From Polyangia bacterium (GTDB lineage: Bacteria > Myxococcota_A > Polyangia > Polyangiales > JAUICN01): a DNA stretch of 32,627 bases. The position numbers and the translations under genes are program-made. Below are positions 1 through 32,627 of the stretch, in pieces. The DNA lies in assembly GCA_030427835.1 (NCBI GenBank), contig JAUICN010000019.1, forward strand, positions 1-32,627. Reading direction: 5' to 3'. Each line of letters starts with the position of its first letter. Position 1 is the stretch's first letter. Below the pieces are notes generated by a model. It made no database searches. It saw only the letters and a list, made by a program, of their open reading frames with translations, and was not told the DNA's origin.

Positions 1-46
1 ACGTCAGCGTCGTTTTATGACGCGTCTGGCCCATCGGAAGGCCTGA

Positions 47-123
47 AAACGACCCAGGTTCGTTTCATCAGAGGTCTCTTTTGCGCAAGAAGTGGATGGT
101 TTTTGCGCGTACCTGGGTTGTTT
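47..123. repeat. Imperfect inverted repeat downstream of pntB
   Basis: The arm AAACGACCCAGGT (47-59) matches the reverse complement of ACCTGGGTTGTTT (111-123) at 12 of 13 positions, with about 50 bases between. The same AAACGACCCAGG string recurs in the repeat-rich gap near 16.39 kb, so this may be a member of that interspersed family rather than a simple terminator. It lies just past the pntB stop on the minus strand; the loop is long for a Rho-independent terminator and no clear T-run follows. The rest of 1-130 shows no gene. Confidence 0.45.
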
Positions 124-130
124 GGGGATG

Positions 131-1582
131 TTAGAGTTCTTTGATCTCTTTGATGAGGTCTTGGAGGACTTTTTTGGCGTCGCCGAAGACCATCATGGTG
201 TTGTCGGATTCGAAGAGGGTGTTTTTGATGCCGGCGTAGCCGGGGCTTAGGCTTCGTTTGATGACGAAGACGGTGCGGGCTTCGTGCACGTTGAGGATGG
301 GCATTCCGTAGATGGGGCTGGCCTTGTCGTTGGCAGCGGCTGGGTTCACGACGTCGTTTGCGCCGAGCACGATGACGGCGTCGGTATTTTTGAAGTCGGG
401 GTTGATGGCGTCCATTTCCACGAGTTGTTCGTAGGGGACGTCAGCCTCTGCGAGCAGCACGTTCATGTGGCCGGGCATGCGGCCTGCCACGGGATGGATG
501 GCGTAGCGTACGGTGATGTTCCTGGCTTCAAGTAGGGTCGCAAGTTCGCGTACGGTGTGTTGGGCCTGGGCCACCGCTAGGCCGTAGCCTGGAACGACGA
601 TGACGGACTCGACGTTTTCCATGAGCATGGCGGCTTCTTCAGCTCCGCAGGAGGTGACGGTGGTGTATTCGGTGTCGGTGCTTCCTTCGCCAGAGGATTG
701 CTCTCCAAACCCACCGACCAATACGTTGAGAAGGGAGCGGTTCATGGCGACGCACATGATTTGGGTGAGAATGATGCCGGCGGCTCCTACCAGTGCGCCT
801 GCAATGATCAGTAGTTGGTTGCCGATGGCAAAACCTGTGGCGGCTGCCGCGATGCCTGAGTAGGAGTTGAGTAGGGAGACGACCACGGGCATGTCGGCGC
901 CGCCGATGGGAATGACGAGCAGAATGCCAAGCAGAAGGGCGCAGGCGGAGAAGGCGAGGATGCCCAATACGATGTCTAGGGGCGTTTCGGCGAAAAAACC
1001 CGCCCATGCTGCACACGCGATGGTGGTGATTGCGAGAAGGATGTTGGCTGCGTGCCGTGCGGGGAGGAGAATGGCTTTCCCATGGTTTAACCTGCCCTGG
1101 AGTTTTAGGAACGCGATGAGGCTCCCGGTCAGGGTGATTGCGCCGATGAGGATGGACGCGGCAGATGTGACGGTTTCCGTAGCGCCAAGGTGGCTCGCCA
1201 AGGTGCCTGTTTTTACAAGGCCCTCATCGGGTAGGGATGCCCAAACCACGGCGAGGGATACGAGTGCGGATGCGGCTCCGCCGAATCCGTTAAAAAGGGC
1301 CACCATTTCAGGCATGGAGGTCATGGGGACTTTGTAGGCGGTGACCGCGCCCACGAGGCTTCCGGCGAGTACACCAATGATCATCCATTGGTAGTCGACC
1401 AGGCCCATTTCGATGAGCGTGCCCAGCACTGCGAGCAGCATGCCCACGGCGGCCAGGTTGTTTCCAGAGGTGGCGGTGCGGACTTTGCCAAGTCGCTTGA
1501 GGCCCAGAATAAATAGGGTAGCGGAAAACAGGTACAACAGGGGTGCCGCCATGTGCGACAGGGATTCGCAGAAGGTGTTCAT
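131..1582 (-). CDS. pntB: NAD(P) transhydrogenase subunit beta
   Basis: This 483-residue protein is the beta subunit of proton-translocating transhydrogenase, which couples hydride transfer between NADH and NADP+ to proton movement across the inner membrane. The N-terminal half is a run of hydrophobic helices, including the conserved SMPEMVALFNGFGGAASAL segment near residue 90. The C-terminal third is the soluble NADP(H)-binding domain III, with VVPGYGLAVAQAQ near residue 330 and the late GANDVVNPAA segment. Length fits the family. It starts three bases after the pntAB stop, so it is the last gene of a three-gene operon. Identity is near certain. Confidence 0.97.
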   Translation of the reverse strand: MNTFCESLSHMAAPLLYLFSATLFILGLKRLGKVRTATSGNNLAAVGMLLAVLGTLIEMGLVDYQWMIIGVLAGSLVGAVTAYKVPMTSMPEMVALFNGFGGAASALVSLAVVWASLPDEGLVKTGTLASHLGATETVTSAASILIGAITLTGSLIAFLKLQGRLNHGKAILLPARHAANILLAITTIACAAWAGFFAETPLDIVLGILAFSACALLLGILLVIPIGGADMPVVVSLLNSYSGIAAAATGFAIGNQLLIIAGALVGAAGIILTQIMCVAMNRSLLNVLVGGFGEQSSGEGSTDTEYTTVTSCGAEEAAMLMENVESVIVVPGYGLAVAQAQHTVRELATLLEARNITVRYAIHPVAGRMPGHMNVLLAEADVPYEQLVEMDAINPDFKNTDAVIVLGANDVVNPAAANDKASPIYGMPILNVHEARTVFVIKRSLSPGYAGIKNTLFESDNTMMVFGDAKKVLQDLIKEIKEL

Positions 1583-1585
1583 GGT

Positions 1586-1873
1586 TTAGCGCTTTTTCTT
1601 TGCAAACATGCGCAGCATGCGGTCGGTGACGAGAAAACCTCCGACCACGTTGATGGTGGCAAGAAACAGGGCGACCACGCCAAACAGGGTGGCGAGTTGG
1701 GTGTCGAAGTGTTGCACCATGGCAAGTGCACCCACGATGGTGATGCCGCTGATGGCGTTGGCACCCGACATGAGCGGCGTGTGCAGGGTGGGGGGGACTT
1801 TGGTGATGACTTCAAAGCCCAGGAAGCTGGCCAGTACGAATACGTAGAGGCCGATGAGAATGGGGCCCATCAT
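1586..1873 (-). CDS. pntAB: NAD(P) transhydrogenase subunit alpha part 2
   Basis: This 95-residue hydrophobic protein is the membrane part of the transhydrogenase alpha subunit in organisms where alpha is split into two polypeptides. It has three predicted membrane helices, the conserved KVPPTLHTPLMSGANAISG segment linking the first two, and a basic C-terminus. Its ATG overlaps the pntAA stop in an ATGA arrangement, implying translational coupling. With pntAA and pntB it forms the complete enzyme, so the split-alpha type is present here. Confidence 0.95.
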   Translation of the reverse strand: MMGPILIGLYVFVLASFLGFEVITKVPPTLHTPLMSGANAISGITIVGALAMVQHFDTQLATLFGVVALFLATINVVGGFLVTDRMLRMFAKKKR

Positions 1874-3072
1874 GGTTGTTGCTCCTTGGTTGGTTCGGTG
1901 ACCTCGTTGGGTAGGCGCACGATGCTGTTGATGACCTCAGCCGTGGGCGCGTGGCGAATGGAACCCCCGTGGGTTAACAGGCAGCCAGAAATGATCTCGT
2001 CTTCCAGATCCCAGGGGCGGGCGAAGCGGGCGTTGAGTTCGGTGTCGCCCTTTTCCTTGGGGTACAGGTGCAGCAATAGATTCAGCAGGTTCCGTGCGTA
2101 GAGCATGGAGGCGTCGGCGGGGAGTTGTGCGGGGAGGTTGCCCTCGCCCAGGATCCGTACGCCGTTGTGGATGACGGTTTCATCCGCCTTTGAGAGTTCG
2201 CAGTTGCCGCCCTGTTCGACCGCGAGATCCACGATGACGGCGCCCGGGCGCATGCTTTCAACCATGTCCCTCGAAACGAGTTTGGGTGCGGGGCGGCCGG
2301 GTACGAGGGCGGTGGTGATGACCACGTCGGCGCTGGCCACGTGTCGGGCCACGATCTCGCGTTGCTTGGCGAGGAACTCCGGGGTCATTTGCTTGGCGTA
2401 GCCACCTTGCCCGGAGCCGCTTTCCTGCATGGGCAGTTCGATAAAGCGGCCTCCCAGGGACTTGACCTGTTCTTCCACTTCGGGGCGAATGTCTGAAACT
2501 TCGACGACGGCCCCGAGCCGTTTTGCGGTGGCGATGGCTTGGAGGCCCGCGACCCCTGCGCCCATGATCACCACCCGCGCGGGTTGTACGGTGCCGGCTG
2601 CGGTCATGAGTAGAGGGAAGTATTTGTCGAGCTGTTGGGCGGCCAGAAGTACGGCGCGGTAGCCGGCGATGGAGGCCTGGGAGGAAAGGGCGTCCATGTT
2701 TTGGGCCCGGCTGATGCGGGGCACGAGCTCCATGGCAAAGGCGCTCATGTTTTGGTCGCGCAGGAGCTTCACGGTGGCCGTGTTTCTGTGGGGCGCCATG
2801 AGCGCGATCCAGGTGGCACCTGTTTGTTGCTGTTGGATTTGGCTGGCGCTTGGGGCGACCACGGAGAGGATCACCTCGGCCCTTTTACTGCCGGGCGCGA
2901 TGAGGTTGGCCCCCGCCTCCCTGAAGGCGTCATCGGTGATGTTGGCGCCGATTCCCGCCCCCCGCTCCACGTGTGGGGTGAAGCCCTCCTTGATGAGGCG
3001 TTTGATGGTCTCCGGGGTGGCGGCAACGCGGGGTTCGCCTGCGCCACTTTGGTTGAGTACAAGCAGGTCCAA
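1870..3072 (-). CDS. pntAA: NAD(P) transhydrogenase subunit alpha part 1
   Basis: This 400-residue soluble NAD(H)-binding domain I of transhydrogenase has an AlaDH/PNT N-terminal lobe with GEPRVAATPETIKRL near residue 12. The Rossmann segment carries GAGVAG at 171-176 and the acidic residue of VSDIRPE about 20 residues on, typical of NAD binding. The apparent start is TTG at 3072: an in-frame TAG lies at 3085-3087 and no ATG or GTG lies between. It is first in the pntAA-pntAB-pntB operon. A weak candidate promoter on the minus strand has TTGACC (3105-3110) and TAGTGC (3082-3087) with a 17-base spacer. The start codon is less certain than the gene. Confidence 0.95.
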   Translation of the reverse strand: MDLLVLNQSGAGEPRVAATPETIKRLIKEGFTPHVERGAGIGANITDDAFREAGANLIAPGSKRAEVILSVVAPSASQIQQQQTGATWIALMAPHRNTATVKLLRDQNMSAFAMELVPRISRAQNMDALSSQASIAGYRAVLLAAQQLDKYFPLLMTAAGTVQPARVVIMGAGVAGLQAIATAKRLGAVVEVSDIRPEVEEQVKSLGGRFIELPMQESGSGQGGYAKQMTPEFLAKQREIVARHVASADVVITTALVPGRPAPKLVSRDMVESMRPGAVIVDLAVEQGGNCELSKADETVIHNGVRILGEGNLPAQLPADASMLYARNLLNLLLHLYPKEKGDTELNARFARPWDLEDEIISGCLLTHGGSIRHAPTAEVINSIVRLPNEVTEPTKEQQP

Positions 3073-3172
3073 AGCCTGATTGCACTAGAACGGCGCAGTG
3101 CGTCGGTCAAGGCCAGGGCCCTGGCTGGGATGGGGGGTTGCCTGGGAAGGGCCCGGCGTACATGGCTGCCCT

Positions 3173-5509
3173 GTGAGGGTGATTTGCAGGGGTGCTGGCT
3201 CCGCGGGTTTGGGGTTTGCGGTGGCTCTCAAGCGGCTTGCGCCCACCGTGGACGTGCAGGTGTTTGACGGGCGTACGCAGTCGGCTTGCCTGGGTGAGGG
3301 CAGTGGCGGCGGGCTTGTGTTTGGGCAGTCGGCCTGGGAAGCGGTGGATGCTGTGGATGGTCAGGTGGCCCGTCAGGTGCGTTCCGGGGCTGTGCTGTGG
3401 GATTCCATGGAAGTGCGCAGGGGTAAGGAATCCCTTGAACTCGGTGGGCAACCTTTCTGGGGTGTGGATCGTGGTGCTCTTTTGGGTGCCCTTGCGGAAC
3501 GCTGTGTGGCACTGGGCGTACCTGTTCATTGGAATACCGCGACGTTGGGTACGGATGCCGATCTCGTGGTGGCGGCAGATGGATCCCGGAGTGAGGTGCG
3601 TGATTCCATGGTGGATGTGCTGGGCGTTCAAGAACGCAATGGAACAAATGTGTTTTGCTGGTTTCGTTGTGGGGCTGCGCTCGATCGATTTGTGTTTGAT
3701 GTGCAGCCCATGGGTGAGGGCGTGGCGGTGGCTCACCGATACCCGTCTGCGGGTGGATCGACCGCGGTGATTGAGGTGACCGCGAGGGCCTGGGAAGGCC
3801 TTCGCGGCCTTGATGAGGCAACACGCAACGCGCGGGTCCTGGGGTGGTTCGGGTTGTGCGATGCTCAACCCCTTGGGCCCTGGCGGCCCTTTGTGTCGGT
3901 GCGGTGCGAGCGTTGGTCCTACGGTTCGGAGTCCTTGGGGGCTTGGGTGCTGCTTGGGGATGCGGCCCACTGCAACCATTTTTCTGTGGGCCAGGGGACG
4001 GAGTTGGCGCTTTCGGGCGCGGTTGCCCTGGCAGGCAGCGTTGCAGACCACGGGGACGTGGATGGGGCGTTGCTTGCCTATGGGGAGCGGCATCGTTCCA
4101 AGGCGGAATCGGTGCGCCGTGGTGCGGTGCGTAGCCAGCGGTGGTTTGAACAGCTGGAACTGCGGATGGATTGTTCCATGGGGGAGTTTGCGTTTGGGTT
4201 GTTGAGCCGGACCTATCGGATGACTCACAGCGACCTCTCCCGTCGGGATCCGGCGTTTACGCGACAGGTGGTTGGGAAGGAAAAACCATTGCCGATGTTG
4301 CGGCCGCTTACGGTGCGGCCGATCGAAGGACGGGGCGTGGAACTCGCGAACCGTGTGGTGGTGTCGCCCATGGGCATGTACGCGTCGGAGCAAGGGGTGC
4401 CAGGTGAAGTGCAGCGCCGCAACTTCGAAACGTGGGCCCAAGGTGGTGGGACCCAGCGTGGTGGGATCCAGCGTGGTGGGACCCAGCGTGGTGGGACCCA
4501 GCGTGGTGGGATCCAGGGAGGAGCCGGGCTCATCATGACGGAGATGACGAACGTGGAGCCCCAGGGAAGAATTACACCGCGATGTGCGGGGCTTTACACG
4601 GATGCCCAGGAGGACGCCTGGCGCACGTTGGTGGATCTTGTGCACGCTACTGGGGAGGCGAAGGTGGGCGTTCAGCTTGGGCATGCCGGTCGCAAGGGTT
4701 CGACCCATCCACCTTCCGATGACACAGGTGCGAGTGGTGACCCTTTGGAGGACGAACAGGGTTGGGAGACCGTGGCGGCTTCACCGTTGGCCTGGGATCA
4801 GGGTTTCGATGTGCCGCGGGAGATGACTCGGAAAGACATGGATCGGGTGCGGGAGGCCTTTGTTGCGTCGGCGGTGCGGGCTGCGCGAGCAGGTTTCGAT
4901 TGGCTGGAGATTCACGCCGCCCATGGGTACTTGCTGTCGGGGTTTCTGACACCGGTGAGCAATCAACGTGGGGATGAGTACGGCGGTACCATGGAGAACC
5001 GTGCACGGTTCCCGTTGGAGGTGATCCGGGTGGTTCGAAAGGTATGGGACGGGCCACTTAGTGTGCGCATTTCAGCCACGGATTGGGTTCCAGATGGGAT
5101 TTCCGTGGAGGACGTGTTGTGGTTCGTTCAGGCACTTCAGGGGATCGGTGTGGATGTCATTGACGTGTCCGCGGGGCAGACCACGCCCCATGCGAAGCCC
5201 GAATACGGCAGGCTTTGGCAAACCCACCTCGCTGAAACCATCCGGCTACAGACGGGCATGATCACCATGGCTGTGGGTGGCTACCGAAGCCACGATGACA
5301 TCAACACTACGCTACTTGCGGGCCGCGCAGATCTTGTGGCCGTGGGTCGTGCGCATTTAGGGAACCCTGGATTTGTCCGCAATTTTGTGGGTGAGCGTGG
5401 TGGGGGATTGAGGAGCGTTAGTACCTGCCTGCGTGTCGGGGTGCGTTGTCTCGGTTGCAATGGCGGCGCTTTGCTTTGTCGAGTTCGACTTTTAGTCCCA
5501 GGTTGTTGA
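3173..5509 (+). CDS. Fused FAD monooxygenase / Old-Yellow-Enzyme reductase (anthraniloyl-CoA or salicylyl-CoA type)
   Basis: This two-domain flavoprotein has about 778 residues from the GTG at 3173. I chose that start because it places GAGSAG (residues 7-12) at the very N-terminus, as expected of the FAD fold; an upstream ATG at 3098 adds 25 atypical residues. The FAD domain carries GDAAH near 262-266 and the RRDPAF segment of the salicylyl-CoA 5-hydroxylase / 2-aminobenzoyl-CoA monooxygenase-reductase group. From about residue 374 an OYE-like FMN domain follows, with VVVSPMGMYAS, QLGHAGRKGST, EIHAAHGYLLSGFLTP and EYGGTMENR. A pentapeptide repeat interrupts the OYE domain at 425-449. The last 32 residues or so look like read-through over the convergent gene. 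No CoA ligase or ring-cleavage gene lies nearby, so the substrate is unknown. Confidence 0.87.
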   Translation: MRVICRGAGSAGLGFAVALKRLAPTVDVQVFDGRTQSACLGEGSGGGLVFGQSAWEAVDAVDGQVARQVRSGAVLWDSMEVRRGKESLELGGQPFWGVDRGALLGALAERCVALGVPVHWNTATLGTDADLVVAADGSRSEVRDSMVDVLGVQERNGTNVFCWFRCGAALDRFVFDVQPMGEGVAVAHRYPSAGGSTAVIEVTARAWEGLRGLDEATRNARVLGWFGLCDAQPLGPWRPFVSVRCERWSYGSESLGAWVLLGDAAHCNHFSVGQGTELALSGAVALAGSVADHGDVDGALLAYGERHRSKAESVRRGAVRSQRWFEQLELRMDCSMGEFAFGLLSRTYRMTHSDLSRRDPAFTRQVVGKEKPLPMLRPLTVRPIEGRGVELANRVVVSPMGMYASEQGVPGEVQRRNFETWAQGGGTQRGGIQRGGTQRGGTQRGGIQGGAGLIMTEMTNVEPQGRITPRCAGLYTDAQEDAWRTLVDLVHATGEAKVGVQLGHAGRKGSTHPPSDDTGASGDPLEDEQGWETVAASPLAWDQGFDVPREMTRKDMDRVREAFVASAVRAARAGFDWLEIHAAHGYLLSGFLTPVSNQRGDEYGGTMENRARFPLEVIRVVRKVWDGPLSVRISATDWVPDGISVEDVLWFVQALQGIGVDVIDVSAGQTTPHAKPEYGRLWQTHLAETIRLQTGMITMAVGGYRSHDDINTTLLAGRADLVAVGRAHLGNPGFVRNFVGERGGGLRSVSTCLRVGVRCLGCNGGALLCRVRLLVPGC
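4445..4519 (+). repeat. Coding 15-bp minisatellite in the OYE domain
   Basis: Five consecutive 15-base units of the form GGTGGGACCCAGCGT (third and later units identical apart from ACC/ATC; the last diverges at its end) encode GGTQR/GGIQR pentapeptides. The bases just before (about 4430-4444) look like a degenerate founder unit. The insertion lies between the NFETWAQ and GAGLIMTEMT segments, which I expect to be nearly contiguous in relatives, so the repeat probably expands a surface loop. Confidence 0.93.
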
Positions 5510-6725
5510 GATGTTTGGCGGTGCGGGCGTGTGTTGTGGCGGAACAGACGGTGAGGGCAAGGCTGACTCGGCTGCCGTAGCGTAGGGTGGGGAACTGAAG
5601 GGCTTTGTTCTCAAACTGTGGCAGTTGTTGTGCGTAGGCGCTTAGGGCGCTTTCTGCGAGCTGAGGGTTTTGGATGAGGGTGACAAACAGTTCGAGAGGG
5701 GCTGGGCCCGTTGCGATTTGGTACATGTCCTGGAGCGAAAAGAATGCGCCTTCGGTTGGGTGCTTGTCTTCTGCGAAGAGTACATCGTTGTCTGACACGC
5801 CGATGTGGGTGAGCATGGGGAGTTCGCTCAATGCCCGTACGGACTTGGGTGTGAGCTCACCTCCTGCTGAGATTTGCACGTGGGAGGTACGGGGTGCCAG
5901 GGCGAGCGGGGAAAAATCCTGGATGGGGCCCTTTTCAATGCGAAGAAGCCCTGACTTGCGCCAGGCGTCGGTATCTAGGGCGTACAGGTAGGGGTGGTCA
6001 TCCGTGTAGGCGACGGTGCTACTGGTTTGGGTGCATACTGCGAAATAGGCAGACAGGTCGTCCGCCACAAGTTCCTCGGATTGGTACAGGAGGTTCCAAT
6101 AGACGATTTTTCCTGTGAGAGGGTCTAGGTGAAAACGGAAAGCGACATGCCGGCTGAGTTGCATGTGAAACCGGCGCATGAAGTACGCGTCGTCGGGGAG
6201 GGTGGCTAGGTTGGCGGCAACCCCCGGTTCGAGTTGTTTCAGGTGTTCCTGAAGTTGCACGTTTTTCAGTGGATAGGGTTGTGCGAACAGTTCCTTTTCT
6301 GGCACCACACGCCAATCACCGTCCCGAACGTGTAGGTCGGCGGGGACCCGGTCCGAAGTGTGTAGGAGGCCAATGAACACCGGGTGGCTGAAGTCTTCGT
6401 TTGCGAAGCCGAGTTCGTTCAGGTGGAACTGCATTTCGTTCGATCGGAGTATTTTTGCGAAGTGGTAGCGAACGACTTTTGCGATTTGTTCGTTGTTCCT
6501 GTGGGCGGTGACATTGGAAACCCGAAAGGACGTGTAGCTGTGTTCAAACGCTGCGATCAGGGCGTCGGCAAGGGTATTGCAGTTGGGGTTGGGTCCACTG
6601 GTGTCGCTGGGAGAGGCCCCTTTCCACGTTGGCAGGTTGGTTGTGGATCTCGCGCAACCCAATGCGACCACAGCGAGTAGGCTTGCCGCTAGGGTAGAAC
6701 TGATAAGTATTTTTGGCCCGCGCAT
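5418..6725 (-). CDS. Unrecognised lipoprotein, about 435 residues
   Basis: The best start is the ATG at 6725, giving MRGPK followed by a hydrophobic stretch and the lipobox ALGC with the lipidated cysteine at residue 24. The open frame extends 21 codons further but would bury the signal peptide. I do not recognise the mature protein. It is a mixed-charge, probably globular periplasmic or outer-membrane-attached protein with several scattered cysteines and a basic C-terminus (KRRHCNRDNAPRH). A small perfect hairpin (CGGTGA / TCACCG, 6753-6768) lies in its upstream region. Its 3' end overlaps the convergent flavoenzyme frame by 92 bases. Confidence 0.75.
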   Translation of the reverse strand: MRGPKILISSTLAASLLAVVALGCARSTTNLPTWKGASPSDTSGPNPNCNTLADALIAAFEHSYTSFRVSNVTAHRNNEQIAKVVRYHFAKILRSNEMQFHLNELGFANEDFSHPVFIGLLHTSDRVPADLHVRDGDWRVVPEKELFAQPYPLKNVQLQEHLKQLEPGVAANLATLPDDAYFMRRFHMQLSRHVAFRFHLDPLTGKIVYWNLLYQSEELVADDLSAYFAVCTQTSSTVAYTDDHPYLYALDTDAWRKSGLLRIEKGPIQDFSPLALAPRTSHVQISAGGELTPKSVRALSELPMLTHIGVSDNDVLFAEDKHPTEGAFFSLQDMYQIATGPAPLELFVTLIQNPQLAESALSAYAQQLPQFENKALQFPTLRYGSRVSLALTVCSATTHARTAKHLNNLGLKVELDKAKRRHCNRDNAPRHAGRY

Positions 6726-7166
6726 ACCACACCGCTTTCGGGCAACGCCTACCGGTGATCTTTCACCGATTGCCGTACCGCCAGTCAACTCTGCAAAAAC
6801 GAAGCCACTCCAAAACCACGCGTGATGTGGCTAGGAACCCTCCAAGTGGTCGGCGGAAGTGACACGCTTTGTCCCGGGTGGGAACGCCGGTCGCCAGCGG
6901 GTGTACGGATTGTTGTTCCCATGGATGGTTTTGATGACCCACCTTGCGGGTCTTGAGTGCCGAGCTGAAACCGTTTGTGTGAAACATTAATTCTGCCGCG
7001 CAGATAATTGGCAGAATTTTGATTCTCGAAGAAGTTGCGGGTGGGCGAGTGGTTGTCCGGTTGTGGCAGGGTGGGGCGTCTGTAGGGGGTAATGTTGTGT
7101 CGGGGATCGATGTGTCGATTCCTGCGCGGGCAAATCGGGCGGTTGTCCCTTTAGTAAGGTGGATTC
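6726..7166. other. Gene-free stretch between lipoprotein and caspase-like fragment
   Basis: I see no convincing coding sequence here. It holds a hairpin at 6753-6768, a second small one (GACCC 6936-6940 / GGGTC 6948-6952) that resembles a degenerate GACCCAGGGTC core, and the palindromic repeat copy at 6989-7018 described separately. Confidence 0.5.
6989..7018 (-). repeat. Palindromic interspersed repeat copy
   Basis: Perfect 9-base arms AATTCTGCC (6989-6997) and GGCAGAATT (7010-7018) flank a 12-base loop. Read on the minus strand, the element contains ATTATCTGCGCGG, the same string found after the GACCCAGGGTC core at 16.25 kb, and TCTGCGCGGCAGAATT, also present at 16211-16226. It is therefore a member of the same repeat family, about 9 kb away and inverted. 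Confidence 0.75.
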
Positions 7167-7394
7167 GTGATGGGTTGGAAACAGACGTTGGTGTTGGGTT
7201 GTGTGTGGTGGCTTTCGGGTATGGGGTCGGTGGCGAGGGCCCAGCCGGCGCTTGAGGGCAATGTGCGGAGGATTGCGGTGCTCGTGGGGTCGAATGCGGC
7301 GGCGCCGGGGAGGCAGCCGTTGCGGTACGCCCATGGGGATGTGCGCCGGGTGGCATCGGTGCTGCCGCCACTTGGATGTCTGCGTCCTGGATGA
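7167..7394 (+). pseudogene. N-terminal fragment of a caspase-like (peptidase C14) protein
   Basis: The 75-residue frame has a signal peptide ending in SVARAQ, then the opening strand of a caspase-like fold: RRIAVLVGSNAAAPGRQPLRYAHGDVRRVASVL. From memory this matches the start of the secreted caspase-family proteins common in Myxococcota. It stops at 7392-7394, long before any catalytic His or Cys could occur. Downstream sequence in the other two frames does not restore the family and instead enters a beta-barrel frame, so a deletion or rearrangement probably joined two genes. GTG at 7167 or ATG at 7170 could start it. Confidence 0.65.
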
Positions 7395-7975
7395 ACACGA
7401 CTGTGGCCGACAGGTTTCAGCTTAACGTGCTGGCGCCTGGTTTGACCTACCGTGGGGGGGCCCGCGGTGAGAAGGAGTGGACGGTGTGGGGTGAACTGGG
7501 CAATGCGTCTGTGACGGGTTGGAACGCGGATGGGGATGTGCGGTTCTCGGGTCGTTCATCCAATGTGGGCGGTGCCTACCACCATTGGTTGAACCCCAGG
7601 ATGCGGCTCACGGGTGGGGCGGATGTGTTTTGGTCCGGCGGCCGATCCGAGGGGCGCAACATGCACAATGTTCAGTCCAGCGTACACGTGGGTTACAGCG
7701 CGCAACTTACCCAGGCCTTGACCTTGCACGTGGGTGCCACGTACCTTGCGCCCTCCTGGTGGACCCAGGATTTTGATTTCGAGGTGGGTGATGGAACGGC
7801 CCTCCGTGTGGGATCTGGATTTCACCAGGGACAAAGCAAGGTGCCGTTGCTCCAGTACAGCGTGAGCGACCGCACCAGCCTTGATCTGCACGCCGATGTG
7901 GAGTTCCGTGGTCGCACCGTCAACGACTCCTACCTACTCGGCTTCACCCACCTCTGGGGCAAGGCCTACCGGTAA
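7376..7975 (+). CDS. Outer-membrane beta-barrel C-terminal region, probably truncated
   Basis: This frame of up to 199 residues is rich in alternating aromatic/polar strands (for example SSVHVGYSAQLTQALTLHVG), with repeated Trp and Tyr and a final strand NDSYLLGFTHLWGKAYR, typical of an outer-membrane barrel. It has no signal peptide of its own and its ATG lies inside the preceding caspase-like fragment in another frame. It is most simply the surviving 3' end of a barrel gene whose 5' end was replaced; a frameshifted chimera using the upstream signal peptide is the alternative. Its last 42 bases overlap the convergent HD-domain gene. I do not recognise a specific family. Confidence 0.5.
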   Translation: MSASWMNTTVADRFQLNVLAPGLTYRGGARGEKEWTVWGELGNASVTGWNADGDVRFSGRSSNVGGAYHHWLNPRMRLTGGADVFWSGGRSEGRNMHNVQSSVHVGYSAQLTQALTLHVGATYLAPSWWTQDFDFEVGDGTALRVGSGFHQGQSKVPLLQYSVSDRTSLDLHADVEFRGRTVNDSYLLGFTHLWGKAYR

Positions 7976-9202
7976 GGGTTGTGGGGTTTTTTCCCAGACT
8001 AGGAACTCTGCGTATTCGGTACTTGTCATGGCGGTGGTCCATGTTTGTAGATCGAAGGCTGGAAGTTGGAGGAGGGGATCGATGTTGGTGGGGAGTTTTT
8101 CGGTGGGGATGGCGATGGAGTGTGTGCCCTTGAATAGGACCACGAAGCAATCGGGTTCCAGGGGGCCCATGCCTGTGGTGACCACAAGGATCTTTGTGAG
8201 GTCCGCAAACCGCCAGGTCTCCGTGGGAACACCGAAGGATTTGCGTTGAATCCCCTCATCTTTGAAGGTGTAGGACTCTACTGTGACAAGCGGGTCGGGA
8301 AGGTAGCTGCACGCCTTTTTCCAAAGGGCGTACAGGCCCTGTGAAAGTAGAGTGAGCGGACCGTAGGGTGTGAGTATGTCGAGTAGGAAGCCCGCTGCGA
8401 CCACCACAAGTGCCGTGCCCAGGCTGGGGCTGTAGTAGGCCCGGGCCCCTGCTGTGAGAAACATGTAGATGGTGATTGCGGCAAGCAGGGAGAGGCGGCC
8501 CTCGTCGTGGTATTCGAACTCGATGGCGAACGTGATTTTTTCCCTGGCACGTTCTTCGTAACGTTGCCGGAATATGGGCGTTTGAAACATGTGTTTGCAC
8601 CGGAGCAACCTGCGCAGGAACTGCCTGCGTTTTGGTGTGTACAGCAAGGTCGGTACCCACTTGTATTCCTCTCGAATCTGTTTGCCGTAGGAATACAGGC
8701 TCGCTGCGCCGAGGATGGCGAGATCGATGTCGCAAAAATACTGGGTGTCGGGGTCCTGTGACGGTGCGTGGTGCTCGGTCGCGAGGATGAGGTTGTACCC
8801 GTAGGCGAGGGTGGACGGGGGGATGTTCCACTCGTTGCCTTTTCGTTGGAGTAGTTCGGCGCTTGCTTGCTCGTTTCCTTTGGACAGCGGCTTGTACACC
8901 AGGTCGTGGAACCACAGTGCGAGTTCGAACCCGTCCGGTTGTGTGATCTTGTCTCGGACGGTGTCGAACTCGGTGAGGCAGTGTTCGATGTGCTCCAGGG
9001 TGTGGTACTTGCGGTGCGGCTGACTGTACTGTCGAGCCACCCACTCGAACTCTCCGTCAGGGTTTTTTGGATTTCCTATCCGCGCAATGAGGCCCGTGAA
9101 CCGCTGTTGGAGTGGATTCGGTTGCCTGTTTTCCTCTTGTTGTGATGGTGCGTTGGGCAAGGCCAGTGCCGAATGGGTACCACCCACAATCCTGCTATTC
9201 AA
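7934..9202 (-). CDS. HD-family phosphohydrolase fused to membrane segment and C-terminal domain
   Basis: The 422-residue protein begins with a COG4339-like predicted metal-dependent HD domain at about residues 30-230: YHTLEHIEHC (66-75), WFHDLVY with the HD pair at 99-100, ATEHH (141-145) and CDIDLAILG (157-165), followed by a TPIFR segment. Those proteins usually end near residue 220. Here the chain continues into two hydrophobic segments (about 237-277), an amphipathic stretch, and a C-terminal domain of about 100 residues (VTVESYTFKDEGIQRKSFG onward) that resembles a YcxB-like or PH-like module; that last point is a weak guess. It starts 45 bases after the interrupted hydrolase and is probably co-transcribed with it. 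Substrate unknown. Confidence 0.78.
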   Translation of the reverse strand: MNSRIVGGTHSALALPNAPSQQEENRQPNPLQQRFTGLIARIGNPKNPDGEFEWVARQYSQPHRKYHTLEHIEHCLTEFDTVRDKITQPDGFELALWFHDLVYKPLSKGNEQASAELLQRKGNEWNIPPSTLAYGYNLILATEHHAPSQDPDTQYFCDIDLAILGAASLYSYGKQIREEYKWVPTLLYTPKRRQFLRRLLRCKHMFQTPIFRQRYEERAREKITFAIEFEYHDEGRLSLLAAITIYMFLTAGARAYYSPSLGTALVVVAAGFLLDILTPYGPLTLLSQGLYALWKKACSYLPDPLVTVESYTFKDEGIQRKSFGVPTETWRFADLTKILVVTTGMGPLEPDCFVVLFKGTHSIAIPTEKLPTNIDPLLQLPAFDLQTWTTAMTSTEYAEFLVWEKTPQPLPVGLAPEVGEAE

Positions 9203-9247
9203 TGTCCGTGTTGGAACTTGTGCGACTGTTTTCGGTTGTTGGATTCT

Positions 9248-10111
9248 TCACCTGACCTGGGCGAACAGCGAGTCTGCGGATTGTTCCCATAGTGGTGTGG
9301 CGGTGTTGGGTTTGAAGAAGCCGAGGTGGCCGATGGACTTTACCGACAGATGGGCGGGGTTGACGGGCCTGTATTCCACGGTGGCTTGGGTGTAGGCGTT
9401 GTGAATGGCGTGCACGGCCTTGGGTGTGCCCCAGGGATCGTCGGAGAAGTGGTAGGCGAGTATGGGGCAGGTCAGGTTGTGGAGGGTGGGTTGGACGTTG
9501 CGGTCGCCTAAGAAAAAACGACGCTTTCGACACCACTGCGCCCATTGGAGCGCTACCCCTTTTGGGAGATCTTCTCCTGTGCCCAGTTTCCCTGGCAGGT
9601 AGTCGAAGAGCCGAGCGATGACGGGAACCAGTAGGTACCAAAGCAATGCCAATCGGTACTTTTCAGGTGCCTGCATGTTGGGTCAGTAGCCGTGGAGGGA
9701 GGCGACTGTGACCATGGACTGTACTTGGTGGTTGTTGGTGGCGAGGGCTGTGAGCCACCCGCCCGCGCTGTGGCCCACCACGTGGATCTTGGGTTGCTGG
9801 AACTCGGTGCACGCCCAGGCGATGACTGCGCTTACATCTTTTTTTCCCCAATCGTGCATGTTGCCCTGGAAGCCCGCGAGGTTCCCGTGACGGGCTCTTC
9901 TGATGCCGCGGTAGTCAAAGGTGATGACGTTGTACCCCCGTTGGGAGAGAAAGCGGGCGTAGGCCCCGTAGAACTGTTGCTTGATCGCGGTGCCCGAGCA
10001 GATGATGACGACGTGGCCGTTGCGTGTGGATGGTGGTGCCTCGAAGACTGTGGCGCCAAGGGGGTAGCCGTCCTCGGCGATGATGGTGACTTCTCGAGAT
10101 ATGGTTTCCAT
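9248..10111 (-). pseudogene. Alpha/beta hydrolase (COG4757-like) interrupted by one in-frame TGA
   Basis: The two halves are in the same frame. Residues 1-142 (10111 to 9686) carry the oxyanion region, FDYRG and the nucleophile elbow GHSAGG with Ser115. TGA occupies 9683-9685. The second half resumes with PNMQAPEKYRLALLWYLLVP and contains the putative acid segment FSDDPWGTPKA and the late histidine in SIGHLGF. From memory relatives read SGYW at the break, so the simplest event is TGG to TGA at a conserved Trp. Everything else is intact (287 codons), so the mutation is recent, a sequencing error, or a read-through site. Starts at ATG 10111. Confidence 0.8.
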
Positions 10112-10456
10112 TGAATGTGTTGTGATTCTTTCGGGCGTTTAACGAGCGGGCTTTCCCAAGTTCGTGCAACTGCCTCCTAAGGGGCTAGCCTGTCAGGTAG
10201 GCACCCGGTTTAAGGTGTTAGGCAGACACCCGGCAGTACAGTCACCCATGTCTGAGGCTGTTCAACTTGTTCTGTGGAGCATGGAGCGCTCCATGTGCTG
10301 TTTTGGAGCATTTTGTGTTCCTGTGATGTTCAAAATGCACTGCGAGCCATCCGAACTTTCGAATTTTTCGCCTGGCATGCGTTTTGCGTCTCCTGTTTAC
10401 ATCCATTTCTGGGTGTCTACGGGCGAACCCGGGACTGGAGGAGAAAGTACAAGACC
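10112..10456. other. Leader/intergenic region with palindromes
   Basis: No gene is supported here. The region contains two near-repeats ending in CACCCGG (about 10197-10233), a 16-base perfect palindrome (10280-10295), and an 8-base inverted repeat GCATTTTG (10308-10315) / CAAAATGC (10331-10338). A purine-rich GGAGGAG lies about 13 bases before the ATG of the downstream lipoprotein. The open frame reading back to 10274 lacks coding character. Confidence 0.5.
10280..10295. promoter_or_regulatory. 16-bp perfect palindrome, possible operator
   Basis: CATGGAGCGCTCCATG is its own reverse complement and lies about 160 bases before the start of the lipoprotein at 10457. A dyad without a loop suits binding of a dimeric regulator better than an RNA hairpin. 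No regulator gene is adjacent. Confidence 0.35.
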
Positions 10457-11752
10457 ATGATGAATCTTACAGATCGTATGACTATGGGTGCTTTGACTAT
10501 TGCGGTGCTGGCTTGGGGTACCGGCTGCAAACCGATGGCCTCCCAAGGAGCGGGGGCGAAGTCGGTGGCAGGTACGGAGTCATTTCTCCGTGTCTGCGGC
10601 GCCATGGGTGATGCCGATGCCCGTTCGGCTTTGGAGCAGAATATGAGTGAGTCTATTTCTGAGTTTTATGAAAAGGGTGATCGCTACGTCTCGTATCCAC
10701 CCATAGGCTTGCTTAAAGAACTAGGGGTGCTGCCTTCCGATGGCTTGTCTGCGGGCACGACCGGCCAGCTCAATGTTGCACGCCAGGGCATTTTGGATCC
10801 TGGCCGCAATGGCGTGGTTTGGGGTGAACGGATTTCTACTTTGAACGATCGCACGGTGGAGTACCGAATTGGACCGTTGGGTTATTCAGCGGTTGCCGCC
10901 TTTCGCGGCTTTCCGTGGAATGGTGTGTGGACCCTAGAGTTGCAGGACAATGGGACATGGAAATTCTCCGATTCCCAACAACGAGCCTTTCGGTACGAGT
11001 ATTCTGCTTCTGCCGACTACACAGGTGCAATCTATGGTGGCGAATTGGCTTTTCGGGGTGTCGATGGCGTGGATCTTCTGGAAGAGATCGACAAAGTGCC
11101 AGACGGGATCGTGAGTGCCTTTGTTGCACCACAGTACGGAGGAACCCGGAGCGTGGGAAGAATCCGGCAGGAACAGCTTTCCTGTTCTCAGCTGACGAGT
11201 TTGGCTGACAAATTGGACTACTTAGTGGAGAAGGGGGAGGACCTGGGCTTGTTTGGGGCGGCGGTTGCGAGGTGGAAGTATGGTCAGTCCTATTCAGTCG
11301 AGGGGACAGATATTGTTTTTGCTAATCAGAGTAAACGAAGCGCGATCGCGGGGATGCTTAAGGAAGAAATGAAGGAGCACGGGTTTAACGATGACTTTTC
11401 TTGTGAAAACAGTTCTGGTGTCGGCAACCCCATGTGGAAGGCAATCTTTCCCAAGATCCACAATCTTCGTCACACCGTCCCCATGGAGAGTGTGAAGCAG
11501 CTTGTGTGTGTGGGTACTTCATCGGAGTTACCAATAGTTCTTGCCTACAGCCAGGACTACGAGGAGGGTTGGCGTTTCAACTATGCGGGGTTGGCTCTGC
11601 CTCACGATGGAGATTTTGGTGTGGCTGAAGCCGCGAATACGTTTCCACATCTTGAGATCGTCGAGAAGAAATCGAAGAGATCCTCGTCTTCTGGGTGGCT
11701 TCTGGTAACTGCGGAAGATGCCGCTCTGATCACCAGAGGGATGCTCCACTGA
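10457..11752 (+). CDS. Unrecognised lipoprotein, about 431 residues
   Basis: I place the start at the ATG ATG pair at 10457, preceded by GGAGGAG, because it puts a typical signal peptide directly at the N-terminus: the hydrophobic stretch MGALTIAVLAW is followed by lipobox GTGC, with cysteine at residue 24. The mature part is a mixed-charge soluble protein with a few cysteines, Gly/Tyr-rich strand-like stretches near 150-200, and a C-terminus ending ALITRGMLH. No family is recognised, and it is not visibly related to the other ~435-residue lipoprotein at 5.4 kb despite the similar length. Its base composition is less G/T-skewed than its neighbours. Confidence 0.8.
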   Translation: MMNLTDRMTMGALTIAVLAWGTGCKPMASQGAGAKSVAGTESFLRVCGAMGDADARSALEQNMSESISEFYEKGDRYVSYPPIGLLKELGVLPSDGLSAGTTGQLNVARQGILDPGRNGVVWGERISTLNDRTVEYRIGPLGYSAVAAFRGFPWNGVWTLELQDNGTWKFSDSQQRAFRYEYSASADYTGAIYGGELAFRGVDGVDLLEEIDKVPDGIVSAFVAPQYGGTRSVGRIRQEQLSCSQLTSLADKLDYLVEKGEDLGLFGAAVARWKYGQSYSVEGTDIVFANQSKRSAIAGMLKEEMKEHGFNDDFSCENSSGVGNPMWKAIFPKIHNLRHTVPMESVKQLVCVGTSSELPIVLAYSQDYEEGWRFNYAGLALPHDGDFGVAEAANTFPHLEIVEKKSKRSSSSGWLLVTAEDAALITRGMLH

Positions 11753-11773
11753 GTTGCCCAGGTCCTGGACGGT

Positions 11774-11992
11774 TTAGTTGGTGCAGCCGCAGCCGCCTCC
11801 TGAGGGGCGGCCGTCGGCGCCGGAGGCGGCTTCTCTGGAGGTGTGGAGTTTGCGTTGGCTTTGGGCTTCGGTGATGTCGTCTTCGCCTGTCATGTTGGGG
11901 TCGGCGAAGGATTCGCGGGCGTAGGCGGGCACGACCACACAGGCGGGCAGTGTGAGGAGTAGGAGTACGGTGGCGATGAGGGGTTTGGGCAT
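11774..11992 (-). CDS. DUF4266 small lipoprotein
   Basis: This 72-residue protein has a lipobox LPAC with cysteine at residue 18, a short acidic middle (ADPNMTGEDD) and the family's hallmark C-terminus HTSREAASGADG ending GGGCGCTN. The start is ATG at 11992, two bases after the DUF3570 stop. A much longer open frame runs upstream in the same frame but is a shadow of the DUF3570 gene. DUF4266 and DUF3570 genes are habitually adjacent; from memory the same loci often add a thioredoxin-like protein and an ApbE flavin transferase, neither of which is present here. Function unknown; the paired C-terminal cysteines suggest a redox or metal role. Confidence 0.85.
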   Translation of the reverse strand: MPKPLIATVLLLLTLPACVVVPAYARESFADPNMTGEDDITEAQSQRKLHTSREAASGADGRPSGGGCGCTN

Positions 11993-11994
11993 GG

Positions 11995-13296
11995 TTAGAA
12001 GCTGTGGCCGTAGCCGGTGGTTAGGGTGGTGACGTTGAGGTTGTTGGTGCGCCAGTATTGGGAGAGGCCGAGATCGATGTAGCCTGTTTTGGTGGGTACT
12101 GGCCGGTGGCGGATGGCGGGGGTGGCGCCAAAGGGGTGGGTGCTTCGGTGTGTGGTTGTGGCGCGGCGGGTGAAACGGTGTCGGATGCGTAGGCCCGTTT
12201 CGTGGGCGGTGAAGGTGGCAAGGTCCGAGTCGGCGGTGCGGGTGTTGGGGATGTTTGAGGTTTGTACCACTGGAGAAAAGAAGTCTGCGCCGGTTTGCCG
12301 GTGGATGCGGTAGGAGCCGCGCAGGGACCACCGTGGGTTTCCTTGGGCACCACCTAGGATTTGTGTCCAACGTGCTTGTAGGGTGTGTGCGTGGATGCCA
12401 AAGGTGTCGGTGTAGAAACGGTAGGAGCCGTTCAGGAATGCGTTGAGTGTGGGTAGGTGTTGCACGACGCGTGTGCCCAGGGCGTGGCGGAGGCGTTGAC
12501 TTGGGAACTGCTCTGCGATTCTGTCGGCCGGTGCTCCGTTGGTGGATGTGGGCACCGAGTTCCAGGTTTGTTCGAGCCTGCCGGATTGCAGGGTGGCGCC
12601 GTACTCGATGGCGGCAAGGGTGGTGTAGGAGAGCATTTGGGAAAAGGCGAGGTTGGCCCCGAGGGTGACGCGGCCGGCGGTGCCCACGTTGCTTCCGTCG
12701 ATTTCGAGATCGTCGAAGGAGTCCCCGATCACCTGGGCGGAGGCGGTGATGGCGGCGTTGTCCTGGGCCAGTTCCTGGGTGAACCCGAGGCCCGCAAAGG
12801 CAGAACGGAGGGGTTCTTCCACATGGATGCCGTAACGGACAACGAGGGTTTCGTCTTCGTCGAGGTCGATGTTGGACTGCATTTGAAAGGTGACCGCTTC
12901 GTTGGTGCGCGATGCACTGGAAACGGCGTCCAGGGCGTCGGGGGAAGCCGCAGTGACGATGTCCACGGGGACCATGATGTCGTGGGTGACGTTTCGGTTT
13001 TGTCGGACCCGTGCGCTCAGGATTGGCTGCACGATCCAGGTGTCTTCTTTGCCCCGGGGGACCTGGTTGGGGTTGTGGGTGTTGACGTTGGCCTGGGATT
13101 GGCCCCCGCGCCCCCGTTGGTTGTAGTAGGTGAGCCGCGCGTCGAACCGTTCCAGGGACCACTGGGTGGGCTGGGTGTTCCCCGGTTGGGTGTTCACAGG
13201 TTGGGTGTTCCCCGGTTGGGCATGGGCGGGGATCGACCCTGCGAGCAAACACAACAGTGGCGGAAGGGCCGCCCAGACTCGCAAAAAGGCGGGCAT
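11995..13296 (-). CDS. DUF3570 outer-membrane beta-barrel protein
   Basis: The 433-residue protein has a signal peptide ending AHA near residue 26, a short NTQPG-type repeat linker, then a large beta-barrel. The family marker VDIVTAASPDALDAVSSAS occurs near residue 110. The end, GYIDLGLSQYWRTNNLNV...TTGYGHSF, has a final-strand pattern with terminal Phe as recognised by the barrel assembly machinery. It precedes the DUF4266 lipoprotein by two bases, so the two are co-transcribed. The minus-strand bias makes it rich in Thr, Asn, His and Gln. A weak promoter candidate lies at 13309-13336 (TTGAGC, 16-base spacer, CATACT). Confidence 0.88.
   Translation of the reverse strand: MPAFLRVWAALPPLLCLLAGSIPAHAQPGNTQPVNTQPGNTQPTQWSLERFDARLTYYNQRGRGGQSQANVNTHNPNQVPRGKEDTWIVQPILSARVRQNRNVTHDIMVPVDIVTAASPDALDAVSSASRTNEAVTFQMQSNIDLDEDETLVVRYGIHVEEPLRSAFAGLGFTQELAQDNAAITASAQVIGDSFDDLEIDGSNVGTAGRVTLGANLAFSQMLSYTTLAAIEYGATLQSGRLEQTWNSVPTSTNGAPADRIAEQFPSQRLRHALGTRVVQHLPTLNAFLNGSYRFYTDTFGIHAHTLQARWTQILGGAQGNPRWSLRGSYRIHRQTGADFFSPVVQTSNIPNTRTADSDLATFTAHETGLRIRHRFTRRATTTHRSTHPFGATPAIRHRPVPTKTGYIDLGLSQYWRTNNLNVTTLTTGYGHSF
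13171..13215 (-). repeat. 15-bp tandem repeat encoding NTQPG
   Basis: Three 15-base units (TTGGGTGTTCCCCGG on the + strand; the middle one with ACA for CCC) encode NTQPG/NTQPV just after the signal peptide of the DUF3570 protein. A partial fourth unit follows. Confidence 0.93.
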
Positions 13297-13401
13297 AGGA
13301 AGGTGCCTAGTATGCTGGCTACGGCGTTCGGCTCAAGTGGGCCTGGGATCGGAAAATTCAACCTTGTGTGATGGGGGTAGACTGCTAGATCGCGCGGTGC
13401 T

Positions 13402-13430
13402 GCCGGGTTGCGGCCCGGCGCATATTTTTT
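13402..13430 (+). terminator. Terminator-like hairpin in the transketolase leader
   Basis: GCCGGG (13402-13407) and CCCGGC (13414-13419) form a perfect stem with a 6-base loop, and after GCATA a T-run covers 13425-13430. The structure lies only about 23 bases before the transketolase GTG and points into that gene, so it could act as an attenuator rather than end an upstream transcript: the nearest upstream gene runs the other way. No leader peptide or riboswitch fold was identified. Confidence 0.45.
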
Positions 13431-13452
13431 GGTTTTTCGTAGGGTTGGTGGC

Positions 13453-15540
13453 GTGGTGACAAAAGCGGTGTTTGCGGGTCAAGAGGCGCAGGACGCGTTG
13501 GCAATTCGTACGATTCGTACGCTCAGCATGGACATGGTGCAGGCGGCGAATTCGGGGCATCCGGGTACGCCCATGGCGCTCGCTCCCTTGGGGTGGGCCC
13601 TATTTCGCTACCTGCGTAAGCATGACCCGAGCACGCCCGGCTGGTGGGACAGGGACCGGTTCGTGCTTTCCTGTGGGCATGCCTCTGCATTGCAGTACGC
13701 GCTTTTGCATCTGGGCGGGTACGATCTTGGGCTGGACGAGCTGAAGGATTTTCGCCAGTGGGGGAGCCGAACTCCGGGGCACCCGGAATACGGGCACACG
13801 CCTGGGGTGGAGATTACAACGGGGCCCCTGGGCCAGGGGATTGCGACAGCGGTGGGCATGGCCATGGCGGAACGGCACATGGCGGCACGTTTTAATCGGC
13901 CAGGACATCGCGTGGTCGATCACACCACGTGGGTCATTGCCTCGGACGGGGACTTGATGGAGGGGATTAGCTCCGAGGCTGCGTCCATTGCGGGGCACCT
14001 GGGGCTTGGCAAGCTGGTGGTGTTTTGGGATGACAACCACATTACGATCGACGGGCGTACGGACCTTTCTTTCACGGAGGATGTGGTGGCGCGCTTTGCC
14101 TCCCAGGGGTGGCACACCCTTGAGGTGGAAGATGGCAACGACCTTCCCGCGCTAGTACTGGCGGGACAGCAGGCCAAGCAGGATCCACGGCCAACCTTGG
14201 TGCGGGTGCGGACAATCATCGGCGACCCGGCACCAAACAAGAAAGATACCTCTGGTGCCCACGGTGCACCGCTCGGAGCGGATGAGGTTGCGGCGACCAA
14301 GGAGATTTTGGGCGCGCCTTCCGAAGCCTTTGTGGTGCCGGAAGAGTTGGGTGCCGTACGGGAGTCGGTATTGGCAGAGGGTACTCGTGTGCAAGGGGAA
14401 TGGCAGGCTACATGGGACGCGTACGCTGCTGCACATGGGGACCTTGCGGAGGCGTTTGAGCAAGCCATGGCAGGCGAGTTTCCTGCGGACTGGAAAGATG
14501 CGCTGCCCGGATTCCCGGTGGACGCGAAGGGCATGGCCACACGGAAGGCCAGTGGAAACGTGGTGGCAGCCATGTCGAAGGTGTTGCCCAACCTGGTGGG
14601 TGGATCGGCGGATCTGGCCGGCTCCAACCTGAGCACTCAGCCTGGCTTGGCCGCGTTTGGCGCAGCAAAGGATGGGGATTTTTCTGGGGGCGGCGAGGTT
14701 CCCCGGAACGTGCACTTCGGCGTGCGTGAACATGCCATGGGGGCGATTTGCAACGGCATGGCCCTGCACGGTGGGGTGGTTGCCTACGGGGCCACGTTCC
14801 TTGTGTTTAGTGATTACATGCGGCCTGCGATTCGCTTGGCGGCGTTGATGAAGCTGCCCGTGAAGTACATTTTTACCCACGATTCCATTGGGCTTGGGGA
14901 AGACGGCCCCACCCACCAGCCGGTGGAACATGTGGCGGCGTTGCGGTTGATTCCTGGGTTGCAGGTGTTTCGACCGGGGGATGCCAACGAGACGCGTGAG
15001 GCCTGGGAGGCCGCCATGGCCTACACGGATGGGCCGAGTGCGTTGGTGCTCACGCGGCAGGCGCTACCCACGTTGGATCGTGTTTCTACGGATGGCGTGA
15101 GGCGGGGGGCGTACGTTGTGCATGGTGCTTACGCGGCGAAGGGCAGCGATGCTGTGAACGGAAGCGGTGCTCCTGAGGTTCAGCTGTTGGCTACGGGCAG
15201 TGAGGTGCACCTTGCGGTTCAGGCCTGTGATGCACTTGCTGAAAAGGGCGTGGCTGCCCAGGTGGTGAGCCTGCCGTGCTGGGAGTTGTTAACGGAGCTT
15301 CCCCAGGAAAAACAGCGTGAGTTGTTCCCCGCAGGCGTGAAGGCGCGTGTGGTGGTGGAAGCGGGTAGCCGCATGGGCTGGGAGCGTTGGGCGACCATGG
15401 GCCTGGACAGTGCCCGGGTGGCCTACGTGACCATGGACGGTTTTGGGGCCTCTGCTCCGGCGGGCACCTTGTTTCGTGAGTTTGGGTTCACGCGGGACGG
15501 GATTGTGCAAGCGGCGTTGAACCTGCTCGGTAGGGGATGA
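13453..15540 (+). CDS. tkt: Transketolase
   Basis: This thiamine-diphosphate enzyme of the pentose phosphate pathway moves two-carbon ketol units between sugar phosphates. From the GTG at 13453 (another GTG follows directly) it has 695 residues, the usual size. N-terminal ANSGHPGTPMALAP, the TPP/Mg motif SDGDLMEG ... WDDN, the middle-domain REHAMGAICNGMALHGG and FTHDSIGLGEDGPTHQP, and the C-terminal ATGSEVHLA are all present. The open frame continues 15 codons upstream through the hairpin leader and is an unlikely start. Its stop overlaps the Nudix ATG by four bases. The stretch YAAKGSDAVNGSGAPE near residue 560 is an unusual low-complexity insertion. Confidence 0.97.
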   Translation: MVTKAVFAGQEAQDALAIRTIRTLSMDMVQAANSGHPGTPMALAPLGWALFRYLRKHDPSTPGWWDRDRFVLSCGHASALQYALLHLGGYDLGLDELKDFRQWGSRTPGHPEYGHTPGVEITTGPLGQGIATAVGMAMAERHMAARFNRPGHRVVDHTTWVIASDGDLMEGISSEAASIAGHLGLGKLVVFWDDNHITIDGRTDLSFTEDVVARFASQGWHTLEVEDGNDLPALVLAGQQAKQDPRPTLVRVRTIIGDPAPNKKDTSGAHGAPLGADEVAATKEILGAPSEAFVVPEELGAVRESVLAEGTRVQGEWQATWDAYAAAHGDLAEAFEQAMAGEFPADWKDALPGFPVDAKGMATRKASGNVVAAMSKVLPNLVGGSADLAGSNLSTQPGLAAFGAAKDGDFSGGGEVPRNVHFGVREHAMGAICNGMALHGGVVAYGATFLVFSDYMRPAIRLAALMKLPVKYIFTHDSIGLGEDGPTHQPVEHVAALRLIPGLQVFRPGDANETREAWEAAMAYTDGPSALVLTRQALPTLDRVSTDGVRRGAYVVHGAYAAKGSDAVNGSGAPEVQLLATGSEVHLAVQACDALAEKGVAAQVVSLPCWELLTELPQEKQRELFPAGVKARVVVEAGSRMGWERWATMGLDSARVAYVTMDGFGASAPAGTLFREFGFTRDGIVQAALNLLGRG

Positions 15541-16148
15541 GCTTCACTGCGGACTGGCAGAGAATTGCAGCGCGCCTGTTGGCGGTGGATGCGGTGGGTT
15601 TGAACGAGGATCCGCATGTGGATCTGGAACGGCGCCATTCGGCGGTGGCTGTGGTTCTTCGGCCGGACAGGGTTGGGAGCAGCGGCCTTGATGTGCTGCT
15701 GGTGAAACGTGCACAGCGACAGGGGGATCGCTGGTCTGGGCACATGGCATTTCCCGGTGGGCATTGGGAGGAGAATGACGACTCCTTGATGCACACGGCG
15801 GTTCGGGAGACCCAGGAGGAGGTGTCTGTTCCACTCCTGCAATCGGGCCAGGCGCTTGGTCGGCTGCCCGCGATTGGTGCCGTGGGGCGCGGCCAGGCCA
15901 TGAACTTGGATGTGCACCCCTTTGTGTTTGGCCTGCACGAAGACGTGTCCCCATCGCCTGACCCGGCGGAGGTGGAGGAATCCATTTGGGTCCCTCTGGC
16001 GCAACTGCGTTCGCCAAAACAGCACTACCAGTTTGGATTTGAAACCAAGGAAGGGTCTGTGGATCTACCCGCCATCGACGCCCAGGGCCGCCGCGTCTGG
16101 GGCCTCACCTACCACATGCTGCAAGCCCTCTTCCAACGCCTCCGGTAG
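15537..16148 (+). CDS. Nudix hydrolase, CoA-pyrophosphatase type
   Basis: The 203-residue protein starts with an ATG overlapping the transketolase TGA (ATGA), so the two are translationally coupled. It carries AVAVVLRP, then a Nudix box of the NudL/CoA pyrophosphatase form: FPGGHWEENDDSLMHTAVRE with T87, A88, R90, E91, followed by E94 and E95. The later AMNLDVHPFVFGL matches the same subfamily. Likely activity is hydrolysis of CoA or acyl-CoA to phosphopantetheine and 3',5'-ADP; substrate is inferred from subfamily only. The last residue pair of the usual box (GU) is replaced by SV. Confidence 0.88.
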   Translation: MSFTADWQRIAARLLAVDAVGLNEDPHVDLERRHSAVAVVLRPDRVGSSGLDVLLVKRAQRQGDRWSGHMAFPGGHWEENDDSLMHTAVRETQEEVSVPLLQSGQALGRLPAIGAVGRGQAMNLDVHPFVFGLHEDVSPSPDPAEVEESIWVPLAQLRSPKQHYQFGFETKEGSVDLPAIDAQGRRVWGLTYHMLQALFQRLR

Positions 16149-16184
16149 GGCGCCCTAGAATCATTGAGCTTTTCTCAGCAATTC

Positions 16185-16195
16185 GACCCAGGGTC
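16185..16195. repeat. GACCCAGGGTC core, copy A
   Basis: The 11-base core is palindromic around its central A and here extends to CGACCCAGGGTCG. It lacks the long tail seen in the two other copies. Confidence 0.6.
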
Positions 16196-16242
16196 GCGTT
16201 TTGCACGTTTTCTGCGCGGCAGAATTTGTTTTTCTGCGTCGT

Positions 16243-16292
16243 GACCCAGGGTCAAATTCTGCTGATTATCTGCGCGGTGAAATGTGCGGAAT
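16243..16292 (+). repeat. 50-bp interspersed repeat, copy B
   Basis: The GACCCAGGGTC core is followed by ATTCTGCTGATTATCTGCGC and ends CGGAAT. It aligns without gaps to copy C, 148 bases downstream, at 44 of 50 positions, and all six differences are transitions (A/G or C/T). Confidence 0.85.
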
Positions 16293-16390
16293 CTGGCTAG
16301 GGGAGTTGCCACCTTTGGGGGCTGTGTGCTCCGGCAAAAACGGGAGAATTGTAGAAAGGGGCAGGTGTCCTAGTCGGCTCATTCCTAAAC

Positions 16391-16440
16391 GACCCAGGGT
16401 CAGATTCTGCTGATTATCTGTGCGGCGGAACGTGTGGAAT
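16391..16440 (+). repeat. 50-bp interspersed repeat, copy C
   Basis: Same element as copy B, in the same orientation, beginning GACCCAGGGTCAGATTC and ending TGGAAT. It is preceded by AAAC, so AAACGACCCAGG here also matches the arm at 47-58 near the window start. Confidence 0.85.
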
Positions 16441-16452
16441 GTTTGTTTGGGA

Positions 16453-16767
16453 TTAGAGTTCCAGACCGTTTTGAGTGCAGAGGTGTTTTAGGGTGGTGAG
16501 GAGTTCTTCGTCTTGGTTTTTGTCGCTGCGCCATTGTTGGTGTTCCGGGGCGTAGGAGAAGTGCCAGCCGCGGCCGTTGCCGGCGAGCCAGATTTGTTGG
16601 GCGGGGCCCTGGGTGTTGGCCACGACTCGCGCGCCATTGGCGAAGGTGATGGTGATGACGTCGCCGGCGGTTTCCATGTCGGCCAGGTCGGCGTCCACGT
16701 TGTCAAAGAGGTCTTCGATCTCGCGTAGGGTGGTAGAGGCGAGTTTGCGGTATTCGACGTCGTCCAT
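16453..16767 (-). CDS. cyaY: Frataxin-like iron donor protein CyaY
   Basis: The 104-residue protein has the frataxin layout: an acidic N-terminal helix (DVEYRKLASTTLREIEDLFD), the acidic ridge leading into strands with DVITITFANGARVVANTQ, and the signature QQIWLAGNGRGWHFSY in mid-protein. Role by family: iron binding and regulation of Fe-S cluster assembly on the cysteine desulfurase/scaffold complex. It starts about 62 bases after the VanW-family stop on the same strand, so they may be co-transcribed. No isc or suf genes are in the window. Confidence 0.92.
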   Translation of the reverse strand: MDDVEYRKLASTTLREIEDLFDNVDADLADMETAGDVITITFANGARVVANTQGPAQQIWLAGNGRGWHFSYAPEHQQWRSDKNQDEELLTTLKHLCTQNGLEL

Positions 16768-16829
16768 GGTCGTAGGGACCTAGGACCCGGCACTGTGCTG
16801 TGCAAGCGCTAACGGAGAGGGATGGGGGG

Positions 16830-18215
16830 CTAGCTGCCGCCCACGTGTACGATCCGTGGGGAGGCGCGGTAGCGGAGGTGGGCGTGTTCGATGTGGGTTT
16901 GGCGGTGGCCGGTGGGGCCATGCCCGTGGAAGATGCGGCGGCGGTGTACGCGGAACCCAAGGGAGCCTCTTTTTGCGACTGACTGTTTGCCCCGGGGGAG
17001 GTTCGCGTCATGCACGACTCGGGTTTCAAAGGGCAGGGCGTGGGTGACGGTACGGTCAAATCCCACTTCGGGGGGTGCGCTGGCGCCCAGGAATCGAATC
17101 CGGAGTTTGGGCCCCTCGGTGGTGGCGTGCACCAGGATGGGGTGGTCGTGGGGGTTGCGGATCTTAAGGTCCACTTCGGGCCAGACCACGGTGGCATCCA
17201 GGCCCATGGGGATGTAGCCGGCGGGGCGGGTGTGTGGGGTGTGTTCCAGCAGTTCGAGGCCCGCAAAGAAGGCGGCGGCGTGTAGGGTGCTTGCGACCTG
17301 GCAGACGCCTCCCCCCATGCCGGGCACAAGTTGCCTGTGAATGAGTACGGGGGCCGCACGGAATCCCGCTTCGCCACTTCGTGGGCCCACCTGCCGATTG
17401 AAGGACAGCACCCCGTGTGCGGGCATGATGGTTCCGTTGAGGTGTTCGGCCGCCAGGCGAATGTTGTGGGCGCGGTTGATGTGCTCACCCTCCGTACCGT
17501 GCTGACGAAAGGTGGTTTCAAAGGTTCCCATCACGTGTTGGAGGGAGAGCCCCTCGGGGATGTGGGGGCCGTCGGTGGCTTGCTGTACGTGCAGGGGGAG
17601 CACGGCACTCGGGTTGGCGGTGATCAGTGTTTGGGCGATGACCTCTTCCGATGCGGCAGCATGGATGCGGTAGCCGGACTGGGGTCGGGTGACTTGTTGC
17701 TGCTCCAGATCGATTTCAGCGCGGACCGCTGGTGTTCGTGTGGTTTGGTCAAGTCTGTGCACCCGTTGGGTGAGTTGCTGCCGATCGAGGTGTACATGCC
17801 AGTGCACTTCCCAGCCCACCAGCCGCGCTTGGAGGCTTGCGGCCATGTCAGTAAGGGGGAACCCGGAGCGCCCTACGGAAAGCAACCTGCGTTTTGTGGC
17901 AGGCACGTCCACGCGGGCGCCCAGTTCTCGCCTTGGGATGTGAACGACCTGTTGCCCCACGTGCAACGCCAGGGGCTGATCGAGCCAGGCCTGTGCTCGC
18001 TGTTCTAACTCTTCGGCCAGGGCCCGTGGTTCGCCCGTGGGTAGGGATTCCGGCACCCAGCCTGCAAGGTGCACGCCAGGGATGGGGCCCTCCTGGGTAA
18101 GGATTCCGGCCCACAATAGGGTCGGTATGCCTACTGCTGCCAATCCGAGGCTCCAGCCGCCCTGCATGAGGGAGCGAAAGCCCCGTGATTCGCGCCGCCT
18201 GCGCTGGGTTACCAC
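16830..18215 (-). CDS. VanW-family membrane-anchored protein
   Basis: The 461-residue protein has a basic N-terminus (VTQRRRRESRGFR), one membrane helix at about 24-42, then an extracytoplasmic chain. The middle (about 70-230) resembles the peptidoglycan-binding-like repeat domains preceding VanW in YoaR-type proteins. The VanW domain covers about 245-395, with NIRLAAEHLNGTIMPAHGVL, SFNRQVGPRSGEAGF, GMGGGVCQVASTLH and the DATVVWPEVDLKIRNP segment. A strand-rich tail ends IVHVGGS. VanW domains are linked to cell-wall functions, but the reaction is not established. The start ATG at 18215 is supported by the following basic residues and membrane helix. Confidence 0.9.
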   Translation of the reverse strand: MVTQRRRRESRGFRSLMQGGWSLGLAAVGIPTLLWAGILTQEGPIPGVHLAGWVPESLPTGEPRALAEELEQRAQAWLDQPLALHVGQQVVHIPRRELGARVDVPATKRRLLSVGRSGFPLTDMAASLQARLVGWEVHWHVHLDRQQLTQRVHRLDQTTRTPAVRAEIDLEQQQVTRPQSGYRIHAAASEEVIAQTLITANPSAVLPLHVQQATDGPHIPEGLSLQHVMGTFETTFRQHGTEGEHINRAHNIRLAAEHLNGTIMPAHGVLSFNRQVGPRSGEAGFRAAPVLIHRQLVPGMGGGVCQVASTLHAAAFFAGLELLEHTPHTRPAGYIPMGLDATVVWPEVDLKIRNPHDHPILVHATTEGPKLRIRFLGASAPPEVGFDRTVTHALPFETRVVHDANLPRGKQSVAKRGSLGFRVHRRRIFHGHGPTGHRQTHIEHAHLRYRASPRIVHVGGS

Positions 18216-18329
18216 CGGGCCATTGTAGATCAGGGCGGCCCTTTTTACATGGCTGGAAAAACGAACAGGTGGGTTGGTGTAGGTGATCTGCTAGGTTCGG
18301 CGCCAACGGGATTTCCCGCAGGAGCAGTC

Positions 18330-20342
18330 ATGAGTTTGTTGGTTTTGGAAAAGGGGTCGTTGCACTACGGCGACCGGGTGATCTTTGAGGACGCGGATCT
18401 GCACATTGCCGCGGGCGATCGGCTCGGGGTGATCGGGCCCAACGGTTCTGGAAAGAGCTCGCTTTTGCGTGTGTTGTCGGGTCGAGTGGCCCTGGATGCG
18501 GGGCGTATTCGGGCTTCCAAGGGGGTGCGGGTGGCGTTCCTTACCCAGGATCTGGAGGAGGGGGACGACTGCCTGCTGAGTGAGTTTGTGATGTCTGGGG
18601 TACCCGGGCGTGATGACCTGGAGGCCCTGGTTTCCCGGCTTGAGCAGGAGATCGGGGAGGCCAGTGCGGCCGAGGACATTGAGCGCACCATGGAGATCGC
18701 CGAACAGCTTTCGGATGCCCACGAGCAGTTGGCTGCGGTGGAGACAGATTACTCCCCCTACCAGGCGCGAAGTATTCTCAAGGGACTGGGTTACGCGGAG
18801 ACCGATTGGGACCGGCCCATGTCGGAGTTTAGCGGGGGCTGGCGCATGCGTGCCGTGTTGGCGGGGCTTTTGTTCCAGCGGCCCGAGGTGCTGCTGCTGG
18901 ATGAGCCCACCAACCACCTGGACATGCCTTCGGTGGCGTGGCTTTCGGGGTTCATGAAAACGCTTCCCTCGGCGGTGGTGTTGATTTCCCATGACCGGGA
19001 GTTTTTGAACGAGCAGGTGAACCGTGTGGCCTCGTTTGAACCGGAGGGCCTGCGCGATTACCAGGGCAACTACGACAAGTACTTGGTGGCCCGGGCGGAG
19101 GAGGAGGAGATCCTCGTTAACCGCGCGAAGAATGTGGCCCGGGAACGGGAAAAGGCGGAGAAGTTCATTTCGCGATTCCGTGCCCAGGCGAGCAAAGCCA
19201 AGTCCGTGCAGAGCCGTGTGAAGGCCCTGGAGAAAATGGAAAGTGTGGAGGTGTTGCAGAGCAACAAGACCATGAAGATCCAGTTCCCCCCGGTGAAACG
19301 TACCGGGGACGTGGCCATTCACGGTGAGGGCCTCAGCAAGTCCTACGGGGATCTTGAGGTGTTCAAGGACGTGGAGGTGATGGTGCGCCGGGGGCAGCGT
19401 ATTGGTATTATTGGTCCCAACGGCGCGGGTAAGACCACGTTGCTCCGGGTGTTGGCCGATGAGATTTCGGCCAACGCTGGAACGGTGGAGCTTGGGTACC
19501 ACGTGAAGCTCGGGTATTTCGCCCAGCACCACGCCGACAAGCTGGACCCCACGCGAACGGTGTACGATGAGGTGTACGGCCACAGCGAGGACGCGGGCAT
19601 GACCCGGGTGCGAACCATTCTGGGTGCGCTTTTGTTTCAGGGCGATGATGTGGACAAGTCCGTGAGTGTGCTTTCCGGTGGGGAGCGTGCGCGTGTGGCC
19701 CTGGCGAAGCTGCTTGTGGATCCAGGAAACGTGATGTTGCTTGATGAGCCCACCAACCACCTGGATTTGGCTTCCACGGAGGCCCTGGCGGAGGCCCTGA
19801 CCCAGTTTGAGGGAACGCTGTTGTTTGTGAGCCACAACCGTGCGTTTATTCGTACGCTGGCCACACATATTTGGAATGTGGAGGATGGCCGGGTGGAGGT
19901 GTACCCGGGTACCCTGGACGAATACATGACGGCCGCCCGCGCACGGTTGAGTTCGTCGTCGGATTCCACGGGTTCTTCTGGTAGTGCGGGTTCTTCTGGT
20001 GGTGCCGGCCCCTCGGGTAGTGCGGGCCCCTCGGCTAGTGCTGCGGTGGAGGAGTCTTCTGGGGACCGGCGGGAGCGGAAGCGTAGGCAACGCCGCTGGG
20101 AACAGGAGGGGGCCACATTGAAATCCAAGGTGGCCAAGATGGAGCAGCAGGTGGCCGAGCTTGAGAAGGAGCAGGCCGCCCGTTCCAAATCCCTTGAGGA
20201 TCCGGACGTTTACTCCGATGATTCCAGGCGCTACCCCCTGATTGATGCTCTGCAGGTGGGGCAAAAGCAGTTGGAGGAAACGACCGCGCAATGGATGGCC
20301 CTGCAGGAAAAGCTGGAAGCCTGGGAGGCGAGCAAGCCTTGA
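18330..20342 (+). CDS. ABC-F family ATPase (Uup/EttA group)
   Basis: This soluble tandem-ATPase has 670 residues from the ATG at 18330, chosen because AGGAG lies just upstream and MSLLVLEKGSLHYGDRVIF begins the fold; the open frame reaches back to 18249. Walker A motifs are GPNGSGKSS (36-44) and GPNGAGKTT; signatures are SGGWRMR and SGGERAR; both Walker B segments read LLLDEPTNHLD or MLLDEPTNHLD. The linker between them has the charged helix typical of ABC-F. After domain 2 comes a Gly/Ser repeat linker (about 548-571), then a Uup-like coiled-coil C-terminus rich in Lys/Glu. Such proteins act on ribosomes or on DNA recombination intermediates rather than in transport. The first signature's W is unusual but common in the Uup group. 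Confidence 0.94.
   Translation: MSLLVLEKGSLHYGDRVIFEDADLHIAAGDRLGVIGPNGSGKSSLLRVLSGRVALDAGRIRASKGVRVAFLTQDLEEGDDCLLSEFVMSGVPGRDDLEALVSRLEQEIGEASAAEDIERTMEIAEQLSDAHEQLAAVETDYSPYQARSILKGLGYAETDWDRPMSEFSGGWRMRAVLAGLLFQRPEVLLLDEPTNHLDMPSVAWLSGFMKTLPSAVVLISHDREFLNEQVNRVASFEPEGLRDYQGNYDKYLVARAEEEEILVNRAKNVAREREKAEKFISRFRAQASKAKSVQSRVKALEKMESVEVLQSNKTMKIQFPPVKRTGDVAIHGEGLSKSYGDLEVFKDVEVMVRRGQRIGIIGPNGAGKTTLLRVLADEISANAGTVELGYHVKLGYFAQHHADKLDPTRTVYDEVYGHSEDAGMTRVRTILGALLFQGDDVDKSVSVLSGGERARVALAKLLVDPGNVMLLDEPTNHLDLASTEALAEALTQFEGTLLFVSHNRAFIRTLATHIWNVEDGRVEVYPGTLDEYMTAARARLSSSSDSTGSSGSAGSSGGAGPSGSAGPSASAAVEESSGDRRERKRRQRRWEQEGATLKSKVAKMEQQVAELEKEQAARSKSLEDPDVYSDDSRRYPLIDALQVGQKQLEETTAQWMALQEKLEAWEASKP
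19971..20042 (+). repeat. 18-bp tandem repeat in ABC-F linker
   Basis: Four 18-base units (GGTTCTTCTGGTAGTGCG, then variants) encode GSSGSA, GSSGGA, GPSGSA and GPSASA between ATPase domain 2 and the coiled coil. It lengthens a flexible linker in whole six-codon steps. Confidence 0.92.
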
Positions 20343-21325
20343 CGGGGCTCCGGAGAGCCCGCGTTTCCGCCTGGCTGGCGGAGCAGACTCTTCTGGATGC
20401 GGTGGCGGTGTTGGGCCGTGGTTCCATTGCGGTGATGGCCCTCAAGGGTGTGTTGCTGCAACGTTGGATCTACGCGGATGTTTCTGAACGGGTCATGTGC
20501 GACGTGGATGTTCTGGTGCCCCCATCCCGTTTTCATGAGGCCACGGATCGCCTGGTGCGCGCGGGTTACACCCATTTCAAGCATTCGCGAAGTGGGGTGG
20601 AGGTGGCCCTGCGCAGCCCGGGGGGCTTTGTGTTGGACTTGCACCGGCACCTCTTTGAACCGGGGCGCTACCGCCTCACACCGGAATCTGTGTTTGCCCG
20701 GGCGGTGTGGGACACCGAGCTTTTTGATTCGCCGGTCATGCGACCCTGCAACGAGGACATGTTTTGCCACCTGCTTGGGAAGTTTGTGACCGATCGCCGT
20801 GCCCTGGTGGAACCGCGCCAACCTGTTCTGGGTGCGGGTGCTCCCATCGGAAACCAACCCGCGGACTACGCCGAGCACTCGGCCTGGGAGGATGGGCAAC
20901 GGTTGGACGAGCTGTTGCGGTTTGCACTGCATGTGGGTTTGGATGCCGAGGCGACTGCCGCACATGTGGAGGCCTGCGGCATGTCCCGGGCCGCACGCTA
21001 CGTATTGGGTTGGGTGGCCCGTTCCGGCCATGGTGAGAAACTAGAATCTCCGGCAAGGGAATTTTCGGGGGCCCTGGTTCGCTGCCTTTGCAATGATCCT
21101 ATGGGTGAGGTGTTGGTGGATCGATTGCACCGCACAGCTTCGCTAGGCAATCAGTCCCCGGCCTCTGTGGTTCGTGCGCACCTGTTGAACGGCAGTGTGG
21201 CCCAGGGGGCTCGCTCGCTCGGTTTCACGGTGTGGCGCAGGTTGCTTACGACCGGGGACAGGGAGCTTGGGTTCAAGCGTTTTGGGATTGCAGCACCGTC
21301 TCCCAGAGATCCGGAGTCGGCGTGA
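20339..21325 (+). CDS. NTP_transf_5-like nucleotidyltransferase
   Basis: I place the start at TTG 20339, which overlaps the ABC-F TGA (TTGA) and follows GGAGG by about 11 bases, giving 328 residues; an ATG at 20291 would lie inside the ABC-F gene. The protein shows AVMALKGVLLQRWIYAD followed by the metal-binding CDVDVLVPPSRF near residue 60, HLFEPGRYRLTP near 110, then a helical C-terminal half. This matches the uncharacterised nucleotidyltransferase group (PF14907) often found with HPr-kinase-like proteins. Substrate unknown. Its 3' end overlaps the convergent HPr-kinase-like gene by 53 bases. Confidence 0.8.
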   Translation: MTGLRRARVSAWLAEQTLLDAVAVLGRGSIAVMALKGVLLQRWIYADVSERVMCDVDVLVPPSRFHEATDRLVRAGYTHFKHSRSGVEVALRSPGGFVLDLHRHLFEPGRYRLTPESVFARAVWDTELFDSPVMRPCNEDMFCHLLGKFVTDRRALVEPRQPVLGAGAPIGNQPADYAEHSAWEDGQRLDELLRFALHVGLDAEATAAHVEACGMSRAARYVLGWVARSGHGEKLESPAREFSGALVRCLCNDPMGEVLVDRLHRTASLGNQSPASVVRAHLLNGSVAQGARSLGFTVWRRLLTTGDRELGFKRFGIAAPSPRDPESA

Positions 21326-22265
21326 ACTTGAGCTTCCGCGGGCGCAGTTGACTCACGAGCTGGGTGACGTTGTCCATGCATTGATCTGCAATGCTTGGAT
21401 GGTGGTTGACGTAGGGGCAGGCGGCCATGAGTTCGCCGAGGGCGGTGGCGGGTGTCATGGGCAAGCTCTTGCATTGGGGGGCTTGCACAAGGCGGTGCAT
21501 GGTGCGGAGTTGTACCGGGGAAGACCGTGTGGGGAGTTTCCCGAAGTCGCCGGCGAAGGGGAGGGGGAACACGTGGGGGATTCCGTCGATGGGCTGCACG
21601 AGGTTGAGTTCGTCGCTCAGTATTTCGATGCCCATGCTGTCGAGCACCCGGCAGGTGGTGCTTTTTCCTGCGCCAGAATGGCCCCAGAAAAGATGACCTT
21701 CCCCGTTGTGTACGACGGCGGCGCTGTGGAGAATGGCACCGCCGGAAGCCACGGCGCGGAAGGCCACCATGAGGCGTAGGCAGTTTTCAAAGGCACCGAG
21801 AAAGTAGGGAAGTTGATCGGGAGGAATGGCGATGCGCATTTCCCAGTGGGTGAGCTGCAGCCGCGCCGCAAAGTGGTGGCCGGAGAGTCGAAGTTCTTGC
21901 CCAGTGGGCGTGCTGTGTTGGGAGTGGCCCACCACGTAGAGCTGGCCTGCTCCGAGTGGAGGACGAAAGTGGGAGGGATTGGCCGGCTGTACGTGAATCA
22001 CGGGGTAGCGATCGGATTGGGTCTGGGATGTGATCAGGAACCCAAAACGTTTCTCCACCGCATTTCGTTGGGCGTCGGTGAGCCCGGTCCACCGGTAGGT
22101 GTCCTGGTTGATGCGTAGGGAAAGGGCGTGGGAGCCGGATGTGTTGAGTGTGTCCAGGGTGGACCAGAGCGTGTCCGGATCGGTGAGGTAGGTGTGGTGG
22201 GCTGCGGGTTGCTGTGCCGACTTTTTTTGGGCCGACTTTTCTTGTGCTGAGGTTGGGATCGTCAT
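21273..22265 (-). CDS. HPr-kinase-like protein
   Basis: The 330-residue protein has a low-complexity N-terminus (SAQEK repeats), a mixed domain to about residue 150, then a kinase-like domain: ASGGAILHSAAVV (173-185), Walker A GHSGAGKS (195-202), and LSDELNLV (216-223) as the acidic catalytic/metal segment. This is the HprK-related kinase fold without the HPr-specific N-terminal domain, so phosphorylation of HPr is unlikely; relatives occur in lasso-peptide, PqqD and polysaccharide loci. Its ATG overlaps the peptidase-like gene's stop (ATGA), and it faces the NTP_transf_5 gene. Likely an ATP-dependent kinase of a protein or metabolite made or handled by this locus (inference). Confidence 0.82.
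   Translation of the reverse strand: MTIPTSAQEKSAQKKSAQQPAAHHTYLTDPDTLWSTLDTLNTSGSHALSLRINQDTYRWTGLTDAQRNAVEKRFGFLITSQTQSDRYPVIHVQPANPSHFRPPLGAGQLYVVGHSQHSTPTGQELRLSGHHFAARLQLTHWEMRIAIPPDQLPYFLGAFENCLRLMVAFRAVASGGAILHSAAVVHNGEGHLFWGHSGAGKSTTCRVLDSMGIEILSDELNLVQPIDGIPHVFPLPFAGDFGKLPTRSSPVQLRTMHRLVQAPQCKSLPMTPATALGELMAACPYVNHHPSIADQCMDNVTQLVSQLRPRKLKFTPTPDLWETVLQSQNA
22211..22255 (-). repeat. 15-bp tandem repeat encoding SAQxK
   Basis: Three diverged 15-base units at the 5' end of the HPr-kinase-like gene encode SAQEK, SAQKK, SAQQP at residues 6-20. The family does not need this segment, so it is a lineage-specific extension. Confidence 0.85.
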
Positions 22266-22678
22266 GGTTTGAGTTGGGTTTGAACCTTGCGACGAAGTGC
22301 TGCGGTGAGCCAGCGCCCATATTGGTAGAACGCGCGCAATCTGTGATGGTACGGCACCTGGATGGGTTGCGGCCTTGTCCCCACGCGTTCAACCACATGT
22401 CCCACGATGTCCTTCAGGTGTGCAGGTGGGTCGGGGGTGGTGGTGTTGTCTGCCTGGGTGACCACGCCGATGTGGCGCCCCAGGAGGCGAAACCCAAGCA
22501 GTCGGTGGGCACTGGGCGGCCCCTTGCCCCGATCGATGATGAGAATGTCCCCTGGTAGGAGCCTTGTTTTCGGGACGACGCGTACTTTGTCGCCGTCGCG
22601 AAGCGTGGGCTCCATGCAATGGCCGCGAATACCCATCTCAAGCGGCTGCTCTTTTGCCGTGTCTCGTAGGTGCCCCAC
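22262..22678 (-). CDS. S24/S26 peptidase-like protein with Cys at the Ser position
   Basis: The 138-residue protein starts with GTG at 22678, six bases after the upstream lipoprotein's stop. It has the signal-peptidase/LexA-type core: GHCMEPTLRDGDKV (19-32), then LPGDILIID (41-49) and SAHRLLGF (56-63). The family's catalytic serine in GxSMxPT is replaced by cysteine (codon TGC at 22618-22616). The His in AHR sits where SipW/ER-type signal peptidases have theirs; no lysine dyad is obvious. It has no membrane helix, unlike true signal peptidases. The C-terminus is basic (RRKVQTQLKP). It may be a processing peptidase using Cys, or an inactive binding module. Confidence 0.8.
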   Translation of the reverse strand: MGHLRDTAKEQPLEMGIRGHCMEPTLRDGDKVRVVPKTRLLPGDILIIDRGKGPPSAHRLLGFRLLGRHIGVVTQADNTTTPDPPAHLKDIVGHVVERVGTRPQPIQVPYHHRLRAFYQYGRWLTAALRRKVQTQLKP

Positions 22679-22684
22679 AGCGTG

Positions 22685-23644
22685 TCAATCGTCGACCAGG
22701 TAGCGGGCGATGATGCCGTCGATGTCGGGGCCGTTGCTGATGAAGTCCTGGGGGAAGGGGTTGTTGGTGTCCGGGTTGGTGACCACGCCCGCGGAGGTGA
22801 GGCGCAACCAGACAAAACCTTTGGAGCGGATTTCCCGGGCTTCGGGGGAATCTGTGGGAAGCTGCTCCAGGTCGAACCCATCTCCCCCGGCGGCAGCGGG
22901 ATCAAAGGGGTCTACCGGGTGGGTGTCCCTGTTGAGTCGTACGGGCTGGGTGCCGGCGAAGCCTATCCAGTGATTGGGGTTCCTGGAGTAGGAGGTCTCT
23001 GGGGTGTGCGTGTAGTCGTGGGGGAAGGTGACCCAGGTTTGTCCATCCACGGAGAGCTCCACCACCATGGGGTCCATGAAGTGTTGTGGGTTTCCAGCGG
23101 TTCCAAATACCTCGAACCCGTTTTCAAACACCACGAAATCCACGCCGGGCCCGTTGAGTACCCGTTGCGCGCCCCAACGGAATGTAGCGCTTGGGTGCCC
23201 CGAGAGGGTGTTGTCCAGGGAGAGGACGTCGAAGGAGCCCATGGTGGATCCAGCGCCCCGTACTCCGTTGATGGCGTTGTTGTGGTTGCGGGTACCCGTG
23301 CCATTGGGCTTGGTGGTTTGAATGGTGTCTGCGTGGGTGGAGGGCTGCTCGATCATGCAGGTGTGGCTGCAGCCGTCCCCGGTGATGAGGTTGCCGTCGT
23401 CGCATTGCTCGGGTGTGCCGTTGTGTTGGGAATTGTGTTGGGGCGAATGGTCCAGCTTGCCGTTGCCGCAGGGGGGAATGCTTAGGTAGGCGTCGGCTGT
23501 GCTGGAATCGCCGTGAGATCCGTCGGCCGTCATGCCCGCATCGAGGGTCGCGGTGGAGGTGGGCGGGTTGCCCGAGCCCCCGCAGGCGGCACAGGTTGTG
23601 AGCACGAGGCTTGCGAGCAACCGTGGTGGACGTGGGTACTTCAT
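22685..23644 (-). CDS. DUF4215-containing cell-surface lipoprotein
   Basis: The 319-residue protein has a signal with candidate lipobox cysteines at 18 and 21 (TTCAAC). A Ser/Thr/Asp-rich linker is followed by a DUF4215 cysteine-rich repeat: CGNGKLD at 59-65, EQCDDGN at 79-85, and GDGCSHTC at 89-96. The remaining 200 residues match a myxobacterial/leptospiral surface-protein type, with DVLSLDNTLSGHPSATFRWG, VDFVVFENGFEVFG, HWIGFAGTQPV and ISNGPDIDGIIARYLVDD. A 12-base duplication (23421-23444) encodes QHNS-QHNG. It is the first gene of an operon with the peptidase-like and HPr-kinase-like genes, so it is a candidate substrate or product of that module. Confidence 0.87.
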   Translation of the reverse strand: MKYPRPPRLLASLVLTTCAACGGSGNPPTSTATLDAGMTADGSHGDSSTADAYLSIPPCGNGKLDHSPQHNSQHNGTPEQCDDGNLITGDGCSHTCMIEQPSTHADTIQTTKPNGTGTRNHNNAINGVRGAGSTMGSFDVLSLDNTLSGHPSATFRWGAQRVLNGPGVDFVVFENGFEVFGTAGNPQHFMDPMVVELSVDGQTWVTFPHDYTHTPETSYSRNPNHWIGFAGTQPVRLNRDTHPVDPFDPAAAGGDGFDLEQLPTDSPEAREIRSKGFVWLRLTSAGVVTNPDTNNPFPQDFISNGPDIDGIIARYLVDD

Positions 23645-23709
23645 GGAAAGGTTCGCGTACGGTAGTTCTTACTCAAGGTCAACAACCGGCGTGGTAACCT
23701 GGGTAAACC

Positions 23710-24366
23710 GTGTTTACGCTGCATACCTGGTCCACCCCCAACGGCAAAAAGCCGGTTCTTTTCCTGGAAGAGGTGGAGGCGCCCTACCAGGTGGTGCCGG
23801 TGGACATTGGCGCCGACCAACAGTTCAACGCGGATTTCCTGGCCCTCAACCCGAACCACAAGATCCCCGTACTTGTGGACGATGCCCCCAAACATGGGGG
23901 AGACCCGGTGGTGCTTTTCGAATCGGGGGCGATTCTGATGTACCTGGCGGAGAAGTACGGGGCTTTTTTTCCTGAGCACGGCATGGATCGGTACCGGGTG
24001 GTGCAGTGGGTGATGTTTCAAATGGGTGGCATTGGACCCATGTTTGGTCAGGCGGGCCATTTCCTCCGCCGCAGGGAGCCGATTGCGGAGGCCATCGATC
24101 GGTACGTGGGGGAAGTCAAACGTTTGTACGGTGTTCTCAATACACGCCTCGGTGAGGTGCCATTTTTGGCGGGCGATGAATACACGATTGCCGATATGAT
24201 GAGCTACCCCTGGGTGTACAAGCCCCAGCATTTTGGGCTGACATTGGATGCGTATCCTAGGGTCGCTGCCTGGGTGGATCGGGTGGGCCAACGGGAGGCC
24301 GTGCTACGTGCCATGGCGGTGGATCTGCGTACGTCCCACGGTGTGCGCTTGCAAGAAGCTCCGTAG
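23710..24366 (+). CDS. Glutathione S-transferase, Nu-class-like (YfcG/YghU type)
   Basis: The 218-residue protein starts with GTG at 23710. The N-terminal thioredoxin-like domain shows WSTPNGKKPVLFLEE (7-21), NPNHKIPVLVDD and LFESGAILMYLAEKYG; the C-terminal helical domain shows VVQWVMFQMGGIGPMFGQAGHF and FLAGDEYTIADMMSYPW. The TPNGxK motif is the mark of the YfcG/YghU group, which works as glutathione-dependent disulfide reductases rather than classical transferases. It stands alone, ending ten bases from the convergent DUF3829 gene. Physiological partner unknown. Confidence 0.92.
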   Translation: MFTLHTWSTPNGKKPVLFLEEVEAPYQVVPVDIGADQQFNADFLALNPNHKIPVLVDDAPKHGGDPVVLFESGAILMYLAEKYGAFFPEHGMDRYRVVQWVMFQMGGIGPMFGQAGHFLRRREPIAEAIDRYVGEVKRLYGVLNTRLGEVPFLAGDEYTIADMMSYPWVYKPQHFGLTLDAYPRVAAWVDRVGQREAVLRAMAVDLRTSHGVRLQEAP

Positions 24367-24376
24367 GCAGACCGGC

Positions 24377-25396
24377 CTAGAATAGGTTCTTGAAAAAGCC
24401 CAGTAGACCTCCCACCTGGTTTATTTCCTGGGCTTCCAGTGTGTAGAGCGCGTTGGCTTCGTTGACGAGTCCATTGTAACGATCGATCAGGGTTTGGTAC
24501 TGGTTGGCCATGGCGTCCTCGTAGCTTTCTGCCTTGGTTTGGGAGGCGACCGTGTCTGCCACATCCTGTAGGGCCCGGGCCTGTTGTAGGTAGGTTTCCA
24601 TGGCGGAACCTGTTCGTAGCGTGAGGTTTTCGCTGTGGTTTTTCAGGTACGCTGTGGCTTCCTTGAGCGCTTGCGCAAGGGCTGCATGTCGTTTTTCCAG
24701 GGCGGTGTTGCTGTCGGATTCCACAAACTGTTTGGCCCGAAGGCTGTGGTAGCGAAACCAATAATTGTAGGTGTCTTTGCTGTGCTGTTGTAACTCCCGT
24801 TGGGTTTGTTGTTCTTCCGCTTTGGCCAGTTCCTCTTCTAGGGACCCCACAGCCTTTTGGAACTGGGTGGACTGTTCCAACATTTGGGTGTGGATGGTAC
24901 GCCCCTGGGCAAGGTTGTCTTTTCGAAACTGATCGGATGCGTAGTAGGTTTTTGCCTGGGTTAGGAGCGTGAGCCCGGCCCGTGCGCTGTGCACGATTTG
25001 CTCCGTAAGCGTGGCCAGCTTGTCGCCATCGATCTGCTGGCTGTTGGCTTGCTGGCCGTTGGCTTGCTGGAACTTCTTTTCTGTGGCGGTAAGGGATTCC
25101 TCGAGGGGCTGCTCCTGTACAAGGAAGGTGTACTTCCGTGGCTGCGGTCCGTCTTCCGGGATGGCATCAAAGTATTCTTCGAAGATGTCCTGGAGTTCAT
25201 CCACGGTTCGATTGAAACCGTTGGTGTAGAGGGACAGGGCTTTTTCGGCGGTTTCTTTACCACTGGGGGCCGGATTGGAGTTCTTGCACCCTGTGGCCAG
25301 GACAGCGCTGAAGGCTGTGGCAAGTACCAGGGTGATTCCCACGGGAATGGCGTGGGAGGGGTGTGGGGGGTGGGTTCTTGTGGGCGCAATAGGCAC
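24377..25396 (-). CDS. DUF3829-type lipoprotein
   Basis: From the GTG at 25396 this is a 339-residue lipoprotein with hydrophobic GITLVLATAFSAVLATGC (lipobox ATGC) preceded by a short basic/proline stretch. The open frame reaches back to 25579, but that part crosses the divergent promoter region and reads poorly. The mature protein is helical and rich in Gln, Ala, Lys and Glu, resembling DUF3829/YiiG: AEKALSLYTNGFNRTVDELQ near the start and QYQTLIDRYNGLVNEANAL near the end. An in-frame tandem repeat lies in its first third. Function unknown. Confidence 0.78.
   Translation of the reverse strand: MPIAPTRTHPPHPSHAIPVGITLVLATAFSAVLATGCKNSNPAPSGKETAEKALSLYTNGFNRTVDELQDIFEEYFDAIPEDGPQPRKYTFLVQEQPLEESLTATEKKFQQANGQQANSQQIDGDKLATLTEQIVHSARAGLTLLTQAKTYYASDQFRKDNLAQGRTIHTQMLEQSTQFQKAVGSLEEELAKAEEQQTQRELQQHSKDTYNYWFRYHSLRAKQFVESDSNTALEKRHAALAQALKEATAYLKNHSENLTLRTGSAMETYLQQARALQDVADTVASQTKAESYEDAMANQYQTLIDRYNGLVNEANALYTLEAQEINQVGGLLGFFKNLF
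25031..25075 (-). repeat. 15-bp tandem repeat encoding QQANx
   Basis: Three 15-base units (GGCTTGCTGGCCGTT on the + strand and variants) encode QQANG, QQANS, QQIDG within the DUF3829 lipoprotein, probably in a loop between helices. Confidence 0.88.
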
Positions 25397-25486
25397 GGCC
25401 AGAACCTTACCATGGGCCCGGTTTCCCCGCCCAGATGTGATTTGTTTCAATGCTTTAGGGTGTGTTAGAGTGACGGTCCTACCGCG

Positions 25487-25515
25487 CAAGCCCGCTTGGT
25501 AGCTAAGTGGGCTTG
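25487..25515 (+). promoter_or_regulatory. Strong hairpin in the SDR leader
   Basis: CAAGCCCGCTT (25487-25497) and AAGTGGGCTTG (25505-25515) pair over 11 positions with one G-T wobble around a 7-base loop (GGTAGCT). It ends about 30 bases before the SDR ATG. No T-run follows, so it is not a normal terminator; it could be a 5'-UTR structure or an operator. Confidence 0.5.
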
Positions 25516-25544
25516 GGTATTCGGGGCAGGGCCAAAGGGGGCGT

Positions 25545-26261
25545 ATGGGAGATCGCGTGGCGATTGTGACGGGAGCCAACCGAGGAATTGGTTTGGAGGT
25601 GGCAAGCCAGCTTGCACAACGGGGCTACCAGGTGGTGCTTACCGGTCGGCGTGCGGCCGCGGTGGACGAGGCCGTGGATGCACTTGTGGCGCGGGGGCTC
25701 ACTGCGGTGCCGTCTGTGTTGGACGTGAGCAAGCCCGTTTCGGTAGCCGCGTTTGAGCGATGGTGTGAGGAGACCTACGGCCGTATCGATGTGTTGGTGA
25801 ACAACGCAGCTATTCTGCCGGAGGGGCATGTGGCGGGGTCAGAGGCCCCCAACACCCTGCGGGTTACTGCAGAAACCGTGCAACGTGCGTTTCAGACGAA
25901 CGTACTTGGCGCTTACCGAATGACCCAATGGGTGCTCCCTAAAATGAACGGGGCGGGCTACGGCCGCGTGGTCAACGTGTCCTCCGCAATGGGTGCGTTG
26001 TCGGATATGGGCGAGGGGTACCCTGCCTATCGGATTTCAAAGACGGCTGTGCATGCGGTGACCAAGTTGTTTCACCACGAGGCGGGGAGTAACGTGAAGG
26101 TCAATGCCGTATGCCCCGGTTGGGTGCGCACTGAAATGGGTGGCGAAAATGCGACCCGGTCTGTGGGGGAGGGGGCCGCTGGAATTCTTTGGGGCGCCAC
26201 CCTGCCGGATGACGGCCCTTCTGGAGGTTTTTTCCGCGACGGCGAACCCCTGGATTGGTAG
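25545..26261 (+). CDS. SDR-family NAD(P)-dependent oxidoreductase
   Basis: The 238-residue classical short-chain dehydrogenase has TGANRGIG (9-16), NNAA (87-90 region), catalytic Ser in VVNVSSAMG (about 146) and YRISK with Tyr162 and Lys166, followed by CPGWVRTEMGG. The GR in LTGRRAAAV after the second strand suggests NADP preference. The sequence resembles carbonyl reductases, especially the late DDGPSGGFFRDG segment. The ATG at 25545 follows GGGGGC poorly and a better ribosome site was not found. Substrate unknown. Confidence 0.92.
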   Translation: MGDRVAIVTGANRGIGLEVASQLAQRGYQVVLTGRRAAAVDEAVDALVARGLTAVPSVLDVSKPVSVAAFERWCEETYGRIDVLVNNAAILPEGHVAGSEAPNTLRVTAETVQRAFQTNVLGAYRMTQWVLPKMNGAGYGRVVNVSSAMGALSDMGEGYPAYRISKTAVHAVTKLFHHEAGSNVKVNAVCPGWVRTEMGGENATRSVGEGAAGILWGATLPDDGPSGGFFRDGEPLDW

Positions 26262-26273
26262 TCTGTATTTGTG

Positions 26274-26349
26274 TGGAGCCACCTTCCGGATTCGAACCGG
26301 AGACCTTCGCTTTACGAAAGCGGTGCTCTACCAGCTGAGCTAAGGTGGC
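26274..26349 (-). tRNA. tRNA-Thr (anticodon CGU)
   Basis: Read on the minus strand the 76 bases fold as a full cloverleaf: acceptor GCCACCT / AGGTGGC, D arm GCTC/GAGC, anticodon loop TTCGTAA giving anticodon CGU (reads ACG), T arm TCCGG-TTCGAAT-CCGGA, discriminator U and an encoded CCA. The anticodon stem has one weak C-A pair at 27-43. It sits 13 bases after the SDR stop and is unlinked to other RNA genes. A small hairpin (CCGTAT / ATACGG, 26405-26421) lies in its upstream region. Confidence 0.95.
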
Positions 26350-26481
26350 ATTTTGTCTTGATCTTTTGCGCGCTGGGCGGCTTACCTCCTCGCGTGTCGC
26401 CTCACCGTATGTTGAATACGGCATCGGCGCCACGCTGCGGGGGCGCACGCCCACCGAGCAAAATCTCTGCGACAAAACATT

Positions 26482-26916
26482 TTAGAAGTGGATTTCGCGT
26501 TTGGCGATGACGTTGTGGCTTGGTGCCGTGGGTTCTGGGGTGGATTCTGCGGTGACGGTGAGAACGATGTGGCGGCTTGGGGTGGTGGCCACTGCGGCGC
26601 CGGTTCGGTTGTTCTCGTTGTATTGCAGCGCACTGGCACGGCGGTGAACGCCACCGTCTTCGGCGAGCCATAGGATGTAGGTGTTGAGGTCTGGCCCTAG
26701 TCGTTGGGGCGGGGGCAGGTGTTCGAGCTCCACCTTAAGCAATCGGTTCCCGCCTTCCACTTCTTGAATGCGTACGGTTCCGTCCATGCCGACGGCCTGT
26801 TGGGTACCCGTCAGGGTGACATCGGAAGGGCCACCGCAGGCCGCGATTCCGACCACAAGAGCCATTGAAGAGAGCGCAGCGACACAGGTGCTGCGCAAGG
26901 TGTGGGCGGTGTTCAT
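26482..26916 (-). CDS. Small lipoprotein of unknown function
   Basis: The 144-residue protein has a signal peptide with lipobox IAAC (cysteine near residue 27, followed by GG). The mature part has VTLTGTQQAVGMDGTVRIQEVEGG, TYILWLAEDGG and HIVLTVTAESTPEPTAPSH, a beta-rich pattern like the small periplasmic lipoproteins common in Myxococcota, in which a strand-turn-strand with a WxxxxGG turn precedes a final VTAE strand. No named family is recognised. It begins two bases after the stop of the acidic protein, so the two are co-transcribed. Confidence 0.75.
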   Translation of the reverse strand: MNTAHTLRSTCVAALSSMALVVGIAACGGPSDVTLTGTQQAVGMDGTVRIQEVEGGNRLLKVELEHLPPPQRLGPDLNTYILWLAEDGGVHRRASALQYNENNRTGAAVATTPSRHIVLTVTAESTPEPTAPSHNVIAKREIHF

Positions 26917-26918
26917 GA

Positions 26919-27287
26919 CTAAAGTTCCTCTTCCTCTGCGGCCAAATCGAACTCGGATTCTTCGTCCTCGTCGGAGCTGTCCTCGTCCGTATCGTCGTCG
27001 TCCAGATCCTGGGCCAGGTATTTTAGGTCCACACCGGCATCTGCCAACTGGGATTCCAATAGTTCAAATAATTCGTCGGTGTCTTCGGCACTCCACTCGT
27101 CGAGGATCTCGGAGAGAAAATCATAGAAGTCTGCACTGTCGATGCGACGCTCAATTTCCTCGATTTGTTCCTCGGTGAGCGCGTTGACAATATCTTCCCT
27201 GAGGGTCTCGGTATCCCCTGCCTCCATTGCATCTTCGCAGGAGAGCCGGATTTGGTGCACGGAGCGCCTGTCCAGTCGAATTTCCAT
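26919..27287 (-). CDS. Acidic protein of unknown function
   Basis: The 122-residue protein has a helical N-terminal domain (MEIRLDRRSVHQIRLSCEDAM, then NALTEEQIEEIERRIDSADF and YDFLSEILDEWSAEDTDEL) and a tail that is almost wholly Asp, Glu and Ser (from about residue 93, including DLDDDDTDEDSSDEDEESE). No family recognised; the tail could mimic nucleic acid or bind cations. A near-consensus promoter lies just upstream, so it is probably well expressed. It leads a two-gene operon with the small lipoprotein. Confidence 0.75.
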   Translation of the reverse strand: MEIRLDRRSVHQIRLSCEDAMEAGDTETLREDIVNALTEEQIEEIERRIDSADFYDFLSEILDEWSAEDTDELFELLESQLADAGVDLKYLAQDLDDDDTDEDSSDEDEESEFDLAAEEEEL

Positions 27288-27320
27288 CGTTTCTTCCCTA
27301 ATCCACTCGCAGTTGCCGCT

Positions 27321-27348
27321 ACTATAAGCGGGGGTCTAACCCTGTCAA
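27321..27348 (-). promoter_or_regulatory. Near-consensus sigma70 promoter
   Basis: On the minus strand TTGACA (27348-27343) and TATAGT (27326-27321) are separated by 16 bases. The -35 box is perfect and the -10 box matches 5 of 6 consensus bases. It sits about 34 bases upstream of the acidic-protein ATG at 27287. Confidence 0.65.
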
Positions 27349-27393
27349 ACTTGAGCACTTCCCCGGTCTGCAGGACTCGCCCGAGACCTGGAC

Positions 27394-28206
27394 ATGTGCC
27401 AAGTTGTTTGTTCTGTGCACGTGCCGTGGTTGATATTTGGGGTTTGCGCAACGCCAATACGTACTTTTTTTTCTCTTGGATGCCTTGGAGTCGGTGTGCT
27501 TGGGATTTTCGGCTTTGGTTTGTCTTCCGCCCGTGCCCAATCGACCCAGGTTGGGGGGGAGGTGTCGGAGGATGGGAGCCGGGTGAGTTCTGTTGATGTG
27601 GACGATGCGCTTCTAGAGGACCCAACATTTCCCCAGCCCTGGGAGGCCCTGGGAGCGCACTTGGGTTTCGAAGTGCATATGGGTGCGATGTTTCCGTGGC
27701 GTAACCGTCCACTGTGCCCAGAAGGGGCAGCGTGCGTATTCAATGGGGGCGGAGGAATCGGCGGCACGCTTGAAAAACGGTGGCCTGCTGGAATGGCCAT
27801 CGGGTTTGGATACGACGCGTGGTTTCCGAACACCAAGGGGATCTACGATTTGGGAGTCATGCATGGAATGCGGGCCCAAATTCGCTACCTGTCCGCACGG
27901 CGTTCGCTTGTGCACCCGTACATTGGGGGTGGGGTGGGAGCGAATATCTTTGGGGATGCGGTGCGCGTGGCGACCGTGGGCTGGTCCCTTGATGTGCTTT
28001 TGGGTCTGGAAGTGGAGCTTTCCGAGGTGCTGGGGCTGCAAATTGGTTTTCCCGTCCGTATTTTTGCCAACGATGCGTTTAATACGGACAGGGACCGGGT
28101 AGAGCGCCCGTCTGGGATCAATGTGGCCCAGTCGATTCACCTGGGGGTGGTGGTGTTGCAATCGCCTCGCTGGCCTCCGCGGTATTTCCCCCACGCAGTG
28201 TTTTAG
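27394..28206 (+). CDS. Outer-membrane beta-barrel protein
   Basis: The open frame gives 270 residues from ATG 27394; GTG at 27421 is an alternative that shortens a long N-terminal region. A signal peptide with FFSLGCLGVGVLGIFGFGL ends at SSARAQ. After an acidic linker (EVSEDGSRVSSVDVDD), beta strands appear: LGAHLGFEVHMGAMF, GGGIGGTLEKRW, IGFGYDAWFP, YIGGGVGANIFG, GLQIGFPVRIF and SIHLGVVVL. That suggests a small barrel. The C-terminus PRYFPHAVF ends in Phe, as barrel proteins do. No specific family recognised; it is adjacent to but upstream of the FHA/PP2C block. Confidence 0.75.
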   Translation: MCQVVCSVHVPWLIFGVCATPIRTFFSLGCLGVGVLGIFGFGLSSARAQSTQVGGEVSEDGSRVSSVDVDDALLEDPTFPQPWEALGAHLGFEVHMGAMFPWRNRPLCPEGAACVFNGGGGIGGTLEKRWPAGMAIGFGYDAWFPNTKGIYDLGVMHGMRAQIRYLSARRSLVHPYIGGGVGANIFGDAVRVATVGWSLDVLLGLEVELSEVLGLQIGFPVRIFANDAFNTDRDRVERPSGINVAQSIHLGVVVLQSPRWPPRYFPHAVF

Positions 28207-28349
28207 GTATTCGTTGCCGTAAACTGGGGCGGTTTTGACTGGAGCACGGAATCCCTAATTGGAGTGGTTTGGTGCTCGAATCGCTTGACTCACCTGTGTG
28301 GTGCGGGTTCCACTACCGTTTGCCCGTCCGCGTGCACGTATTTTGAATT

Positions 28350-29483
28350 ATGGAGAGTCCAGACATCGCGTTCGCGTGTGCGGGTTGCGGTACCCCCAAT
28401 CAGTCCAACGCCCGGTTTTGCCAGGAATGTGGATGTCCAGTGGGTCAGGGGGACGCCCGGGCGTCCTTTCCCCAGAGGGCTCCGGGGGGGACTGTGGTGG
28501 ATCTGGAAGGGCCCCGATCCTGCCCCGAGTGCGGTGTTTCCAACGGTAAGGACCTGAATTTCTGTGTGGAGTGCGGTACACATTTGGAGGTGGGTGCCAC
28601 GGTTCCTCCGGCGGACCGCGTGGGCGATCCCGATTCCGGTGGGGGCTCCTTGGGGGGCGACTCTTCCCCATGGGCGAGCTCCGAGCAGGGCCCTCTCGGT
28701 TCTCCCGGGCCTTTTGTTGCAAAGGGTCGTGCCGGGTCGAGCCGTACCCTGGCGGAGGTGGCTGCCCCGGCGCTCGCTCGGTTGGTGACGGTTCAGAAGG
28801 ATGGGACAGATGGCCAGGCCTACTCCCTGCGGGGACGATCCACGGATCTGGGACGGACCGAAGGGGATATTCTGCTTGGCGAGGATCCCTATTTGTCGGA
28901 TCGTCATGCCCGTTTTGTGACGGATGGCACCCGATGGCGTGTTCGGGACCTGGATTCCACAAATGGGGTCTACTTACGGCTTCGGCAGCCCACAGAACTG
29001 CAGGATGGTGATATGATTCTGCTCGGCCAGCAGGTGCTTCGTTTTGAGCGATTGACCCAATTTGAGGTTCCTCTTGGTCCAGCAAGTAGAGAAGGTGTGC
29101 TGATTTTTGGTACACCTGAGGTTCCTAGGGTGGCTCGGTTGGCGCAATACACGACCGAGGGCATTCATCGGAATACGTTTTACCTGTATCGTGACGAAAC
29201 AATGCTTGGCAGAGAAAATGGCGACATGGTTTTTCCGGATGATCCGTTCATGTCCCGGCGACATGCAGAGCTTCGTATCGATCGGACTGCACAGACGTTC
29301 ACCCTTCGTGATATGGGTTCGTCAAATGGAACTTCGGTTCGGGTTCGGGGAGAGGTTTCCCTGGTGAATGGTGATCACATTCGGGTGGGGCGCCACCTTC
29401 TTCGACTGGATGTACAGTTGCCTGATGCCGAGGGGGCGGGTGACTCGCGCGACCTTGGCCCACGGAAAGAGGGTATCGTGTGA
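28350..29483 (+). CDS. Double zinc-ribbon protein with two FHA domains
   Basis: The 377-residue cytoplasmic protein has two CxxC...CxxC zinc ribbons: Cys10, 13, 24, 27 and Cys58, 61, 72, 75. A Gly/Ser/Pro linker follows, then FHA 1 (about 144-233; GR at 168-169, SDRHA 183-187, STNG 203-206) and FHA 2 (about 260-355; GR 287-288, SRRHA 302-306, SSNG 324-327). FHA domains bind phosphothreonine peptides, so this is a phospho-dependent adaptor, with the ribbons probably for protein contacts. Its stop overlaps the PP2C start (GTGA), so the two are co-translated. A weak promoter candidate (TTGACT 28235-28240, TAATTG 28256-28261, short spacer) lies upstream. Confidence 0.9.
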   Translation: MESPDIAFACAGCGTPNQSNARFCQECGCPVGQGDARASFPQRAPGGTVVDLEGPRSCPECGVSNGKDLNFCVECGTHLEVGATVPPADRVGDPDSGGGSLGGDSSPWASSEQGPLGSPGPFVAKGRAGSSRTLAEVAAPALARLVTVQKDGTDGQAYSLRGRSTDLGRTEGDILLGEDPYLSDRHARFVTDGTRWRVRDLDSTNGVYLRLRQPTELQDGDMILLGQQVLRFERLTQFEVPLGPASREGVLIFGTPEVPRVARLAQYTTEGIHRNTFYLYRDETMLGRENGDMVFPDDPFMSRRHAELRIDRTAQTFTLRDMGSSNGTSVRVRGEVSLVNGDHIRVGRHLLRLDVQLPDAEGAGDSRDLGPRKEGIV

Positions 29484-31417
29484 GTGAAACCGAGCAGAAG
29501 GACGGAGAGTCCGTCGTGCCCGAGGAGGCCACTCCCGGGGCGGATGCGAGTCCCTCCGGAGAATCCACTCGTTTGCGGGTGGAGCCTGCAGGAACGCCAG
29601 CTCAACGGGATCCAGCCCAACGGGATTCGGACGCCGATGGCTCCGCGTCTGGTAGTCCATTTGATTCGGAACACCCTGCGGATGGAGCTTCAGAGCGGGT
29701 TTCTGATGGGCAGGCTTCTGATGTGGACGAGGCAAAGGGCGAGGACGCGCCTTCGGACGTGGTCGAAAAGTCGCCGGTTTCCCAGGAGGCCGATCCGGGG
29801 GTAGCGGTGCCGCCTTCGGTGGTTCCACGGGATATCCGTGTGACCTATTTTGGGATGACGGACGTGGGTCGTGTTCGGGAGCATAACGAGGACAACTTCA
29901 TGGTCTCCGACCTGTCGAACCATGTGCGGGGCACGGAGAATGGTCAGCCGCGTAGTGCCGTGATGGGAAATCACGGTTTGGTGTTTGCGGTGTGTGATGG
30001 GATGGGTGGTGCGGCCGCGGGCGAGGTGGCAAGCCAGATGGCGGTGGATGCCACGTACGATTTCTTTTCCCAGGTGCGGCCGCCTGAGGATCGGGACCAT
30101 TTTGCGACTCGGGTGGTCACTGCGGTGGAGGAGGCTGGGGCGCTTATCTTTAAGGCGGCCAAGGCCGATCGTACGCGACGGGGCATGGGAACCACAGCCA
30201 CGGTGGCAGGTCTCGTGGATCAGGTGCTTTTCGTGGGGCAGGTGGGAGACAGCCGTGCCTATGTGCTTCGGGATGGGAAACTTGGATTGATTACCAAGGA
30301 CCAATCCCTGGTGAACCAGTTGATTGAAGCGGGCCAGCTCACGGAGGCAGAGGCCCAGGATTTTGAGCATTCCAACATTATTTTGCAGGCCTTGGGTACC
30401 ACTGAAGATGTGGTCGTGGACCTGACGTTTTTGGCTTTGCGACGTGGGGATCGTTTGATGATGTGTTCGGACGGCCTTTCAGGGTTGGTTACCGATGACG
30501 TGATCCGTGAGGTGATGTCTTCGGAGAAGGGGCTCGTGGAGTGCTGTTCACGATTGATCGAGTGTGCCAACGCGGGTGGTGGCGACGACAATATTACGGT
30601 GGTGTGTGCTGATTTTGAGGGCGAGAGCTTGGAACTTCCTGAGGAAGGGGATGAGCCGAACTATCAGCAGTACCCCTTGCCCGAGGAATCCCGCAGGATT
30701 CGCGAGTCCTTTGTTCCCAGGGAGGAACGGCTCCAGCGGCAGGCGGCGGGTGTGGATCGGCAAGTTGTGCGGGAGCCCCTTGATCCTTCTCCGACCAAGG
30801 ACCGCCCAGCGCCAGGGCCCATGAGGTGGGTTGCTCTTGCGGCGGGTCTATTGCTCGTGGTTTCGATCCTTGCTGTGTTTGCCATGGGGAATGGTTCGGA
30901 TGCCGGATCGAGTGACGCCACGGAGCAGGGCGAATCTGCTGGATCTGAAGATGTGGCGAGACCTGTTGGGGCGCTTGAGCCCCGTGGTACAGGTGAGGCA
31001 CCCCGGGGACCGGTTGTCCAGCAGTTGCTACCTGCGACCGGGAAGATTGAGATTCGGGTGGGGACTGTGCAGGGTGGTGAGCTTTGGATCGCGGGCCAGA
31101 ACTACGCATCTATTGAACCACGGGATGAACTTGTCTTGGAGTTGGCCCCTGGTGCGTACTTGTTTGAGGTTCGTGTGGAGGGGGTGACCCGTTTTTCCCG
31201 ACTGGTTGAGATGAAGCAGGGTGCCGCGGGCCGCGTTGTGTTGGGTGAGGTTCCGGACGACGTGGCTGCTGTGGGGTCTCCGGAAGATGATTTAGAAGAG
31301 GTGTTGGAGGGATCCGGCCAGGAAGACAGCTTACCGCTGACTGAGGATGATGTTGAAGAAGATGGTGCATCCCGTGGCGAACTTTCAGCAGAAGAGCCTT
31401 CGGCCGACGGCCCGTAG
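29480..31417 (+). CDS. Membrane-anchored PP2C-type protein phosphatase
   Basis: The 645-residue protein begins with a long acidic Ser/Pro/Asp-rich segment (1-118) holding a 15-base duplication. The PP2C domain (about 121-378) has all metal ligands: REHNEDN (133-139), CDGMGG with D173, GDSRAY, SDGLSG with D331 and GGDDNITVV with D370. A membrane helix lies at about 450-470. The extracytoplasmic part is acidic with a PEGA-like module near 520-590 (GGELWIAGQNYASIEPRDEL). It starts at a GTG overlapping the zinc-ribbon/FHA stop. It probably dephosphorylates Ser/Thr kinase targets bound by the neighbouring FHA proteins; no kinase lies in the window. Confidence 0.93.
   Translation: MSETEQKDGESVVPEEATPGADASPSGESTRLRVEPAGTPAQRDPAQRDSDADGSASGSPFDSEHPADGASERVSDGQASDVDEAKGEDAPSDVVEKSPVSQEADPGVAVPPSVVPRDIRVTYFGMTDVGRVREHNEDNFMVSDLSNHVRGTENGQPRSAVMGNHGLVFAVCDGMGGAAAGEVASQMAVDATYDFFSQVRPPEDRDHFATRVVTAVEEAGALIFKAAKADRTRRGMGTTATVAGLVDQVLFVGQVGDSRAYVLRDGKLGLITKDQSLVNQLIEAGQLTEAEAQDFEHSNIILQALGTTEDVVVDLTFLALRRGDRLMMCSDGLSGLVTDDVIREVMSSEKGLVECCSRLIECANAGGGDDNITVVCADFEGESLELPEEGDEPNYQQYPLPEESRRIRESFVPREERLQRQAAGVDRQVVREPLDPSPTKDRPAPGPMRWVALAAGLLLVVSILAVFAMGNGSDAGSSDATEQGESAGSEDVARPVGALEPRGTGEAPRGPVVQQLLPATGKIEIRVGTVQGGELWIAGQNYASIEPRDELVLELAPGAYLFEVRVEGVTRFSRLVEMKQGAAGRVVLGEVPDDVAAVGSPEDDLEEVLEGSGQEDSLPLTEDDVEEDGASRGELSAEEPSADGP
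29597..29626 (+). repeat. 15-bp duplication encoding PAQRD
   Basis: CCAGCTCAACGGGAT and CCAGCCCAACGGGAT are adjacent and differ at one base; they encode PAQRD twice in the N-terminal linker of the phosphatase. Confidence 0.9.
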
Positions 31418-31436
31418 GGTGGTTGAGTGAGCATCC

Positions 31437-31808
31437 ATGTGGCTTCGATTGACGCGACTGGATGAGGGGCCGATTGGGGTGGAACTTCGTCGACGATGGG
31501 AGTTTCACTGGGATCCGGATACGGGTCGTTTTTCCCAGGGCACCGTGCTTCGTTTGGGCCGGCAGCACGACTGTGACGTGCAGCTTCACCCGGAAGAGGA
31601 CCTTGAAGTTTCGGGCTATCATGCGGAACTCCATGTGCGTGACGGAAAAATGGCTTTGTTGGATCGGTCTTCACGCAATGGCACTTGGTTGGATGGAGTA
31701 CGCATTCGCAGTACGTGGCTGGTGGACGGCGTCGAGATTGAGCTGGGTCATGGGGGGCCGCGGTTGCAGGTCGAGCTCGGGGATGATGGGAACCCGGAGC
31801 TTGCTTGA
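31437..31808 (+). CDS. Single-FHA-domain protein
   Basis: The 123-residue protein is nearly all FHA domain: GR at 41-42 (TVLRLGRQHDCDVQL), then VSGYHAELHV (58-67), then SSRNGTWLDG (78-87). The conserved Arg of the Ser-Arg-x-His loop is replaced by Gly (SGYHA), while the Ser, His and Asn-Gly remain, so phosphopeptide binding may be weakened or altered. It follows the phosphatase by about 20 bases and belongs to the same operon. The N-terminal 30 residues are Trp/Arg-rich. Confidence 0.85.
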   Translation: MWLRLTRLDEGPIGVELRRRWEFHWDPDTGRFSQGTVLRLGRQHDCDVQLHPEEDLEVSGYHAELHVRDGKMALLDRSSRNGTWLDGVRIRSTWLVDGVEIELGHGGPRLQVELGDDGNPELA

Positions 31809-31852
31809 CGGTTTGTTGACGGGTTTGGGGATGGGGGATCACTCTTGTCCAA

Positions 31853-32509
31853 ATGAGTCTGTGTTTGGCGGACCCAACACTTGGACGCGTGACCGATGTT
31901 GTGCGTGCTTGTCGTGAGGGTGAAAATTTGTCTGGAGCGGTGCGTGTGGTTCGGCAGCGGGAACCAGAGTGGTTTCGGTGGCGAAGCGCCGTCCGTTCGG
32001 TGTGCTGGGAAACAGGAAAACTATTTGGGCGCAACCGGGTGCGCACCGAGGAGCCTGTGCGGGAAATGGTATTGGACCTGAGTGACCACAGCCTGCGGCA
32101 GGAAGTGGTTGTGGATGCACGACGCTATGGAATGGATTTGGATCGGGGGGAGGTATTGCCCATGCGCACTGAGGGGGATCTGCGACGCCTTGCCTATTTG
32201 ATGGGAGTTCCCTTTGAGCGGCTTCAACGGGATTTGGGGCTACGTGGAGACTTTTTTGCCCCCGTGGACACGGCAGCTGCGGTGTGTGTGGGTCGTGTGT
32301 ATGCCCGTGCCCATCAACGGCGTGCTCATCGGTGGAGTGGCGCCGCTGAGGAACTCAAACAGCGTTCTACTGTATCCTGTGTTGGATTGTCTTCTTCGGG
32401 TGTGTCGATGCGTGATCACCATGTGGGGAGATATCAGGAGCTTGCTCGGATTGAATCCCAGGTGTCCACGGGTTGGGGTGCATTCGCCCGAACCCTCCTT
32501 GCTGGGTAG
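31853..32509 (+). CDS. Unknown protein in FHA/PP2C operon
   Basis: The 218-residue frame starts with ATG at 31853, about 45 bases after the FHA stop; GGGGGA lies rather far upstream. It is Arg/Val/Trp-rich and basic overall, with no signal peptide and no motif I recognise. Segments such as REMVLDLSDHSLRQEVVVDA, RTEGDLRRLAYLMGVPFERL and GRYQELARIESQVSTGWGAF look alpha-helical, with some likeness to an effector that reads FHA-bound signals, but that is only inference. Coding confidence is moderate because other frames are also open here. Confidence 0.5.
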   Translation: MSLCLADPTLGRVTDVVRACREGENLSGAVRVVRQREPEWFRWRSAVRSVCWETGKLFGRNRVRTEEPVREMVLDLSDHSLRQEVVVDARRYGMDLDRGEVLPMRTEGDLRRLAYLMGVPFERLQRDLGLRGDFFAPVDTAAAVCVGRVYARAHQRRAHRWSGAAEELKQRSTVSCVGLSSSGVSMRDHHVGRYQELARIESQVSTGWGAFARTLLAG

Positions 32510-32529
32510 GGGACTCGACGAACCCCCCC

Positions 32530-32594
32530 GGGTCACGAAGACGTGTCCCCCCAAAGCCGTATGAAAGCGCCCGAGGGTCGTGGAGGCGTGTCCC
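32530..32594 (+). repeat. Short direct repeats at the window end
   Basis: GGGTCACGAAGACGTGTCCC (32530-32549) and GGGTCGTGGAGGCGTGTCCC (32575-32594) are related 20-base units 45 bases apart, differing only by transitions (A/G and C/T). A partial GTGGAGGCG recurs at 32615-32623. The array may continue beyond the window; no gene is seen in 32510-32627. Confidence 0.6.
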
Positions 32595-32627
32595 TGAAAA
32601 AGGGAAAAAACGACGTGGAGGCGAGAA

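Follow-up and report, generated by a model that had tools for sequence, protein, structure and literature searches.

Window genes for an S26-like Cys peptidase, an HprK-like kinase and a nucleotidyltransferase as the probable half of a split radical-SAM/PqqD RiPP cassette

The genes for an HprK-like kinase, an S26-like peptidase with a Cys nucleophile and an NTP_transf_5 nucleotidyltransferase in the window, which is the entire 32,627-base contig C5, very probably constitute one half of a radical-SAM/PqqD RiPP cassette that is split in this genome, with the other half residing on contig C30. The source genome measures 3.3 Mb, is 98% complete and consists of 30 contigs.

Gene layout of the window and the cassette in relatives

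The features of the two loci are as follows:

20291..21325, plus strand: NTP_transf_5 nucleotidyltransferase, 344 aa (PF14907, 74 bits)
21273..22265, minus strand: HprK-like kinase, 330 aa (PEPCK/HprK fold, Walker A kept)
22262..22678, minus strand: S26-like Cys peptidase, 138 aa, GTG start (signal-peptidase fold, Cys21/His58/Asp77)
22685..23644, minus strand: LIC_13355-family lipoprotein, 319 aa (NF033170, 155 bits against a cut-off of 120)
21273..21325, no strand: 53-base 3'-3' overlap of the HprK-like and NTP_transf_5 genes, at the site where relatives carry the PqqD, radical SAM and precursor genes
L065:8080-8283 (the C30 locus), minus strand: precursor, 67 residues, beside the radical SAM and PqqD genes

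When the coordinates were rechecked, the spacing reported by the first-pass annotation (a 6-base gap, a 4-base overlap and a 53-base convergent overlap) proved exact throughout. The nucleotidyltransferase may start downstream of position 20291, which lies within the ABC-F gene that precedes it.

When the HprK-like protein was searched against 289 genomes of the class, nine close relatives aligned along most of the protein (eight from family f3, one from family f2), and in the majority of them an independent search with the S26-like protein hit the gene adjoining that of the HprK-like protein. The order of genes around these hits is constant, running from the S26-like gene through the HprK-like, PqqD-like (73-97 residues) and radical SAM (approximately 355 residues) genes to a small ORF, usually followed by a convergent NTP_transf_5 gene. 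Two checks proposed from the window alone, an analysis of gene neighbourhoods and a look for short precursor ORFs close to homologues of the locus, were thereby borne out: the HprK-like, S26-like and NTP_transf_5 genes are linked in relatives, where precursor ORFs were also found. The comparison of these neighbourhoods lends good support to the view that the S26-like, HprK-like, PqqD, radical SAM/SPASM, precursor and NTP_transf_5 genes form one RiPP cassette in relatives.

Scanning GTDB species genomes with the radical SAM alignment yielded 78 loci, about 60 of which carry the cassette in the profile map. They belong to the Acidobacteriota (mainly Thermoanaerobaculia and Holophagae), the Myxococcota and the Gammaproteobacteria (Sedimenticola, Competibacter and Thiocapsa marina among them). 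Across these loci the gene order is flexible, with the S26-like or HprK-like gene sometimes inverted or missing within the stretch examined (several loci have no S26-like gene there), and adjacency of NTP_transf_5 is found mainly in the Myxococcota. A single-protein pattern search of genome contigs with the S26-like protein alone gave no match, because such patterns are too strict; the whole-genome and radical SAM alignment searches did recover relatives. In the taxonomic order, a radical SAM orthologue is present in 12 of 183 genomes, and the 10 of these that were also covered by the HprK search all encode an HprK-like orthologue.

The lipoprotein gene stands apart from this pattern. It had been put forward as encoding the modified or processed target of the neighbouring enzymes, and its tight, operon-like spacing in the window would fit a module that phosphorylates or processes an adjacent envelope protein. 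However, the gene occurs in none of the relatives' cassette loci examined, strong homologues (46-51% identity, including the full-length relatives) are confined to family f5, whose genomes have no cassette radical SAM orthologue, and a dedicated precursor is present elsewhere in the genome, leaving this proposal with hardly any probability. We judge the lipoprotein to be a bystander despite the operon-like layout, one that probably came to lie beside these genes during rearrangement of the cassette.

The second half on contig C30

Compared with its relatives, the window contains the outer genes of the cassette in the same orientation and without the middle three. On C30, a radical SAM enzyme (C30:209480-210559; 50% identity to the G101 cassette enzyme, E 5e-109) adjoins the only PqqD gene found in the genome (C30:210624-210794). 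Just downstream of the radical SAM gene lies the 67-residue ORF, ending ...AYVAPAILTIEPLEAVATTCTDPGAKGYGEPACATGPIQS, which carries an EPLEAVAT-x-C motif and is a clear homologue of the relatives' small ORFs, so that PqqD, radical SAM and precursor genes retain the ancestral order at another site. The earlier statement that PqqD is absent is thus correct for the window and wrong for the genome. Similarly, the proposal of a stripped-down phosphorylation/nucleotidylation system survives in part: the S26-like/HprK-like/NTP_transf_5 module is conserved and linked in relatives, but since its missing partners are present on C30, the cassette has been split and not stripped down.

The 53-base overlap of the convergent genes is probably a scar from removal of the middle block, and the window NTP_transf_5 protein has a C-terminal tail of about 20 residues, missing in most homologues, which fits the same interpretation. 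One copy each of the HprK, NTP_transf_5, PqqD and precursor genes was found in the genome, and the two halves are therefore most simply regarded as partners. In the HprK and radical SAM trees, the proteins of this genome fall in the Myxococcota clade (support 93/80 and 96/98, respectively), as expected if a single ancestral cassette was split.

The split is known from a single assembly, with one genome of its family available, and a double misassembly may have produced the arrangement instead; against this, both halves lie well within their contigs (at 20-24 kb of 32.6 kb in the window and 209-211 kb of 262 kb on C30). A second alternative is that the cassette broke up in this small genome and that the window genes are decaying, functionless leftovers. 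The arrangement differs from that of all relatives, the overlap and the extended NTP_transf_5 tail could be signs of such decay, and the HprK-like protein of this genome forms the longest branch of its tree. However, the reading frames of the precursor and of the enzymes in both halves are intact, the catalytic residues are kept, and retention of every component as exactly one copy is not expected of a broken cassette, which makes decay quite improbable. Finally, the location of the halves on different contigs, together with the flexible gene order in relatives, might indicate that the window enzymes operate independently of the radical SAM/PqqD half on some other substrate. We consider this still less probable, as both halves co-occur in the taxonomic order wherever both were searched, and the precursor of this genome retains both features on which two of the window enzymes would be expected to act, a C-terminal Ser and an [ATVLSI]-x-A step. 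With a true split as the preferred reading, the 67-residue C30 precursor is the most likely substrate of the window enzymes.

Precursors, tailoring enzymes and proposed maturation

The precursor set comprises 61 non-identical, profile-collected sequences that include close relatives, and counts within it are not independent. A Ser is the C-terminal residue in 61 of 61 precursors, compared to 21 of 340 called genes (6%) in the first set of loci, although the former figure overstates the number of independent cases, as many loci are related and the precursors were collected by profile. Three further small ORFs (L056, L058 and L059), gene-called before any profile was built, also end in Ser. In all but one of the 61 sequences, [LIMFP]-E-x-x-A precedes the first Cys, exactly two Cys follow, and one of A, T, V, L, S or I occupies the position two residues ahead of the Ala, giving an [ATVLSI]-x-A step. 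Lys is found between the two Cys in 60 precursors (exactly one Lys in 59) and is preceded by Ala, Gly or Ser in 59 of these 60; the remaining precursor has Arg instead. The leaders contain Y-x-x-P (51 precursors) or W-x-x-P (11 precursors), and a Y-x-x-P element also occurs in lasso peptide leaders.

The folds implied by the first-pass annotation for the HprK-like and S26-like proteins are confirmed by predicted structures, with sequence scores that stay below the family cut-offs. The best NCBIfam match of the HprK-like protein is ScmC (36 bits, cut-off 125), and its model (pLDDT 87.7) matches the PEP carboxykinase (VIA Z 16.3) and HPr kinase folds. It retains a GHSGAGKS Walker A sequence and an SDE.N motif, most positions of which are invariant in 38 sequences, the latter being conserved as SD[ED]-x-N among homologues. 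By analogy with lasso tailoring kinases, this protein probably phosphorylates the C-terminal Ser of the precursor. The NTP_transf_5 protein scores 74.2 bits against PF14907 (cut-off 31.2), and Lys52, Arg67, Asp71 and Asp73, the last two forming a DxD motif, are invariant in eight cassette homologues. It is probably the last tailoring enzyme, and the case for the Ser phosphate as its site of action is evenly balanced. The radical SAM enzyme on C30 exceeds the cut-offs of PF04055 (80 bits) and the SPASM family PF13186 (31 bits) and has a CxxxCxxC motif with invariant Cys27, Cys31 and Cys34; it falls below every NCBIfam cut-off listed. The PqqD protein reaches 41 bits against PF05402, for which the cut-off is 23.4. 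A role in anti-phage defence was considered and dismissed: PADLOC gave no match for the window proteins, and the matches of the radical SAM enzyme to viperin models are at the superfamily level.

For the S26-like protein, the best family match is to an archaeal-type signal peptidase (26 bits, below the cut-off), and PDB sequence searches with this and the HprK-like protein returned only chance or P-loop matches. The predicted structure (pLDDT 93.8) nevertheless adopts a signal-peptidase fold, with 7p2q as the best Foldseek match, superposition on Escherichia coli signal peptidase I (3s04) with a VIA Z of 11.1 and an rmsd of 3.1 over 98 residues, and further fold matches to LexA-type domains and human SEC11 paralogues. 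As noted from the window sequence, a Cys (Cys21) replaces the catalytic Ser. This Cys is conserved in 29 of 36 homologues and the other seven have Ser; the tree of Cys and Ser forms gives poor resolution for the number of switches between them. His58 and Asp77 are invariant in all 36. No N-terminal membrane anchor is evident on inspection of the sequence or of the short N-terminal helix in the model.

The [ATVLSI]-x-A step that precedes the first Cys is similar to a signal peptidase site and makes the S26-like Cys peptidase a natural candidate for leader removal, a role to which we give an even chance. Instead, the protein could act as a chaperone without catalysis or, like LexA/S24 proteins, as a regulator that cleaves itself, in line with the LexA C-domains among its fold matches, the Cys nucleophile and the lack, in some homologues, of Pro after the Cys-Met pair. 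Yet the Cys/Ser, His and Asp residues are kept in 36 of 36 homologues, which points to catalysis, the protein has no DNA-binding domain, and the precursors offer a signal-peptidase-like step, so that we regard a chaperone or regulator as unlikely.

We infer the modification chemistry of the cassette from sequence, and the following order of events is proposed. PqqD would bind the Y-x-x-P leader and present the precursor to the radical SAM enzyme, which would modify the two-Cys core, the two Cys and the Lys being the obvious candidate sites. The HprK-like kinase would then phosphorylate the invariant C-terminal Ser, and NTP_transf_5 would add a group to the Ser phosphate. The S26-like Cys-His-Asp peptidase would cut off the leader at the [ATVLSI]-x-A step that precedes the first Cys. 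This would leave a loop bounded by Cys and bearing a single Lys, which after export would work together with a secreted C25 (gingipain-family) peptidase. The strict C-terminal Ser in combination with an HprK-like kinase and, in the Myxococcota, NTP_transf_5 makes Ser chemistry of the lasso type the leading reading.

Association with C25 peptidases and comparison with known systems

A large protein with a C25 domain (PF01364, E values down to 5e-71) is encoded in the flanks of 33 of the 62 named cassette loci. Outside the Myxococcota, the precursor gene lies directly downstream of the C25 gene on the same strand in 28 of 43 cases, mostly within 140 bases, and three loci (L106, L118 and L131) each combine a single set of enzymes with two C25-precursor pairs. 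In the taxonomic order, C25 proteins are encoded in 11 of 12 cassette-bearing genomes compared to 30 of 171 others (Fisher p 2e-7). Most Myxococcota, this genome among them, have their C25 genes away from the cassette; the two C25 proteins of this genome (on C2 and C7) carry RTX-like repeats together with a MYXO-CTERM-like tail, and a search beside their genes found no precursors. Taken together, we slightly favour a functional tie between cassette and C25 peptidases. Gingipain-family enzymes cut after Arg or Lys, and a Cys-bounded loop with a single Lys therefore suggests an inhibitor or a substrate. The most far-reaching version of this idea is a new RiPP class in which a leader protease with a Cys-for-Ser signal-peptidase fold cuts at [ATVLSI]-x-A, the C-terminal Ser is capped by the HprK-like kinase and the nucleotidyltransferase, and the one-Lys, Cys-clamped loop serves as a dedicated inhibitor or regulator of the secreted gingipain-family protease encoded beside many precursors; as a whole, this remains doubtful.

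No description of the cassette was found in the literature searched for radical SAM enzymes with HPr kinase, S26 peptidases or gingipains in RiPPs, a search to which subscription journals were mostly inaccessible. The cassette appears to represent an unreported RiPP family, spanning about 60 genomes in three phyla, for which the precursors, enzymes and likely order of action are laid out here. In it, radical SAM modification would be combined with phosphorylation of a C-terminal Ser, two chemistries that were reported separately in the literature we found. Its candidate leader peptidase is a naturally occurring signal-peptidase fold with Cys in place of Ser, and a connection emerges between a RiPP and secreted C25 proteases. 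Mining of genomes by gene cluster would overlook a pathway of this kind where, as here, its genes are dispersed over more than one locus.

Close parallels are found in the tailoring of lasso peptides. The paeninodin and pseudomycoidin clusters likewise combine an HprK-like kinase and a nucleotidyltransferase beside a Ser-ending precursor with a PqqD-like recognition protein, and HPr-kinase homologues of lasso clusters phosphorylate the C-terminal Ser, the residue in which the cassette precursors also end. In contrast to lasso clusters, the cassette has a radical SAM enzyme, an S26-fold peptidase and different precursor cores. Assignment to a lasso peptide cluster was rejected, as the genome lacks the transglutaminase-like leader peptidase PF13471, and no asparagine-synthetase-like cyclase was found beside the cassettes examined. 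The SynChlorMet cassette (ScmC, ScmE and ScmF) also pairs an HprK-like protein with radical SAM/SPASM chemistry, but uses two radical SAM enzymes where the present cassette has one together with an S26-like peptidase; membership was rejected at 36 of 125 bits for ScmC, 87 of 400 for ScmE and 63 of 400 for ScmF. The HprK-related kinases A and B (TIGR04352 and TIGR04355), annotated to peptide-modification systems, are distant relatives of the HprK-like protein, which at 34.6 and 21 bits, respectively, against cut-offs of 200 belongs to neither family. PqqD/PqqE- and mycofactocin-type systems also have a PqqD domain and modify a small precursor with a SPASM radical SAM enzyme, whereas the present cassette adds a kinase, a nucleotidyltransferase and a Cys S26-like peptidase, and has another precursor and a putative C25 partner. 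Archaeal/ER-type signal peptidases I (SipW, SEC11) have the fold, the Ser/Cys-His-Asp arrangement and probably the [ATVLSI]-x-A substrate step in common with the S26-like protein, which differs from them in its Cys nucleophile (29 of 36 homologues), small size, lack of an obvious anchor and linkage to a RiPP cassette.

Surroundings of the precursor and PqqD genes

On contig C30 of the window's own genome (G000), which carries the PqqD, radical SAM/SPASM (rSAM) and precursor genes of the cassette (locus L065), an ORF with a zinc-peptidase-like HELAH motif faces and adjoins the precursor gene; none was seen in other cassettes. A 58-base unit occurs twice in the same orientation upstream of PqqD; the copies are 90% alike and 63 bases apart, both include the palindrome-like CCAGGGCCAGGCCCTGG, and they are possibly an operator of the PqqD-rSAM-precursor half. 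In the window, a tRNA gene explains the overlapping small ORFs at its position.

L065:7176-8093, + strand: ORF with HELAH motif
L065:10105-10225 (G000 C30): two direct repeat copies upstream of PqqD
Window 26274-26349, - strand: tRNA-Thr (CGT)

Further HprK-like and rSAM genes

Loci L051, L052, L053 and L055 of family f23 encode a second, distinct set of HprK-like protein and rSAM, with short precursors (FETLALSCA[KR]AN..C.G.NPDRS) seen in L052, L053 and L055 that end in Ser, as in the main cassette. In many other genomes of the same order, a distant radical SAM gene lies within ~2 kb of a distant HprK-like gene, suggesting that the pairing is a wider theme.

Distant HprK-like/radical SAM neighbours (genome, contig):
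G198 C34, G217 C101, G138 C122, G188 C215
G172 C584, G269 C584, G088 C44, G132 C20

C25 peptidases

At loci L106, L118 and L131, one set of maturation enzymes is common to two pairs of C25 (gingipain-family) peptidase and precursor per locus. The window's own genome encodes C25 peptidases at two loci (L194, L195):

G000 C2:6238-7278, - strand: C25 peptidase
G000 C7:102265-103326, + strand: C25 peptidase

Both contain RTX-like repeats and have Cys-TM-Arg tails resembling MYXO-CTERM sorting signals.
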